Origin: Verrucomicrobiaceae bacterium | GTDB lineage: Bacteria; Verrucomicrobiota; Verrucomicrobiia; Verrucomicrobiales; Verrucomicrobiaceae | DNA length: 64,000 nt | NCBI GenBank assembly: GCA_016795485.1 | Contig: JAEUHM010000041.1 | Location: forward strand, 434,001 to 498,000 | Reading direction: 5' to 3' | Part shown: positions 1-64,000 of the stretch, in pieces | Layout: each line of letters starts with the position of its first letter | Position numbering within the stretch: position 1 is the first letter of the stretch | Notes under the pieces: model-generated | Databases searched by the model: none | What the model saw: the letters and a program-made list of their open reading frames with translations, nothing else | What the model was told of the DNA's origin: nothing | Made by a program: the position numbers and the translations under genes

Positions 1-365
1 TGACACGCCGTGCGGGGCTAGTCAAAGTAGTAAAGAACGAGGCAGCAATCCAGGAACTGGTCGCAGGCAATCTCCGCATTAACCTAGATGCTAGAGCAGT
101 AGTCCAAGACGGAAAGCCGCTAGTGCTTACGCCCGTGGAGTTCGATCTGCTAGCGGCGCTTGTGAAGGCCAAGGGCAGGGTCAAAACGCGGGAACAACTG
201 CTAGACTCACTGCGAGATCGTGAGTGGGAGGTATTTGATCGTAGCATCGATGTGCACGTGGCCGCACTCCGGCGGAAACTAGGGGATGATGCACACTCAC
301 CCCGATTTATCCGCACAGTGAGAGCAGCCGGCTACATGTTTATCCCAGAGGAGCCAGTGTCATGA
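1..365 (+). CDS. OmpR/PhoB-type response regulator, C-terminal part only
   Basis: The frame is open from base 3, so the true start and the receiver domain lie outside the window. What is visible is the winged-helix DNA-binding domain of the OmpR/PhoB family: LTPVEFDLLAAL, then RSIDVHVAALRRKLGD (recognition helix region) and RFIRTVRAAGYMF (wing). The stop codon overlaps the start of the next gene in an ATGA, so this regulator and the kinase at 362 form a translationally coupled two-component pair. Its DNA targets cannot be read from the sequence. Confidence 0.85.
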   Translation, partial: TRRAGLVKVVKNEAAIQELVAGNLRINLDARAVVQDGKPLVLTPVEFDLLAALVKAKGRVKTREQLLDSLRDREWEVFDRSIDVHVAALRRKLGDDAHSPRFIRTVRAAGYMFIPEEPVS

Positions 366-1933
366 AGTGGAGGCCTCGATTGCCACTCTATGCAAAGATT
401 TTGCTGGTTTTCTTAGCCAACATCGGAGTGCTCACGGTTGTGTTGTTTGCCGTGATGCGTCATCAGTTCGGCAGCGGGTTCGGATCCGCTTTGGGGCGTC
501 TCGCTTCTGACCGTGTGCAGTCGATATCTGAAGGCATTTATGTGAAGCTGGCCAGCACAGACCAAAAGACCTGGACCCCGTATCTCAAAGAGCTGGGCAG
601 CACCTATGGTCTGAAGATCGCGATCGTGGGGGCCCCTCCCGTCACCATCGTGGGCCATGAACTCAGTGTCCCAGACGCGGTGGTCGCTGAGATGGAAGCA
701 CTTCGGCCTGCACGTCAGCGCCCAGGTCCAGGTGGAGGCCGCAGACCTCCCCCAGGGCCCAACGAGAATCGATTCCCTCCGGATGATGGCGCTTTCGGCG
801 CCTTGTTTGAGCCAGTTCCGCCCGAACACGGCCCCGATGGAAGGCCAGAGCCTGATGGGCCCCCTGAAGAACTGTTGCCTATGCGGATGGGCATGTTCAT
901 GAAGCACCTCCCAGATGCACACCCATCACAATGGATAGGCGCGCTTCTGCCCCCTTTGCGCGCACTCAATCGACCGCCTGGTGCTCCACTGTTTCTAATG
1001 TTTGCGGGCGATTCCGCTACCGGCAACGGCCTGTTCTTTGACCTCAAACCCTGGCTTTGGGGAGTGTTCGGCGCGCTAGCCCTTTCAGCCTTGATGTGGT
1101 TCCCTCTCGTGCGCGGCATCACACGGACTGTGCGCGAGACAATGCACGCCACAGAAGCAATCGCCAAGGGTGACTTCACCGTGCGCGTGGACGATGCACG
1201 TGGTGACGAGTTAGGCAGGCTCGGTCAGGCAGTGAATACGATGGCGGTGCAACTCGATGGCTATGTCCGCGGACAAAAACGCTTCCTCGGCGACATCGCC
1301 CACGAACTCTGCTCACCGATCGCACGCATGGAGATGGGATTGGGCATTCTGGAAGGCCAGATCCAAGCCAATCAACAGGAACGACTCGCCGATGTGCGAA
1401 GTGAAGTGCGAGAACTTTCCGTGATGGTAGGAGAGTTGCTGTCATTCTCAAAAGCCGCTCTGAGCAGAGAGGCCACTCCACGCCAGACCGTTCACTTGCT
1501 TGATCTTATGAGCGCCACTGCCGAGCGTGAGGACATTCCACCCGAGAAACTTCGGTTGAGCATCCCACGCGAGTGGTCCGTCGTTGCACGGCCCGAACTG
1601 CTGAGCCGCGCGGTGGGCAATGTTTTGCGCAACGCCACCCGCCACGCTCCGGAGAGCGAGATCATCGAGATCACCGCTCGGCAAAAAGGTCAGCACGTGG
1701 TGCTCACCATCGCCGACCGTGGCCCAGGCGTACCGGAGGAATGCGTGGCGCGGTTGTTTGAACCCTTCTTCCGCGTGGATGCCGCGCGCACCCGCGAATC
1801 TGGCGGTACCGGTCTCGGGCTGGCGATTGTCAAAACGTGTGTCGAGAGCTGCGGTGGGACCGTCGAAGCGCGAAATCGTGATGGCGGCGGGCTTGAAGTG
1901 ACCATGCAACTCGAAGCCGCCAACGAAGTTTAA
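362..1933 (+). CDS. Membrane sensor histidine kinase (CpxA/OmpR-partner type)
   Basis: 523 aa. Transmembrane helices at about residues 9-33 and 229-250 enclose a periplasmic sensor region, followed by HAMP, HisKA and HATPase domains. The phospho-accepting His is H314 in GDIAHELCSPIARM. The N box is NVLRNATRHAP and the G box GTGLGLAIV. The sensor region contains an unusual Pro/Gly/Arg-rich stretch (about residues 117-170), suggesting a flexible or surface-exposed segment. The ATG overlaps the stop of the upstream regulator by four bases. The architecture is that of CpxA-like envelope-stress kinases, but the signal is unknown. The PQQ-propeller gene 12 bases downstream may be co-transcribed. 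Confidence 0.9.
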   Translation: MKWRPRLPLYAKILLVFLANIGVLTVVLFAVMRHQFGSGFGSALGRLASDRVQSISEGIYVKLASTDQKTWTPYLKELGSTYGLKIAIVGAPPVTIVGHELSVPDAVVAEMEALRPARQRPGPGGGRRPPPGPNENRFPPDDGAFGALFEPVPPEHGPDGRPEPDGPPEELLPMRMGMFMKHLPDAHPSQWIGALLPPLRALNRPPGAPLFLMFAGDSATGNGLFFDLKPWLWGVFGALALSALMWFPLVRGITRTVRETMHATEAIAKGDFTVRVDDARGDELGRLGQAVNTMAVQLDGYVRGQKRFLGDIAHELCSPIARMEMGLGILEGQIQANQQERLADVRSEVRELSVMVGELLSFSKAALSREATPRQTVHLLDLMSATAEREDIPPEKLRLSIPREWSVVARPELLSRAVGNVLRNATRHAPESEIIEITARQKGQHVVLTIADRGPGVPEECVARLFEPFFRVDAARTRESGGTGLGLAIVKTCVESCGGTVEARNRDGGGLEVTMQLEAANEV

Positions 1934-1945
1934 AGCCACTCACCT

Positions 1946-3238
1946 ATGAAGACTTTTTCTCAAGCCATTCTCACCACGTTGGCCCTCATCTTGGGAAGCA
2001 CTGACAGCAATGCCGATTGGCTGCGACTTCTCGGTCCCAACGGAACAGGCACAGCACCTGAAGGTAGTAAGCCCCCGCTCAAGTGGAGCAACAGCGAGAA
2101 CCTCGCCTGGAAAACCGACCTTCCGGGAGCTGGAGCTTCCAGCCCCATTATTGTGGGCAGCAAAGTCTTTGTTACCTGCTACTCAGGAGTGGATGCAGGC
2201 ATTGAGAAGCTCAAGCGACACCTTGTTTGCATCGAGAAAGCATCTGGGAAGATAATGTGGGACAAAAGCGTGCCAGCGGTCATGCCAGAGGATGAGTTTT
2301 CCGGCTTTCTCGCAACCGAACATGGATATGCAAGCAACACCCCAGCCTCCGATGGTGAGCGCATTTACGTATTCTTTGGCAAGACCGGTGCGTTAGCCTT
2401 CGATCTCGATGGGAATCAGCTTTGGCAAACCGGTCTTGGCACTCGCTCCAACAGCCGCCGTTGGGGAAGCGCCGCCAGCGTGATGCTAACAAAGGATCAC
2501 GTTGTGGTGAATGCCTTGGATGAGGGCAGTGCAGTGTTTGGTCTAGAGAAAGCGACTGGCAAAATCGCATGGAAGGCCCCAGCGGAAGGCCTGGAGCTCG
2601 CCTACAGCACTCCGGTGCTCGTGAAAAATGGCGCTGAAGAGGATTTGGTGCTGGCAGTGCCACAGGAGATTTGGGGAATGAACCCCACGAATGGAAAACT
2701 CCGCTGGTACGCCACCCATGAGCTTCCTGGCAATGTGTCGCCAGGAGTCGTTATTGGTGATGCCTCCGATATTTTCGTGTTTGGCGGCTACCCGCGCACA
2801 GGGAGCGCTGCCATCAAACTAGGCGGACGCAATGACATCACCTCCAGTATCCGCTGGACCAGCAACAACAGTTCTTACGTGCCCACTCCCGTTTTCCACC
2901 AAGGTCACCTCTACGTCATCAACGACAAAGGCATGGCCCTCTGCATGGAGGCGGCGACTGGGAAGGTTGTTTTCGAGGAGCGAGTTATGGAATCCGCCGG
3001 AGGCGGTCGACGTGGAGGTGGAAAACCATTTTATGCCTCACCCGTTCTGGCCGATGGCAAGCTCTACTGTGTTAGCCGCACGAATGGCACTTTTGTCATG
3101 GCCGCCGCACCCAAATACGAGATCCTTGCGCGCAATGTCATCGACCTCGATGATAGTCAGTTCAATGCGAGCCCCGCAGTAGACGGAAATCAGCTTTTCA
3201 TCCGATCCAACAAAGCTCTCTACTGCATCGGGCAGTGA
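1946..3238 (+). CDS. Exported PQQ-like (BamB-type) beta-propeller protein
   Basis: 430 aa with an N-terminal signal peptide (about residues 1-23, ending SNADW). The mature protein carries repeated PQQ-like blades, for example HLVCIEKASGKIMWD, AVFGLEKATGKIAWK, GMNPTNGKLRWYA and ALCMEAATGKVVFEE, each with the A/TGK...W signature of quinoprotein-type propellers. A Gly/Arg-rich loop (GGGRRGGGK) interrupts one blade. No catalytic residues of PQQ dehydrogenases are evident, so a scaffold or binding role is more likely; proteins of this kind are numerous in Planctomycetota and Verrucomicrobiota. It starts 12 bases after the kinase gene. Confidence 0.8.
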   Translation: MKTFSQAILTTLALILGSTDSNADWLRLLGPNGTGTAPEGSKPPLKWSNSENLAWKTDLPGAGASSPIIVGSKVFVTCYSGVDAGIEKLKRHLVCIEKASGKIMWDKSVPAVMPEDEFSGFLATEHGYASNTPASDGERIYVFFGKTGALAFDLDGNQLWQTGLGTRSNSRRWGSAASVMLTKDHVVVNALDEGSAVFGLEKATGKIAWKAPAEGLELAYSTPVLVKNGAEEDLVLAVPQEIWGMNPTNGKLRWYATHELPGNVSPGVVIGDASDIFVFGGYPRTGSAAIKLGGRNDITSSIRWTSNNSSYVPTPVFHQGHLYVINDKGMALCMEAATGKVVFEERVMESAGGGRRGGGKPFYASPVLADGKLYCVSRTNGTFVMAAAPKYEILARNVIDLDDSQFNASPAVDGNQLFIRSNKALYCIGQ

Positions 3239-3249
3239 GCCCTGGGCAC

Positions 3250-4938
3250 TTAGCGGCCTGACTTCTGGGCGGTGTTGCTAAACAACGCTGCTTGGTAACG
3301 CACCAGCGCATCACCAATAGCAGCAGCTAACCCATTCTGATAAGTGGGAGACGCAATCAATGATCCGTCCTTCGAGTTGGTCACGAACCCACCCTCAAAG
3401 AGGATGCCTGGACGATTGCAGCCGGTAAGCACGGACCATCGCGCACGTTTGATGCCACGATCCACCAGCTTGTAGCGATGAATAACCATGGCGTGAACTG
3501 CCGTGGCCAATGCGATATTCTCTGCATCGCGAATGTTACCAGTGAAGGCTCGGTTATCCCAATCTCGCGTGCCCATTGAGGTCGATGAGCTTCCCTGCGG
3601 CGTAAGCGCAAAGGTCTCGATGCCGGAAGCAGCCGAACCACCGGAGTTGAAGTGCAAGCTGACGAAGATGCTGTTGGGAATGCTATTGGCAAACTGTGCC
3701 CGACCACCCAACGAGATAAATCGGTCATCCTGGCGCGTCATGACCACTTTGAAACCCCGTTTGATGAGCGCTGCCTTCACCGCGTGAGCCAGTTGAAGCG
3801 TGTACTGTTTCTCATAGCCGTAGATGCCCTTGGCCCCAGAATCATGGCCCCCATGCCCTGCATCAATGATCACCGTATCAAAGGGCCGCCCTTGCGTAAT
3901 CAGCCAAGGACGAATCACCGGGTCGAGCAGCTTGCTGAGATCCACGCGCGAAACACACACCTTCCCTTTCAGAGTCGTGATGGGGTAGCTCATCACAAAC
4001 TTGATGTTGTTGATCAATAGATCCTGGCTGCCAACGCGGCCCTTCAAAAACATGGTGGGATTCCTGAACCAGAGCTGTTCGCCGCTCACCTTGAACTCAC
4101 TAAACCGATAGAACGCATGGATGCTCTCAGCAGTGACCCAGTCCATCCCACCTGATTGGTAAATCTGCCACGCTGCCGGAGCGGCTGGCAAGTCTTGCGT
4201 GACGGTAGGGGGCGGGGGCGCTGATCCCGTTGCTTTGGTGCCTGCCTTTGGCGTGGGCTCATCATCGTTTTTCAGCGTGGCGAACTCGGAGTCCAAGTTC
4301 ATGTCCACACCGGCATTGGCTGCAGGTACTGGGGGAGTGAATGCAGATTCTTTCGTGGACTCAGACTTAGATGAAGCCTCAGCCATCTTGGGCTCCACCG
4401 CTGCGGGCACAGACGCAGTGGGTGCATTCACTTTCGGCACCACCGTCGCCTTCACGATCATTTCCTTCGGCACGGGCGGGCCCATTGGAGACAAATCAGG
4501 AGGCCCCATCGGCGGAAGTTGAGCCGTCGTGGCTTCTTTTTTGCCTTTTTCTTCGGTCTTTGCTGCGTTTGCCACCGGCGGTGGTGCTTTTTCTTCCGTC
4601 GGAGCCTTCATTTGTGGCTTCGGCGTTTCCTTTGGCACCGTTTTGCTGGCGGCGGGCTTCGACTTTGCGGTGGAGGCTTTGGAAGTACCGGAACTCTTGG
4701 ATTTGGTGCTTAGCGGTGCTGCTTTCGGCTTGGGTTTGGGCTTCGGAGCCTCTTCTTTCTTTGGCTCTGGCGGGGGAGGAGGGGGCGGAGCCTCCTCTTT
4801 TTTGCCCAGCCCAACCACTCGCTTCATTTTGTCGAACCAGCCCTTCTTCTCGCCTTCCTCAGCGCCAAAAGCAGCGCCAACTGCCACCATAGTGGCAACG
4901 AAAAGCGTCGGCAGCGCGTGTTTCCTGAGGCTGAACAT
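3250..4938 (-). CDS. N-acetylmuramoyl-L-alanine amidase (Amidase_3) with long Pro/Lys-rich N-terminal region
   Basis: 562 aa. A signal peptide (MFSLRKHALPTLFVATMVA...) is followed by KKGWFDKMKR and about 200 residues of low-complexity Pro/Lys/Ala/Glu sequence, including a polyproline run. The C-terminal catalytic domain starts near residue 355: VIIDAGHGGHDSGAKG (zinc His), RFISLGGRAQFAN, FVSLHFNS (second zinc His) and GILFEGGFVTNSKDG (catalytic Glu). These are the hallmarks of AmiA/AmiC-type zinc amidases that cut the lactoyl-peptide bond in peptidoglycan. The disordered linker would let the enzyme reach through the wall. Divergently transcribed from the symporter gene at 5050. Confidence 0.9.
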   Translation of the reverse strand: MFSLRKHALPTLFVATMVAVGAAFGAEEGEKKGWFDKMKRVVGLGKKEEAPPPPPPPEPKKEEAPKPKPKPKAAPLSTKSKSSGTSKASTAKSKPAASKTVPKETPKPQMKAPTEEKAPPPVANAAKTEEKGKKEATTAQLPPMGPPDLSPMGPPVPKEMIVKATVVPKVNAPTASVPAAVEPKMAEASSKSESTKESAFTPPVPAANAGVDMNLDSEFATLKNDDEPTPKAGTKATGSAPPPPTVTQDLPAAPAAWQIYQSGGMDWVTAESIHAFYRFSEFKVSGEQLWFRNPTMFLKGRVGSQDLLINNIKFVMSYPITTLKGKVCVSRVDLSKLLDPVIRPWLITQGRPFDTVIIDAGHGGHDSGAKGIYGYEKQYTLQLAHAVKAALIKRGFKVVMTRQDDRFISLGGRAQFANSIPNSIFVSLHFNSGGSAASGIETFALTPQGSSSTSMGTRDWDNRAFTGNIRDAENIALATAVHAMVIHRYKLVDRGIKRARWSVLTGCNRPGILFEGGFVTNSKDGSLIASPTYQNGLAAAIGDALVRYQAALFSNTAQKSGR

Positions 4939-5049
4939 TTTGGGGGGGGTCGAAACGAGCGTTAATCACTAGCCGCAGAAACTCGAGATTCAAGAGCGGC
5001 ATGAACGGGTCTTGCGCTGACGTTCGGCTTTCTCGTATCCTTCGCTCTT

Positions 5050-6540
5050 ATGATGTCCCGCTTCTCCCTTCTGGATTATGTGATTTTCGTGGCCTACTTG
5101 GCCGCATCCGTCGGGGTGGGCCTGCTTTCAGCCCGTGGCTCAAAGTCACTAGGAGACTATTTTTTGGCAGGTCGTGGCATGAGCAGCATCGTGGTGGCGA
5201 TGTCCGTCCTTGCGGCTCTTTTTTCAGGTATCAGCTACATCGCTGGGCCTGCAGATGTGTATCAGAATGGCTTCGCTTTTGCCTACGTGGTGCTCGCGTT
5301 TTTCATCGCCACTCCCTTCACCGCCAACTGGATGATGCCCTTGTTCTACAACTCGCGGTACTTCACGGCCTACCAGTTCTTGGAGGAGCGATTCTCCCGC
5401 ACGGCACGCCTTTTGGCTTCCGGGCTTTTCATTTTTCGCGTCTGCCTCTGGCTTGCAGCAGCCACCTACGCTCCAGCTCTGGCCTTGGAAAAAGTAACCG
5501 GAATGCCGCTATGGCTTACGATTCTGGCGTCTGGAACACTCACGACACTCTACACGGCACTGGGCGGGATGAAGGCTGTCATCTGGACAGATGTCATGCA
5601 GTTGATCGTGCTGTTTGGCGGCCAGTTCATCATTGTGTTAGTGGCTGTGGGTAAAATACCGGGCGGCATTGCCACGGTATGGGAAACTTCTGTGAATGAT
5701 GGTCGCCTCAACTTGAGCCTCTCCTTCAACATGGCGGACCGGGTCAATTTGGGGGCTGTTTTGATCGCCGGAGCATTCCTGCATCTAGTGCAGATGGCCA
5801 CGGATCAAGTTTCCGTTCAGCGTTATCTCACGGCCGGGAGCCTGGAAGAAGCCCGCAGGTCCCTGTGGCTCAAGTTGTGGTTCATCCTGCCGGTTCTAGT
5901 GCTCTTCTATGGCACGGGGCTAGTGCTTTATGCGTTTTACAAGCAACACGGTGATCCACTGGCCGCTGGATTAATCCAAAAAGCAGACCAGATACTGCCC
6001 TACTTCGTGATCACCGAGCTGCCATCTGGGCTGCCCGGTTTATTGATCGCCGCAATCTACGCTGCCAGTATGTCCACCATCTCAGCTGGTCTTAACTCGC
6101 TCTCTTCTGCGACCATCATGGACTTTCAGTCGCGGAAAAGCAGTGATGCCAATTCAGCTAATACTCAACTGGGCCGCGCACGATGGATTACGGTGCTCTA
6201 CGGCATTCTGGTCATGGCTTTTGCCTTCCTTGTCTCCCTCATGAGTGGAAATCTGGTTGAATCCGTAAACACGATCATCGGTCTCGTGGGGGGGCCGCTG
6301 CTTGGACTGTTCTTCTTGGGCATGTTCACCCAATCTGCCACCGCGCGTGGTGCGCTTTGGGGCTGCCTGATTGGGTTCGCCTCGCTGCTGATGATTTATC
6401 TCTATCAAAATGGCATCCTCACCCGCGAAAAGCCCGCACAACTTGTTTCGTTTGTCTGGTTTAGCCTGTTAGGATGTGCTATCACGATGATTACTGGCCT
6501 TATCGCCTCAGCCCAGCAGCCAAAACAAGGCACTGCTTAG
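5050..6540 (+). CDS. Sodium:solute symporter (SSS/SLC5 family)
   Basis: 496 aa, hydrophobic throughout with about 13 predicted membrane helices. The N-terminus (LLDYVIFVAYLAASVGVGLL, then GDYFLAGRGMSSIVVAMSVL) and the TM region GISYIAGPADVYQNG match the sodium-solute symporter family. ATDQVSVQRYLTAGSLEEAR is the SSS signature region. Substrates in this family include sugars, sialic acids, myo-inositol and carboxylates. The two adjoining ATG codons at 5050 and 5053 are both possible starts. It is convergent with the SDR/SDR/amidohydrolase gene set ending 2 bases downstream, which may metabolise the imported compound (inference). Confidence 0.9.
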   Translation: MMSRFSLLDYVIFVAYLAASVGVGLLSARGSKSLGDYFLAGRGMSSIVVAMSVLAALFSGISYIAGPADVYQNGFAFAYVVLAFFIATPFTANWMMPLFYNSRYFTAYQFLEERFSRTARLLASGLFIFRVCLWLAAATYAPALALEKVTGMPLWLTILASGTLTTLYTALGGMKAVIWTDVMQLIVLFGGQFIIVLVAVGKIPGGIATVWETSVNDGRLNLSLSFNMADRVNLGAVLIAGAFLHLVQMATDQVSVQRYLTAGSLEEARRSLWLKLWFILPVLVLFYGTGLVLYAFYKQHGDPLAAGLIQKADQILPYFVITELPSGLPGLLIAAIYAASMSTISAGLNSLSSATIMDFQSRKSSDANSANTQLGRARWITVLYGILVMAFAFLVSLMSGNLVESVNTIIGLVGGPLLGLFFLGMFTQSATARGALWGCLIGFASLLMIYLYQNGILTREKPAQLVSFVWFSLLGCAITMITGLIASAQQPKQGTA

Positions 6541-6542
6541 CG

Positions 6543-7316
6543 TCACCAAGCCGTCCAGCCGCCATCGACCGCAAGGTTTTGGCCAGTAACGAAGCTTGAC
6601 GCATCGCTCAACAAGAACAGCACTGCACCAGCAATCTCTGGCGACTGCCCTACCCTGCCCATGGGCACCTTTCTCGCCAATCGAGCCACAAACTCATGCT
6701 TATCGCTCTGAAGAGTCGGATTTGGAAATGGTCCGGGCGAAACGCAATTGCAGCGCACACCACCCTTACCATGATGCACGGCAAGGTAGCGCGTCATCTG
6801 CTGCAGACCCGCCTTTCCAACGCCATACTCAATCGGATTCGGCGTCATTGGCGACTCGTAGACGGAAGGATCGGGCGAGACTGTGCCATACATGCTGGAA
6901 AATAGCACGATACTGCCACTTCCTCGCACGGCCATTCGCTGGCTGACACTGCGGGCTAACACAAAAGTTGCGGTCAGATTGCCGTGGTTGGCTTTGTCAA
7001 AATCCTCTGCCGTCAGATCATCAAACTTCTTTGCGGTAGACGCGTAAGTCATGATCACCAGCCCATGCGGGACTCCGCGTGTGGCCATTTGCTGCTCAAC
7101 AAAGGTTTCCACTTGGCCCAAATCAGACGCGTCCAACGAAACAGGCGTCACGCTCTCGCCAAAACCCACTTCAGCTGCCTTGCAACCAAGATCCGCACAC
7201 AGCACTCGGGCACCGAGCTTACAGCAGCCATTCACAACCTCGCGGCCGAGATAACCGGCACCACCGATGACCCAAACGTCCCGGCCCTCCAGTGAAAACA
7301 GTGTAGAGTCTATCAT
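6543..7316 (-). CDS. Short-chain dehydrogenase/reductase (SDR), distal gene of a three-gene set
   Basis: 257 aa classical SDR. The cofactor-binding start [14 protein letters not shown] has a GxGxxG pattern shifted toward the extended-SDR style. The catalytic [11 protein letters not shown] supplies Y and K, and the C-terminal [11 protein letters not shown] is typical of classical SDRs. The start ATG overlaps the end of the upstream SDR gene (7313-8050) by four bases, so the two are translationally coupled. The substrate is not deducible; neighbours suggest a sugar acid or lactone pathway. Confidence 0.85.
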
Positions 7317-8050
7317 ACTGGTTTGCCGATCTGCACTGTGGTGAGGCCTCCATCGATCGTGATGATCTCACCCGTGATGTAGCTGGCCGCAGCCGAACAA
7401 AGAAATGCGACAGCTCCCGCACAATCACTTGGTTCGCCAACTCTGCCGAGCAGGATCTTGTTTTCGTAGTGCCTGAGTAAGTCATTCTTGCGAGGCTCCA
7501 TCCAAACGCTCGTCAGTGGCGTGCGAATGAGGCCCGGAGCAATGCCATTTACCCTGATTCCACGATCTGCTAAAGAGGCCGCGAGTGAACGCACCATCAT
7601 CACCAATCCGCCCTTGCTCGTGTCATACGCCACGCTGTCCGTTTCAGCCTGGAAGCCATTGGTAGAAGCCACAATAACAATGCTGCCGCCCCGCCTCCTC
7701 TTGGCAAAAGCTTGGGCCAAGAAGAAGGGCGCGCGTAGATTCAAAGCCATCGTGCGCTCCCACTCCACAGAAGTCATTTCCAAGAAAGGTTTGTCGAAGA
7801 AGCTTCCCGCATTGCACACCAAGATGTCCAACTCCGGCTCCAACTCGAAAGCAGCGGTCACGAGAGCTTCCGCTGAATCCGGCTGAAGCAAATCAGCGTG
7901 CAAGTACTTCGGCAGTTCAGACTCGGCTTGCAGACCATGATGCACAACCGCCGCCCCACACTCTGCTAGTTGCGTGGCGATGGCCAATCCAATGCCTTGT
8001 GACGATCCCGTCACCAGTGCCGCGTGCCCTTCAAGAGAGAATGCTTTCAT
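7313..8050 (-). CDS. Short-chain dehydrogenase/reductase (SDR), middle gene of a three-gene set
   Basis: 245 aa. It has [18 protein letters not shown] (TGxxxGIG, NAD(P) binding), DILVCNAG (NNAG-like motif with C replacing the first N), [12 protein letters not shown] (catalytic YxxxK) and [10 protein letters not shown] near the C-terminus. It is a classical FabG-like SDR, probably oxidising or reducing a small hydroxy/keto compound. Its first 20 bases overlap the amidohydrolase gene (8031-9005), and its stop overlaps the next SDR start, a compact operon reading from 9005 to 6543. Confidence 0.88.
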
Positions 8051-9005
8051 CCTTGAGCTTTAGGTAGTCCACCGTGTTTTGAAAAGCAATGCGCTTGACC
8101 ACTTCATCGCCGGCCGCTGTCAGCGCATCCACTTCGGCCTTATAGGTGCTGATGAGGCGCACCACTTGGCCGTTGATCTCTGCCGCGTAACTATAAAACG
8201 GCGAATCGCTACCCCACATGAACTTGCGAGGGTAAGCCGCTGCCAAATCAGCGATCACACGTGCAGGATTGGTGTAGTCCGTGTCGAACCGTCGTGATTT
8301 GGGTGCGACAAAGGGCATGTCCTTCACCACACCCAGGCAGTGAATGCAGTGCGCCGAGTTGTCGAACCACGTATTGGGCAGAGCATTGACGCGATCCAGG
8401 CACTCCTTGTCAAAGCGGCATGAGTGGGCGAGGCAGAAGCGCACTTGGGGATTCTCCTCTGCAACGTCCAGAATATCCCGCGCCTGTGCCCAAAGATCAC
8501 TCTCTGCTACACTGGAGTGGATCAAAAAGGGCAAATCCCACTCCTCAGCAAGCTCCAGAAACACTTTGCCACGATCCCGGAGGTGCTTGATGTCAGCCTG
8601 CAAAATAGTTGTCTGCATCTTGATGCCGTAAAAATGGTAACGCGCGCGCAACTTCCGCAGTTCGACCGCCTGAGCGGCGGTATTGCGCATGGGATCTGCC
8701 ATAATGAGCGGCAGCATACGCCGGCCCTCATCAGGGAAGAGTTCATAGATTTCCTTGAGCAACCTCAGGTTCTCGAAAGCATAAGGCACATCATGCAACC
8801 GCCCGGCGGCGTCTTTGATTTCACCGTCACGAAACGCACTGACATCCAGAGCAAGATGGCTCACGAAAGGAAACACCATCCAACGCGAGACTCCCAGCGC
8901 CAAACCCTCGTCATGCATCGCCACCAAGTGCTGGGCGTAGGGGAAGTCACCGTGCAAATAGAATAGCAAGTCGGCACCAACGTGGTTGTGGCAATCAATA
9001 ATCAT
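8031..9005 (-). CDS. Amidohydrolase-family TIM-barrel hydrolase/decarboxylase (Amidohydro_2 type)
   Basis: 324 aa. The N-terminus [13 protein letters not shown] carries the HxH metal ligands of the amidohydrolase superfamily. A further His lies in FCLAHSCRF, and the late Asp in FMWGSDSPF completes the usual set. The layout fits Amidohydro_2 proteins (lactonases such as LigI-like or fuconolactonase-like enzymes, and ACMSD-like decarboxylases). It is the first gene of an overlapping three-gene operon with two SDR enzymes, a combination that suggests lactone opening plus dehydrogenation of a sugar-like substrate (inference). The exact substrate cannot be read from the sequence. Confidence 0.85.
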
Positions 9006-9071
9006 CTCCTGAGAACGAACTCAGAACCGACGATGTTGAAAGCGGAGGAAACTATTTCCACACAAGCACTC

Positions 9072-9911
9072 CTATTGGGATACACCTATAGACTTCAGCC
9101 ACTTCAGCGCATCTTCGGGCCAGACTTTTGCATCGCGCTCACAACGGAGGCCGTAGCCATGGCCCCCGGTTGCATAAAGTTTGAACTCATGAGCAATCTT
9201 TGCGCGCTTCAGTGCCTCATGGACAACTTTGCTGCCGATGATATGCCGCTTATCGTCCTCGCTGTGAATGATAAGTGTCGCGGGCATATCGGCGGTTAGT
9301 TTGAGGTCAGAAGCGACTTGGCCAGATTTATCATCCAGATAAGCGGGGTAAACGAGAATGCCAAAATCGGGTTGGCAACCCGTCTGATCGATCACATCGA
9401 CGGCCAAGTATGAGCGCTGGACCACTGGGGCGCTTGCCTTGGCCGCGAGATTGCCTCCTGCAGAGAATCCAATCACGCCCAGTCGCTTCGGGTCGATCTT
9501 CCACTCAACAGCGTTGGCCCTCACCAAGCTCAAAGCGCGCTGAACGTCCTGAAAGGCACCCTCGCGATTGTTTGGCGTGCGATACTTCAGCACCAAAGCG
9601 CTGATACCGTTTTTGTTGAGCCATGCAGCAATCTCCGAGCCCTCCTTGTCCATGACGCAGTATCCATAGCCACCACCAGGGCATACGATCAAGGCAGGAG
9701 CGGCAGATCCATCTGGGCGCTCAGCCTTGAAAAAGGTCAGAGTCGGTTTGCTCACGTTCGTGATGCGCAAGAAACCATCTTGGCGCTTCACCTCTGTCTC
9801 AGCCTCCTTTGCTCCAGCACCCGGCATTTTGCCCTCGGGCCACACATCAATGACCGTCTGAGCGACAAGACTCGAAGAAACAACGAAAAAGAGGACAATC
9901 GCGCGAAACAT
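9072..9911 (-). CDS. Secreted alpha/beta-hydrolase (acetylesterase/carbohydrate esterase-like)
   Basis: 279 aa from the ATG at 9911, which directly precedes a signal peptide (MFRAIVLFFVVSSSLVAQ). A TTG in frame at 9932 is less likely. Features of the esterase/BD-FAE-like group: oxyanion loop CPGGGYGY, nucleophile elbow GFSAGGN, acidic residue in IIHSEDDKRH, and final His in TGGHGYGLR. The N-terminal VIDVWPEGKMPG motif is common in secreted esterases of Verrucomicrobiota and Bacteroidota that remove acyl groups from plant polysaccharides. A G-rich stretch about 13 bases upstream could serve as ribosome-binding site. Confidence 0.82.
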   Translation of the reverse strand: MFRAIVLFFVVSSSLVAQTVIDVWPEGKMPGAGAKEAETEVKRQDGFLRITNVSKPTLTFFKAERPDGSAAPALIVCPGGGYGYCVMDKEGSEIAAWLNKNGISALVLKYRTPNNREGAFQDVQRALSLVRANAVEWKIDPKRLGVIGFSAGGNLAAKASAPVVQRSYLAVDVIDQTGCQPDFGILVYPAYLDDKSGQVASDLKLTADMPATLIIHSEDDKRHIIGSKVVHEALKRAKIAHEFKLYATGGHGYGLRCERDAKVWPEDALKWLKSIGVSQ

Positions 9912-9970
9912 GGGCACTCGAAACGCCCCCAATGTCTCAACTCTTTTCGATTAGCTCTCTGCAACTCATG

Positions 9971-10708
9971 CTAGCCCCGGCTCTTGACCACGACCGGAGC
10001 ACGTGGCGCTGAGGCTCGGCTAACACGTGAAACCGGAGCAATGCCTGAAGGACACCCACCATTGGCCGCATTGCGGGTGATGATTCCGCCGCCAGTGCGT
10101 GCCCCGTAGTTGACCAAGGCCCCGTAGTTGCCAAAGAGGCTGTCGGAGTATCCCTGGAAATAGGTTGGGGCGCGATTGGTGCGATAGCCGAAGCGATGGA
10201 AGTCTCGTCCGTAGCCATTGTTGGCAAAATAGGGGCCAACACCTGGTAGCAGGAGGTTACCATTGCTTCCACCGATGCTAACAAAGCCCCCCAGACCGAA
10301 ACCGGCATTCTGTTGGGCTGACATGGCTTGGACAAGGGCTGCCAATTGGAGCGCCTGATGTGTGCGATGCTCCATGGCAGTCTGCTGAGCTGCTGCGTAA
10401 GCTTTTGCAGCCGCTTCCGCCCTTTGCCTGGCAAGTTCACGCTTTTGAGCGCGCTCCTCGGCCTGCTGTTTCTCGAAAGCGCGCTCCTTATCGGGATCGT
10501 AGCCAAACTCCTTTTGGGATGCGGTGGTCATGTCACTGAATAAAATGCGCGCCACGCCTTTCGTGTGCCGGAAGGTGACGCCATCGGGACTCACCTTGAG
10601 GATTCTGCAGTTCTGATAAGAGCGGCCTTGGACCGTCATCAGGTCGGCAGCGCGAGCAGCGCCGGTCAGGGAAAGCATCAGGGCAAGCAAGAGCGTATAT
10701 TTGTTCAT
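9971..10708 (-). CDS. Exported protein of unknown function
   Basis: 245 aa from the ATG at 10708, chosen because it starts a clear signal peptide (MNKYTLLLALMLSLTGAARA); an upstream TTG at 10747 would add 13 residues. After cleavage comes a small domain (LMTVQGRSYQNCRILKVSPDGV ... ARILFSDM) of a kind that recurs in exported verrucomicrobial proteins. It is followed by an Ala/Glu/Arg/Gln-rich predicted helix (about residues 80-125) and a Gly/Asn/Tyr/Phe-rich tail. I recognise no enzyme family; a structural envelope role is possible. Confidence 0.7.
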   Translation of the reverse strand: MNKYTLLLALMLSLTGAARAADLMTVQGRSYQNCRILKVSPDGVTFRHTKGVARILFSDMTTASQKEFGYDPDKERAFEKQQAEERAQKRELARQRAEAAAKAYAAAQQTAMEHRTHQALQLAALVQAMSAQQNAGFGLGGFVSIGGSNGNLLLPGVGPYFANNGYGRDFHRFGYRTNRAPTYFQGYSDSLFGNYGALVNYGARTGGGIITRNAANGGCPSGIAPVSRVSRASAPRAPVVVKSRG

Positions 10709-10874
10709 AGCAGCTTTGGTGATTCGAGTGTGTTCGAAAATCTCCAAGCACTGCGGTTCGGTCGAGGAATCTAGTTTCCTTTATTCCTTGAGATTATTGT
10801 TATTTTATAAAATCGCCCAAAACTTATTCGGGTTGCTTGATTGATTTTGCCCCTGAATAACCAAAAACCGCGCT
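10709..10874. promoter_or_regulatory. AT-rich intergenic region, likely promoter for the minus-strand gene at 10708
   Basis: This 166-base gap is markedly AT-rich compared with its surroundings. Around 10795-10815 the minus strand reads GATTTTATAAAATAAC, which could serve as a -10-type element. No confident -35 box or operator symmetry was found. Confidence 0.3.
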
Positions 10875-11564
10875 TTAAGGCCTAGGTCCGCTTGTCCCAG
10901 GCAAGGCGCTAAAGAAGAAATAGCGGGGGGAGTTCACAAGATCGCCCAGTTCACGTGTAGCAATTGCGGAAAGTAGAATCTCCATTTTTTCTAAAGCGCT
11001 CGGGCTACTAGAGAAACGTTCTTCCATCCACCTCCTCAGTCGGGCGTTGGCGTTGTTTTCCACGGCTATCGTGCCGAGATTCAGGAGCATGACGAGCACA
11101 CAGATGCCGACAAAAACGAAGAAAACATTGCGGAATGGCATCTTCATGAACGCTAGCAGCGCTCCACAGCCAAACGCTGTAAACATGGGTATGTAGCGAT
11201 TGAGCCTGATACAAGTGCGGCGCCAAACGAAGGCGTCTTTATCCTCCCCTTTCTGCAAGGCATGGGCTGCTTCATGCAGAGCAAGCGCCCAGGCGGCCAG
11301 ATGCTTGCCCTCCCTCACGTCTTTGCTCAGAAAAAGCCGACGGCGGGATGGATCGAAGTAGTTGGAGATGACACCATCATGCGGAACAATTTGAACATCC
11401 CCAGCACCGTGCGCATTCAGGAACTCCTCAGCGATTTGTGCTCCTGTGATGTTCTCAGGTGCCTGGGCGCGGCGGCCAAGTTCCATGCGAGACTCAAACC
11501 TGCCTAACGCCCACTTGCTAACAAAGAAGACCGCAAGGATCAGGATAAGTGGGACGGCTAGCAT
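10875..11564 (-). CDS. Zinc-dependent membrane protease, YugP/Zn_peptidase_2 family
   Basis: 229 aa. An N-terminal membrane helix is followed by TGAQIAEEFLNAHG, YFDPSRRRLFLS and the metalloprotease motif LALHEAAHALQ (H97, E98, H101). Membrane helices lie around residues 130-170, and an acidic/Asn region follows (AVENNANARLRRW). The order matches the YugP family of neutral zinc metallopeptidases, except that the usual HEVGH reads HEAAH, which keeps the HExxH ligands. The cellular target is unknown. No co-directional partner overlaps it. Confidence 0.88.
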   Translation of the reverse strand: MLAVPLILILAVFFVSKWALGRFESRMELGRRAQAPENITGAQIAEEFLNAHGAGDVQIVPHDGVISNYFDPSRRRLFLSKDVREGKHLAAWALALHEAAHALQKGEDKDAFVWRRTCIRLNRYIPMFTAFGCGALLAFMKMPFRNVFFVFVGICVLVMLLNLGTIAVENNANARLRRWMEERFSSSPSALEKMEILLSAIATRELGDLVNSPRYFFFSALPGTSGPRP

Positions 11565-11634
11565 TGGGAGAATCTGGAAGAGGCAGAGATGACTGATGTT
11601 TCAACGAAACGGACCCGCCACGGCTGTCATCAAG

Positions 11635-12168
11635 TCAAAGCCCAATTGGGTGTCTAGCTCTGAAGCCGCTCAATGGTCGCGAGCTGGTGCTCCAGTGAGG
11701 CCCACGACTGCTGTTGCTGCCGTGACCACCAGTATCGAAGCGCAATCCAGCGATCTCCAAGAATGTGTGGCCATCTTTGGCATAAACGGTGATCCACTCG
11801 CCTTTTCCAGATTGGCCGTAGCGCCGAAATGCGTCCGAAGTGCCGCAACCACGCAGGAGACCCGCGTGATTTAGAACGTACGAAACGGATCCGGAGCAGT
11901 CATAGCCCCTGTCATAGAGCTTCCGATGGCCTCCCCCATAAACGTATGGCTTGCCCGCGATCTGGTTGGCGGCCTGAATGGCATTGTGCACACTGATCGG
12001 AGCGTAGGCTGGAAGTGATGCGAGCCCGTTAGAGTGAATCACCGCCGTTTTGCCTGGAGTGAAAGAATAATACCAACGCGTAGGACCCCGAGCCACATGG
12101 GATGGGGTAGAGCTGCATTGCGTGAGCGCAACACAGGTAAGAGCGAGAAGCAAAAAGCGAAGTGTCAC
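11635..12168 (-). CDS. NlpC/P60-like cell-wall lipoprotein
   Basis: 177 aa. A lipoprotein signal peptide ends in LTQC (lipid-anchored Cys18). The following domain has AIQAANQIAGKPYVYGGGH, the catalytic Cys in GYDCSGSVSYVLNHAG (C91) and a catalytic His in KDGHTFLEI (H134). That spacing is typical of NlpC/P60-type peptidoglycan endopeptidases or related amidases. The C-terminus is short (RHPIGL). Divergent from queE across a 60-base AT-rich gap. Confidence 0.8.
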   Translation of the reverse strand: MTLRFLLLALTCVALTQCSSTPSHVARGPTRWYYSFTPGKTAVIHSNGLASLPAYAPISVHNAIQAANQIAGKPYVYGGGHRKLYDRGYDCSGSVSYVLNHAGLLRGCGTSDAFRRYGQSGKGEWITVYAKDGHTFLEIAGLRFDTGGHGSNSSRGPHWSTSSRPLSGFRARHPIGL

Positions 12169-12228
12169 AGCATTTAATTAACCGATCTTAATCAAATAAA
12201 CAACCTTCTTCATCAGCTGCGTTGTGCT
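12169..12228. promoter_or_regulatory. Divergent AT-rich promoter region between NlpC/P60-like gene and queE
   Basis: A 60-base AT-rich spacer (for example TTAATTAA near 12175) separates two divergent genes and must hold at least one promoter. No preQ1 riboswitch consensus was recognisable. Confidence 0.3.
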
Positions 12229-12930
12229 ATGCCCTCTACCATGCGCATCTCGGAGATTTTTTACTCCGTTCAGGGAGAAGGCAGCCTTGTGGGCGTGCCT
12301 TCCGTTTTCGTGCGCACTTCCGGCTGCAATCTCCGCTGCCGCTGGTGCGACACACCTTACGCCTCGTGGAAGCCGGAAGGCCAAGAGATGAACACGGAGC
12401 AGATCCTTTCGACCGTGCTCACATACCCAGCCCAACATGTGGTAGTAACGGGCGGAGAGCCCATGATCGCGTTGGGAATGGCAGAGCTTCTCATCCGCCT
12501 CCGAGAAGCAGGCAAACACATCACTATAGAGACTGCCGGGACCGTGGCTCCATCGGGAGTGGTATGCGATTTAGCGTCCATCAGCCCGAAACTCAGTAAC
12601 TCGACACCCAGCGTTGCCGAAGCCGGGGTGACCTGGGTGGAACGCCATGAAGCCACCCGTGCTAAGCCAGAAGTGCTTCATCAATGGTGTGCCGACTACG
12701 ACGTTCAGCTCAAGTTTGTGATCTCTACAGAGCGCGATCTCGAAGAAATGCGCGCCATCATCAAACCCCTGCCTCTCAAGCCGACACAAGTGATGATCAT
12801 GGCCGAAGGAACAAGCGTGGAAGCCATACGAACCCGCAGTGCGATGCTGGTAGAGGCATGCAAGCATTACGGCTGGCGCTACTCGCCCCGATTGCACATC
12901 GATCTCTTTGGCAACCAGCGGGGCACTTGA
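12229..12930 (+). CDS. queE: 7-carboxy-7-deazaguanine synthase (radical SAM, QueE)
   Basis: 233 aa. MRISEIFYSVQGEGSLVG is the QueE N-terminus. The radical-SAM cluster motif is CNLRCRWCDTPYASW (CxxxCxxC). VVVTGGEPM is the SAM-binding GGEP motif. QueE converts 6-carboxy-tetrahydropterin to 7-carboxy-7-deazaguanine in queuosine tRNA-modification synthesis. An ATG at 12241 (MRISEIF) is an equally plausible start. No other que genes are in the window. Confidence 0.93.
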   Translation: MPSTMRISEIFYSVQGEGSLVGVPSVFVRTSGCNLRCRWCDTPYASWKPEGQEMNTEQILSTVLTYPAQHVVVTGGEPMIALGMAELLIRLREAGKHITIETAGTVAPSGVVCDLASISPKLSNSTPSVAEAGVTWVERHEATRAKPEVLHQWCADYDVQLKFVISTERDLEEMRAIIKPLPLKPTQVMIMAEGTSVEAIRTRSAMLVEACKHYGWRYSPRLHIDLFGNQRGT

Positions 12931-12977
12931 AAAGCAGCCGGAAAAGGCGGACAATCAGCCACAAATCCCACGCTCCA

Positions 12978-13655
12978 ATGAAAACCTTCTCGTCCATCAT
13001 GGCCCTGGCACTGCTGGGCATCACTACCCTGCATGGTCAGGCCCCAGGGGTAAAGGCTCGCACCTCTTACCACACCGATGGGACCTACACCGAGTCCACT
13101 CAGGACCCAACTACCCGCGAACAAAGGGACATCACCTACAATCAGCAAAATGTGAAGATTGCGGAGCGCGTCTACTTGCTCAATGAGCGCGGCGTTCCCG
13201 TCCAAGGTAATGTTTATGATGGACGCGGCCAACTCAGATCGCGGGTTCAGATCTTTTTCGACCAGTTTGAGCGCCAAACGGAACAGCGCATGATGAACCT
13301 AAACGGAGAGGTCTATCAGCGGATTGTTTTTGAGTACGATGCTCAAGGCAAGGCGCAGGCACCAAAAGTGATCAACTACGACAACGTGACATCGCCCGAC
13401 ATGCGACCTGCGAGCATTGATCTGACCGGCCAAGGCAGGCTCCCGGGAAAACTGGATCGCAGTCAGGGCGAACCTACCTCCCCTCAGCAAGGGAATGTGG
13501 CACCGATGCCTCAAGCCAATGGCAACATCGGCACGCTTCCGCCGGCGGGCATTCGTCCCGGCACCTCACTGAATCCCAGCCCACAAGAGCCTGAGAAAAA
13601 GAAAGGCTGGCTCGGCAGAATCTTTGGCGGCAAGGAAAAGAAAGAAGACAAGTAG
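12978..13655 (+). CDS. Exported protein of unknown function with basic C-terminal tail
   Basis: 225 aa from the ATG at 12978, which opens a signal peptide (MKTFSSIMALALLGITTLHGQ). The region before it in the same frame overlaps queE and is not coding. The body (about residues 24-140) is polar and Gln/Arg-rich, with segments such as VYLLNERGVPVQGNVYDGRG and NGEVYQRIVFEYDAQG. The second half is Pro/Gly/Gln-rich and ends in EKKKGWLGRIFGGKEKK. That Lys-rich KKGW motif also occurs near the N-terminus of the amidase at 3250-4938. I recognise no family; it starts 47 bases after queE. Confidence 0.72.
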   Translation: MKTFSSIMALALLGITTLHGQAPGVKARTSYHTDGTYTESTQDPTTREQRDITYNQQNVKIAERVYLLNERGVPVQGNVYDGRGQLRSRVQIFFDQFERQTEQRMMNLNGEVYQRIVFEYDAQGKAQAPKVINYDNVTSPDMRPASIDLTGQGRLPGKLDRSQGEPTSPQQGNVAPMPQANGNIGTLPPAGIRPGTSLNPSPQEPEKKKGWLGRIFGGKEKKEDK

Positions 13656-13686
13656 CGCCATCGTCCCCTGACACTTGCTAACTTCT

Positions 13687-14739
13687 ATGAATCGCCGCCA
13701 TTTCGTCGCCTCTGCTTCGGCTGCTGCTGCCGCTTTATCAAACACCCGCCTGCTCGCCGCTGATGGCAAGCGCCCAATGATCGGCCTGGATCACTTTGCA
13801 GTACGTGCAGCGGGGATGAAGGCCCCAGCGCTCATCGACTATGCGGCCTCACTGAAGCTCGACATCATCTTCATCTCCGAACTAGGTCCACTGGAGAGCA
13901 AAGACGAAGCCTACTTGAAAAAGTTGAAGGCTCAGGCAGACGCAGCAGGGCTCAAGATTTACTCCGGAGGGATGAGCATCTGCAAATCATCCAATACCTA
14001 CAAGCCAGAACAGGGCGACCCGGTCGCTTACACCGAAGATCTTATCCGCATCGCCAAAACATTGGGCTCACCTGTTGCGCGTTGCGTCCTCGGCAATGCC
14101 AAAGACCGGACAACCGATGGTGGCATCCAAAAACATATCGAGGAATGCGTGCGTGTGCTCAAGGCAGTCAAAAGCCGCTGTGAAGCCGAAGGCGTCCAGA
14201 TCGCCATCGAGAACCACGCAGGCGACATGCAGAGCTACGAGCTCAAGGCACTGATCGAAGCAGCCGGAAAAGACCACGTTGGAGCGAACATCGACCCAGG
14301 GAATGCCGTCTGGTCACTGGAGGACCCAATGGTCAATCTTGAAGTGCTTGGGCCATACACGATCTGCTCATCCATTCGCGATTCCATGATCTGGGAGACG
14401 GAAGAAGGTGCCATGGTGCAGTGGACAGCCGTAGGAGAAGGCATCGTGGACTTCAAGGCTTACACCAAGCGCTTTGCCGAACTCGCTCCAGGAGCGCCTC
14501 TGAATGTGGAAACCATTTCTGGATTCGCCAAACCGTTCACCTACCTCAAAGAAGAGTTTTGGGCACCTTACAGCACAGTTCCCGCTGCCGGATTTGCCGC
14601 ATGGGTAGCGCTTAGCAAGCGCGGCAAACCAATCGACTCATTCAAGGCACCGGAAGGCGCTGACAAAAAAGCAGCAGAAACAGCTTATCAAAAAGGAGAG
14701 TTGGAACGCAGCACGAAGTGGCTGCAGGCCAATCTCTAA
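13687..14739 (+). CDS. Tat-exported sugar isomerase/epimerase-like TIM barrel (AP_endonuc_2 / xylose-isomerase-like)
   Basis: 350 aa. The start at 13687 yields a twin-arginine signal (MNRRHFVASASAAAAAL). The barrel contains the expected acidic and His metal ligands, such as QIAIENHAGDMQS (E and H) and HVGANIDPGNAVW (D). This superfamily includes sugar phosphate isomerases and, in characterised cases, 3-keto-glycoside lyases acting outside the cytoplasm. It is convergent with a DUF1080 gene 18 bases away, and that pairing favours a role in 3-keto-sugar processing (inference). Confidence 0.85.
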   Translation: MNRRHFVASASAAAAALSNTRLLAADGKRPMIGLDHFAVRAAGMKAPALIDYAASLKLDIIFISELGPLESKDEAYLKKLKAQADAAGLKIYSGGMSICKSSNTYKPEQGDPVAYTEDLIRIAKTLGSPVARCVLGNAKDRTTDGGIQKHIEECVRVLKAVKSRCEAEGVQIAIENHAGDMQSYELKALIEAAGKDHVGANIDPGNAVWSLEDPMVNLEVLGPYTICSSIRDSMIWETEEGAMVQWTAVGEGIVDFKAYTKRFAELAPGAPLNVETISGFAKPFTYLKEEFWAPYSTVPAAGFAAWVALSKRGKPIDSFKAPEGADKKAAETAYQKGELERSTKWLQANL

Positions 14740-14757
14740 GCCCGGCGGCCAACAATC

Positions 14758-15549
14758 TCACTCTTTGAAGCTGGTGTCTGGCTGGTCCAACGCCAGTTCC
14801 TTGATCCAAAGATTGCGGTAACGCACATCGTGGCCCTCGGCCTGTAGTTTGATGCCCTGAGGAGTGTCGGTGATGCCTTTGCCGCCATCATTTCCACCAT
14901 CCACCCCTGAGCGTGGACCGCCCCAGACTTTGTTGATGGTGACATTCTGGTGCACCAGTTTTCCGTTGAAATACATGCTCACCAGCGGCTTCTCCGTGAG
15001 CTTGCCATCTTTGAATCGTGCAGCGCGAAACACGATGTCATAAGCGTTCCACTTTCCGACTCCGGCGAACTGCTCGTAGGGGGACTCCGTCTCATTGATC
15101 ACCGCTCCCATACCGTGTTTGGTGCGATCTCCTTCCAGCACTTGAATCTCGAAGCGGTTCTGAAGATACACACCACTATTACCTCCGGGTTTGGCGATGA
15201 AAAACTCAACGTGGAGGCGAAAGTCCTTGTAAGGCTTGCGAGTCACAATGTCCGCCGCGCCATACTTACCGCCATCCGCCGCTCGATCATCCGTCATGAT
15301 GCACGTACCACCGTTTACCGGATCTTCGACGACCTTCCACTTGATAGGCATGGATGACTTGAACCCTGGGCCTTCCCAATAGATCCACTTCTCGTCGAGC
15401 ATTGCACGCGAGCCGTCCAAAATAAACTCAGCACCAGCGACTGGAGCCGCACCGACTCCTATGCTCTTTGCCTGGGCCTGATCGTTGGACGCAGGTTGTT
15501 GAGCAAGGCCGATACTGGTAATGAAAACAAAGGTAAGCGCGCGAATCAT
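14758..15549 (-). CDS. Secreted DUF1080 (3-keto-disaccharide hydrolase) protein
   Basis: 263 aa from the ATG at 15549 with a signal peptide (MIRALTFVFITSIGLAQ). It shows the jelly-roll signatures of DUF1080: DFRLHVEFFIAKPGGNSGVY, ENRFEIQVLE-type strand (LQNRFEIQVLEGD), NAYDIVFRAARF, SMYFNGKLVHQNVTIN and GIKLQAEGHDVRYRNLWI. Family members hydrate or hydrolyse 3-keto-glycosides in the periplasm. It lies just downstream of the MBOAT gene on the same strand and is convergent with the Tat TIM-barrel gene. Confidence 0.88.
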   Translation of the reverse strand: MIRALTFVFITSIGLAQQPASNDQAQAKSIGVGAAPVAGAEFILDGSRAMLDEKWIYWEGPGFKSSMPIKWKVVEDPVNGGTCIMTDDRAADGGKYGAADIVTRKPYKDFRLHVEFFIAKPGGNSGVYLQNRFEIQVLEGDRTKHGMGAVINETESPYEQFAGVGKWNAYDIVFRAARFKDGKLTEKPLVSMYFNGKLVHQNVTINKVWGGPRSGVDGGNDGGKGITDTPQGIKLQAEGHDVRYRNLWIKELALDQPDTSFKE

Positions 15550-15604
15550 AACAGAGGAGATCAACCTGGACCGAAGCGGCGGTCTTTCATAAGACCATCC
15601 GAAG

Positions 15605-17038
15605 CTAGAACTGGAAGTAAATGAAGTCGCCACCCTCTGTGGAGCAGAGTGCAACAATGCCGAGAAGAATGAGGCCCGCAGCGAATGACTGGATCAGCGT
15701 CCACTTCCAAGTCTTGAGGCGCTCATCCTCAGGTGAGGGAATCCACCCAAGATACTCCACGAGCGGGAAAATCAGCGTCAGCGGCAGCCCATACAACACA
15801 GCTTCCAAGCCGATGCCACATCCAATGCGCCATTCCGTGAGCGTGGCGGCCAGCGGATTCAGCGTGAGGTGATGGACAATCATCGCAAGGTTGTGCTCCC
15901 GGAAGAGAACTCGCCCCACGTGCATGATGGCGAATGTGAACACCACCCGGAACACAATCCCTGCCGGACCTCCAGCCTTGCCAAACAGCGGCACTGCTTT
16001 GGACAAGTAAGGCCAGATGGAAAGCAGCAATCCATGAAAGAGACCCCAGAAAATGAAGTTCCAACCCGCACCGTGCCACAGGCCGGAGAGGAAGAAAACG
16101 AACATGACATTGCGAATGGTGGTAGAGGAACTCACCCTCGAGCCACCCAATGGAATGAAGATGTAGTCCTTGAACCACTTGCCCAAACTCATGTGCCATC
16201 TGCGCCAAAACTCGCTCGGTGACTGCGAAATGTAGGGGTGGTTGAAGTTGGGGCACAACTCGATGCCGATGATCCGTGCCGATCCACGCGCAATGGCCGT
16301 ATAGCCGCTGAAATCTGCATAAATCTGCACTCCAAAGGCCAAAACTCCGCCCCAAAGCACCGGGAAGGACGCGTCCGCCAAGGCAAAGACTTTGTTGGCC
16401 AACATCGCCGTGCTGTCAGCAATGGCGAGCTTTTGGAACAAGCCCCAGAGAATCAAAACAAAGCCCGAACGGATCGCTTCGAGTTGTGGTCGCCTCACTA
16501 CCTGGTATTGCGGCAGCATGTGTCCAGCGCGCTCGATAGGTCCCGCTACGAGTTGTGGGAAAAACGCCGCAAAGGTCGCATAGTCCAGCAGCGAACGGCA
16601 TGCAGGCAGTTGTTTGCGATAGACGTCGATCGCGTACGACAAGCTCTGGAAGGTGAAGAACGAAATGCCTGCCGGAAGTGCAATCTTTAGCAAAATGGGA
16701 GAAGGCATGAGGCCGATGGCCGTGAGAACTGCGGTGACATTCTCGATGAAAAAGCCAAAGTACTTGAAGGCAAATAAGATGGCCAGATTGACGCTGATGC
16801 TGAGGATGAAATACGCCTTCCGCTGTTTGTCAGAAGTGCTCTTCTCCATCCCAATCGCACAACCCCAGTCAAACAAGGTTGTGATGCCGATCAGCAGCAC
16901 ATACCAGTGGTGTATCCAGCCATAGAAGATGTAGCTGGCGACCACCAGCAGAAGGTTCTGGCCCTTGCGCGGCAGCCAGAAATACACGCAAAGCAACAGC
17001 GTGAAGAAGATCAAATACTCGACGCTCTGAAAGATCAT
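15605..17038 (-). CDS. MBOAT-family membrane O-acyltransferase (AlgI-like)
   Basis: 477 aa polytopic protein. Family marks: FFTFQSLSYAIDVYR, FPQLVAGPIERAGHMLPQ, EFWRRWHMSLGKWFKDYIF and SGLWHGAGWNFIFWGLFHG, the last containing the catalytic His. AlgI/DltB-type MBOATs pass acyl groups across the membrane to exported polysaccharides or teichoic acids. The ATG overlaps the stop of the SGNH-like gene (17035-18195) by four bases, pairing the two as in AlgI/AlgX-J or DltB/DltD systems. Confidence 0.92.
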   Translation of the reverse strand: MIFQSVEYLIFFTLLLCVYFWLPRKGQNLLLVVASYIFYGWIHHWYVLLIGITTLFDWGCAIGMEKSTSDKQRKAYFILSISVNLAILFAFKYFGFFIENVTAVLTAIGLMPSPILLKIALPAGISFFTFQSLSYAIDVYRKQLPACRSLLDYATFAAFFPQLVAGPIERAGHMLPQYQVVRRPQLEAIRSGFVLILWGLFQKLAIADSTAMLANKVFALADASFPVLWGGVLAFGVQIYADFSGYTAIARGSARIIGIELCPNFNHPYISQSPSEFWRRWHMSLGKWFKDYIFIPLGGSRVSSSTTIRNVMFVFFLSGLWHGAGWNFIFWGLFHGLLLSIWPYLSKAVPLFGKAGGPAGIVFRVVFTFAIMHVGRVLFREHNLAMIVHHLTLNPLAATLTEWRIGCGIGLEAVLYGLPLTLIFPLVEYLGWIPSPEDERLKTWKWTLIQSFAAGLILLGIVALCSTEGGDFIYFQF

Positions 17039-18195
17039 TTCGCTCTTGCTTTAGGCCCCAGCACTCCCTCGATCGTCGGCTGAACATTGCGCCAGAAGAT
17101 CTCCATGTAAGGCCGCTGATACTGGGGATCCGTTTTGATGTGATCTCCGTCGTGATACATCTCTTCAGTGATGCTTGTCTCGCCACCTTCGTCAGTGAAT
17201 AGGCAACCATTCTCCTTGAGCCATGCTTTGAGCGCCTCGGTGTAGGCGGGCAGAGTGAGTTCTGCTTCACTCCCGGTAGGAGGATCTGGCCGCCGCTTCA
17301 CTTTATGAAAGTGCAGAATGAAGCCATTCCTTTTCGCCAAATCGACCATATAAGGCAGGAAAGACTCTTGGGGCGATGGATCAAACACGATGGGTTCCTC
17401 ACCATCACGCGTGCCTGGGTCAGGCCCCTGAGCCTCCACTTCGGCGTCCTCTCCTTGCAACGTAGATGCCCAGTCACTCCGTTGATAGTCCATGGAGAGC
17501 GCATCGTTGAGTTCGTCTCGACGGTCTTCATCTGTCATTTCGGGGCCGAGGGCAGTGAACTTGAATGCGACCTTCTTCATCTTCCAGCGCGCCCACTCAC
17601 GCATCTTCTCTGCCGCAAAAAGCCCATCCATGGTACCAGAGACGCGCTTCATCATCCCCGGCCAGCTCATGGCTTGCGCCCGGTCATAGGCACCCATCAC
17701 GATGGGCCACTCGGGCTGCTCTCTGCCCTTCATCCGGTCCACCATTTCTTCATTTCGGTGCATCCGCAGTTCCGGCCAGGTAAGATCACGATCACGATAG
17801 AAGATGGTCACACACTTTGGCTTAACACCGGACTCCACCACGACTAACTTTAGCAACAGATACCACATGGGTGACTTGGTGCCGCTCACGGACAGTTTGT
17901 AAAGCCTCTGACCGCTGATGCCGGTCAGGTAGTTGGGCTCAATCCGTGAGTTCAACATGGAGTTGCCGATCAAAACCCACTCAGGTTTTGCAGCCTGTAA
18001 GATGGCGCGTCCGGTGGGTGCGTCTTCCACACCACCAGAAGCACGCATCACGCGTTTCTGCTTCACATCGCGGACTCGCAGGGACTTCTCCAATGAGTCA
18101 CTGCGGCAAATGAGCGCCGGCACAAGCACCGCAATGCCTATGACGCAAACGAGTTGCGCCACAGACCGCATTGGTGAGCCGGATTGAAATGACAT
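17035..18195 (-). CDS. Membrane-anchored SGNH/DltD-AlgJ-like partner of the MBOAT protein
   Basis: 386 aa. One N-terminal membrane helix (residues about 12-30) is followed by an extracytoplasmic domain. WVLIGNSMLNSRIEP resembles the SGNH block I (GNS with nucleophilic Ser), and YHDGDHIKTDPQYQRPYM near the C-terminus resembles the Asp/His block. The tight overlap with the MBOAT gene strongly suggests it completes acyl transfer to an exported polymer. A Glu/Asp/Gly-rich insert (about residues 245-275) is unusual. It is not close enough to named families to assign a symbol. Confidence 0.72.
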   Translation of the reverse strand: MSFQSGSPMRSVAQLVCVIGIAVLVPALICRSDSLEKSLRVRDVKQKRVMRASGGVEDAPTGRAILQAAKPEWVLIGNSMLNSRIEPNYLTGISGQRLYKLSVSGTKSPMWYLLLKLVVVESGVKPKCVTIFYRDRDLTWPELRMHRNEEMVDRMKGREQPEWPIVMGAYDRAQAMSWPGMMKRVSGTMDGLFAAEKMREWARWKMKKVAFKFTALGPEMTDEDRRDELNDALSMDYQRSDWASTLQGEDAEVEAQGPDPGTRDGEEPIVFDPSPQESFLPYMVDLAKRNGFILHFHKVKRRPDPPTGSEAELTLPAYTEALKAWLKENGCLFTDEGGETSITEEMYHDGDHIKTDPQYQRPYMEIFWRNVQPTIEGVLGPKARAK

Positions 18196-18239
18196 GGACA
18201 GGGAACGCGGGGCTTATCACTACTGGCCCGAAAATCAAG

Positions 18240-19100
18240 TCAAGGGATGCCCGCAAGCCAGTCGATACGCCGCTGAAGTTTCTCACGCCGACTAGCATCC
18301 GGATGAGGGTAAAGCGTTGGATACCACGCCGTCATCACGGCCGCGCGCGCCACCAAGCACTGCTCCAATGCCTCAACATTCAGCGGGCCATAGGCATCCT
18401 TCAGAGCCACTACAAACTCGTAGTCACCATCCAAGATTTGCGCATTCCAGATCAACGATGCCACGTCCCACTCGACAGGACCACTGAAGGCATCTTCCCA
18501 ATCAGTGAGAAGAAGGCCCACCGTCGTTTGCATCAGGTTCCCAGGGTGTGCATCTCCGTGCAAAGGCTGGTAAGGCAAATCTGCCAAGGTCTCAAGAGAC
18601 TCCGTGAGCTTCTGATGCAGCATTTGCTTCACTTTGGGTTCGAATCCTTCTGTTTTATCAAGGACACAGATGCTTTCCGTAATGATCCCGAGTCGCGGAA
18701 GCTCGGGCGAGAAGTCCGCCAGCGCTTCGTGACATCTTTTTAGGACTCGTCCTATCTCGGCAGGTTCTGGGACGATGTCTGTTCGCGTCACAAACTGCCA
18801 AAAGTTCATCGGATACCCTCGGTGAAGGTGGGGACCAGCAGGAAGGGCGAAATGAAGTGGAATAACAGGAGCACCGCGGCTGGTGAGATGCTGAGCGAGC
18901 GCGATCTCTCGCTCAAACCACTCCGTGGTTGCTCGCGGGCCGGTCAAATCCTGCACCACGCGGGCCACGATCGTCTCCGTCAGTCTTACGACCAGCGTAT
19001 TGCCATCTTGAAGCAGATCGTAGCGATCTGGCGTGATGCCATGTGCCTGAAGCACTTCGGTGACAGCCTGCAAAGGTTGGGACAAGTGATTCACCGTCAT
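18240..19100 (-). CDS. APH-like phosphotransferase (aminoglycoside/choline kinase fold)
   Basis: 286 aa. The Brenner motif HGDAHPGNLM gives the catalytic Asp and Asn, and LLTDWEDAF supplies the Mg-binding Asp (DxD replaced by DWE). The N-lobe has NTLVVRL and VARVVQDL (putative nucleotide-binding Lys not evident). The family phosphorylates small molecules such as aminoglycosides, choline, homoserine or sugars; resistance should not be assumed. Same strand as the PanB-like and SGNH genes, with 30-45 base gaps. Confidence 0.85.
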   Translation of the reverse strand: MTVNHLSQPLQAVTEVLQAHGITPDRYDLLQDGNTLVVRLTETIVARVVQDLTGPRATTEWFEREIALAQHLTSRGAPVIPLHFALPAGPHLHRGYPMNFWQFVTRTDIVPEPAEIGRVLKRCHEALADFSPELPRLGIITESICVLDKTEGFEPKVKQMLHQKLTESLETLADLPYQPLHGDAHPGNLMQTTVGLLLTDWEDAFSGPVEWDVASLIWNAQILDGDYEFVVALKDAYGPLNVEALEQCLVARAAVMTAWYPTLYPHPDASRREKLQRRIDWLAGIP

Positions 19101-19134
19101 CTCACGCCAGATGGGTTCTGTATTGTGCCACGTT

Positions 19135-19947
19135 TCAGTCGGACGAGGCAGTATGCTTTACTTCCTCGAGCACCGTCGGATCCATTTCGGTGAGATGGCA
19201 CCTCTCCGGGAATCGACCCTCATTAACGTCCGCAATGTACTCACTGAATGCGGCAATGCGTTCCCGCTGTAGCCGACGATGTTCTTCAACAAAGTTTCGA
19301 TACGCTTTTGCGTGGCGCGGTAGCCGCTCGCTGTAGTCGCCCAGAATATCGTCTGAGAACAGGAACTGCGTGTCACAACCACTCCCAGACCCTAGGGACA
19401 TCAGCAGCATAGTCGTCTGCGAGCACAGCCAAGTCGCCAGATTGTGCGGCACGATCTCAATCTCTGCCGCATACGCTCCAGCGTTCTCTAAGTCCTTCAT
19501 TTTGCGATACAAGAGCCGGGCTTCGTCCGCAGTCTTGCCGATGGAGCGGTAGCCCGTCCAAGTCACGTGTCTTGGCACCATGCCAATGTGCCCCACCACC
19601 GGAATGCCTTCCCTTGCCATGGCTTCGATGATGAACGGACTGGCAGAGCAATACACGGAGCTGGCTCCCAACTCGAGCGCCTTGAACCCCACCCGAATCG
19701 CTTCTTCCTGACTAGCAAGCCCGTGCGGAGTGGCTCCGGAGAGGAAGCTGTTTGGAGCGGCCGCAACCAGCAATGGCAGCCGCGCCTGAGACTCAGGTGA
19801 ATCGAAACTACAACTCATCAAATCGACACCCGCTGCCTCAGCCGCAGCAGCCTCGTCGGGCGACTTAACATGAATATGCGTTAAACAGCGCTTTCCTTTG
19901 AGTTTCCTCAGGTCGTAGACAGTGTATTTCTTGCGCGGACGAAGCAT
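19135..19947 (-). CDS. PanB-like (ketopantoate hydroxymethyltransferase-fold) enzyme, divergent active site
   Basis: 270 aa. VVGHIGMVPRHVTWTGYRSIGKTADEA and MSLGSGSGCDTQFLFSDDIL align with the conserved GHIGLTPQ and IGxGxxCDGQVLVxxDxLG regions of PanB, and AAEIEIVPHNL supplies the conserved Glu. However, the PanB segment VKLEGG (active-site Lys and Glu) reads SVYCSAS here, so standard ketopantoate chemistry is doubtful. It belongs to the PEP mutase/PanB superfamily by appearance. No panC or panD is in the window. Confidence 0.7.
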   Translation of the reverse strand: MLRPRKKYTVYDLRKLKGKRCLTHIHVKSPDEAAAAEAAGVDLMSCSFDSPESQARLPLLVAAAPNSFLSGATPHGLASQEEAIRVGFKALELGASSVYCSASPFIIEAMAREGIPVVGHIGMVPRHVTWTGYRSIGKTADEARLLYRKMKDLENAGAYAAEIEIVPHNLATWLCSQTTMLLMSLGSGSGCDTQFLFSDDILGDYSERLPRHAKAYRNFVEEHRRLQRERIAAFSEYIADVNEGRFPERCHLTEMDPTVLEEVKHTASSD

Positions 19948-20095
19948 GACGGTGGCAGATGGTGTATCCCGAACAGAGCGTTGTCATGATCTCGACGCAA
20001 GCCTCGCATCGCTGCCATGTGTCCCATTTCAAGTTGGATTCTAGCGGACATATATTGCCAGATCTGTGCCAATCGTTCACACTCGCCACTCCAGT

Positions 20096-21052
20096 ATGCC
20101 GCACCTACCCACCGTCACCTCCCTTTTCCTCGTTTTGCCGCTACTCTGCCTTGCAGAGGTAAACCAGGTTCAAAAAGTAGCGGATGATGTCTACTTCCAT
20201 GAAGGCGAAATCAGGCCATCTGGGCACTGCAACAATGGCTGGATCATTTTTGAAGACTACGTCGTCGTGATTGATGCCAACTTCCCTTCAGGTGCGCGTG
20301 TCATTCTGCCAAAAATCCGGGAACTCACCGACCGTCCCATCCGCTTCACCTTTGACACTCATCATCACGGTGATCACGCCTACGGAAACTATTTCTGGCA
20401 CCAGAACGGCTCCACACCTGTGGCTCACGTCGGAGCCATTGATGAGATGAAGAAATATGAGACGGGTCACTTCGGAGCAGCCCCAGGACGTTGGGAAGAA
20501 GCCGCTAAAGGCCGCAAAGACGTGGCCGAGAGCAAGCTCAAGGCCCCCACCCTGCTCTATAAGACCGAGATGATCTTTGACGATGGCAAGCATCGCCTTG
20601 AACTCCTGCACTTTGGAACCGCACACACTCACGGAGATGGCTGGGCATGGCTCCCAAAAGAACGCATCCTATTCTCAGGCGATGCTTGTGTGAATGGGCC
20701 GTACAACTACACCGGAGACGGCGATATCAGAGACTGGATCAAGACACTTGAGGCCGTGAAGAAACTTCAGCCAAAGGTCGTCTGCCCCGGCCATGGCCCA
20801 ATTAGCGGTCCGGAGCTCCTGGACGATCAGCAAGCTTTCTTCCAATCGCTACTAGACGAAGTGAAGGCTCATCTGGGCAAGGACCCGTCCAAAATGGAAG
20901 CCACCGTGCCGTCCATCATGGCCAACTTGAAAAAGAACGAACGCATTGCTCGCTACGTGGGCGACTTCCTCATGGTTCAGGTAGAGAAAGCCTGGACGGA
21001 GCTCGGCGGTCAACCTTGGCCAAAGCTGGATATCCCAAAGACAAAGAAGTAA
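20096..21052 (+). CDS. Exported metallo-beta-lactamase-fold hydrolase
   Basis: 318 aa from the ATG at 20096, which starts a signal peptide (MPHLPTVTSLFLVLPLLCLAE); a GTG at 20066 is possible but would bury it. Metal ligands: FDTHHHGDHAYGN (H89, H91, D93, H94), GTAHTHGDGWAWL, FSGDACVNG (Asp) and CPGHGPISG (His). This is the complete HxHxDH...H...D...H pattern of the superfamily. Substrate unknown; periplasmic members include lactonases and beta-lactamase-like hydrolases. Divergent from the PanB-like gene. Confidence 0.85.
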   Translation: MPHLPTVTSLFLVLPLLCLAEVNQVQKVADDVYFHEGEIRPSGHCNNGWIIFEDYVVVIDANFPSGARVILPKIRELTDRPIRFTFDTHHHGDHAYGNYFWHQNGSTPVAHVGAIDEMKKYETGHFGAAPGRWEEAAKGRKDVAESKLKAPTLLYKTEMIFDDGKHRLELLHFGTAHTHGDGWAWLPKERILFSGDACVNGPYNYTGDGDIRDWIKTLEAVKKLQPKVVCPGHGPISGPELLDDQQAFFQSLLDEVKAHLGKDPSKMEATVPSIMANLKKNERIARYVGDFLMVQVEKAWTELGGQPWPKLDIPKTKK

Positions 21053-21062
21053 GCCGCAGCCC

Positions 21063-21449
21063 TCATTCTGGACGCGGATCAGGCGCGCCCAGTAGCACCC
21101 AGGTCTCCAAGAGTGCAATCTCCATCGGTGTCAGCTTCTTTTTCGGAGGCATTGCCGTCTCTGGGTCAACATGGCGCACCGCTTGAATCACCGGACTGTT
21201 TCGCAAGTCACCCGCTTTCACAGCCGGGCCGCTTTCTCCACCCGTGGAGCAACCTGCTCTTGTGTCCAAAACCAGCCCACCCTCTGCATCGTGCTCTCGG
21301 GAGTGACACTTAAAGCAGTGTTGCTCAAGAATCGGCAGCACCTGTTGCTCAAAGAATCTCCCGCCATCAAATGCAGTCGGCTCACTCGCAGACAACAGCC
21401 CCGTACCACCGATGGCGACAACCCCTTGGATTAAAAACATCGTTTTCAT
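21063..21449 (-). CDS. Stand-alone planctomycete-type cytochrome c (PSCyt1-like) protein
   Basis: 128 aa from the ATG at 21449 (signal peptide MKTMFLIQGVVAIGGTG). One heme motif CFKCH follows FFEQQVLPILEQH, then GLVLDTRAG, GDLRNSPVIQAVRHVDPETAMPPKKKLTP and ALLETWVLLGAP, all typical of the PSCyt1 domain. In planctomycetes and verrucomicrobia this domain usually heads large DUF1549/DUF1553 proteins; here it stands alone. Convergent with the metallo-hydrolase gene, 10 bases apart. Confidence 0.83.
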   Translation of the reverse strand: MKTMFLIQGVVAIGGTGLLSASEPTAFDGGRFFEQQVLPILEQHCFKCHSREHDAEGGLVLDTRAGCSTGGESGPAVKAGDLRNSPVIQAVRHVDPETAMPPKKKLTPMEIALLETWVLLGAPDPRPE

Positions 21450-23382
<1,933 letters not shown>

Positions 23383-23388
23383 TCGGCC

Positions 23389-23697
23389 ATGCAAGCCCCC
23401 CTGCATCTCGAAGCCATAGGAGACCTCGTGGCCATTCGTTGGCCGGATGGTGTTGAGCACTACGTTCCCATGGAACGCCTCCGCGCATTCTCTCCAAGTG
23501 CCGCTAACACCGGCGAGCGCGACCTACTCGGCAATCAGATCGGCGGCACCGACCAAAAAGAGTTCCCCGGTGTCACAGTGAAAAGTTGGCAGAACGTAGG
23601 AGGCTACGCACTCCAGTTTGACTTCAGTGACGGCCACAACACCGGCATCTACACCTGGGACTACCTCCGCACCCTAGGCGAGCAGTTTTCTGGCTGA
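23389..23697 (+). CDS. DUF971-domain (GBBH-like N-terminal) small protein
   Basis: 102 aa. The fold signature is visible in LVAIRWPDGVEHYVPMERLRAFSPSAAN, VKSWQNVGGYALQFDFSDGHNTGIYTWDYLRTL. DUF971 proteins resemble the N-terminal domain of gamma-butyrobetaine hydroxylase and some act in iron-sulfur contexts. The usual LRxxCPCAxC cysteines are replaced by LRAFSPSAAN, so metal binding there is unlikely. Probably co-transcribed with pyrG (6-base gap). Confidence 0.85.
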   Translation: MQAPLHLEAIGDLVAIRWPDGVEHYVPMERLRAFSPSAANTGERDLLGNQIGGTDQKEFPGVTVKSWQNVGGYALQFDFSDGHNTGIYTWDYLRTLGEQFSG

Positions 23698-23750
23698 GTT
23701 GGTCGATTTCGTGCCAGCGCATCAGCGCCCATTTTCGGCACCAAATCGAC

Positions 23751-24088
23751 ATGAGCATCCGTTCAAACAGTTGCATCGGACGCGGCGAGGAGCAGGCGGG
23801 CTTCATCAGCCACGGTGGGCCCTTTGAGCCAAAATCCGGGCGTAACAGGCCGCCTGACGCCCGCTTCTGCCTCTCGGACGACTATCTGCGCTTCTATTCG
23901 AAGTATATCGATCCCATGAAGGCACGCATCACGAAGGGACTTTTGAAAGTCACCGCGCTGGAGTCCCTGGGTGCCTAGGACACCAATTTGAAAGCCTCAT
24001 CTACTGCGGTGAACCAGATCCCGAGATCGATAGTCGGGATGATCTTGATTTCCTGGTGCCTACGGAGGGGTTGCTGGTGGCAAAGTAG
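23751..24088 (+). pseudogene. Frameshifted C-terminal remnant of a DUF234/DUF4143-type AAA ATPase
   Basis: The frame from 23751 encodes DARFCLSDDYLRFYSKYIDP followed by MKARITKG, which resembles the C-terminal region (FxLxDxYLRFYxxYIxP...KIxxG) of archaeal-type ATPases. It stops at 23978. In another frame from about 23972 the text continues with LGHQFESLIYCGEPDPEID, matching the expected LGxQFExLV that follows in such proteins, and ends at 24088. The ATPase domain is missing upstream. A single shift near 23970 thus joins two halves of one degraded gene. Only the family resemblance is inferred; the frame break is seen directly. Confidence 0.6.
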
Positions 24089-24182
24089 TCTGTCCATTTG
24101 TCCCTTTGCGATAAAAAGGACGTCCAGGACGCTTGGTTTTGCCGCAGAGGGGCGGAGGAGCCCAGATGCAGAGTTTTTATCT

Positions 24183-26057
24183 CTAATGCATCACCTTCAC
24201 ATTCACGATCTTCCCCTCAAACTTCCCCTTCGCTGTGTAAGCCGCGACCGGCACTTTGTTGTCGTGGCCGAGGCAGAAATCTTCTTTGGGTTGGTTGGAG
24301 ATGAGGCCGGGGCCTTGGGTGCTGACGGGCTCGTTTTGATCGATTTGGAGGGAGAGTTGGCCGTTTTTGGCGAGGGTGGCGGTGATGCGGTGGGGCTGGT
24401 TGTCGGCGGGGTAGTCGGTTTGGGCGGTGGTGAGGGTTTTGCCGTGACGGATGGCCCAGATGAGCTTGCCGTCGCTGAGATGGAGCCCGTAGCCGGTGCT
24501 AGCACCGCCGTGGGCGATGAGGATGGCATCGCGCTGCGCAGTGGTGACCTCGCAGGTGAGGGTGAAGGGCTTGCGGGCGATTTGCGGGGCATTGTCGGCG
24601 TCGAGTTTGTCGCCGGGTTGGAGCTTGGAGAGGTCGGCGGGCTTGGTGGAGGCTTTGGGTGAGTCTTTGGCCTTCGGTTTGTCGTTCGTGGGATAGAGCG
24701 TCACGGGGTTTTCGGCTTCGCCGGGCGGGCGGCGGGATTTGGGTTCGTTGCCTCCGATCTCGGCGGTCATCTTTTCGGCGAGCGCGGTGAGTTTGGCGAC
24801 AATGTCGGGATGCTGCGCGGCGAGGTTGGTCTTTTCGTCGATTTCTTGATCGAGGTTGTAGAGGCGTGGGTTCGTTTGGGCATCGCTGGCGGCTTGTTTG
24901 CCCATCGTTTCGGGCTGCGTGGCGATGGCGAGCTTCCACGGGCCCTGGCGCACGGCCTGGAGGTTGTAGCTGGCGAAGTAGTAGTGCGCCTCGCGCTGGG
25001 AGTCTTTGCTTTGGCCAAAGAGCATCGGGGAGAGGTCGCGGCCATCGATCACGGGCTGCGCGGGCACTTCGGCTCCGGCGATTTTCATGCAAGTGGGCAG
25101 CACGTCGATCGTGCCGGCGACGGCATCGCACACGCTGCCAGGCGCGATCTTGCCGGGCCACCACGCGAGCGCGGGGACGCGCACGCCGCCTTCCCAGGTG
25201 CTGCCTTTGCCACCGCGCAGCGGGCCGGCGCTGCCGCCATCGGGGCCTTTGATGAGCCAGGGGCCGTTGTCGCTGGTGAAGATGACGAGTGTGTTCTGGT
25301 CGAGCTGCAGCTCGCGCAGCGTGTCGAACACGCGGCCGACGCTGGCATCCACCTCCTGCACCCAATCGCCAAAGCGGCCGTTTTGCGAGCTGCCCTGGAA
25401 GGCCTTGCCGGGATGAATGGGCGTGTGCACGGCGGTGTGCGGGAAGTAGAGGAAGAAGGGCTTCTCTTTGCTGCCGCGGATGAACTTCACGGCCTCGTCG
25501 GTGTAGATTTCCTCGATGCGATCCTGGTCCGTCTCATCGAGCAGGCGCTCGACCTGCTCATCGCGCACCAGCGGCACGACGCGGCGACCGTCCACGCTCG
25601 CTGTTTTGAGCATGTCATTCGAATACGGGATGCCGAGGTAGTGATCAAAGCCCTGCTTCGTCGGCAAAAACGCCGGTTGGTCGCCGAGGTGCCACTTCCC
25701 GATGCACTGCGTGGCATAGCCCAGCGGCCGCAAGCGATCCGCGATGGTGTGCTCCTGCGGATGCAGCCCGTTTTTGCTACCGGGCGCATACACGCCGGGC
25801 ACGGAAACGCGTGCGCCATAGCATCCGGTCATGATCTGCGCCCGCGACACGCTGCACACCGGCGCGGCGTAAAACGACGTGAGCTTCATCCCCTCCCGCG
25901 CCATGCGGTCGAGGTGCGGCGTCTTCTGTTTCACCGCGCCGAAGGGACCGATGTCGCCGTAGCCGAGGTCGTCGATGAAGTGGATGATGATGTTTGGCGG
26001 CGAAGCAGCCGCGCAGAGCGAAGAGCCGAGGGCGAAGAGGCAGAGGAGGAGGCGCAT
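24183..26057 (-). CDS. Secreted sulfatase with C-terminal lectin-like domain
   Basis: 624 aa from the ATG at 26057 (signal peptide MRLLLCLFALGSSLCAA); a TTG at 26078 is less likely. Sulfatase marks: IHFIDDLGYGDIGPFG (metal Asp pair D29-D30), VCSVSRAQIMTGCYG (formylglycine Cys68), GKWHLGDQ and VIFTSDNGPW. The maturation motif is C-S-V-S-R, without the canonical Pro of CxPxR. Residues from about 480 onward form a LamG-like beta domain (LSDGKLIWAIRHGKTLTTAQ, NGQLSLQIDQ). The gene is strikingly GC-rich compared with the flanking HNH gene. It probably desulfates a polysaccharide outside the cytoplasm. Confidence 0.93.
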   Translation of the reverse strand: MRLLLCLFALGSSLCAAASPPNIIIHFIDDLGYGDIGPFGAVKQKTPHLDRMAREGMKLTSFYAAPVCSVSRAQIMTGCYGARVSVPGVYAPGSKNGLHPQEHTIADRLRPLGYATQCIGKWHLGDQPAFLPTKQGFDHYLGIPYSNDMLKTASVDGRRVVPLVRDEQVERLLDETDQDRIEEIYTDEAVKFIRGSKEKPFFLYFPHTAVHTPIHPGKAFQGSSQNGRFGDWVQEVDASVGRVFDTLRELQLDQNTLVIFTSDNGPWLIKGPDGGSAGPLRGGKGSTWEGGVRVPALAWWPGKIAPGSVCDAVAGTIDVLPTCMKIAGAEVPAQPVIDGRDLSPMLFGQSKDSQREAHYYFASYNLQAVRQGPWKLAIATQPETMGKQAASDAQTNPRLYNLDQEIDEKTNLAAQHPDIVAKLTALAEKMTAEIGGNEPKSRRPPGEAENPVTLYPTNDKPKAKDSPKASTKPADLSKLQPGDKLDADNAPQIARKPFTLTCEVTTAQRDAILIAHGGASTGYGLHLSDGKLIWAIRHGKTLTTAQTDYPADNQPHRITATLAKNGQLSLQIDQNEPVSTQGPGLISNQPKEDFCLGHDNKVPVAAYTAKGKFEGKIVNVKVMH

Positions 26058-26095
26058 GGAGATAGGGTGGAAAGGCAACGAATCGGCGCAAGCAA

Positions 26096-26126
26096 AGTAG
26101 CCATCTCGCTCCGCGAGATGGCTACT
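26096..26126. repeat. REP-like palindrome with GTAG/CTAC ends
   Basis: A perfect inverted repeat: GTAGCCATCTCGC (26097-26109) and its complement (26113-26125) around a 3-base loop, extendable by one more pair. It begins with GTAG and ends with CTAC, the tetranucleotide known from REP elements moved by RAYT transposases. It lies between the sulfatase start and the HNH stop and overlaps that stop codon. It could also act as an RNA hairpin. A second, longer element of the same style is at 48556-48617. Confidence 0.65.
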
Positions 26127-27072
26127 ACTCCGTATTGGTGTCGCCGCTTTCCCTTAGAGGCCCATCGAGATCTTCCTTTGTGAAATAGCGTTCCGGTAAA
26201 TGCCAAGTCTCAACCATCGAAGCCCCCATCAGACCCATAAAGTCGTGAACGCAAAACTTACCCTGCCTAATGAAGAAATTAGGGCGCAGTTTTTTTCTGA
26301 CTTCATCAGCAAACAGATTCAAGGCATGAACGCAGTTAAACAACAGCATGGTGCAGTTTCGCTCCCATTTGTTGTGCACGTCGACCAGCGCTTGGTGTTT
26401 GAGAAAATCTTCATCCGTATCGTCCCGATAACGTCTTCGAGCCATGATCCGCGGATCTCCGGGGGTCATCTTTGCTTCCGATAGATAATGATCCACATAG
26501 ACTCTTGAATGCACGATCAATGCTTCGAGTGCAGTTTCAAAATCAGGTTCCTTACCCGGCATGATCGCGCGAAAATGCTCGAACCCCAACTGATACACTC
26601 CATCGGGAAAATCGACCGGCATTATTTGCCGGAACAAGTTGTCGCAAAGATATTCCCAATGTTCCAACTCAAATGTGAGCGCTACACGGTCGATGAAATC
26701 GTCATAGATGCGGGTTTTCTCATCAAGCTTGCTACCCAACTGCTCTTCAACCCATAACTCATGTTCTCGTTTAATGACGTGGAGCCGTTCAACCGGCCAT
26801 TCATTCTCATCTTTGTCGATTATCGTGTGATCGTTCGGGCAGAGTAGGATCAAGTTAGCGTAGTCATTACGGTTCTCCTCGGGAAGCTTGGAAATCCCAC
26901 GGGGACTGTTAGTTGAGTGTTTTTCCCCCACAATATGTGCCATCTCTCCAACAATGACGTTGGAGGGAACCTCACTGTCGCCTGTAGATGAGACCAGTGG
27001 TATGCGACAAATTGAACACCGACCTGCCGCTTTTCCCCACAAGAGTTTCACATCTCGGTTTTGTATGGCCAT
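26125..27072 (-). CDS. HNH endonuclease with uncharacterised C-terminal domain
   Basis: 315 aa. The N-terminal HNH fold (about residues 10-110) shows GRCSICRIPL (zinc-type Cys), GEMAHIVGE (His) and NLILLCPNDHTIIDKDE (Asn, second Cys and His). The following 200 residues are of unknown family, with LEHWEYLCDNLFRQIMPVDF and VDVHNKWERNCTMLLFN; this part could be a sensor or substrate-binding module. Base composition is clearly less GC-rich than the two genes beside it. It could belong to a defence or mobile element, but no partner gene is adjacent. Confidence 0.8.
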   Translation of the reverse strand: MAIQNRDVKLLWGKAAGRCSICRIPLVSSTGDSEVPSNVIVGEMAHIVGEKHSTNSPRGISKLPEENRNDYANLILLCPNDHTIIDKDENEWPVERLHVIKREHELWVEEQLGSKLDEKTRIYDDFIDRVALTFELEHWEYLCDNLFRQIMPVDFPDGVYQLGFEHFRAIMPGKEPDFETALEALIVHSRVYVDHYLSEAKMTPGDPRIMARRRYRDDTDEDFLKHQALVDVHNKWERNCTMLLFNCVHALNLFADEVRKKLRPNFFIRQGKFCVHDFMGLMGASMVETWHLPERYFTKEDLDGPLRESGDTNTE

Positions 27073-27134
27073 CTTGTTCTCAAGTCTTTCGGTTTAAATG
27101 CTCTGGGCAGCTACGTCGTAATCACGGTTCCTGC

Positions 27135-27911
27135 TCACTTCTTCACCGGCACCACAGGTCCGGTGCCCTGTGGGCGACTCGTGCGCGGTTTTTCGATCTT
27201 CGTGGCGGTGGAGAGCTTCCCAGCCTCAAACGGCACCATCGCAGCCTCGGGCAGCACTTTGAGCTTCAGCTCTTTGATTTCGACGCGGTTGGGGTTGCCT
27301 TTGTGGAGCTGGATGGCGAGTAGGCCTTCCAGCGTGCGTTTGTCGGCGTGGTGGTCGATGAGTTCGGAGGTGGGCTGGCCGTTGATGAAGTGCTGGAGGC
27401 GGTTTCCCTGCGCGATGATGACATACTCGTTCCACTGGCTCACATCGACCTTCACCGGCGCGTGCTCGCTGAGCTGCCAGAGGGTGCCATCGGGGTCGAG
27501 GAGGACGTTTTTGCCGTTCAGGCCGAAGATGCCGCGACCACGCTCCTCATACGTCATGCCGGTGTGCTCGATGGCGGGATGGATGTCGCACTGGTAGCCG
27601 GTGATGACCCACGGGGCCACGTCCTTCAGCTCGCGGCTGCGATACTGGATGCCGCTGTTGTTGTCGCCGATGACGCAGACGGTGGCACGCAGTTCAAAAT
27701 CCTTCACCGTGCCGCCGCGCCAGATGAGGAAGCTGTTGTTCGCCATGGCCTCCGGCGATGGGTTGGTGCCGATGACGATGCCGTTTTCCACCTTCCAGAG
27801 CTTCGGATCGCCGTCCCAGCCGGTGAGGTCTTTGCCATTGAAGAGAGACGTGAAGCCATCCTGGGCGAATGACGAGGCAAAAAGCAGAAGAAGAAAAGCA
27901 AATGCGCGCAT
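27135..27911 (-). CDS. Secreted DUF1080 (3-keto-disaccharide hydrolase) protein
   Basis: 258 aa. A signal peptide (MRAFAFLLLLFASSFAQ) is followed by the DUF1080 core: FTSLFNGKDLTGWDGDPKLW, VENGIVIGTNP, FELRATVCVIGDNNSGIQYR, GYQCDIHPAIEHTGMTYEER, QWNEYVIIAQGNRLQHFING and GLLAIQLHKGNPNRVEIKEL. Members act on 3-keto-glycosides outside the cytoplasm. GC-rich like the sulfatase and LamG-like genes; the codons for the end of its signal peptide are shared with the gene at 33724-34470. The C-terminus ends in a Pro/Lys tail. Confidence 0.9.
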   Translation of the reverse strand: MRAFAFLLLLFASSFAQDGFTSLFNGKDLTGWDGDPKLWKVENGIVIGTNPSPEAMANNSFLIWRGGTVKDFELRATVCVIGDNNSGIQYRSRELKDVAPWVITGYQCDIHPAIEHTGMTYEERGRGIFGLNGKNVLLDPDGTLWQLSEHAPVKVDVSQWNEYVIIAQGNRLQHFINGQPTSELIDHHADKRTLEGLLAIQLHKGNPNRVEIKELKLKVLPEAAMVPFEAGKLSTATKIEKPRTSRPQGTGPVVPVKK

Positions 27912-28003
27912 AAACAGTGTGCGGATCGGTCTGCTGGGCCGCTGAGTGTAGCAACCACTTTCTGATCGCTGGACGCGGCTGAGTCACTCGCTAGCCTCGG
28001 GAA

Positions 28004-28795
28004 ATGGAACAAGATTGGAACAACAAAGTCGTCGTTGTCACGGGAGGTGGCGGCGGAATGGGACAGGCCGCAGCATACCGGTTTGCCAAGGCCGGTGCGC
28101 GCACCTTTGTGTTCGGCAGAACGATGGATTCACTGCAAGAAACGGCTGCACTATCGCCAAACATCACGCCCGTTGCTTGCGATGTGGCCGACACGAAGAG
28201 TGTCGCTGCTGCTATGAAAACAGTTCTCCACCGTGGAGTACCTTTTGCTCTGATTCATACGGCAGGAATCAACACCCCTGACCGTTTTATGGCGCACGCT
28301 GACCCCACTCGAATCATTTCTGAGGAAAGCTGGCGCAAGGTGATGGAAATCAATGTCCTTGGCGTGGCAAACATGATCCAGGCTGTCTCCAAGCCGATGG
28401 CTGAGAGCGGTGGTGGGCGGATTGTCGTCGTCTCGTCAACTGCAGGCCACGGCTATGACTCTTACGCAGGCGTGCCTTACACAGCGAGCAAGTGGGCCGT
28501 GCATGGCATGCTATTCACAGCTCGAATGCAGCTCAATGCCCTCGGTGTCGTGCTCTCCGAGTATGCGCCAGGAGAAGCGAATACACCGTTGGTTCAAAAA
28601 CGCCCCGTGCAGCCATCTCTCAAGCACCGTGAAGCGATGATCAGCACAGAGGACTGTGCTGAAGCACTGTATTTCATCGCCAGCCAACCCCACAGCATGA
28701 GCGTCATCCAACTTCCGGTGTATCAACCCTTCGGTGGAATGCCCCCACAGATCACCCTTCCATGGCTGGATGCGTTCGACATCACGCAAAAGTGA
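28004..28795 (+). CDS. Short-chain dehydrogenase/reductase
   Basis: 263 aa. VVVVTGGGGGMGQAAAYRFA is the nucleotide-binding motif; VVSSTAGHGYDS carries the catalytic Ser and YTASKWAVHGML the Tyr/Lys pair. Typical classical SDR length. It is flanked by genes for secreted carbohydrate-active enzymes, which suggests a sugar or polyol substrate (inference). Divergent from the DUF1080 gene and convergent with the SASA/GDSL fusion gene, 3 bases apart. Confidence 0.87.
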   Translation: MEQDWNNKVVVVTGGGGGMGQAAAYRFAKAGARTFVFGRTMDSLQETAALSPNITPVACDVADTKSVAAAMKTVLHRGVPFALIHTAGINTPDRFMAHADPTRIISEESWRKVMEINVLGVANMIQAVSKPMAESGGGRIVVVSSTAGHGYDSYAGVPYTASKWAVHGMLFTARMQLNALGVVLSEYAPGEANTPLVQKRPVQPSLKHREAMISTEDCAEALYFIASQPHSMSVIQLPVYQPFGGMPPQITLPWLDAFDITQK

Positions 28796-28808
28796 TTGTC
28801 ACTTGTTG
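28787..28808. terminator. Possible bidirectional hairpin at convergent gene ends
   Basis: The junction contains AAGTGA-TTG-TCACTT with flanking CAA/TTG pairing and one bulge, overlapping both stop codons. It is AT-rich with no strong T-tract, so termination activity is uncertain. Confidence 0.3.
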
Positions 28809-30439
28809 AGCTCGGCCTCTATGGCCTTTGCAACGACTCCCCCAAGGAAGTCATAGCCCTGAGCGGTGAAGTGCACGTCGTCAGGGTTCTGCATCTCTTT
28901 AAGATGCGGAGTGATGGCAGCAAAGAGATCGTCTACGGGAATCTGATGCCGCTGCATCACGGGCAAAGCAGCTGCATTGCGCTCAATGATGGGTGCAGAC
29001 TTGTATTTGCCGTCGGTCGTGTCGGGACATGGCGTGCTCGTTGCCCAAACTAGCCGATCAGTCGCTTTCTTCATTCGCTCGATGAGTTGCTCTAGGCGTT
29101 GCTGATACTCAGCCACCGGGGTGTTTCGGTCGTGGATGCCGAAGTTGAAGTGAATCAGGTCCCACTTTCCAGTTCCAAGCCAAACATCCATGTTTTTGAT
29201 GCCGCTTGCCGTAGGGCCGCAGTTTGCAGGTGCACGATGAACATTCGCCTTGCCAGATAGCAGCTTGCGAACGGCTTGAGTGTAACCGCGCGACACTGAA
29301 TCACCAATCAGCAACACTCGTGGCAGTTTGGGATCGTCTTGCACAAAGTCCCAGGCACTGGAACGGCCAGACACCTTCTCGCGTTTATGAATAGGCAGGT
29401 AGAAGCCGCCGAGTTGGTCTTGAAGCACACGTTCCCACGCCTGTTGATCCGGCGGAAGCTTCCCGACCAAGTCCTGATACCTTTTCTCGAGTTCAGCATC
29501 GGCCTTTGCTTTCTGGGCCGCTGCTTCGGTGGCGTTGGTGGGTTCTCCTTTCGGCACAGCTTTGAAATGGAGTAGAGCTTGCGCATAGCGTTTGCCAACT
29601 TCCAAGGTTCCCTTTGCCGTGAAATGCGTGTGGCTTGGCCCCAAAGTCTCTGCTCCAGTCGTGTCCACATACTCAGTGAGCGCATCTTTTGCCGCCACCG
29701 CTTTCTGAGCAGCGATCACAACTGGCATGTTCGGGTTCTTGTCATTACCGAACCGCACATTCACGCCAATCAGAGCAATCAGCTCTGGGGAGGATAAATC
29801 TCTCCGCAGTTTTCCTAACATGTAACTAAGGTTCTTCTCATAAAGAGGAGCAAAAGCTGCCGTGGCGTCACTTTCCCCCTGCACCCAAACCAGCGCACGT
29901 GGCTTCAGTTCGATATTCTTTGCCATTGCGGCTGCCATTGCGTCCATGACCTCCTTCACAAGGGCTCGATAACACGAACCACCTATGCCGGGATCATCTG
30001 GATTCCAGTCTTGAGCCACGGCCGTCCCACTGAAGGCTGCTTTGACGATGGCTAATGGCTTGCCCTCTCTGGCCTTCAGTTCGCGCGCCAGCCCTATCTC
30101 TGGACCAAAGCCGCCTTCGTTCCTGGCAAAGTTACCGTACTGACGCGGAGATGCTTTCTTCTCTTCCGGCGTCTTCATGATCATGGGTGAACCCTTGGGC
30201 TGTGGTTGCAGAGTCTGCCATGCACCGCCACTGGTCACATCGTGCACATCGGGTGGCGGATCGCCCACCTTCCACCAGAACAGCACCTCTTTGTCAGCTG
30301 GATCAGTTGGCATCTCTGAAGCGTAAGCATCAAAACCAACAGCGTTGGACTGCCCACCAACAATGATGAGATCGCGAGTTTCAGCTCGCAGAGACGACGT
30401 TAGCAGAAGAACACAAAAAAAGAGCCGGGGCATGATCAT
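28799..30439 (-). CDS. Secreted SASA (sialate O-acetylesterase-like) plus SGNH/GDSL hydrolase fusion
   Basis: 546 aa with a signal peptide; ATG at 30439 or 30433. Two esterase domains are joined. The first has LIIVGGQSNAVGF (nucleophile) and GPSHTHFTAKG (His). The second, from about residue 365, has VLLIGDSVSRGYTQ (GDS nucleophile), HFNFGIHD and NPDDVHFTAQGYDFL (Asp/His). Each half keeps its own catalytic set, so the protein could remove two kinds of acyl substituents or attack two sites on a polysaccharide. Divergent from the hydrolase gene at 30511. Confidence 0.88.
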   Translation of the reverse strand: MIMPRLFFCVLLLTSSLRAETRDLIIVGGQSNAVGFDAYASEMPTDPADKEVLFWWKVGDPPPDVHDVTSGGAWQTLQPQPKGSPMIMKTPEEKKASPRQYGNFARNEGGFGPEIGLARELKAREGKPLAIVKAAFSGTAVAQDWNPDDPGIGGSCYRALVKEVMDAMAAAMAKNIELKPRALVWVQGESDATAAFAPLYEKNLSYMLGKLRRDLSSPELIALIGVNVRFGNDKNPNMPVVIAAQKAVAAKDALTEYVDTTGAETLGPSHTHFTAKGTLEVGKRYAQALLHFKAVPKGEPTNATEAAAQKAKADAELEKRYQDLVGKLPPDQQAWERVLQDQLGGFYLPIHKREKVSGRSSAWDFVQDDPKLPRVLLIGDSVSRGYTQAVRKLLSGKANVHRAPANCGPTASGIKNMDVWLGTGKWDLIHFNFGIHDRNTPVAEYQQRLEQLIERMKKATDRLVWATSTPCPDTTDGKYKSAPIIERNAAALPVMQRHQIPVDDLFAAITPHLKEMQNPDDVHFTAQGYDFLGGVVAKAIEAELNK

Positions 30440-30510
30440 AAAGCAATGGAACGTGGTTTGAGCCTTGTTGCGTGCAACATATCCCGCTCGATTTCTGTTT
30501 CACTCCTCCC

Positions 30511-31830
30511 ATGCGACATCTTTCGATTCTCTTCTTCGCTCTTATCTCAGCCGCCTATGCCCAGAAGGCACCGTATGACGTGTTTCCTGAAGCCAAGCCT
30601 CCTTATTATCGAGTGCGCTATGAGGCATCGACCCAGCAAGGCGGGCTCATTTTCCCTGTGAACTACACCATCTGGGTTCCAGCGGGAGTGGAGAAGTTGC
30701 GCGGTGTCATCGTGCATCAGCACGGGTGCGGAGAGGGTTCTTGCAAGTCGGGGCTCACCGGGGCCTTCGATCTTCACTGGCAAGCCCTAGCAAAAAAGCA
30801 CGACTGCGCCCTGCTGGCCCCAGCCTATGAAATGAAGGAGAAAGAGGAATGCCAAATGTGGTGCGATCCACGCAATGGCTCAGCTGAGGCATTCAAGCAA
30901 TGCCTTGTCGATCTTGGCAAGCAAAGTGGTCACCCAGAGTTATCGCAGATCCCTTGGGCACTTTGGGGTCACAGCGGTGGAGGTCACTGGGCCGGCGGCA
31001 TGGTTTTGACTCATCCCGAGCGTGTAGCTGCCGCTTGGCTGCGTTCAGGCGTGCCACTGCTGACAACCAATCCAGACCGCTCGACGATCAAAACCCATAC
31101 GATCCCAGACGCCGCTCTCAGCGTGCCCATCATGTGCAATCCTGGAACAAAGGAAGGCGTCACCGTCAAAGAAGGTCGTTTTGCTGGTGTTTGGCCATCC
31201 AACGAAGCTTTCTTCACTGCCATGCGTGCTAAAGGAGCACTCGTCGGAGTTGCCGTAGACCCACTGACAGCTCACGAATGCGGAAATCAGCGCTACATGG
31301 CGATTGCGTGGCTGGATGCATGCCTAGCGGCGCGCCTGCCAAACGAGTCGGGCGGAAAACTCAAAGCAATGGACCCGAAGAAAGCATGGTTGGCTCCTCT
31401 TCTCGGCACTGCGGCAACGGCTTACTCTGAATACAAAGGCGATGCTAACAAAGCGGTTTGGTTGCCTGATGAAAAGACCGCGAAAGCCTGGATGCACTAT
31501 GTCAAAGACACCGCTGTGCCCGACGTAACACCGCCGCCCGCGCCAACCAACCTCGTGGTCATGGGAAACAAGCTGGAGTGGAGTGCAGAGGCAGACCTTG
31601 AGAGTGGTATCGCGCACTTCATCATCGAGCGTGACGGAGAACAGATCGCCACGGTTCCAGATCAGGCAAAGAACCCGTTTGGACGTCCCATCTTTCAGGG
31701 ATTGCAGTACAGCGACACGCCCAACAATCCTTTGGTGTCTATGAACTTCGTAGACGCCAAAGCCAAGGCAGGAACCAGCCACAAGTATCGCGTAATCAGC
31801 GTGAACACTGTGGGTCTGAAGTCGCACTGA
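30511..31830 (+). CDS. Secreted alpha/beta-hydrolase with C-terminal fibronectin-III-like domain
   Basis: 439 aa from the ATG at 30511 (signal peptide [18 protein letters not shown]). The hydrolase core shows [13 protein letters not shown] (oxyanion region), [13 protein letters not shown] (nucleophilic Ser) and [13 protein letters not shown] (likely catalytic His). From about residue 345, [20 protein letters not shown] and [14 protein letters not shown] look like an FN3-type beta domain. Probably an extracellular esterase for decorated polysaccharides; the substrate is unknown. Followed after 19 bases by the GH43-like gene on the same strand. Confidence 0.78.
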
Positions 31831-31849
31831 GTTATGAGGGGAATCCATC

Positions 31850-33721
31850 ATGCACCGCTTTTTGGTTAGCACTCTGCTGCTCACTTCACCGCTACTCGCT
31901 GAGAAACTGCTCGTGCTCGATTCGCGAGTGATCGAGAGTGTTGAGAATGCCCAACTGCGACCCGGAACAGTCATTAAGCATGACGGGAATCCTCTCTTTC
32001 AAGCGGACAAACCTTGGGAGAACTCACTGAACAATCTTTATCCGAATGTCATCTGGGATGATCAGGAAAAGATCTTCAAGATGTGGTACAAATGCGTGCT
32101 CGCGGACAAGGAAGCAATCGCTCAGATGGACGGGCCAAGCACCGTCCACGATGTCGGCTGGTATCTGCTCTACGCGACCTCCAAGGATGGTCTCAAGTGG
32201 GAAAAGCCCAAGTTGGGGCTTCATGCCTTCGGAGGTACGAAAGCGACGAACATCGTAGCGCGAGATTGTCCAAATGTCGGCGTGTTCAAAGATCTCCATG
32301 ATGTAGATCCGACACGTCGATACAAAATGGTGAGTGACGTTGGGCTCGGTAAGCCGCAAGTGCGATTCTCACCAGATGGCATCCACTGGAGTGACGTCAT
32401 TGATGCTAAAGGGTTTGGGGCGCAGAACGGTGACACTCACAACAATGCCTTCTGGGATGAAGGCATCAGCAAATATGTCTGGTTCACCAAGCTTTATCTC
32501 GGTGAGCGGCTCGTAGCGCGGCTTGAGAGCGATGATTTCGTGCAGTGGAAGAACAATGGCCTCGTGCTGCGTTCCGGAGTAAACGAAGGACGCGGCAGTC
32601 AAACCTACTGCATGCCAGTGTTTCGTTACGCTGGTATCTATCTCGGTTACCTGATGATGTACCACGTCGGAAATGGGCGCACGGTAGACTGCGAGCTCGT
32701 CTGGAGCCCTGATGGCTTGAAGTGGCAACGAGTAGCTCCAGGTATTCCTTTGATTCCTCGTGGTCAGAAGGGGAGTTACGATAGCGAATGCATCTACGCC
32801 ATGGCTGGGCCACCGATCGTTCGAGATGGGCGGCACCTCATTTTCTACGGTGGCGATGATTTTCCCCACACGGGTTGGAAGCGCCACTGTCTTCCATGCT
32901 TGGCAACTCTACGAGAGGACGGATTTGCTGGATTCGAGCCAGTTAGCCAAAGCAAGCCCGCTAAACTGACCACCCGATTGCTCCGCGTCACAAAAGAGCC
33001 TTTTCGAGTCATCGCTGATGATGACAAAGTGCAAGTCACCGCGACAGATGAAGCTGGGCTTCCGGTAGAACAGACATCGTGGGCAGGCAAAGTCGTTCGT
33101 TTTCACCTCGTGATCCCAAGTGGCAAAATCTACGGCCTTGAAGGAGTGGAACTGATTAACAAAAACCTGCCAGTCGAACTCAATCCACTGAAGAGCGCTG
33201 ACTGGAAACCGCAGCCCGTGAAATCGTATACGTTCAGCTTCGACACGAGTGAGCAGTTCTGGAAGGGAGTGGATGCAGCAACTGCACACGATGGCATTCT
33301 CACCGTGTCTCGCAGCGGACGGAACCTGCCCATTGCCTATTCATCGGTCAAACCTAGCGAATCCCCGATCGTTGGTGATTGGACCAAAGTCGTCGGTGGT
33401 CGTGGAGCACGGATTTCTTGCCGAATACGCAGCAGAGTCGCAGGTGGTCGCGCGATGGTTGAGATCTTTGCTAATGACGTTGGTGCTTGGCAGTATGAAA
33501 CCGATGATTCATTCAACACCGACTGGCAGGAGATCTCCGCCACGCTCAGGTACGATTGGAGTGATGAAGAAGCTCAGTCCGCAGGATGGAAAAGAGCAGC
33601 CAATGGCTTCTCCTGGCGTGAAACGATCCAGAACATCGGAAAGCTCGTGGTGGTCCCAAGCGCTGCGGGCGCACAGTCGAGTTTCGACCTCGATGACGTG
33701 CGCGTGCAAGGCCTTGAGTAG
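31850..33721 (+). CDS. Secreted GH43/GH32-like five-bladed propeller glycosidase-family protein
   Basis: 623 aa. A signal peptide (MHRFLVSTLLLTSPLLAE) is followed by repeated propeller segments: IWDDQEKIFKMWYKC, YLLYATSKDGLKWEKPKLG, RFSPDGIHWSDVIDAKG, LVWSPDGLKWQRVAPG and IVRDGRHLIFYGGDDF. The S.DG..W pattern is typical of GH32/GH43/GH117-type folds. Clear catalytic acid residues cannot be assigned by eye. The C-terminal part (from about 480) is a beta-rich accessory domain (GARISCRIRSRVAGGRAMVEIFAN). Likely co-transcribed with the upstream hydrolase (19-base gap). Confidence 0.75.
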   Translation: MHRFLVSTLLLTSPLLAEKLLVLDSRVIESVENAQLRPGTVIKHDGNPLFQADKPWENSLNNLYPNVIWDDQEKIFKMWYKCVLADKEAIAQMDGPSTVHDVGWYLLYATSKDGLKWEKPKLGLHAFGGTKATNIVARDCPNVGVFKDLHDVDPTRRYKMVSDVGLGKPQVRFSPDGIHWSDVIDAKGFGAQNGDTHNNAFWDEGISKYVWFTKLYLGERLVARLESDDFVQWKNNGLVLRSGVNEGRGSQTYCMPVFRYAGIYLGYLMMYHVGNGRTVDCELVWSPDGLKWQRVAPGIPLIPRGQKGSYDSECIYAMAGPPIVRDGRHLIFYGGDDFPHTGWKRHCLPCLATLREDGFAGFEPVSQSKPAKLTTRLLRVTKEPFRVIADDDKVQVTATDEAGLPVEQTSWAGKVVRFHLVIPSGKIYGLEGVELINKNLPVELNPLKSADWKPQPVKSYTFSFDTSEQFWKGVDAATAHDGILTVSRSGRNLPIAYSSVKPSESPIVGDWTKVVGGRGARISCRIRSRVAGGRAMVEIFANDVGAWQYETDDSFNTDWQEISATLRYDWSDEEAQSAGWKRAANGFSWRETIQNIGKLVVVPSAAGAQSSFDLDDVRVQGLE

Positions 33722-33723
33722 TT

Positions 33724-34470
33724 TCACCGGATCTTCCAGATCTTCACGTCGTCGATCCAGACGGTGTTGGGGATCAAGAAGCTGAACCAGCGCTTCATCG
33801 GGTGTGCAAAACCCTCCGAGCGGTGTTTGGCGATGAGTTTGCCGTCGAGCGTGATACGCATCTCATCGCCCACCGTGAGCAAAATGAGCTCATGCCACTC
33901 CGTGTCGGCCTTGAAGGGCACGTTGACGCTTTTTGTCTTCAGCAGCGCTTCGAGGTCGGCGGGGATTTTTTGCTTCTTCGCGGCCGCTTCCTCACGGCGA
34001 CGACGGATTTCGAGGTTCATGACGCCGGTTTTGTGATCCACCAGCGTCACACTGCTCTGGCTGAGGATGCCGTAGCACAAATGCCCCGCCCAGATGCCCT
34101 TCGTCTCGCGGTCCACAAAACCGAGCTGCAAGGACTCGCCCTTGCTCAGCCCCGGAAACCGGAACCGCACCACCGCGCCGCCATCCGTGAACCCCGCCTC
34201 ATGATGAATGTGCGCCGAATGCTTCGCGGCCTCCGACGCGCTCGCCACCTTCAGGATCCCGCCATCCAGATCCGCCATCTTCACGTCCGGCACCCGGTCC
34301 GCCGTCGCGCTGTTCCACCCGTTGCCAATGGCCTTGGCGAGGTTGCCGTTTTCCTCACGCTCAAACGCATCATGAAAGACCAGGGTCGCGTTTTTCTCCA
34401 GCCACGCGGTGGAGTCTTGGGCGAATGACGAGTGCAAAATGGCGAATGACGAAAGGAGGAGGAGGCGCAT
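33724..34470 (-). CDS. Secreted LamG/DUF1080-like concanavalin-fold protein
   Basis: 248 aa from the ATG at 34470 with a signal peptide containing SSFAILHSSFAQ. The mature protein shows TLVFHDAFEREE, VVRFRFPGLSKGESLQLGF, DTEWHELILLTVGDEMRIT and IPNTVWIDDVKIWKIR, the strand pattern of LamG or DUF1080-like jelly rolls. No active site can be pointed out. It is GC-rich and convergent with the GH43-like gene (2-base gap). Its signal-peptide DNA contains a 12-base direct repeat (see the repeat entry). Confidence 0.7.
   Translation of the reverse strand: MRLLLLSSFAILHSSFAQDSTAWLEKNATLVFHDAFEREENGNLAKAIGNGWNSATADRVPDVKMADLDGGILKVASASEAAKHSAHIHHEAGFTDGGAVVRFRFPGLSKGESLQLGFVDRETKGIWAGHLCYGILSQSSVTLVDHKTGVMNLEIRRRREEAAAKKQKIPADLEALLKTKSVNVPFKADTEWHELILLTVGDEMRITLDGKLIAKHRSEGFAHPMKRWFSFLIPNTVWIDDVKIWKIR
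34418..34452. repeat. Direct repeat inside a signal-peptide coding segment
   Basis: GGCGAATGACGA occurs at 34420-34431 and again at 34441-34452, 21 bases apart and in frame, giving the repeated SSFA peptide on the minus strand. The 15 bases TGGGCGAATGACGAG (34418-34432) also occur at 27862-27876, in the signal peptide of an otherwise different gene. Confidence 0.7.
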
Positions 34471-34553
34471 GAGAGGGGTCCGTGTGGTAGAACGCGAGCT
34501 AGAAGTTGATTTGCTCTCGCTCAATTCGTAGAATTTCATGTGATTCACCAATA

Positions 34554-35429
34554 ATGAGCAGGAAATGGCCATTTTATCTTTTAACGGCCTTTGGAGCCAT
34601 CCTGCTGTGCGTGAATGTCCTGCCACCGCTTTCCATCGCAGGCTGTGCTATCACTCCTTCGCGCTTCATCGGCCAAGTTTTGGATCAACATGGTAATCCG
34701 GTTCCGCATGCGAAGATCGAGATCAGCCGACATCTGACGGTTCTGAGCTTTGACGGCAAGCGCACCTCTTTCGAGGCCGACGCCGAAGGCTGTTTCTCTT
34801 ACGTTGGCATCTTTGGCGCGGGTTTGTTTGTGTCGGCGTCCAAATCCGGTTACATGCCTTTGTTCAACGACAACGTGCCAAAAGGACTTCAAGAGTCTCA
34901 ACGCGCCTACTGGGGCGGTTACGAACACGTTTCTTCTCCTCGGAAACGCGAGATATTTCATCTCTTCAAGCCACCACCAGCCGAAGACCTCGTGTATGGA
35001 CGAGAGATGAGCTGCCGCATGGCAAAGGATGGCACGCCACTGACTTTGAATTTCGATGATCGTCATCAAATCGAAGTCCGCACCTGGACTGAAGATCCAT
35101 TATCCCCCAACGACCGATCTTACAACTGGCGTAGTAAGATCAAAGTTCTCGACGGTGGCATGCAGAAAAGAGCGAGTGAATTCTCGTTCGAGGCCCCGAC
35201 TGACGGCTACGCGAGCGATACCAAGATTGATATGCCGACGATGATTGATGGAAAGACCAACCCGAATTGGAACTCCCGGTTTGAACAGGATTTCTTTTTT
35301 CGTTTCACCGATGGTTGCTTCGGGCGTGCAACAATTGAGATCATATCGGGAGGTGATCATTTCCTCATCTTTGAGCCTTATCTGAATCCGAGGGCGGGAT
35401 CGAGGAACCTGTCCGTGACTCCAAAGTAG
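34554..35429 (+). CDS. Membrane-anchored or exported protein with carboxypeptidase-regulatory-like domain
   Basis: 291 aa from the ATG at 34554; one N-terminal hydrophobic helix (FYLLTAFGAILLCVNVLPPL). FIGQVLDQHGNPVPHAKIEI and EADAEGCFSYVGIFGAGLFVSASKSGY form a CarboxypepD_reg-like beta sandwich (about residues 35-110). The remaining 180 residues are of unknown family. The composition is nearer to that of the HNH gene than to the GC-rich neighbours. No function is assigned. Confidence 0.68.
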   Translation: MSRKWPFYLLTAFGAILLCVNVLPPLSIAGCAITPSRFIGQVLDQHGNPVPHAKIEISRHLTVLSFDGKRTSFEADAEGCFSYVGIFGAGLFVSASKSGYMPLFNDNVPKGLQESQRAYWGGYEHVSSPRKREIFHLFKPPPAEDLVYGREMSCRMAKDGTPLTLNFDDRHQIEVRTWTEDPLSPNDRSYNWRSKIKVLDGGMQKRASEFSFEAPTDGYASDTKIDMPTMIDGKTNPNWNSRFEQDFFFRFTDGCFGRATIEIISGGDHFLIFEPYLNPRAGSRNLSVTPK

Positions 35430-35570
35430 ACGGACTTGAGGACTTCAGCCCACGCCATGCACCGCGTGACGTGTCCTGCTGACGATTGCGACGGCATTGC
35501 TCCAGCGCTTGCTGGGTTGTGAATCGGCGTTGGCCAGAAGGTGCTGTCATGGTTGAAAGGATCGATAAAG

Positions 35571-36716
35571 CTACTTTTGCTGCCGCAGGTAATCCAGCGC
35601 TGCGGCCCGAAACTCTTCATCAGCCGGATACTGGCCCGTGCGATCCTTGTTGTCCGCGAGATGCTTCCTCGCCCACTCAAAGTAGTGTTGATGCGTGTGC
35701 CAGATGGGTTGCTTCTCGTTCTTTTCGTCGATGAGCCAGAAGCCGCCGGGTTTCTCGGGCGTGCCTTCGTTGTCGTAGAGTTCCCAGTAGAGCACGAAGG
35801 GGCAGCCCCATTCGAGAGCGGCGATCATCGTCTCGATGCTCTTCTCGTTTTGCACCTCGGGCGAGTAGCGACGCGCGGGGAAGCCGTATTCGCCGATGAA
35901 GATGCGTTTGCCGGGAATGCCGGGCTTGGGCTTCAGCTTCGACTCGATGTGGTTGAGCGAGGCGTGCAGGTCATCGCGGATCACGCGCTGGAGACTGTCG
36001 TAGCTGGAGTAGCTGACGAAATCGACATCGACCTGCGGCAGGATGTCGTTGGCGAGGCATTGGCCGCCTTTGAGATAGGGCTCGACGAGGTTCGCCTCGG
36101 TGTAGTGCCACACTTCGACGTTTTTATGCGGCGTGTCGCGCTTAGCGTCGTCGATGGCCTGCTGGCGGACCTTGAGCCAGGCGATGAAGTTGTCGCCGAA
36201 GCGCTCCGGGAAGGGCTGTTTCGGGTCAAAGTGCGGCCGCAGGTGCCAGTCGCCCTCCCAATGGCCGAGGTAGAATTTTTTGCCGCTGCCGCTGTAAGTG
36301 CGCAGCAGATGCGCGGCGAGGTCAAACATCTCGCGATACTCCAACTCGCGCTCCGCAGGCTTGAAGCTGCCCGCGCTGCCATGCGTGGTGAAGGGATAAG
36401 CCCAGATGAAAACATGCGTGAACGGCATGTCGAGCACCGCCCGATGCGTCGGCTCCTTCGCGGCGATCTCCGCGAGCGTTTGCAGCCCCAGCGCATCGTT
36501 GAGCACATTCGCTTTCACCTTGCCAAACGAGGCCTGCTTCGAGATCGAGAGCTTCATGATCCCCGACCCCAGCTCCGCGATCAGCCTCGCACTCTCCATC
36601 AACGGCTCCGCCTCCGTGAAATGATACCGCCCGCCGATGGCCTGCGTGCCAAGAAAGAGGTTTGGCGGCTGTGCCGCGCAAAATGAACTCAAGAGGAGGA
36701 ACTCAATGAGACGCAT
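35571..36716 (-). CDS. Secreted glycoside-hydrolase-like TIM-barrel protein
   Basis: 381 aa with a short signal peptide (MRLIEFLLLSSFCAAQ). Barrel-type segments include TEAEPLMESARLIAELGSGI, VEVWHYTEANLV (Glu plausible as acid/base), DVDFVSYSSYDSL, KRIFIGEYGFPARRY (Glu plausible as nucleophile) and CPFVLYWELYDNE. The Glu-on-strand pattern fits clan GH-A retaining glycosidases. GC-rich compared with the pectate lyase gene 6 bases upstream, which it follows in one transcript. Substrate unknown; the adjoining pectate lyase suggests pectin-related material. Confidence 0.75.
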   Translation of the reverse strand: MRLIEFLLLSSFCAAQPPNLFLGTQAIGGRYHFTEAEPLMESARLIAELGSGIMKLSISKQASFGKVKANVLNDALGLQTLAEIAAKEPTHRAVLDMPFTHVFIWAYPFTTHGSAGSFKPAERELEYREMFDLAAHLLRTYSGSGKKFYLGHWEGDWHLRPHFDPKQPFPERFGDNFIAWLKVRQQAIDDAKRDTPHKNVEVWHYTEANLVEPYLKGGQCLANDILPQVDVDFVSYSSYDSLQRVIRDDLHASLNHIESKLKPKPGIPGKRIFIGEYGFPARRYSPEVQNEKSIETMIAALEWGCPFVLYWELYDNEGTPEKPGGFWLIDEKNEKQPIWHTHQHYFEWARKHLADNKDRTGQYPADEEFRAAALDYLRQQK

Positions 36717-36722
36717 AAAGGA

Positions 36723-38252
36723 TCATCGGTTCTTTTCGAAGCGCTTCTTCCAGCGGTCCACTTCTTTGGCTAGCAGGTCTCGTGGCTTAGTGGTCATGAA
36801 GTCGTAGGCGACTTTGTTCTTCGCGGCCATTTCGGAGTGCGTGGCGTAGTTGATGCCGTCTTCAGCGCCAGGAAAGATCGCTTTGCCGGTCTTAAGGTCG
36901 TAGAAACGTGCCCAATAGATCTCCGAAGACCCTGAGTCGACCACATAGTCCGTTCTGCCGAGTGAGTTCTTGGTTTTGCGCAAGCCGGTGAGGCGATGTT
37001 GCTCAAACCATGCGATGGCCGGCTCGATCATGGCCTTGGTTTGCTCTGAAAGGGGAGCTTTGCGCATGAGGAACTTCACTAACTCGGCGGACTCAGCTCC
37101 ACTGAGCGAGGGCGGCTCCTTGGTGCGGGCCTGGACGGGTGAGAAGTCGATCGGGTCATGTTGTGCGCACCAAACTGTCAACTTACCGTCGAGCTTTAAC
37201 TGCATTCCGGCTAAACAAGCTATGCCGCGTTCGAAGGACGCTTTAGCCTTTGCGGAAAGAGCATCGTCAGCAAAAACGAACGGAGGTTTTTTGTCTGCAA
37301 TGGCTAGCAATATCTCCAAAACGTGCACCATCGCATTGTCATTGAGCGTGATGGCTTCGTGGTAGCCTGACTCCAGTGGATAGTTCTGAGGCCAACCTCC
37401 ATTGGGATATTGCGCTTCAAACAAATAGTCCAATCCCCGCTTCAATGCGGCCAATGCGTCCTCGCGTTTGGTGGCTGAGTACACACCTGCGAGGATCTTG
37501 ATCGGCTCGGTGGTTGCGCGGTTGTCGATGGTGCCGCAGTAGTGCCAAGGATTGCCTTCATTGCTCGTCCAGTGCATGTCTGGAATACGCGGTTGTTGCG
37601 TGAAGTCGACCGCCTTGGACCAACCTCCTGTCGGAGTTTGATAACTGATGATGCCACTGGCTAGCTTTTGGGCGTTCTCACCTGCAAACCATTCCGGCGG
37701 TGTGTCGCTATCGACCTCCAGTTCTGCTTTAGATGCGGGTGCAGGAGCGGAAGCGGCCAAGCCTGCTTTCCGACATTCTGCTGCGATGAAGTCGTATTCT
37801 GATTCGGACCTCAGCTTGGAGCGCGACAGGTAAGCTTCCCATTCGCGTTTCTGGTTGTCAGGCAGCCGTTGGATGCGGTCTGGGGTGAGAAGTTTAAGTT
37901 TGTCTTCTGGCCAGTGTGACTCGCGAGAGACGAGCACTTCTGTACCCTTCATCGCGCGGACTTGGACTTCCGACCAACGTGACGTGGGTAAAGGAATATC
38001 CAATTTGAAACTCAGATCTTGGCCGGAAGTGGCCAAGGGTTTCCACGGAGCATCTTTTGAGATCTCGCCAGCATCGACAAAGCGGTACTCCACTGCGGTC
38101 GTGCCTGCGGGTGCCTTGCCATTCACATGCAGGGCCAAGTAGTCGTGCTGCACTCGAAGCTCGAGCTGCGGCTTAGGTGCTGGCTGTTGCGCCTCCACCA
38201 AGTTTATGGTGAAGGGAAAGCCCAAAAAAGCAGCGCGATATACGGAGAACAT
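36723..38252 (-). CDS. Secreted pectate lyase (PL10-like)
   Basis: 509 aa from the ATG at 38252 (signal peptide MFSVYRAAFLGFPFTINLVEA). The N-terminal half holds a beta domain (residues about 25-120). The lyase domain shows TPTGGWSKAVDF, TIDNRATTEPIKILAGVY, QYPNGGWPQNYPLES, ITLNDNAMVHVLEIL and LTVWCAQHDPIDFSPVQART, all matching the alpha/alpha-toroid PL10 pectate lyases. It cleaves polygalacturonate by beta-elimination with calcium. First gene of a two-gene transcript with the GH-like gene; divergent from a two-component system. Confidence 0.9.
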   Translation of the reverse strand: MFSVYRAAFLGFPFTINLVEAQQPAPKPQLELRVQHDYLALHVNGKAPAGTTAVEYRFVDAGEISKDAPWKPLATSGQDLSFKLDIPLPTSRWSEVQVRAMKGTEVLVSRESHWPEDKLKLLTPDRIQRLPDNQKREWEAYLSRSKLRSESEYDFIAAECRKAGLAASAPAPASKAELEVDSDTPPEWFAGENAQKLASGIISYQTPTGGWSKAVDFTQQPRIPDMHWTSNEGNPWHYCGTIDNRATTEPIKILAGVYSATKREDALAALKRGLDYLFEAQYPNGGWPQNYPLESGYHEAITLNDNAMVHVLEILLAIADKKPPFVFADDALSAKAKASFERGIACLAGMQLKLDGKLTVWCAQHDPIDFSPVQARTKEPPSLSGAESAELVKFLMRKAPLSEQTKAMIEPAIAWFEQHRLTGLRKTKNSLGRTDYVVDSGSSEIYWARFYDLKTGKAIFPGAEDGINYATHSEMAAKNKVAYDFMTTKPRDLLAKEVDRWKKRFEKNR

Positions 38253-38306
38253 GTGCCGATGATCTCGCAATGGCTCAGGCAATCAAGATGTTTGCCCAAC
38301 GGACTG

Positions 38307-39614
38307 ATGCGCGGCTACAGTGTTAGCATGCCGAACGCTCAAACACCTGTTCAAACCAATGCTAAGAGCACATCTCTGGCTTGGTGGCTGCTGGGTGGCA
38401 TTGGGGTATTCACCGTGGCCGCCTCCCTCGCTTTGTTGGCCGTGTTTCAGCAACTGGCACTTCAACAGGAGGAAGAAACTTTTGCCGCACTTGCTGCGAG
38501 TAACGCTGGTTTCCTCAAAACATCCAATCTTCCTCGTAGCAAGGAGATGGAGCAGCGTTTGGGTGCTGTGATTGGAGCTGAAGTTCGCTTTGGCAGCGCC
38601 AAGGAGGTTCAGTCAAACCATGTGATGCGGCAGGGCGAGCAGATGGTCATCACGCAGCTGCTCGATGCTCAATCTGCAGTCACGTTCAGCCAGAAAACTG
38701 CTGGCCGATGGGCCTTTCTGAATCGTCGCCGCACTTGGATGGCCCTTGGAACTCTCTGGCTTGCCTCCCTCGGGCTTGGAGCATGGTTTGCGGGTGGCTT
38801 GGTCCGACCATTGAAGCAATTGACGGAGGTTCTGCCGGGCATGGCGGACGATAAGCCTTTGCCGAAACTGCCGCAGGAACGCACGGACGAAGTGGGCGAG
38901 CTGGCGAGAGCCCTCAAAGAGGCACATCAGCGGTTGCTGGAAGAGCGCGATCGCAGACGCGCGGCTGAGAGGCTGGCGATTCTGGGAAGGATGGCCGCGA
39001 GCTTGGCCCATGAGGTGCGCAACCCAGTTTCGGCCATTCGTCTTCATGCTCAACTCCTGGAGGGGGCACCGCCAGCCGAAGCCGAGGACTCCAGGGCGCT
39101 GATCGCGGTGGAAGCAGAGCGTATCGAGAGCTTGGTGCGGCAGTGGATGCACTTTGCGAGACCAGAGCCACCCGCCTTGGTCACGGAGGACTTGCAAACT
39201 CTCATCGACACCGCGGTCAAACGTGTCTCGGCCCAAGCGGCACATGCTGGGGTCAGCATCGAGTGGTCTGGATGTGTTGAAAAAGTGAGCGTGGATCGAG
39301 AACGGCTCGTTCAAGCACTTGCAAACCTGCTGCTCAACGCCATTCAGGCACAGCCTAATGGTGGCAAAGTCACGGTGAGCACGCAGCGGTCTGGCCAGGA
39401 GGTGGAGATCATCATTGATGACGAAGGAACAGGATTCAGCGAGCAAGCGTTAGGCCGTGCGGGCGAGCCGTTCTTCTCAGAGAAAGAGGGGGGCATGGGG
39501 CTTGGGCTTGCGTCTGCTTTTGAAGTAGCGCGAGCCCATGGAGGTGTGCTTTTAGTGCAGAACCGTCAGCCACACGGTGCGCGTGTCGTCATCAGACTGA
39601 TGTCCAACCTCTAA
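38307..39614 (+). CDS. Sensor histidine kinase (NtrB/ZraS-like)
   Basis: 435 aa if started at the ATG at 38307, which has ACGGA just upstream; the ATG at 38328 is an alternative. Two membrane helices (SLAWWLLGGIGVFTVAASLALL; MALGTLWLASLGLGAWFAGG) enclose a small periplasmic domain, then HAMP. The HisKA motif is SLAHEVRNPVSAIRLHAQLL and the HATPase marks are NLLLNAIQAQPNGG and GGMGLGLASAFEVAR. This is the kinase type that pairs with NtrC-like regulators, and the next gene (9 bases on) is such a regulator. Confidence 0.92.
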   Translation: MRGYSVSMPNAQTPVQTNAKSTSLAWWLLGGIGVFTVAASLALLAVFQQLALQQEEETFAALAASNAGFLKTSNLPRSKEMEQRLGAVIGAEVRFGSAKEVQSNHVMRQGEQMVITQLLDAQSAVTFSQKTAGRWAFLNRRRTWMALGTLWLASLGLGAWFAGGLVRPLKQLTEVLPGMADDKPLPKLPQERTDEVGELARALKEAHQRLLEERDRRRAAERLAILGRMAASLAHEVRNPVSAIRLHAQLLEGAPPAEAEDSRALIAVEAERIESLVRQWMHFARPEPPALVTEDLQTLIDTAVKRVSAQAAHAGVSIEWSGCVEKVSVDRERLVQALANLLLNAIQAQPNGGKVTVSTQRSGQEVEIIIDDEGTGFSEQALGRAGEPFFSEKEGGMGLGLASAFEVARAHGGVLLVQNRQPHGARVVIRLMSNL

Positions 39615-39623
39615 TCCACCCTC

Positions 39624-40943
39624 ATGAACCCAAGGCAGTTGTTGATTGTCGAAGACGAGCACGCACTCGGCAAAGCGATCGAGTTTGCTGTGCGGAGAAC
39701 GGGCCACCTGCCCTCTCTCGCGGCATCCGGGGCCGCAGCCATGGCTCATGCGCGAAAGGCTCCGCCAGATGCGGCGATCATCGATATCGGTCTACCAGAC
39801 ATGAGTGGTCTGGATTTGATTCAGAAACTTCGCTCAAGCAATCCATCGCTCGCCGTGCTGGTAGTCACCGCTCACGGCACGCTGGAGCACGCCATAGCAG
39901 CGCGGAAGAATGGTGCGACGGACTACTTGGTGAAACCGCTCGATCTGAAGCAGTTGGAGAGCACCGTGAATGCACTTCTGGCGGGCAAAGGTGGCACGGA
40001 TGTTCCTTCACGCGCGAGCGAGAAAAGCGCTGCACGCCCATTGGAGGCGAGCGGTGAGATGATCGGCTCTGCCTTGTGTCTCAGACGCGTCTTTGAAGGC
40101 ATCTCACGTGCCTGCATCGCTCGTGAGCCGGTGTTGATAACGGGACCATCAGGTTCTGGAAAGGCTTTGGCCGCGCAAGTCATCCATGCCAACAGCCTCG
40201 CGAAAAACATGCCCCTCTCGGTCCTGGAGTGCAGCAGTATCGAGTCGGAGACAGTGCTTGATGCACAGAAAGAGGGTGCGGTGTTACTCAAAGAGGTCAC
40301 GGAACTGACTCCACGACTTCAACGGCATCTGGCTGAGGCTCTTGGAAAGGAAAGCGGGCCTCGTTGGTTAGCGACAAGCAGTCTCTCACCCTCAGATGCC
40401 ATGCGCCAAGGCTCGCTGAGACCTGAGTTGTACTATGCTCTCAGTGCGCTGCATTTGGAGCTGCCTTCATTGCAACAACGCACCAGCGACATCCCGGCAC
40501 TGACCGCCCATTTTCTGCCAGACGGCGAGGTGGCTCCTGCGGCCATGAGTCTTCTACAGGCTTACGACTGGCCCGGCAACATCCGAGAGCTCAAGCATGT
40601 GTTAGGATTGGCGTCTGCTCTTGCTGGTAAAGGTAAACCCGTGCTGCCCTGCCATTTGCCGCCGCATCTTGCCGAGTCTGCTGGACGCAAACTTGGCCCG
40701 CTCGCTCCTGCGGAGATGCAGGCAGTGCTTGGACGTTGGCTAGATGGCTGCTTGGAGGCCATTCCTGAGGATGAGCGCAATTACGATCAACTGCTGGACC
40801 AACTGGAAGGCATGGTGCTTCAGCATCTGCTAGGTCGATTTGAAGACAGGCCGACTTACTTAGCGAACGCACTGCGAATGAACCGCACAACACTCCGGCA
40901 GAAGTTGCGGCGGCTTGGATTGGTGGAGAGCGACGAGGCGTAA
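39624..40943 (+). CDS. NtrC-like response regulator with truncated AAA+ domain (no GAFTGA)
   Basis: 439 aa. Receiver domain: LLIVEDE, IIDIGLPDMSGLD (phosphorylated D54), VTAHG and DYLVKP (K104). The AAA+ part keeps a Walker A (LITGPSGSGKALAA, K180), LRPELYYALSALHLELPSLQQRTSDIPAL and YDWPGNIRELKH. Between LSVLECSSIES and GAVLLKEVTEL the segment that normally holds ESELFGH...GAFTGA and the Walker B loop is collapsed, and the Walker B Asp/Glu pair is degenerate. A Fis-type helix-turn-helix ends the protein (YLANALRMNRTTLRQKLRRLG). Activation of sigma-54 polymerase is therefore unlikely in the usual way. Confidence 0.9.
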   Translation: MNPRQLLIVEDEHALGKAIEFAVRRTGHLPSLAASGAAAMAHARKAPPDAAIIDIGLPDMSGLDLIQKLRSSNPSLAVLVVTAHGTLEHAIAARKNGATDYLVKPLDLKQLESTVNALLAGKGGTDVPSRASEKSAARPLEASGEMIGSALCLRRVFEGISRACIAREPVLITGPSGSGKALAAQVIHANSLAKNMPLSVLECSSIESETVLDAQKEGAVLLKEVTELTPRLQRHLAEALGKESGPRWLATSSLSPSDAMRQGSLRPELYYALSALHLELPSLQQRTSDIPALTAHFLPDGEVAPAAMSLLQAYDWPGNIRELKHVLGLASALAGKGKPVLPCHLPPHLAESAGRKLGPLAPAEMQAVLGRWLDGCLEAIPEDERNYDQLLDQLEGMVLQHLLGRFEDRPTYLANALRMNRTTLRQKLRRLGLVESDEA

Positions 40944-40992
40944 GAGAATCCCGTTTGCCGCACTGCGGATCGGTGGCTTGTTAGCGGCTCGG

Positions 40993-41895
40993 ATGCCTCT
41001 CTTCGGTTATCGGATCTCACAGCGTTCAGTTTTGTGGCCCCTGGTGGCGGTATTGTTGCCAGCTTGGGTGGTGATTGTTTGGCTTTCGCGCAATGCACAA
41101 GCCGTTCAGGAGATTGCGCAACAATCTGGCCCTTCGGCACCGCGCACCTTGTTGGTAGTGTGTGCTGTGCTGACGCTGTTTCCGGCACTTTTGCTGCTCT
41201 TTCGTCATCCGTGGCCGCGATTCGTGTGGGCTGAGCGCCTCCAAGCACTCTGGCCACTTCCCCTGGTGCTACTGGCCATCGGATTGCGCGGAGTTTCGGC
41301 TCAGGCGGGCAAGTTTGTCGTCGATTTTGTAAATCGCTTCTTCGTTGGTGGCCTACGTTGGCCGCCAGAACCTTCGGTGCAGTTGTTGGTGCAACTTAAC
41401 TCGATTGGGAATGCAGTGGTGGCGCTCGCGCTCGTGTGGTTGGTCTGTAAGCTCGTTGGTGGACGATCTGCTCGGCTGCATGAGATCCTCGGCTTTGATC
41501 AATATGATCTGCGCGACTGGCGGCTTTGGTTGGTGTCGGTTGGCATTGGAGTGCCACTTGGCATTCTCGGCGGCTCGGTGGGAGTGATTCCAGCGGGCTT
41601 TACCGGCATCTTGGTCGCGTTTCGCATGATGCTATTGGCTCCGTTTGTCGAAGGCGTCATCTACCGGGGGTTTCTGTTGAGTGCGTTGCGAAACTGGTGC
41701 GGCCCATGGCTCGGGGCGCTGTTGGTGAGCCTGCTTTACGCTGGACTGCAAACCTACACCACACCCACGGGCATGGGTGTTGCCCTCATCCAATCTTTGG
41801 TGCTCTGCTTCATCAAACTCAAGACTCAGCGCCTTATGGCAGCCATGCTTGCTCATGCCGTCATTGGATTGACCGGAATGTTGCTCAGCTTCTGA
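40993..41895 (+). CDS. CPBP-family (CAAX protease-like) membrane protein with altered active site
   Basis: 300 aa from the ATG at 40993 (earlier in-frame TTG codons would overlap the regulator gene). Multi-span protein. The family core APFVEGVIYRGFLLSALRNW aligns with the EExxxRG motif, but the second Glu is Gly. The usual FxxxH is LLYAGLQ, and the last His motif reads AHAVIG. Intramembrane proteolysis by the standard mechanism is doubtful; such variants may act as ligand-binding or regulatory proteins. Follows the two-component pair on the same strand. Confidence 0.75.
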   Translation: MPLFGYRISQRSVLWPLVAVLLPAWVVIVWLSRNAQAVQEIAQQSGPSAPRTLLVVCAVLTLFPALLLLFRHPWPRFVWAERLQALWPLPLVLLAIGLRGVSAQAGKFVVDFVNRFFVGGLRWPPEPSVQLLVQLNSIGNAVVALALVWLVCKLVGGRSARLHEILGFDQYDLRDWRLWLVSVGIGVPLGILGGSVGVIPAGFTGILVAFRMMLLAPFVEGVIYRGFLLSALRNWCGPWLGALLVSLLYAGLQTYTTPTGMGVALIQSLVLCFIKLKTQRLMAAMLAHAVIGLTGMLLSF

Positions 41896-41913
41896 ACGTA
41901 AAGGTGCCCCAAC

Positions 41914-43281
41914 ATGCTGGAACGCCGATTCAATACCCTGCAAGCCACCGCGCTGAACATGACGAACATGCTCGGCGCGGGTCCGTTCATCACCATCCCG
42001 CTGCTGATTGCTGCCATGGGCGGTCCTCAGTCGATGTTGGGCTGGGCGGTGGCTCTGCTCATCACTTTGGCCGATGGACTTGTCTGGTCGGAACTGGGCG
42101 CGGCTATGCCACACAGCGGTGGCACTTATGGCTATCTGCGGCGTGCTTTCAGTCCGTTGGTGAGTCGGTTGATGGCCTTCCTCTTTATCTGGCAACTCAT
42201 CATCAGCGGCCCCATGGAAATCGCGAGCGCGCTCGTCGGTATCCGGCCGTACTTGGCGTATGTTTGGCCACAGTTGACGGAGTTGCACACTCAGTTGGTG
42301 AGCGTGGGGATGGCTCTGGTCATCATCTGGCTGTTGTATCGCCGGATCGACAGCATCGCTAAGCTAACAGTCGCGCTGTGGGTCGGTGTGCTTATCACCG
42401 TGGCGGTGGTCATTGCCGTCGGAGCTATGCATTTTGACCCCAAGCTTGCGTTCGATTTCCCAAAAGGCTGGTGGCAACCCGATGGCAATCTCAAATACTG
42501 GATGGGCTTCATGATGGGGCTCGCCAGTGCTTCCAGCATCGGCATCTACGACTACCTCGGCTACTACGACATCTGTTACATCGGTGACGAAGTGAAGAAC
42601 CCAGGGCGCACCATCCCGAGGGCCGTTTTGTTTAGCTTAGTGGGCGTGGCATTGATCTACCTCTGCATCCATCTCTCATTCCTCGGATCACTACCCTGGC
42701 GTGAGGTCAGCGGCAAAGATGGTTTCCCAATCGCTGCCGTGTTCATGGAGAAGTGGTATGGCCGTTCGAGCGCGATTCTGCTGACGCTCCTGATCATTTG
42801 GACCACTTATGCCGGAGTATTTGCGCTGACGTTGGGTTACTCACGCATTCCGTATGCAGCAGCTCGAGATGGCGGCTTTTTTAAGGTGTTTGGCAAACTG
42901 CATCCCACGGGAGCCTTTCCTCATCTCTCTCTGGTGGTGATTGGGCTGCTTTCCATCGCATTCGCGTTCATGTCACTGAGCACGATCATTGGCGCGCTGT
43001 TGATCACGCGATTTGCGGTTCAATTCATCGGGCAGATCGCGGCGTTGATTTGGCTAAGGCAGCATCAGCCACAGATGGCGCGGCCATTCAAAATGTGGCT
43101 TTATCCATTGCCTTGCATGATTGCACTCGCCGGTTGGCTGTTCTTGATCGCCAGCTTTGATTTGCAGATCAAAATCTACGGATTGGGAGCCGTGGTGCTG
43201 GGCACCCTGGCATTTTTCATCTGGGAGACCTATAAAAGTCCGCCGAAAGACGAGCTTAGCCAAGACCCACAGCAGACCTAA
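41914..43281 (+). CDS. APC-family amino acid permease
   Basis: 455 aa with about 12 membrane helices. ALNMTNMLGAGPFITIPLLIAAMGGPQS and WSELGAAMPHSGGTYGYLRRAFSPL are the APC superfamily TM1 and TM2-TM3 signatures. YICYIGDEVKNPGRTIPRAV (its first residues read DICYIGDE) is the conserved loop after TM6. Probably a proton-coupled amino acid transporter; the substrate is not deducible. Its last 26 bases overlap the convergent trpS gene. Confidence 0.9.
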   Translation: MLERRFNTLQATALNMTNMLGAGPFITIPLLIAAMGGPQSMLGWAVALLITLADGLVWSELGAAMPHSGGTYGYLRRAFSPLVSRLMAFLFIWQLIISGPMEIASALVGIRPYLAYVWPQLTELHTQLVSVGMALVIIWLLYRRIDSIAKLTVALWVGVLITVAVVIAVGAMHFDPKLAFDFPKGWWQPDGNLKYWMGFMMGLASASSIGIYDYLGYYDICYIGDEVKNPGRTIPRAVLFSLVGVALIYLCIHLSFLGSLPWREVSGKDGFPIAAVFMEKWYGRSSAILLTLLIIWTTYAGVFALTLGYSRIPYAAARDGGFFKVFGKLHPTGAFPHLSLVVIGLLSIAFAFMSLSTIIGALLITRFAVQFIGQIAALIWLRQHQPQMARPFKMWLYPLPCMIALAGWLFLIASFDLQIKIYGLGAVVLGTLAFFIWETYKSPPKDELSQDPQQT

Positions 43282-44233
43282 CCCGCTGAAGCACAGGCCG
43301 CGCAACGGCACGGGCTTTCTCGGCACCTTCCGCGAGCACACGGTCCACATAAGCTGGGTCGGCCACGATTTCTGCACGGCGTGAGCGGAATGGAGCAAAG
43401 TAATCTGTTACCAAGTCTAGGAGACGCTTTTTGAACTCACCATAACCAATGCCTCCATTCTCAAACATTATCCTTGCCCATTCGTAATCAAACTTGTTGC
43501 CGGGTTTCGCTGGAAAGAGCTTATACAATTCCAGCAAGGCGGAACCTTCGGTTGGCTTGGGCGACTCAACGGGTGTGCTGTCGGTCTTGATGCCCATGAT
43601 CTTCTTCTTCAGTGCGGGCAGTTCTTCAAACAACTGGATGGTGTTGTCGTAGCTCTTGCTCATCTTCTGCCCATCAAGACCAGGCACAACCGCTGTCTCT
43701 TCCCGAATGCGTGGCTGGGGCAGCTTGAGAAGGCCTTCTCCAAATGCCTCGTTCATCTTGATGGCGATATCACGAGTGACTTCGACGTGCTGCTTCTGAT
43801 CTTTGCCCACCGGCACGATGTCGCTGTCGTAGAGCAAGATGTCTGCGGCCATGAGCACTGGATAAGCAAACAAGCCGTGGGAAGCAGCGATACCGCGGGC
43901 AGTCTTGTCTTTGTAACTGTGGCAGCGCTCCAGTAGGCCCATTGGCGTCACCGTGCTCAAGATCCAGGACAACTCAGCCACTTCGGGCACATCACTCTGG
44001 CGGAAAAACACGCATTTGGTCGGATCAAGCCCACAAGCCAGGAAGTCGATGGCCAAATCACGGACGTTTTGCCGAAGCGCCTTGGCGTCATGGATGCTGG
44101 TGAGCGAGTGATAGTCCGCGATGAAGTAAAAAGCTTCTCCTTCATGTTGGAGACGCAGTGCGGCCTCCATCATGCCGAAGTAGTTACCAATGTGAAGTCG
44201 CCCGCTGGGCTGGAGACCGGAAAGAATACGCAT
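43256..44233 (-). CDS. trpS: Tryptophanyl-tRNA synthetase
   Basis: 325 aa from the ATG at 44233, which gives the family start MRILSGLQPSGRLHIGNYFG containing the HIGN (HIGH-type) motif. Further marks: FYFIADYHSLT, YPVLMAADILLYDSDIVPVGKDQKQHVEV and the KMSKS loop in GQKMSKSYDNTI. It charges tRNA-Trp. An upstream extension of the frame to 44422 is not TrpS-like and overlaps the receptor start. The 3' end overlaps the permease gene by 26 bases on the opposite strand. Confidence 0.97.
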   Translation of the reverse strand: MRILSGLQPSGRLHIGNYFGMMEAALRLQHEGEAFYFIADYHSLTSIHDAKALRQNVRDLAIDFLACGLDPTKCVFFRQSDVPEVAELSWILSTVTPMGLLERCHSYKDKTARGIAASHGLFAYPVLMAADILLYDSDIVPVGKDQKQHVEVTRDIAIKMNEAFGEGLLKLPQPRIREETAVVPGLDGQKMSKSYDNTIQLFEELPALKKKIMGIKTDSTPVESPKPTEGSALLELYKLFPAKPGNKFDYEWARIMFENGGIGYGEFKKRLLDLVTDYFAPFRSRRAEIVADPAYVDRVLAEGAEKARAVARPVLQRVRSAVGLG

Positions 44234-44393
44234 AAATCGTGAACAGGGCAGAGACGTAGGCACTCCAGAGCAGGGCACAACCGTGATTTGTAGGGAGCAC
44301 AACGCTAGTGCACATTTTCTGACCGGCATGGTCAACACTCGATCATGCCCGTCTATTGCCGAAAGCGACCACCTAATGTTGAAATGAGGCCGA

Positions 44394-46484
44394 ATGTTTC
44401 GCACTGCACTCCTCTTTCTCACCGCAACCGCCGCCTTGGCTCAGGAATCTGACCTGTCGGAGGTCGTCGTCACTGCTACGCGCTCAGAGTTGGACCCCTA
44501 CCTCGCTCCGCACGTGGTGGAGACACTGGAGGCGAATGACATCATCGAGCGTCAGGCTCGCAGTGTGCCTGAGGCCCTGCGGCAAATGTCTGGCATCTCG
44601 GTGCAAAAGACTTCCAATGGCCAGGGCTCACCTTACATCCGTGGATTCACCGGCTTCCGCACGCTGGCGCTCATCGACGGAGTGCGTTTCAACAACTCCA
44701 TCTTCCGCGATGGTCCCAACGAGTACTGGAATACCATTGACGCTTTATCCATGAGCGGCTTTGAGCTCGTGCAAGGCCAAGGCTCGGTGCTTTATGGAAG
44801 CGATGCCATTGGCGGAACGCTCAACTTACTCACCAAGCGTGCGGCTTACGAATCTGAGACAGCAGGCGAGTTTTTCATTCACGGAAACACCTTCCACCGT
44901 TACTCCACAGCCGAGCAAAGCTACATCGGGCGAGTTGAGACCCAAATGGGCGTGGGCGGAGAGTGGGGACTTCACTTGGGGGCTTCCTTGAAGAGTTTTG
45001 GAGATGTCATCGGCGCGGAAGTGGGCACCCAAGAGAAAACTGGCTACGATGAATGGAGCTACGATGCACGTCTGGACATGCGATTGAGCCCTAACTGGGA
45101 GCTGACCGCCGCCCATCAGTATCTGGATCAGGACGATGCTTGGCGGACTCACAGCACGCGCTACGGCATCTCTTGGCAAGGCACAGAGATCGGGTCGGAT
45201 AAACTTCGTGTGTTCGACCACAGCCGTCAGCTCTCCTATTTGAAGCTCTCTGGCACCGATCTGAATGGCTTCATCGACCGTGCGACCATTACTTTGTCGT
45301 ATCAGAATGGTGACGAGATCCAGGACCGCATCAAAGACGATGGTAAGCGAGAGTACTCCGGCTTCGAGATTCAAACTTACGGTGTCGACATTCAGTTGGA
45401 GAGCGACACAGGCCTCGGCAAGCTCGTCTACGGCGTGGATTACTACGACGACAACGTGGACAGCTTCCGCCGTGACTACAAGCCAAGTGGTGCCTTGAAC
45501 AAAGTTCGCATCCAGGGGCCCATTGGTGATGACTCCAGCTACGACTTGCTCGGCGTTTACCTGCAAGACGAGGTTAAGCTCAATGATCGCTTTACCCTCT
45601 TCCTGGGAGGGAGATACAGCCATGCTGAGGCCGATATTGGCAAGTATGAGGACCCAGAGACCGAGCAGCAGAACTCATTCAATGGCAGCTGGGACAATGC
45701 CGTGTTCTCTGCACGCCTCACTGCGGACTTGGACAAAGAAGGTCACTTCAAACTCTACGGCGGCGTCTCTCAAGGCTTCCGTGCTCCCAATCTCTCCGAC
45801 CTTTCCCGTCTCGACATTGCTCGCAGCGGTGAGTTGGAGACGCCAGTCACCGATCTCGACCCTGAAAAGTTCACCAACTTTGAGATCGGCCTCAAGGCCA
45901 GCACTGGAAAGTTCACCGGTGGGCTCGCTTACTTCTATACCGACATCAATGACATGATCGTCCGTCGCCCCACAGGCCGCACGGTGGGAGGAGACAAGGA
46001 AGTCACAAAGGCCAATGCCGGCAGCGGCTTCATTCATGGTGTGGAAGTCAATGCAGCTTATGAGTTCAACGATCATTGGTCTGTCTTTGGCAACTTCACT
46101 TGGCTGGAAGGCGAATCCGAAGCCTTCCCTGGAGACGGTCCAAAGAGTCAGCGTGAACCTATCAGCAAGATGCAACCCATCATCGCTAACGCTGGTGTGC
46201 GGTGGGCTACGGAATCGAAAAACTTCTGGGTAGAACTCGTCGGCACCGCAGCAAGCCGCGCCGACAAACTCAGCTCTGCCGATCGTGAAGATGATCAGCG
46301 CATTCCTCCCGGTGGAACCCCTGGCTACACTTTGCTCTCGCTCCGTAGCGGCTGGCAAGTGACACAGAATGTGCTGCTCCTCGCCTCACTGGAGAACATT
46401 TTGGATGAAGACTACCGCGCCCACGGCAGCGGATCGAATGAGCCCGGCATTGGCGGCACGTTCGGGGTAAAGATTTCGTTTTGA
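44394..46484 (+). CDS. TonB-dependent outer-membrane receptor
   Basis: 696 aa. Signal peptide MFRTALLFLTATAALAQ, TonB-box-like DLSEVVVTATRSE, and a plug domain with SVPEALRQMSGISVQKT, YIRGFTGFRTLALIDGVRFN and GSVLYGSDAIGGTLNLLTKR. A 22-stranded-barrel-type C-terminus follows, ending in a Phe (GVKISF). The plug style resembles heme/hemoglobin and vitamin B12 receptors, but no substrate is certain. No TonB, ExbB or ExbD gene and no cobalamin riboswitch was seen nearby. Confidence 0.92.
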   Translation: MFRTALLFLTATAALAQESDLSEVVVTATRSELDPYLAPHVVETLEANDIIERQARSVPEALRQMSGISVQKTSNGQGSPYIRGFTGFRTLALIDGVRFNNSIFRDGPNEYWNTIDALSMSGFELVQGQGSVLYGSDAIGGTLNLLTKRAAYESETAGEFFIHGNTFHRYSTAEQSYIGRVETQMGVGGEWGLHLGASLKSFGDVIGAEVGTQEKTGYDEWSYDARLDMRLSPNWELTAAHQYLDQDDAWRTHSTRYGISWQGTEIGSDKLRVFDHSRQLSYLKLSGTDLNGFIDRATITLSYQNGDEIQDRIKDDGKREYSGFEIQTYGVDIQLESDTGLGKLVYGVDYYDDNVDSFRRDYKPSGALNKVRIQGPIGDDSSYDLLGVYLQDEVKLNDRFTLFLGGRYSHAEADIGKYEDPETEQQNSFNGSWDNAVFSARLTADLDKEGHFKLYGGVSQGFRAPNLSDLSRLDIARSGELETPVTDLDPEKFTNFEIGLKASTGKFTGGLAYFYTDINDMIVRRPTGRTVGGDKEVTKANAGSGFIHGVEVNAAYEFNDHWSVFGNFTWLEGESEAFPGDGPKSQREPISKMQPIIANAGVRWATESKNFWVELVGTAASRADKLSSADREDDQRIPPGGTPGYTLLSLRSGWQVTQNVLLLASLENILDEDYRAHGSGSNEPGIGGTFGVKISF

Positions 46485-46515
46485 GCCATGCAGGGAGTGG
46501 CTTGATTCCACGCCC

Positions 46516-47535
46516 ATGCAGACTTCGAGACGAACCTTTCTCAAGCGGGCGGCTTTGGCCGCAGTTCCTGGTGTGGCACGGGCGGCAGGCGTCCAAGTCC
46601 TTGGCCAGGGCGAGCATCGCTACCAAGTGGTTCCTGGTTGGGGCGTATTGGACTCGGCTACTCCCGTCAAGAACTGCCACGGCATCGTGCGAGATCGTGA
46701 AGGCCACATCGTGCTGCTCACCGATCACACAGCGAACAACATCATCATCTACGACAAGCAGGGCCGCTTAGTCAGCAAATGGGGCACGGAGTTCCCTGGC
46801 GCACATGGCTTGTCGTTGGTGAGTGCTGGTGACAGAGAGTTGTTGTTTGTCACGTGCTTGAAAACCCATCGCGTCTGCTCCTTTACGCTTGATGGGAAGA
46901 TGCTCAATGAATGGAAGTGGCCCGAGCAAACCGGGAAGTATGAGAAGGAAGATCAATACAAGCCCTCATGGACGCTTCATCTGCCCGATGGCGGATTCTT
47001 TGTCTTGGACGGCTACGGACTGGACTTCATCACGCACTACGATGCCGCCGGTAAGTTCGTCCGCATCTTTGGAGGCCAGGCGGGCGGCATTCAGCATTGG
47101 GGACCGCATGGAGGCATGCTGGATGTGGACAAAGCTAGCAGCCCCAGCTTGCTCATCGCCATGAGTGACCAGCAGCACCTTCTGCGGCTCAGCACGACAG
47201 GCGAGAAGATAGGCAAAACCGACCTGCCAGGCGGCAATCCCAGGCAGATCCGCAAACACGAAGGCCACTACTACATCGCGCACTTGGCGGACAACTGGCC
47301 CGCAGATCGTGCCAGCCGTGGCTTTGTCTCCGTTTTGGATGCTGAGCTTCGGGTGCTCTCGAACATCGCCGGCACGGCCCCAGTTTACGATGACCAAGGC
47401 AACCTCCAGAAGATGGCGCACAAGGAAGAAGTGTTCATTCATCCCCATGACTTGGTCATCGATGACGAGGGCAGCATCTACGTGGCTCAGTTCAACTCCG
47501 GCAACACCTACCCCATTAAACTCGAGCGTGTGTGA
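46516..47535 (+). CDS. Tat-exported NHL-type six-bladed propeller protein
   Basis: 339 aa. Twin-arginine signal TSRRTFLKRAALAAVPG. NHL-like strands recur: NCHGIVRDREGHIVLLTDH, NIIIYDKQGRLVSKWGTEFP, HRVCSFTLDGKMLNEWKW, ITHYDAAGKFVRIFGG and HDLVIDDEGSIYVAQFNSG. The order and the HxGI/HDL motifs resemble the lyase domain of peptidyl-amidating enzymes, but this is only a fold resemblance. It lies 31 bases after the TonB-receptor gene and may be co-transcribed with it. Confidence 0.78.
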   Translation: MQTSRRTFLKRAALAAVPGVARAAGVQVLGQGEHRYQVVPGWGVLDSATPVKNCHGIVRDREGHIVLLTDHTANNIIIYDKQGRLVSKWGTEFPGAHGLSLVSAGDRELLFVTCLKTHRVCSFTLDGKMLNEWKWPEQTGKYEKEDQYKPSWTLHLPDGGFFVLDGYGLDFITHYDAAGKFVRIFGGQAGGIQHWGPHGGMLDVDKASSPSLLIAMSDQQHLLRLSTTGEKIGKTDLPGGNPRQIRKHEGHYYIAHLADNWPADRASRGFVSVLDAELRVLSNIAGTAPVYDDQGNLQKMAHKEEVFIHPHDLVIDDEGSIYVAQFNSGNTYPIKLERV

Positions 47536-47587
47536 TCCCAGCGAAATCCTCGTTTCCATCCCCGACAGCCTGCGTTATTGATTCACA

Positions 47588-48391
47588 ATGCTTTGGGACT
47601 TCCTGCAGAAACACTGGCGGGACGGCGTGGAGATCTTCATCCTCGCTGCCTTGGCCTATCATGGGTACCTTTTCTTCAAGGCGACCCGTGGTGCCCGCAT
47701 TTTGACGGGCCTGCTGGTGCTGTTGTTGAGTTTGGCCCTGATTTCGCAGTTTCTGCAACTCACCGTCATCAGTTGGTTGTTGCAGCGGTTGTCCGTGTTC
47801 CTCGCCATCGCGCTAGTCATCATCTTCCAGCCGGAGTTGAGGCGCGTCCTTGCGGAGTTAGGCAGCCAGCGGCTGTTCAGCTTCAATCGACCCGATGACC
47901 GCTCCCTGGATATGTTGATCGAGGCCATGGTGGAGCTTTCTCACAAGCGAGTGGGCGCGCTCATCGCCATCAAACGCAGCATCGACATGAAGCAGTTTGC
48001 CGAAACAGGCGTGGAAGTGGATGCCATCATCTCCCGCGAGCTTCTAGGGACCATTTTTCATCCAAAAACACCCCTGCACGATGGCGGCGTGATCGTGGAC
48101 CAAGGCCGCATCCTCGCCGCGGGCTGTGTTTTCCCCGTGTCACAGCGCGAGGTGAGAAACCGCGCGGTAGGCCTGCGGCACCGCGCCGCAATGGGCGTCA
48201 CGGACGAGACCGATGCGGTCGCCCTCATCGTCTCTGAAGAAACAGGAGCACTTTCGTTAGGCTACCGCGGGCTACTTTATCACGACCTGAGCCCAGAAGA
48301 CGTGCGGGAGAAGCTCAACTCGGTGCTAACCACAGGAATGATCGATGACAACGACGACCACAAAGACGAACCCACCCGCGAACTGGCCTAG
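47588..48391 (+). CDS. cdaA: Diadenylate cyclase CdaA (c-di-AMP synthase)
   Basis: 267 aa. Three N-terminal membrane helices (EIFILAALAYHGYLFF; ILTGLLVLLLSLALI; LSVFLAIALVIIFQPELRR) precede the DisA_N catalytic domain: AIISRELLGTIFHPKTPLHDGG, LRHRAAMGVTDETDAVALIVSEETGALSL. The RHR motif is intact. The usual DGA reads DGG. The enzyme makes c-di-AMP from two ATP at the membrane. Its last 47 bases overlap the CdaR-like stub, and glmM lies further downstream, recalling the cdaA-cdaR-glmM order of other bacteria. Confidence 0.95.
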   Translation: MLWDFLQKHWRDGVEIFILAALAYHGYLFFKATRGARILTGLLVLLLSLALISQFLQLTVISWLLQRLSVFLAIALVIIFQPELRRVLAELGSQRLFSFNRPDDRSLDMLIEAMVELSHKRVGALIAIKRSIDMKQFAETGVEVDAIISRELLGTIFHPKTPLHDGGVIVDQGRILAAGCVFPVSQREVRNRAVGLRHRAAMGVTDETDAVALIVSEETGALSLGYRGLLYHDLSPEDVREKLNSVLTTGMIDDNDDHKDEPTRELA

Positions 48392-48548
48392 AGAAGTGCG
48401 GCTGATGGTCACGCGGAACTGGAAGGTCAAACTCCTGGCCATCGTGCTAGCGTTTCTGTTCTGGCACATCGTAAAGAGCGAGATCCGGCAACTGCCCTTG
48501 CCGAGCTTCACGGAGGAGCACTCGTTAAAGCAGTCCAGCGGGCTGTAG
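48345..48548 (+). CDS. Short CdaR/YbbR-like membrane stub
   Basis: 67 aa, overlapping the cdaA end by 47 bases. NWKVKLLAIVLAFLFWHIVK is the kind of single N-terminal membrane helix that opens CdaR/YbbR proteins, and the position directly after cdaA is where cdaR is found in cdaA operons. The extracytoplasmic YbbR repeats are absent: only 27 residues follow the helix. Eight bases after the stop a REP-like palindrome begins. It is either a mini-CdaR or the remnant of a truncated gene. Confidence 0.6.
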   Translation: MTTTTTKTNPPANWPREVRLMVTRNWKVKLLAIVLAFLFWHIVKSEIRQLPLPSFTEEHSLKQSSGL

Positions 48549-48555
48549 TAAGGGC

Positions 48556-48617
48556 TCGTAGTTCGAGCTTCAGCTCGTTCCCCGAGCCTCCTGAACGAGC
48601 TGAAGCTCGAACTACGA
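48556..48617. repeat. Large REP-like palindrome (25-bp arms, 12-base loop)
   Basis: Arms at 48556-48580 and 48593-48617 are perfectly complementary. The core starts GTAGTTCGAGC and ends GCTCGAACTAC, and each arm contains an internal GAGCT/AGCTC symmetry. GTAG at one end and CTAC at the other fit REP elements mobilised by RAYT transposases. It sits between the CdaR-like stub and the caspase/FGE gene. No RAYT gene is in the window. Confidence 0.75.
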
Positions 48618-48723
48618 ACTCCGCTGGGCAGGTTCGGACAAAGAACCACTTTTTCCCAATCAAATCCCCGTCTCCGGCGATAGGACTGGCACACTCCTTG
48701 TTCTCCACTTTACTCTCACCCCC

Positions 48724-50367
48724 ATGAAAGCTGCTCTCTGTGCCCTGCTCCTAGCTCCATGCTCCATGCTTTTGTCTGCTGAAAAGGCCGCGTTGGTCAT
48801 TGGCAACAGCGCCTACCCGGATGAGGCGGGTGGCGACTACGGGGACCTGCCAAATGCAGTGCGGGATGCTAGGCTCATGAAGACGACTCTGGAGAGCGTA
48901 GGTTTCAGCGTGGTGTATGCGGAAGACGCCACCAAGTCCGTGATGGATGAGAAGCTCACGGAGTTTGAGAACAAGATCAGCAAGGGCGGCACGGCAGTCA
49001 TCTATCTGGCGGCACATGGCATCGAGTTTGAGAAGCGGAACTACATCCTCTGTAGCAATGCCAAGGGCAAGGCACGCTCGCGCTTGGGAGAGGAGTCCAT
49101 GGAGGCAGAGACATTCGCGGTGGCCATGCTCTCGGCGGGTGCCAGTCAGTCCTTTTTGTTTCTGGACTGCTGCCGGGAGAAGCCGGCTGCCGAGTGGGTC
49201 ACCCGTGGACGCTCCAGTGGAGGCCTGGAGGACATGAAGATCACCGGAGACATCATCATCTCCTTTGCGGCACGTCCGGGAGAGAACGCACAGGACCAGC
49301 CACTCGTCAGTGGAGCAGGCGTCCTAAAAAACAACGGTCCCTACGCCCAAGCCCTGGCCAAGTGGATACCCGCCGGAGTGAAACACAGTGAGATGTTCGA
49401 CAACATCCGCATTGAGGTAGACACGCTGACCAGCGGCCAACAGCGCACCTGGGAGAGCGGGAGCATCTTGAGGCCGTTTTTCTTTGCGAAAGGGGGCTCG
49501 ACTGCCCCTCCCGTGCAGGTGGCCAAGATGGTGCCATCCGTACCGACACTACCCGAGCCACCCGCAACCCGTAGCGGCACTCCAGCCACCGCCACCAAGG
49601 ATGCCCCGTTTGTGAACGGCCTGGGCATGAAGTTTGTGCCGGTGTTGAACTACAAGGACGGCAAGAGAGTCCTCTTCAGCATCTGGGAAACACGGCGGCG
49701 GGACTATGCAGCGTATGCAGTGCAGAACATTGGAGTGGATACGGAATGGGAGGCCCAGGAATACAAAGGTGTGCCTATAGGCCAGGAGACTGACCATCCC
49801 GTAGTGAGTGTGAGCTGGGCGGATGGCAAGGCCTTCTGCGCATGGCTGACGAAGACGGAGCGTGAGGGAGGACGCATCGGCGCACAGGATGAATACCGTC
49901 TGCCGACGGACGTAGAGTGGAGCTATGCGGTGGGGATAGGAGACAAAGAAGACGCCAGTGCCAGCCCGGAGGCAAAGAATGCTAAAATAGCCGCAGTGTA
50001 TCCCTGGGGAGGCGACTTCCCACCTACGGGGAAAGTGGGAAACTATGCAGATGACGCGGCTAAGGCAAAAGACACTGCCTTTCTTGGCTACATAGAGGGC
50101 TACAACGATGGCTATGCCAGGAGAGCGCCAGTGGGAAGCTACCCAGCCAACCGATACGGCCTTTACGATCTCGGGGGCAATGTTTGGGAATGGTGTGAGG
50201 ATTGGTACAATGCTGAGCAAAAACACCGTGTTTTGCGCGGCGGTTCCTGGGTCGACCACGTCGGCGACTTTCTGCTCTCGTCCGGTCGCCTCATCCGCAC
50301 GCCCGACTATCGCAGCAGCGACTACGGTTTCCGTTCTGTCTTAGTGATTGGCGGTGTTTCCCCCTAG
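48724..50367 (+). CDS. Exported caspase-like (peptidase C14) protein fused to FGE-sulfatase/C-type-lectin-like domain
   Basis: 547 aa. A signal peptide (residues 1-18) is followed by a caspase-fold domain: KAALVIGNSAYPDE, LPNAVRDARLMKTTLESVGF, VIYLAAHGIEF (catalytic H98) and FLFLDCCREKP (catalytic Cys C150; LDACR in many relatives). From about residue 300 comes a formylglycine-generating-enzyme-type domain: GLGMKFVPVL, HPVVSVSWADGKAFCAWL, YRLPTDVEWSYAVG, GLYDLGGNVWEWCEDWY and RVLRGGSWVDHVGDF...YGFRSV. Caspase-FGE fusions are known targets of diversity-generating retroelements. Codon choice shifts toward T-ending and CGY codons near 50155. It occupies the expected cdaR-glmM junction. Confidence 0.9.
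   Translation: MKAALCALLLAPCSMLLSAEKAALVIGNSAYPDEAGGDYGDLPNAVRDARLMKTTLESVGFSVVYAEDATKSVMDEKLTEFENKISKGGTAVIYLAAHGIEFEKRNYILCSNAKGKARSRLGEESMEAETFAVAMLSAGASQSFLFLDCCREKPAAEWVTRGRSSGGLEDMKITGDIIISFAARPGENAQDQPLVSGAGVLKNNGPYAQALAKWIPAGVKHSEMFDNIRIEVDTLTSGQQRTWESGSILRPFFFAKGGSTAPPVQVAKMVPSVPTLPEPPATRSGTPATATKDAPFVNGLGMKFVPVLNYKDGKRVLFSIWETRRRDYAAYAVQNIGVDTEWEAQEYKGVPIGQETDHPVVSVSWADGKAFCAWLTKTEREGGRIGAQDEYRLPTDVEWSYAVGIGDKEDASASPEAKNAKIAAVYPWGGDFPPTGKVGNYADDAAKAKDTAFLGYIEGYNDGYARRAPVGSYPANRYGLYDLGGNVWEWCEDWYNAEQKHRVLRGGSWVDHVGDFLLSSGRLIRTPDYRSSDYGFRSVLVIGGVSP
50236..50340 (+). other. Candidate variable-region-like C-terminal segment
   Basis: The end of the FGE-like domain (RGGSW ... PDYRSSDYGFR) matches the shape of variable regions in retroelement-diversified proteins. 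Twenty of the 28 codons from 50251 to 50334 are NNC. No template repeat or reverse transcriptase is visible here, so this remains a resemblance. Confidence 0.3.
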
Positions 50368-50484
50368 TTCTGGCTCAGTGTTACATTGTTTCGCCCAATG
50401 CTCCCCCTTCAGCGCCTTTCCCAAGTTTGTGGACGCAAAGTTCATCTCGCTACCAGCCAAATCAGCACGCAGGACAAACTGTTG

Positions 50485-50503
50485 CCTGGCTCTGTGAGCC
50501 AGG
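50485..50503. other. Small hairpin upstream of glmM
   Basis: CCTGGCTC-TGT-GAGCCAGG forms an 8-bp stem with 3-base loop, 128 bases before the glmM start. No T-tract follows, so it is not a standard terminator. The rest of 50368-50631 shows no gene or known riboswitch. Confidence 0.35.
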
Positions 50504-50631
50504 AGGCGTGAGACAACACCCCGAGCGCAAGGCCATGAACCCCCAACCCGCCCGCTGCCTCACACAGAGGGCCTACAGTCGGTGCCCAGCCTTTGACATT
50601 GCGTCTCTCCTGCGGTAAACCCGGCCTCTTC

Positions 50632-52002
50632 ATGTCACAGGAAAAACGCCAGTTCTTCGGCACCGATGGTGTCCGCGCCGTAGCCAATCGCCATCCGATG
50701 ACCCCCGAGTTCGTCATGCGGCTCGGGCAGGCGGCGGCAGTCGTCCTCGGAGCCAAAGCAGGGCCGGGAGAGAGGCCTAGTTGCATCGTGGGCCGAGATA
50801 CTCGCGCCTCGGGTGAGATGCTGGAGGCTGCACTGGTGGCTGGGCTCAACTCTGCGGGTGTGGATGTCTACCTCGCGGGTGTGGTGCCCACTCCTACCGT
50901 GGCCATGCTGACGGCAAAACATCGCAAGGGCTTCGGCGTGATCGTTTCCGCCTCTCACAACCCCTTCCATGACAATGGCATCAAGTTCGTGCATGGCGAT
51001 GGCCACAAGCTGAACGACAAGACGGAGCTGGCGATCGAGAAGATCGTGCTCGGGAACTCGGAGTCGCCTGTGCCTCGCCCAGAAGGCCGTGGATTGGGTC
51101 GGGTGCATCGCATTACCAGCGCCATCGACGAGTATGTGGAGCATGCGCTCGCAAGCATGGGCGGAGTGAAGTTGGACGGCATGACCATCGCGCTGGACAA
51201 CGCGCACGGAGCGGCCTCGATCACCTCGACTCGCGCACTGGAAGCGCTCGGAGCGGATGTGCGGGTGTTTCACTCGGAGCCAGATGGTTTTAACATCAAC
51301 GAAGACTGCGGCTGCACGCATGGCGAGGAGTTGGAGCGCCTCGTGAAGCAAACTCAGGCTCACGCGGGCGTGGCTCACGATGGAGATGCGGACCGCATCG
51401 CTCTCTGTGATGAAAACGGCATCGTCGTGGACGGAGATGAACTCATGGCGATCGCCGCCGAGTCCATGCTCCGCAAAGGCACGCTCAAGCAGAACACCAT
51501 CGCCGTAACCATCATGTCCAACTACGGCTTGGATGATCTCGTGTCTGGCCTAGGCGGCAAAGTCATCCGCACCAACGTGGGTGATCGCTACGTGCTGGAG
51601 GTGATGCGGGAGAAGGGGCTCAACTTCGGCGGTGAGCAGTCTGGGCACATCATTTTTGGCGACTGGGCGACGACCGGAGATGGCCTCATCGCGGGGCTGC
51701 AAGTCCTCCGCATCATGAAGGAGACGGGCGAGCCGCTGTCTCAACTGCGGAAGTGCCTGAAGAAGTTCCCACAGGCAGCACGCAATCTCCGTGTCAGCTC
51801 CAAGCCGCCCACTGCGGAACTCATAGAGGCCACCAAGATCATCAAAGAGACCGAGAAGAAACTCGGGGACTACGGGCGCGTGCTCCTGCGCTACTCCGGC
51901 ACCGAGCCGCTGGTGAGATTGCTCATCGAAGGCAGAGACGTCGAGTATCTTGAGTCCCAAGCAGACAAGATCGCCTCTGCCATTCTCGCTCAGATCGGCT
52001 AA
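50632..52002 (+). CDS. glmM: Phosphoglucosamine mutase GlmM
   Basis: 456 aa from the ATG at 50632, matching the family start (QFFGTDGVRAVANRHPMTPEF). The active phosphoserine lies in VIVSASHNPFHDNGIKF, the Mg loop in VAHDGDADRIALCDENG, the sugar loop in NFGGEQSGHIIF and the phosphate loop in RYSGTEPLVRLLIEG. It interconverts glucosamine-6-phosphate and glucosamine-1-phosphate for peptidoglycan synthesis. It follows cdaA and the CdaR-like stub with the caspase/FGE gene between. Its stop overlaps the convergent FG-GAP gene by four bases. Confidence 0.97.
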   Translation: MSQEKRQFFGTDGVRAVANRHPMTPEFVMRLGQAAAVVLGAKAGPGERPSCIVGRDTRASGEMLEAALVAGLNSAGVDVYLAGVVPTPTVAMLTAKHRKGFGVIVSASHNPFHDNGIKFVHGDGHKLNDKTELAIEKIVLGNSESPVPRPEGRGLGRVHRITSAIDEYVEHALASMGGVKLDGMTIALDNAHGAASITSTRALEALGADVRVFHSEPDGFNINEDCGCTHGEELERLVKQTQAHAGVAHDGDADRIALCDENGIVVDGDELMAIAAESMLRKGTLKQNTIAVTIMSNYGLDDLVSGLGGKVIRTNVGDRYVLEVMREKGLNFGGEQSGHIIFGDWATTGDGLIAGLQVLRIMKETGEPLSQLRKCLKKFPQAARNLRVSSKPPTAELIEATKIIKETEKKLGDYGRVLLRYSGTEPLVRLLIEGRDVEYLESQADKIASAILAQIG

Positions 52003-54821
52003 CGCCGGACAATGGCTTTCACTGTGTCCGGGAAGGTCACCACGGCTGTGGAGACTGGCTGCGTGGTGCTGCCGCCGACACAGTGCTGGAGCCCAGTGTT
52101 GCCCGCACCCGAGCTATCGCGGAAGAACGATGGCACAGAGATGCTGGCGATCTTTTCGCGGCCAGGCAACAGGGAGAAACGCATTCCTTTGCGCATCAGG
52201 GCGCGCGGCAGGTAGTCCGAGGGCGAGTTGGAGTTGCTGTTGCTGATGTCGCCTACCATCCACGCGAGATTGTCAGCGGCAGTGGCCCCACGCTTCTCTG
52301 GCTTCAAAGTGACGAGCACACCGTAGCTCGATGCAGCGGAAGTGAACGCCATGTCCACGGCTCCAAGTGTGGCAATGCGTCCGCCCTGGCCATCTGGCAT
52401 GATGTCTCCCTCCCTGAGCAGGACGATGGTCGCGTCTGGCAAGGGTGCCCTTAGCACGTGCACGACCAGTACGGTGTCATTGGCGGGCGTGACGCCTGCA
52501 CCACTCACTGTGGCAAGCACGAGAATGTTGCCTCGATTGTCGATGCCGTATTCGAGGAATCGTTTCCACCTGAGAGAAGTTCCGGGGATGATGTCTCCTT
52601 TGCGGGCAAACTGTTTGATGCCGACACTCTCCACATTGCTGTAGAGCGCCTCGTTGTTCGCCGGCGTGACACCTTTGGTTGCATCCAAGACCAAGGTAGC
52701 ACGGAACAAATAAGTGCGTGCCATCGTTCCATCCAGCCCGGTGTGGCCGAGGAAGCTGGAATACTGAGGTGAACTCGTCGTGGCTGCTCCGGTGGCGTCT
52801 GGTGCAAACGATCCGCTGAGCACGAGTGTGGCTGCATTGCTGACGAAGATGCCGGAGGTCACTGGTGTGCTCTGGATGAAGCCGCTGTAGATGCACTGAG
52901 CTGAGTCTGCGAAAGAAATGCGTCCACTGAACTCACCGTGTTTGCCAAGGCCGGGCATGGGCACGTTATCAATACCTTCCCGGACATAAGCTACTCCAAG
53001 CGTGAAGATCGCAGAGTCGCTCGCAGGCGTGACGGGCGTAGCGCCGGTGCCAGCACGCAACTTGAGTGGCATTCCCAGGAAAAGGCCTGTTTCAAACGGC
53101 GCGCGTGACTCACCGATCGACTTCACCGCTACGTTTTGCAGGGAGGGATAAGTGGCGCTGGAGTTGTCGATGACTTTTACCACCCCAGTGGCTACTCCGC
53201 CATCGGAGTAATACTGAGAAGTCACGCCACTGGCGTCTGTCATGCGCATGAAGAGATCCAGCGGGCTGTTGGACAAAGGGCGGAACACCTTTTTCCCAGT
53301 CTCCGTAGAGCTAAACGGCGGCATGCCCATGTTCACTGGCGTGTTTGCCACGGCAACTGGGATGGGACCAAACCCGCTCTGCAAGGTGCTCCAGAGACCG
53401 TGGTTCTTTCCACCAGCAGTGCCAGGACCCGTCATGCTGGCGATGTAGCTCACGCCGTTGAAAGCGGTGAGCTCTCCGAAGCCGGAGAAGCTGGCGGTTC
53501 CAGATGCGAGTGCTGTGGTCTTGGTAGATGCCAGCACCTGGAACATCCCCGAAGCATCATGTGCATACGGTCCCGCCTTCCACACAGCACCACTATCAGG
53601 TCCCGCCACGTCATCACCTGGTGCACCGCCTAACACAAAACCGTCTGGCGTGACACCGACCGAAGAACCGTACCTGCCTCCGACTCCCGATGCCATGGCA
53701 GTAAGCTGATCCAGGGTCCGAGCCCGATGATCCAGCACCACGACAGCGCCGTGATCCATCACCGGCTGACCAAGCCCTGGCCCCGGTGGTGTGTAGTCGG
53801 CTCCGAGGATGCCCACGGCTGTGATCCCATTGCAAGTGGCCACTGCGGCTCCCACATTTTGATTCGGCGCGCCATCAATCCCACCCAAGCGAGCCTGAGG
53901 TGACGTGGGAATGGTCACATCATAAAGATAGGCGCTTCCGGCATTAGGCCCCGGAGTCATGCCGGTGCTCGCAGTGAACGGGGCACCCACGACCAGGAAG
54001 GCATCGTCCATGCTCACGCAGAAGCCATACTGCCCCGCTGCACCCATGCCTTTAGGGTCCGAGAGAAGCACGATCGTCGAACCTCCGACCGCATCAAACA
54101 ACAGCACGCGGCCATCCCCTGAGTTGGAACCCGGTGCGCCTGCGGCCACCATGCCCTTCCAAATCGCAACAGAGGTTCCGAACTGGCGCAAGTCCAACCC
54201 AGAAAACACGGACACGCCCACAAGGGTGACTAACGCGGAGTCGGCACGGATGCTGTAGGTCTCCACCGCACCCATGTTTGACGCTGCAAGTGTGTCATCA
54301 AAACCGGGCGCGCCAAAAACGACCGTATCTCCCTCGATAGCCACGGATTTGCCCCAGTTGTCATCAGCGGAAGGAGTCTCAGAAGGCTCGATTTTGCGGA
54401 CCAATGCTCCAGTGTCGATGTTGTATAGGTAAACAGCACCACGCTTGCTCACGGAAGCGGTTCCCCACTCTGGGGAACCCACCACGAGCATGTTCCCGGA
54501 CACAGCGACCGCCTCACCGAATCGTCCGCCCGTGATGCCATCAGCAGGATAGATGGTGCGCAGAAGCTTGTGGCTCTTGGCATCAAAAACATGGACGCCG
54601 CCTGTCTGAAGCGTGGTCCCTGCAATCGTGCGAGTCGCAAGCGGCGAGCCAACCGCGATCAGGCCATTGGCACTTGCCACCGAGTGACGGGGCTCTCCGA
54701 TGAACTCGCCGGCATGATTGCCGGGCGGGGTGATGCGGACGTTAGGAGTGAGTCCGGCAGCAAACAAACTGGCAGCGCTCAAAAGAGCGGCAAGGTGCAG
54801 ATAGATTGGCTTTACTTTCAT
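51999..54821 (-). CDS. Large exported FG-GAP/integrin-like propeller protein
   Basis: 940 aa with a signal peptide (MKVKPIYLHLAALLSAASLFAAG). The N-terminal 400 residues contain repeated FG-GAP-like units, for example FGEAVAVSGNMLVVGSPEWG, WGKSVAIEGDTVVFGAPGFD, FGTSVAIWKGMVAAGAPGSN and YGFCVSMDDAFLVVGAPFTA. The C-terminal half carries repeats around GVTPANNEALYSN, GAGVTPANDTVLVVHV and GATPVTPASDSAIFTLG, each followed by a REGD- or KGD-like strand. This looks like a surface or secreted adhesion or structural protein; no enzyme motif is seen. Likely monocistronic. Confidence 0.8.
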   Translation of the reverse strand: MKVKPIYLHLAALLSAASLFAAGLTPNVRITPPGNHAGEFIGEPRHSVASANGLIAVGSPLATRTIAGTTLQTGGVHVFDAKSHKLLRTIYPADGITGGRFGEAVAVSGNMLVVGSPEWGTASVSKRGAVYLYNIDTGALVRKIEPSETPSADDNWGKSVAIEGDTVVFGAPGFDDTLAASNMGAVETYSIRADSALVTLVGVSVFSGLDLRQFGTSVAIWKGMVAAGAPGSNSGDGRVLLFDAVGGSTIVLLSDPKGMGAAGQYGFCVSMDDAFLVVGAPFTASTGMTPGPNAGSAYLYDVTIPTSPQARLGGIDGAPNQNVGAAVATCNGITAVGILGADYTPPGPGLGQPVMDHGAVVVLDHRARTLDQLTAMASGVGGRYGSSVGVTPDGFVLGGAPGDDVAGPDSGAVWKAGPYAHDASGMFQVLASTKTTALASGTASFSGFGELTAFNGVSYIASMTGPGTAGGKNHGLWSTLQSGFGPIPVAVANTPVNMGMPPFSSTETGKKVFRPLSNSPLDLFMRMTDASGVTSQYYSDGGVATGVVKVIDNSSATYPSLQNVAVKSIGESRAPFETGLFLGMPLKLRAGTGATPVTPASDSAIFTLGVAYVREGIDNVPMPGLGKHGEFSGRISFADSAQCIYSGFIQSTPVTSGIFVSNAATLVLSGSFAPDATGAATTSSPQYSSFLGHTGLDGTMARTYLFRATLVLDATKGVTPANNEALYSNVESVGIKQFARKGDIIPGTSLRWKRFLEYGIDNRGNILVLATVSGAGVTPANDTVLVVHVLRAPLPDATIVLLREGDIMPDGQGGRIATLGAVDMAFTSAASSYGVLVTLKPEKRGATAADNLAWMVGDISNSNSNSPSDYLPRALMRKGMRFSLLPGREKIASISVPSFFRDSSGAGNTGLQHCVGGSTTQPVSTAVVTFPDTVKAIVRR

Positions 54822-54864
54822 GTGGGGCGGTTGGTCTGGTTGTAGTCTTTTTCAGCGAGCGCCT

Positions 54865-56127
54865 TCAATGCAGCTTTTTGGCGCGTGGGATGGTGATGCG
54901 GCTGAACTTGGTGCCATTCCACCTTAGCTCGATGGCCTGATCAGCAGCACACTTCACGCCGTCCAGCATGTCTTCATCATCTTCCAACTCGGGCCGGATG
55001 ACTATCGCTGTGCCACTCTGAGGCAACTTCCAGTCACCTGCGATGAAGGGTCCGCTATTGTTCTGTTCATCGGGCTTGCTGAAAAAGTCCCTCGGTTCCG
55101 GCAGTGGAAGATCGGTAAACGTCGCCACTCTGAACTCACCGTTCTTGAACTCGAACAAACGCACATCGCTGGTAGCCTCTGGGCCTGCGGTCCAGTGCTT
55201 GACGTGCACTGCAAGGAGACGCGCTCCGTTCTTGCGTTTCCACAGAGCGCTTTCGAGGACGTCACCTTCTCCATCGGTAGCAGAGCTGATCGAAAGATAG
55301 CCGTTTTTCAAATCAACCCGCACATCGCGCACACCTTGAGGTGGTGTTGTCGGCTGCTGTAGCAACTTTTTGCGCTCAACAGGATTAACGAGCATGGCTA
55401 GGGAGCCAAGATTGGGCATGGCTTCAATGGGTAGAGCGGCGAACAACTGACTGACATCCGCAGTGGCTGCTACTTTCTCCGAAGGCACAAAAACGCGATC
55501 AAGCTCCCATCCATCGCGATGCGCACCACTGCCACGGGCAATACGCACAAGCCCAATGTCCTTTTGAAAGACGAAGGTGCTGAAGTTGGAGTTTCCTTCG
55601 TGGAGAGATGCATAACGAACTACATCGCGGTTAGGGTTGAGCCGGATGCTGATGCTCGTGAGTCCCATGGTGTAGAGCCAACTCTCCTCAGAGGAGGTCA
55701 CAGATTCATCCGTTGGTTTTTTGAGCTCGTCGCTCTCTGCATCACGAGCAGGAATGCGCACATCAGCCAGAGAGAAGTCTGGTTTGCTCGTACCGCTCAT
55801 CCACTTCTTCAAGTCGGCATTTTCCTCTCCAAACCAAACATCATAGAGCGCACCTTCTGGCGTCAGCACCCACTGCAGGGGCTCAATGCGGCGGCTGGGA
55901 CTGGAAGTGGTGATGCGCAGTTCCATGGCGGTGCCAAAGTCTCCCTTGCCAAGCTCGTGAAGAGTCGCAGTCGCCGTGATCGCTTGGTCGCCCGCATCTT
56001 CACTCCAGTGCTTGCCGACAAAACGCATCGGCTGCTCATAAGGTGGCAGGAAGCCCGAACTCGAAGAAACTGGCAAGAGGGTGACTGCGATGACACACAG
56101 GTGGATGAGGTTGGTGAGCGCATTCAT
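54865..56127 (-). CDS. Exported protein of unknown function, last gene of six-gene operon
   Basis: 420 aa from the ATG at 56127 (signal peptide MNALTNLIHLCVIAVTLLPVSSSSG). The body is beta-rich, with QWVLTPEGALYDVWFGEEN, LYTMGLTSISIRLNPN and RDVRVDLKNGYLSISSATDGEG; the C-terminus is basic (WNGTKFSRITIPRAKK). No family recognised. The start overlaps the stop of the upstream gene (56124-56888) by four bases. Confidence 0.72.
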   Translation of the reverse strand: MNALTNLIHLCVIAVTLLPVSSSSGFLPPYEQPMRFVGKHWSEDAGDQAITATATLHELGKGDFGTAMELRITTSSPSRRIEPLQWVLTPEGALYDVWFGEENADLKKWMSGTSKPDFSLADVRIPARDAESDELKKPTDESVTSSEESWLYTMGLTSISIRLNPNRDVVRYASLHEGNSNFSTFVFQKDIGLVRIARGSGAHRDGWELDRVFVPSEKVAATADVSQLFAALPIEAMPNLGSLAMLVNPVERKKLLQQPTTPPQGVRDVRVDLKNGYLSISSATDGEGDVLESALWKRKNGARLLAVHVKHWTAGPEATSDVRLFEFKNGEFRVATFTDLPLPEPRDFFSKPDEQNNSGPFIAGDWKLPQSGTAIVIRPELEDDEDMLDGVKCAADQAIELRWNGTKFSRITIPRAKKLH

Positions 56128-56888
56128 CTTGTGGCGAGAATCTCCTCGGCTTGTTGTTCTGTCATGCGGCACAGCTCCTGTTCGTCCTCGCTACCAGTCG
56201 CGAGATACTCATAACCGACCTTGTAGAGAAAGTACGAGCCGCATTCCGGGCAACGAAGCAGCTCAGGAGAGCGGTTAGAACCTGGGCGCAGTTCTTTGAC
56301 GAACTTGAGGTTTGCGAGCGCGGGCGGCAGGGAGGTATCCTCGTCTTCACGACCATGTTTCTGCATGGCGTAATGGTATTCGCCCAAATCGCCACAAAGT
56401 GAACAACGCTCCGACTTCGGCGCGGGTTGGGGATCTGGTGGCGATGGTGTGACCTGCACAAGATTGTTCGCCGCTGGCTTGCCATGTTGCTGCTGAATGT
56501 GCCGGATGGCCTCGTAACCTCGATCCAGCACCAATGGCAGGATGCGTGCATGCCCGGAGACGAAGTAGATGTCCAGATGGTTCAACGCGCCAGTCTGGCC
56601 ATAGCGACTCACGAAGTTGACCTCTTGCAGCTTTTTTAGATCCGCCCAGAGGAAGCGTTTGCCGTCGTGTCGCGTCACGCCTTCATCATCAATCATCCGT
56701 ACGGCCATCCTCCACTCACGCCACGGCAGCAGAAGAAGAAGCAAGGCTCCGAGGGGCATGACCATCTTCCACCACCCGCCGGTTCGCATGATGAGCACGG
56801 GGACCATGGCCATCAGCAGCATCAGCCCAGCGATCAGGCCCCACCTGACGAAAAACGATGTCTCAAAGCGGAGTTGGATCGGCTTCAT
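56124..56888 (-). CDS. Membrane protein with PH-like region and zinc-ribbon
   Basis: 254 aa. Two N-terminal helices (WGLIAGLMLLMAMVPVLIM; MVMPLGALLLLLLPW) are followed by a bPH-like stretch (RMIDDEGVTRHDGKRFLWADL, VNFVSRYG). The C-terminus has two Cys pairs, CSLCGD and CPECGSYFLYKVGYEYL, consistent with a zinc ribbon. Both ends overlap neighbouring genes by four bases. Function unknown. Confidence 0.72.
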   Translation of the reverse strand: MKPIQLRFETSFFVRWGLIAGLMLLMAMVPVLIMRTGGWWKMVMPLGALLLLLLPWREWRMAVRMIDDEGVTRHDGKRFLWADLKKLQEVNFVSRYGQTGALNHLDIYFVSGHARILPLVLDRGYEAIRHIQQQHGKPAANNLVQVTPSPPDPQPAPKSERCSLCGDLGEYHYAMQKHGREDEDTSLPPALANLKFVKELRPGSNRSPELLRCPECGSYFLYKVGYEYLATGSEDEQELCRMTEQQAEEILATR

Positions 56889-57409
56889 TGCGGATCAGAG
56901 ATGCTAAGGGTTCTGCGGATGAACTGCGTGATGAACTCACTCTCACGCTTGATCACACGGCGTGAGTAGCGGCGATAGCCTGCCAAGAGTATCAGGGGCA
57001 GAATGGGCAGTAAAAAACCCGTCCACGTGCCATGGGCAGCCGTTTCTTGAATGAACTTCATCAGAGTGGCAAAGAAGATCACCGCTACTAACGCCGACAG
57101 AGCGATGAACCAAACCAAGTAGAAAGTCCGCGCGCCTTTTTGCATTGCTATCGTGCCTTCGATCACCGTGCCTGCTTCTTCCTGGATCAATCTGGCACTG
57201 AGCGCGGGCTGGAATAGGCTGCTGTAAAGAATGCAACGGCGAATGTGAAGTTGATTGTCCTTCAACCAGCCAATGACCTCGTGCGTTCCTTTGACCGCAG
57301 TCGTTATCGTGAACTCATCCGGTTTCTCGTGGTCAATGCTCGCGCGAAGACGCTCAATGGTTTCATCCAAGGAAAGCGTGGTGCGCAGTTGGAGTGTATG
57401 CGTCTTCAC
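56885..57409 (-). CDS. Small two-helix membrane protein of unknown function
   Basis: 174 aa. A soluble N-terminal part (residues 1-95: LQLRTTLSLDETIERLRASI, FTITTAVKGTHEVIGWLKDN) is followed by two membrane helices (YLVWFIALSALVAVIFFATL; GFLLPILPLILLAGYRRY) and a basic tail. No family recognised. The stop overlaps the next gene by four bases; 75 bases separate it from the upstream ankyrin-like gene. Confidence 0.7.
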   Translation of the reverse strand: MKTHTLQLRTTLSLDETIERLRASIDHEKPDEFTITTAVKGTHEVIGWLKDNQLHIRRCILYSSLFQPALSARLIQEEAGTVIEGTIAMQKGARTFYLVWFIALSALVAVIFFATLMKFIQETAAHGTWTGFLLPILPLILLAGYRRYSRRVIKRESEFITQFIRRTLSISDPQ

Positions 57410-57484
57410 AGCGCGGTGCGGATGTTCAAGTCGATGATGCCAACGAAGATCTTGAAGCAGCCGTTTTTCATGATGGGAGCAGTT

Positions 57485-58207
57485 TCATCGCGTTATTCCA
57501 AGTTCGTGAAGTGCATCAATGAGAGCCGAGAGCTTCTTCTCCGTTGCGTACTCAAGTGGAGTCTTGGTGCCTGCTTCAACACACTTGGCATTCAAGTCAG
57601 CTCCGTGCTCGGACAGAAGCTTGAGGCTTTCCTTTGCCATTCGCTGTTGATCGGGGATCAGGCTGCTCCAATAACGGTGGGATATGATCAACTCAATAGG
57701 CGGCTCGTTGGGTTGTGACGCAAACAGGCTTGTGTCCACTCGAGCCCAGGTCTTGGCATCGGCACCATGTTTGATGCAGAGCTTCATTGCTTCAGGGTCG
57801 GCGTGAATGAGCGCAGCAGCCCAGGCTTCATTCAGATGGCCGTCGATCCTTTTCTCAAAGGCAGCGTAGTTGTGACGACTCACTAAGGTGCTAAGATCCG
57901 AGCCGGAGCCGGACTTGATGCTGTAGACACTCCAACCCACGGCTAGCATCAGATAAACAGCGAGGTGCCACAACATCCGCTTCAGCAAATGCTCGCCTGA
58001 AGTAACCGCACCAAGAACGATGCCATTGATGAAGGCGATTCCTGATGCAACGGCCGCCATGAAAAAGCCAGTGAGGCCAACGGTTTCGACCAGAATGGGG
58101 TCGTCCTTGATGGTCGTCGTTGCAAGAATCTGTACCGTACCCCAGACCATGCCGACGGAAATGAAAAGGCCTATGCTGGCGATAAGAATGCGTCCGATAG
58201 CCTTCAT
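57485..58207 (-). CDS. Membrane protein with C-terminal ankyrin-like repeats
   Basis: 240 aa from the ATG at 58207. Three membrane helices (RILIASIGLFISVGMVWGTV; TGFFMAAVASGIAFINGIVL; HLAVYLMLAVGWSVYSI) precede ankyrin-type units: AWAAALIHADPEAMKLCIKHGADAKT and SLKLLSEHGADLNAKCVEAG, TPLEYATEKKLSALIDALHE. Ankyrin repeats usually mediate protein contact. The start overlaps the lipoprotein gene upstream by four bases. Confidence 0.75.
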   Translation of the reverse strand: MKAIGRILIASIGLFISVGMVWGTVQILATTTIKDDPILVETVGLTGFFMAAVASGIAFINGIVLGAVTSGEHLLKRMLWHLAVYLMLAVGWSVYSIKSGSGSDLSTLVSRHNYAAFEKRIDGHLNEAWAAALIHADPEAMKLCIKHGADAKTWARVDTSLFASQPNEPPIELIISHRYWSSLIPDQQRMAKESLKLLSEHGADLNAKCVEAGTKTPLEYATEKKLSALIDALHELGITR

Positions 58208-58740
58208 GGTTTGAATCCCTCCGGTCCTGCGATGATGGCTCCGTTGCCGTCTCGCCAAGTGACATTGCCAGCTGGGCTCACATACTTTTGTCCAACGATG
58301 ATACCGTCACGCCGGAAGGTCGTTGTGCCACTCGCATCAGCCTCTGAGGTCAGTGTGATCCGACCTTCTGCATCACGATGCGTTGTGCGACCACTCAGCG
58401 AAGCAGCAGAGTTTCCTGTGATGCGGCCGCTCGCATCACGATACGTCGTTGTTCCCGAAGGAGACGTGGAAGCGCTGCCAAGAATGCGACCGCTCTGACG
58501 ATCTCGATACACCCGATCGCCGGGTGACATCATCGTCTCGCTACCGTCCATCACCGTGCCAGCTACTGGCTCACCGATCGAGCGGTGGTACGCCACATAG
58601 TCAGAAGGCGCAGCCCAGGGCGAAGAAGGATGGGGTTTATCGACAGCCGCACCCTGTGGCGGTGGAGCCCCAACGAAAGGCCCTGGCGGCAACTCGCATG
58701 ACGTGAGCCCTGTGACAAAAAGGATAGAGATCAATTTCAT
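58204..58740 (-). CDS. Lipoprotein with short internal repeats
   Basis: 178 aa. Lipobox LTSC near residue 15. The C-terminal half contains repeated Thr/Ser/Arg/Gly units of roughly 18 residues (TTYRDASGRITGNSAASLSG; RTTHRDAEGRITLTSEADAS; GTTTFRRDGIIVG), suggesting beta-solenoid-like stacking or RHS-like strands. Unknown function; overlaps both neighbours by four bases. Confidence 0.72.
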   Translation of the reverse strand: MKLISILFVTGLTSCELPPGPFVGAPPPQGAAVDKPHPSSPWAAPSDYVAYHRSIGEPVAGTVMDGSETMMSPGDRVYRDRQSGRILGSASTSPSGTTTYRDASGRITGNSAASLSGRTTHRDAEGRITLTSEADASGTTTFRRDGIIVGQKYVSPAGNVTWRDGNGAIIAGPEGFKP

Positions 58741-59585
58741 GGCTTCAGCAGGTGCGAACCAAAGTCGTCGTGAAAGCCGGGTGCGGTGGCTGTTCCTGAG
58801 AGATTGAACTCCTTATTGGCGGAAGGTTCAATGATGAACTCCCACTTGATCGGTTCTCCGCTCGTTCGCAGCACCATCATTCGCAGGACCTGCCGCTTGG
58901 CATCAGGATGTTGGTGCATCAAGTCTCTCGCTAAGCGCGCGATGACCTCCAAGCGTGGTCTTACTGGATGCTGATCGTTGAGCCAATCTTTGGCTGCATC
59001 CTGGCGATGTCTTAGGAGCGAAACACTCTGCTTGTTGCGCGGATTCTTCTCCAAAGGTGCAGGAATAAGGCCGAAGTCGGCATGCACTTCGACCCACTGA
59101 ACGGCGGGAAGGTCACGCGCTTCGGCGGGCCGGCCAGACAAAAGGGTGCCGGCGACCTTAGCGGCTTGTTTCTCCAGTTCGCTCGCTTTGCGTCCTGGCG
59201 TTTTGCCTTCATGTCGCTCGATCTTCGGATCGGCGAATGCAGCCTGTGCCAGTGAGTTGAGCGCTTTGATGCCGTCATCGCTAGTAATGAGCTCGTCTCG
59301 TGCGCCATTGACCTGAGACTCAAGGAAGAACCGCAATCGGGCCTCATCGCCGTCGATCCATGACTCCACATTGCTCATGATGCGGTCCAGCAAAGGCGAA
59401 AGGAGGCGCTCATCCCGGATGATCAGGTCCTCCCGACCGAGAAACGCATGATTCGAGCTCGTGAGCAGTTTTGCAGCAAGTGTGCGTGTCGTCGCACGAC
59501 GCTCAGCCAGAGCAGTACCGTTGATCTTCGACGATGACTCTCCACAGGCTGTGAGAAGCAAACAAGCCAGCAGGCGCGAGGTCAT
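58737..59585 (-). CDS. Lipoprotein of unknown function, first gene of six-gene operon
   Basis: 282 aa from the ATG at 59585. Lipobox LLTAC. The mature part is helical and charged (TALAERRATTRTLAAKLL, LLDRIMSNVESWIDGDEARL, LRHRQDAAKDWLNDQHPVRP). No family recognised. Translation coupling: its stop overlaps the next start. The upstream gap 59586-59704 separates it from the LuxR-type regulator gene on the same strand and probably holds the operon promoter. Confidence 0.72.
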   Translation of the reverse strand: MTSRLLACLLLTACGESSSKINGTALAERRATTRTLAAKLLTSSNHAFLGREDLIIRDERLLSPLLDRIMSNVESWIDGDEARLRFFLESQVNGARDELITSDDGIKALNSLAQAAFADPKIERHEGKTPGRKASELEKQAAKVAGTLLSGRPAEARDLPAVQWVEVHADFGLIPAPLEKNPRNKQSVSLLRHRQDAAKDWLNDQHPVRPRLEVIARLARDLMHQHPDAKRQVLRMMVLRTSGEPIKWEFIIEPSANKEFNLSGTATAPGFHDDFGSHLLKP

Positions 59586-59704
59586 ACAACTAAGCAGGAG
59601 GGGGGAAGACAAAGGGCACCGTCAACCCGATGTTGGCGGTGCTGACGAAGACATTAGGGATCGTTTGTTTCGCGTTACTCCGCTATACCTCCATCGGGGT
59701 ATGG

Positions 59705-60325
59705 TCACCTAGTGCCAGCCAGAAACTCCAGCGCTCGCATCGCCAAGGCGTGGCGGTTGTCCGCACCCAGTTTCTCAAAGATATGACGCAGATGAACCTT
59801 CACCGTGCCGGCTGCCATGTCCAAAAGCGCACCGATCTCCGGATTGGACTTCCCTTGGGCCACCCAGAGCAGCACCTCCGCTTCACGAGTTGATAGCCCG
59901 AGCGATTCCAATGGCGCGCTGGACGAAAAGTCCAGCTCGAAGGGCCGATGCCGTGCCTGTTCCCTTGCGAATCGGGCCTCAACGGCTGCGAGCAGGTCCT
60001 CTGCCTCAACTGGCTTGATGAGATAGTCATCGGCACCCAGGTTCATGCCGACCCTCAAGTCTTGTTTCTCTCCCTTGGCTGTTAAGAAGATGAAAGGAGT
60101 GCCTGCAATGGTTCTGTCCGCCCGCACCGACTTCAGCACACCGTGTCCGTCCAGCCCGGGCATGGACACGTCACAAACGATAAGATCCGGCTTCTCATCG
60201 GTCGCCAGTTCCAGGCCGGCAGCGCCATCTGGGGCCTCAAGCACCGAGTAGCCTTCCATGGAAAGAATCGTGACGAGATTCTTCCGCATCTGAGCCTGAT
60301 CTTCGATGACGAGAATGGTTTTCAT
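59705..60325 (-). CDS. NarL/LuxR-type response regulator
   Basis: 206 aa. Receiver domain with LVIEDQ, IVCDVSMPGLDG (D52), FLTAKGEK and DDYLIKP, then a LuxR helix-turn-helix: LGLSTREAEVLLWVAQGKSNPEIG and AAGTVKVHLRHIFEKLGADNR. Its ATG overlaps the kinase gene stop (60322) by four bases, defining the pair. Targets are unknown; the six-gene operon directly downstream is a possible one. Confidence 0.93.
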   Translation of the reverse strand: MKTILVIEDQAQMRKNLVTILSMEGYSVLEAPDGAAGLELATDEKPDLIVCDVSMPGLDGHGVLKSVRADRTIAGTPFIFLTAKGEKQDLRVGMNLGADDYLIKPVEAEDLLAAVEARFAREQARHRPFELDFSSSAPLESLGLSTREAEVLLWVAQGKSNPEIGALLDMAAGTVKVHLRHIFEKLGADNRHALAMRALEFLAGTR

Positions 60326-62361
60326 GATCGGGAGGTGGAATCTGAAAACATCGGGAGCCGAACGGTCACTGTGGTGCCCTGCCCTTCTTCACTGTTCATG
60401 GCCAGCGTGCCGCCATGCAACGCCACACAACGCTGAACCACCACCAGCCCAAGACCGGTGCCCGGGCGATCCCCCACATTGCTCGCCCGCGAGAACGACG
60501 TAAAAAGGCGTGCCTGATCCGCAGATGGGATGCCGATGCCTCGATCCTGAATCAACAAAACAAGTGCCTCGCCCTCACGATAAGCTCGCACCGTTATTTC
60601 GGAGTGATCTGAGCTGTATTTCACGGCGTTCGATAGGAGATTGGCCAAGATGTGGCGAACTACGCCCTCATCTGTTAGGGCGAGCGGCAAGTCCGACTCA
60701 CATTCTAGCGCGACATGAACGCGTGCCTGAGCCGCCGCGTTCGCTTCCTGGACGAGTTTGGTGATCAATGATCCAATGTCGTGGTGTCGTGGTGAGAAGG
60801 CCACACGCCCGTCTTCTACACGGCCAAGCATCAACACCTCATCCACCATGCCCGCCAGATTCCGTGTATTTTCCACGATCATGCCAATCTGTTCTCCGCG
60901 CTGCTCGGCGCTCAATCGGTCCTGGTAGCGCCGCAACACATCGCTTGAGGACATGATCACTCCGAGCGGCGTGCGGAACTCATGAGAGACCAGGGAGACG
61001 AAGTCAGACTTCATGCGCGTGAGTTCTGTCTGCTGGGCGAGAGCCGCCTCCAGTTCCACCGTTCGCTCCGCCACCCGCCGCTCCAGATTGGCTTTCTCAT
61101 CCGTCACCTGATGCACCATCTGGTCAAAGGCCTGTGCCAAAATGCCAAGTTCATCCTCGCGATCCTTTGGCAGATGAACACGGCTGCCGCCGCTGGCGAG
61201 TGCACGCGTTGCACTAACAAGCTGATCAATCGGCTTGGCAATATTCCGGCTCATGATTTGCCCCAGCATCATCAGGCCGAGCACGAATGCCGGAATGGCA
61301 GTCCAGAGCACCCAGCGGGTCGTAGTGAATGCCTGAGCGTGCAGGATTGCACGTGGGATGGCAGCCAGATAAATCCAGTTCGGCCCCTTCAAGCGATGCC
61401 CCGCATAGTAGAGACCGCTAGCGGCATCATAGCCCGTGAAATCAGCCTCTTTGCGATCTTTGATCGCCGGAAAAAGTGTCGCCCACCCGACATCACCAGA
61501 AGTCAGCATCGTGAGTTTGCCGTTTGCCGCGTGGATCTCCTTCGTCTGCTTTGGGTTTGCAATGAGCAGCCCGTCATCACGAAAAATGACATGCTTCATC
61601 CCGAGATCAGCCGCGCGTTCGGTTTCCGTCACCAGATTGTTCACCAGCAGGTCATGCCCGAGATTCACTAGGTGCTCGCCGTCGATGTCCACCGGCATCA
61701 CCACCGACACCATGCAATACTCCGGCCCAACGGAATGAGCGCTCGTCCATACGATCTGGCGCTCTGGGTTGTTCTCCTTGATGCAACCAACCACCGTGGG
61801 GTCTTTCGTCGTCTCGAAGTCTGCCGGGAGATCGAATCCAGCCATCTCGGCATCAAAACCCGTGATCGTGCTGCCATCGAAGTTGTTTCCATAACAACTG
61901 CGGAAGCCGTGAGCCCAGCCAGGCTGAAACTTGCGGCACATGGCACCAAGCGCCACGAGCTTGCGCTTCAGCTTATCATCCACCACAACACCCTTTTTGA
62001 TCCAAAGCACCAGCCGATCGTAAGGAGCTTCCTTTGCAGGATGCCTAGCCCGCCAAGCACCGTCCGGGTACAGCACCATATCGTCGCTCCAGGATTCCAG
62101 TTCATCTGGCGTGTCAGCATCATCCCAGGCACGAAGGAATGCCTCCCGCATGAGATGAAGATTGCCAGGCACCTGGGCCAACTCTTTCTCCAGCCGCTCC
62201 ACACGCTCCCGGAGGAAGTGGCCCAAATGCTGAACTTCCCGCTGCTCCACTTCTCTGAAGACAAGGAAGTGGGAGATCGCCGTCATCACCACGAGGAGCA
62301 ATCCCACTCCGCTACCTAGCTTTACCAGGGTGCGTGTGGTCAGAGATCGAAGTGGGAGCAT
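60322..62361 (-). CDS. Membrane sensor histidine kinase with large periplasmic (Cache-like) sensor
   Basis: 679 aa from the ATG at 62361. Helix 1 is at about residues 10-33; a roughly 300-residue periplasmic domain (SWSDDMVLYPDGAWRARHP, VTETERAADLGMKHVIFRDD, GYDAASGLYYAGHRLKG) resembles a double-Cache sensor. Helix 2 is near 345-370, then HAMP and a coiled coil (EKANLERRVAERTVELEAAL). HisKA: FVSLVSHEFRTPLGVIMSSS (H460). HATPase: NLLSNAVKYSSD and GTGLGLVVVQRCV. The stop overlaps the response regulator start. Confidence 0.93.
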   Translation of the reverse strand: MLPLRSLTTRTLVKLGSGVGLLLVVMTAISHFLVFREVEQREVQHLGHFLRERVERLEKELAQVPGNLHLMREAFLRAWDDADTPDELESWSDDMVLYPDGAWRARHPAKEAPYDRLVLWIKKGVVVDDKLKRKLVALGAMCRKFQPGWAHGFRSCYGNNFDGSTITGFDAEMAGFDLPADFETTKDPTVVGCIKENNPERQIVWTSAHSVGPEYCMVSVVMPVDIDGEHLVNLGHDLLVNNLVTETERAADLGMKHVIFRDDGLLIANPKQTKEIHAANGKLTMLTSGDVGWATLFPAIKDRKEADFTGYDAASGLYYAGHRLKGPNWIYLAAIPRAILHAQAFTTTRWVLWTAIPAFVLGLMMLGQIMSRNIAKPIDQLVSATRALASGGSRVHLPKDREDELGILAQAFDQMVHQVTDEKANLERRVAERTVELEAALAQQTELTRMKSDFVSLVSHEFRTPLGVIMSSSDVLRRYQDRLSAEQRGEQIGMIVENTRNLAGMVDEVLMLGRVEDGRVAFSPRHHDIGSLITKLVQEANAAAQARVHVALECESDLPLALTDEGVVRHILANLLSNAVKYSSDHSEITVRAYREGEALVLLIQDRGIGIPSADQARLFTSFSRASNVGDRPGTGLGLVVVQRCVALHGGTLAMNSEEGQGTTVTVRLPMFSDSTSRS

Positions 62362-62469
62362 AGGGAGAGGAAAGCAGTCCAATCATTGCCTGCGGGTGTC
62401 AACCTTGCGCCCATCTGGCTGCCGTGCTAGAACCGACACCTAGCCCAAGCCAAGAAGTCACCGCTACCA

Positions 62470-63618
62470 ATGCCCGAACCATTTCTGCCATACGGACGCC
62501 AGTCCATCACCGATGCCGACATCCAGGCAGTCGTTGAGGTGTTGCGTTCCGATTTTCTGACTCAAGGGCCTGCGATCCCGAAGTTCGAGTCTGCGGTAGC
62601 CTCGTATTGCGGTGCTAAGCACGGCATCGCCATGTGCAATGGCACAGCGGTGCTTCATGCGGCAATGAAAGCACTCGGAGTGGGGCATGGCGACACGGTT
62701 TGGACCTCTCCGATCACATTCGTGGCCTCGGCAAACGCAGCCCGCTACTGTGGTGCCAAGGTGGACTTCGTGGACGTCGATCCTGGCACCATCAATCTGA
62801 GCGCGGATGCGCTTGAGGCGAAGTTAAGCACTGCCGAGCAACTTCCAAAGGTTGTGGTGCCAGTTCATTTCGCCGGCCAAAGCTGCGATATGCCGCGCAT
62901 CCACGCGCTGGGCCAAAAGTATGGCTTCAAGATCGTGGAAGACGCGGCTCACGCTCTCGGCGGGAGTTATTTAGATCAAAAAGTAGGCGGGTGCCGCTGG
63001 TCAGATGCGGTGACGCACAGTTTTCATCCGGTGAAGATCATCACAACCGGTGAAGGCGGCATGATCACGACCAACGACGACGAACTCGCCTGGCGAATGG
63101 CTACTTTCCGCACGCATGGCATCACGCGTGATGAGAAACGTATGGTGAGCGAGTCGGATGGACCCTGGTACTATCAGCAGATCGAGTTAGGCTACAACTA
63201 CCGCATGACCGACATCCAGGCGGCACTGGGCTTGAGTCAAATGAGCCGTTTGGAGCATTTTGCGGCACGCAGACGTGAGTTAGCGGCTTTGTATGATCGG
63301 GCTCTGGCGGGCTTGCCCGTCCGTCCTTTGAAGCGCGATCCACAAAGCATCAGCGGTTGGCATCTTTACATGATCCGCGTGGATGCAGCCCACCGCAGAC
63401 AGATTTTTGATGGCCTGCGAGCGCAAGGAATCGGAGTGAACGTCCACTACATCCCCGTGCATCTTCAGCCAGACTATCAGAAGCTTGGCTTCGTCTCGGG
63501 CATGTTCCCGGAGGCAGAAAAATACTACTCTGAGGCGATCACGCTGCCGCTGTTTCCAGGGATGACGGATGATGATGTCTTGCGGGTGAAACAGGCGCTG
63601 GAGAAGTGTTTGGTATGA
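62470..63618 (+). CDS. pseC: UDP-4-amino-4,6-dideoxy-N-acetyl-beta-L-altrosamine transaminase (PseC-like)
   Basis: 382 aa DegT/DnrJ/EryC1 aminotransferase. SDFLTQGPAIPKFESAVASY, NGTAVLHAAMKALG, VEDAAHALGGSY and SFHPVKIITTGEGGMITTND (PLP Lys K189) are the PseC-type signatures. It transfers an amino group to the 4-keto sugar in pseudaminic acid synthesis (surface glycans, flagellin modification). The ATG follows a 108-base gap from the divergent kinase. Its stop overlaps the next start (ATGA), marking an operon that runs off the window. Confidence 0.88.
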   Translation: MPEPFLPYGRQSITDADIQAVVEVLRSDFLTQGPAIPKFESAVASYCGAKHGIAMCNGTAVLHAAMKALGVGHGDTVWTSPITFVASANAARYCGAKVDFVDVDPGTINLSADALEAKLSTAEQLPKVVVPVHFAGQSCDMPRIHALGQKYGFKIVEDAAHALGGSYLDQKVGGCRWSDAVTHSFHPVKIITTGEGGMITTNDDELAWRMATFRTHGITRDEKRMVSESDGPWYYQQIELGYNYRMTDIQAALGLSQMSRLEHFAARRRELAALYDRALAGLPVRPLKRDPQSISGWHLYMIRVDAAHRRQIFDGLRAQGIGVNVHYIPVHLQPDYQKLGFVSGMFPEAEKYYSEAITLPLFPGMTDDDVLRVKQALEKCLV

Positions 63619-64000
63619 AACTGGACCTTACTGAGGAATCGCTACTGGAGTTGGTGGCCAAGCAGCTCTCCAACTTGTTTATCTACTCTGCTGAAACAGA
63701 GGAATCGATTCTGCGACAAGCGCTGAGCCAAGCTCTTGCTGATAGTGAAGTTTGTTTTATCCCAAACCCGAACAAATACTATTCAGACAACGGCACAGCT
63801 CGATTCAACCCCTTCCATTCGGGTCAGTACTGCGTCTTCCTCTACTATCTCTCCCGTGCGGCTGGGAAAATAGCCCCTGCACCGTCCAGCCTGGCCGACC
63901 GGATCTACTTTTTGAACAAGGCGCTGAATGGTTGTGATCTCTTCCATCAGATCGAACTGCCTGCCATTTTCCGGCTCGATCATCCTGTTGGCACCGTCAT
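63615..64000 (+). CDS. Start of a serine-acetyltransferase-like (left-handed beta-helix) protein, 3' end outside window
   Basis: 128 residues are visible from the ATG at 63615, which overlaps the pseC stop. The text runs MKLDLTEESLLELVAKQLSN ... YYLSRAAGKIAPAPSSLADR ... ALNGCDLFHQIELPAIFRLD, then HPVG. The LP..F.L.HPVGTV pattern directly precedes the hexapeptide repeats in CysE-like transferases. It probably acylates or forms part of the nonulosonic sugar pathway (inference). Truncated by the window end. Confidence 0.65.
   Translation, partial: MKLDLTEESLLELVAKQLSNLFIYSAETEESILRQALSQALADSEVCFIPNPNKYYSDNGTARFNPFHSGQYCVFLYYLSRAAGKIAPAPSSLADRIYFLNKALNGCDLFHQIELPAIFRLDHPVGTV

Follow-up and report, generated by a model that had tools for sequence, protein, structure and literature searches.

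The block at 48549-50590 of the 64,000-nucleotide stretch of Verrucomicrobiaceae DNA analyzed here (the window) is, we consider quite likely, a lineage-specific insertion that set the gene for a predicted exported orthocaspase-CLec protein between cdaA and glmM. The insert would have carried the caspase-FGE gene and its upstream region into a gap between two separate units, the first formed by cdaA and the one-helix partner and the second by glmM under a promoter of its own, and the REP pairs at its edges, or recombination at these pairs, may have helped the move. The arrangement is a one-off, at a point where two transcription units are only loosely connected. The caspase gene itself looks to be a bystander that comes from a dispersed gene family and has no particular tie to c-di-AMP or GlmM. 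Genes that seem to be newly linked in an operon can be neighbors by chance.

The insert and the REP pairs at its edges

All five elements named in the initial annotation (cdaA, a single-helix ORF, a palindrome, a caspase-FGE gene and glmM) were found in place. The cdaA gene (47588-48391, + strand) encodes a membrane diadenylate cyclase of 267 aa (TIGR00159 CdaA, 217.9 bits, cut-off 188.8; Pfam DAC and CdaA_N) and glmM (50632-52002, + strand) a phosphoglucosamine mutase of 456 aa (TIGR01455, 536.7 bits, cut-off 447.6), the identity of both being defined by passing the NCBIfam equivalog cut-offs. The homologous ATG of glmM is at 50632; the ORF list starts the gene at a TTG at 50593. Between the two genes lie a CdaR-like single-helix stub of 67 aa (48345-48548, + strand) and the inserted block of about 2.04 kb, which comprises REP pair 1 (48556-48617), the caspase-FGE gene (48724-50367, + strand, 547 aa) and REP pair 2 (50478-50581). 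An Rfam search gave no match. Tail to tail with the end of glmM lies the gene for a 940-aa protein with FG-GAP repeats and DUF7453 (51999-54821, - strand).

From the end of cdaA to glmM the window has 2,244 bp, compared with 146-636 bp across 30 other genomes, of which 25 belong to the same family; in a 26th family genome (G017) the two genes are adjacent but split over two contigs. In 7/33 family relatives glmM lies away from cdaA, as seen within one 8.2 Mb contig in G011 and judged from different contigs in the other six. No caspase-FGE match was detected beside cdaA among the relatives' cdaA loci that were fetched. The left edge of the insert is the stop codon of the stub, and the right edge, at 50590, directly precedes sequence common to relatives, with the promoter-like element of glmM resuming at 50591 and kept intact beside the insert; no target-site duplication was seen. 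Comparison of these loci supports the reading of 48549-50590 as a lineage-specific insertion that placed the caspase gene between cdaA and glmM; the relatives compared all belong to other genera.

The suggestion of a cargo insertion next to a REP element was thereby supported: the caspase gene is found only here and in none of the relatives examined, many of which have the empty arrangement, and each edge of the insert carries a REP pair. An ancestral arrangement had been tied to two observations, the lack of an intact cdaR and the presence of the caspase gene in most relatives. The first was made, in that no relative examined has an intact cdaR; the second was not, and it is because the caspase gene was not found in relatives that the insertion reading stands. 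The cdaA-glmM gap is about 550-600 bp in two relatives (G012, locus L054, and G002, locus L055). By eye, the gap of G012 holds a short YciI-like ORF, which suggests that other small insertions may occur at the cdaA-glmM joint.

The palindrome with 25-bp arms proved to be real and consists of an inverted pair of GTAG-tagged REPs (REP pair 1). Its arms (48556-48580 and 48593-48617, with a 12-nt gap) are 100% complementary over 25 bp, the fold z is about -9, and the arm sequence gave 20 matches in the genome at up to 3 mismatches compared with 0 in the reversed control. REP pair 2, a BIME-like second repeat that the initial annotation had missed, has a degenerate left tag (GTTG). Both pairs are dispersed, GTAG-tagged palindromes in inverted orientation, and copies flanking a RAYT gene were found for REP pair 2 only: contig C41 carries a Y1 transposase gene with relatives of this repeat on either side, and the gene passes the NCBIfam cut-off for a REP-associated tyrosine transposase (RAYT). 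The best other copies in the genome match REP pair 1 at about 91-93% over 68 bp and REP pair 2 at about 75% over 101 bp. The RAYT gene on contig C41 of the window genome (G000, L184:844-1981) is flanked by five copies of a GTAG-tagged REP. GTAG REPs and RAYTs are already known, including from Verrucomicrobia (PMC3733652). The inverted GTAG-tagged pairs and the copies flanking a RAYT gene are as described for known GTAG REPs and REPINs (PMC3733652, PMC3116915); in contrast to these, two unlike pairs here bracket one gene.

The REP pairs may have contributed to the move of the caspase gene, either themselves or through recombination at them. That the REP pairs and a RAYT together carried the gene as a composite mobile unit would account for the pairs at both edges and for the RAYT in the same genome flanked by relatives of the right-hand repeat. 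This is nonetheless unlikely, since the two edges carry different REP families, no copy of REP pair 1 lies near any detected Y1_Tnp gene, and repeats of neither type were found at the caspase paralogs on contig C18 described below; independent REP insertion into new intergenic gaps would give the same picture. To our knowledge, no RAYT has been shown to move cargo genes.

The CdaR-like stub and the predicted glmM promoter

The stub ORF starts within the end of cdaA and has no Pfam or NCBIfam match. In position, as the initial annotation noted, and in an N-terminal motif it agrees with the first helix of a full-length CdaR; one-to-one hhalign gave E 4e-5 and a probability of 42%, a weak match by sequence alone. 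In nearly every family relative with a readable locus, cdaA is followed by an ORF of 50-134 aa (motif RNW.EK...LAFLFW.(M/I)IK) that usually overlaps the end of cdaA, and the same short stub is present in loci from a second collection. The C-terminus of the window stub (HSLKQSSGL) resembles that of its nearest relatives, G016 and G009 (HGLKEQSGL), which argues that the stub is intact to its own stop codon. The YbbR domain (PF07949) was detected in 0/57 genomes, comprising the window genome and 56 others, with a control search positive in Bacillus subtilis and others. In G010 (L048), G011 (L050), G001 (L051) and G018 (L053), CdaA and the CdaR-like single helix are fused in frame, yielding proteins of 325-328 residues in which one chain carries both parts. 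The stub had been read as a truncated cdaR; that the caspase gene cut it short was ruled out, because nearly all readable relatives carry a stub of the same short form and the C-terminus is common to G016 and G009. Judged by sequence comparison, the stub is the ancestral, normal form of the gene in the family and no relic of the insertion. In this family, CdaR is a single membrane helix, in some genomes fused to CdaA.

The predicted glmM promoter (TTGACA-N17-TAAACC, 50593-50621, + strand) is conserved. The glmM ATG is preceded, at a distance of 37-43 nt (mostly 38), by the element CTTTGAC(A/T)-N17-TA in the window and in 31/33 family relatives, the exceptions being G006 and G007; G014, counted among the 31, has G as the sixth base. 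All seven genomes in which glmM lies away from cdaA retain the element, and the pattern TTGAC(A/T)-N17-TA(A/C/G) has a single match on both strands of the 64-kb window, at the glmM site. With this promoter predicted from conservation, glmM is probably its own transcription unit, and the insertion would have been tolerated because of it. The conserved promoter element is a general point for glmM in the family.

The initial annotation had placed the caspase gene inside a cdaA-cdaR-glmM-like operon, which is probably not the case, given the conserved predicted promoter of glmM and an insert that ends just before it; the three genes are also not adjacent on one strand, as the 2.04-kb block separates the stub from glmM. 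No strong terminator was found between the stub and the caspase gene; the scan gave three terminator-like sites, a number no higher than chance, and the weaker site at 48631-48647 falls within this chance level. REP pair 1 was ruled out as an intrinsic terminator, as no T-run follows the palindrome. A sigma-54-like site (TGGCACACTCCTTG, 48687-48700, one match in the window) lies 37 nt before the caspase start and was set aside as its promoter because of a mismatch in the -12 element and its absence from paralogs. The caspase gene is inferred to be transcribed on its own, and read-through from cdaA is possible.

The order of cdaA, a CdaR-like membrane partner and glmM is the same as in the Firmicutes cdaA-cdaR(ybbR)-glmM operon (PMC6368335). 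In contrast to that operon, the partner in the window is one helix without YbbR domains, glmM has a conserved promoter element of its own and the two are separated by a foreign gene. The same query fetched Firmicutes loci in which a gap of about 1,230-1,490 bp accommodates a full CdaR; the first helix of that CdaR resembles the stub, weakly by profile comparison alone.

A wall-stress module using c-di-AMP signalling had also been proposed, in which the exported caspase-FGE protein senses wall stress and forms one operon with c-di-AMP synthesis and GlmM. The shared strand and order fit such a module, as does the failure to find a strong terminator between the stub and the caspase gene, but we regard it as very unlikely: the pairing of caspase gene, cdaA and glmM was seen in a single genome, a conserved predicted promoter precedes glmM, which in 7/33 family relatives is not linked to cdaA, and the upstream motif of the caspase gene is common to paralogs elsewhere in the genome, not to cdaA. 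An assembly artefact is more improbable still. Repeats at both edges and a draft genome of 61 contigs would allow a false join, but the REP copies in the window differ from all others found and would for this reason be poor bridges for a misjoin. Least credible is a caspase gene in the family ancestor that was lost elsewhere, which would agree with the presence of caspase-FGE homologs throughout the order but needs many independent precise losses, each restoring a short gap and an intact promoter.

Origin of the caspase-FGE gene

With insertion as the preferred reading, the gene it brought in is best read, from domain trees, as a relocated, chimeric orthocaspase-lectin sensor gene. The same genome holds further caspase-FGE genes, and five caspase genes lie on one stretch of contig C18. 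The caspase-domain tree places the window gene and the C18 copy at 135 kb together as sisters (69% identity, support 98/95); in the FGE-domain tree, however, the window gene groups with copies from G008 (95/99) and the C18 sister falls in a separate deep group. Because the two trees disagree, the FGE half has been exchanged in either the window gene or its C18 sister. At the search settings used, the genome gave 3 matches to the upstream motif CAATCA-N8-TCTCCGGCGAT, one before the window gene (48657-48682, + strand) and the others at two C18 paralogs; the pattern comes from those same sequences, and its point is its rarity elsewhere in the genome. Three of the five caspase genes in the C18 cluster (135-147 kb, L185:5397-17595) carry FGE domains of different types, and upstream sequences are common to several of the five.

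The caspase-FGE protein and a retroelement target in a relative

The N-terminus of the caspase-FGE protein is signal-peptide-like, and export is predicted. The caspase half (Peptidase_C14, E 6e-22) gave a good structure model, in which residues 17-257 match the fold of MALT1 and caspases with Z of about 25 (MALT1, Z 25.3), consistent with a caspase p20 fold. H98, D148, C149 and C150 are invariant among 11 homologs, in keeping with a His/Cys catalytic dyad. By sequence, the FGE half (FGE-sulfatase, E 1e-35) matched SUMF2, FGE and Treponema variable protein 1; the structure model was poor in this half. The copper-binding active-site Cys pair that FGE has in its C-terminal GGS... segment was not found, with no Cys between GGSW and the C-terminus. 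PADLOC returned a weak generic caspase match only. From its domain content and homology, the protein is most likely a ligand-sensing exported protease. Located in the periplasm or outside the cell, it would act as a ligand sensor whose FGE domain, of putative CLec fold and lacking the FGE cysteines, controls the His/Cys caspase protease.

Other phyla are already known to have caspase-FGE proteins and orthocaspase targets of diversity-generating retroelements, or DGRs (PMC3501461, PMC7517822). The window protein resembles metacaspase-FGE-sulfatase proteins (Asplund-Samuelsson 2012, PMC3501461), which have the order Peptidase_C14 then FGE and often an N-terminal helix, possibly a signal peptide. 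The window gene differs from these in its genomic placement and in an FGE half of a type seen as a DGR target in a relative.

That relative is G031, in which a DGR targets a homolog of the window gene (39% identity), with the template repeat (TR) at L190:3711-3852 and the variable repeat (VR) at 3415-3556. TR/VR differences fall at template adenines in 23/23 cases, and the reverse transcriptase lies about 0.6 kb further on (4429-5430). The end of the window gene has the same layout as the G031 VR: a VR-like C-terminal segment (GGSW...GFR, 50244-50346, + strand) aligns with both the VR and the TR of the G031 DGR. In this segment 22/25 codons end in C/T compared with 254/501 in the rest of the gene (p 1.5e-4); a similar bias was seen in two G008 copies and in G054, and fold constraints may add to it. 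Searches of the window genome found no second copy of the segment that would represent a template and no RVT_1 (draft 99.87% complete). A live DGR acting on the window gene was ruled out, as the genome has neither template nor reverse transcriptase.

It is possible, although we put this forward tentatively, that the window gene is a frozen former DGR target whose retroelement was lost, whose sensor half was swapped and which moved beside glmM; the family's exported orthocaspase-lectin sensors would be diversified by DGRs in some species and by domain swapping and dispersal in others. The variable proteins of cyanobacterial orthocaspase DGRs (PMC7517822) have a caspase-like N-terminus joined to a C-terminal CLec domain, an architecture that the window protein probably shares. 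The window genome differs from those systems in having no template or reverse transcriptase, whereas its same-family relative G031 has a complete DGR on such a gene. With a caspase-FGE protein diversified by a DGR in this relative, the idea of ligand-triggered bacterial caspases becomes testable in Verrucomicrobiota. The complete G031 element (L190:698-5430) consists of an ECF sigma factor gene upstream, an unknown protein, the caspase-FGE gene, the TR and the reverse transcriptase.
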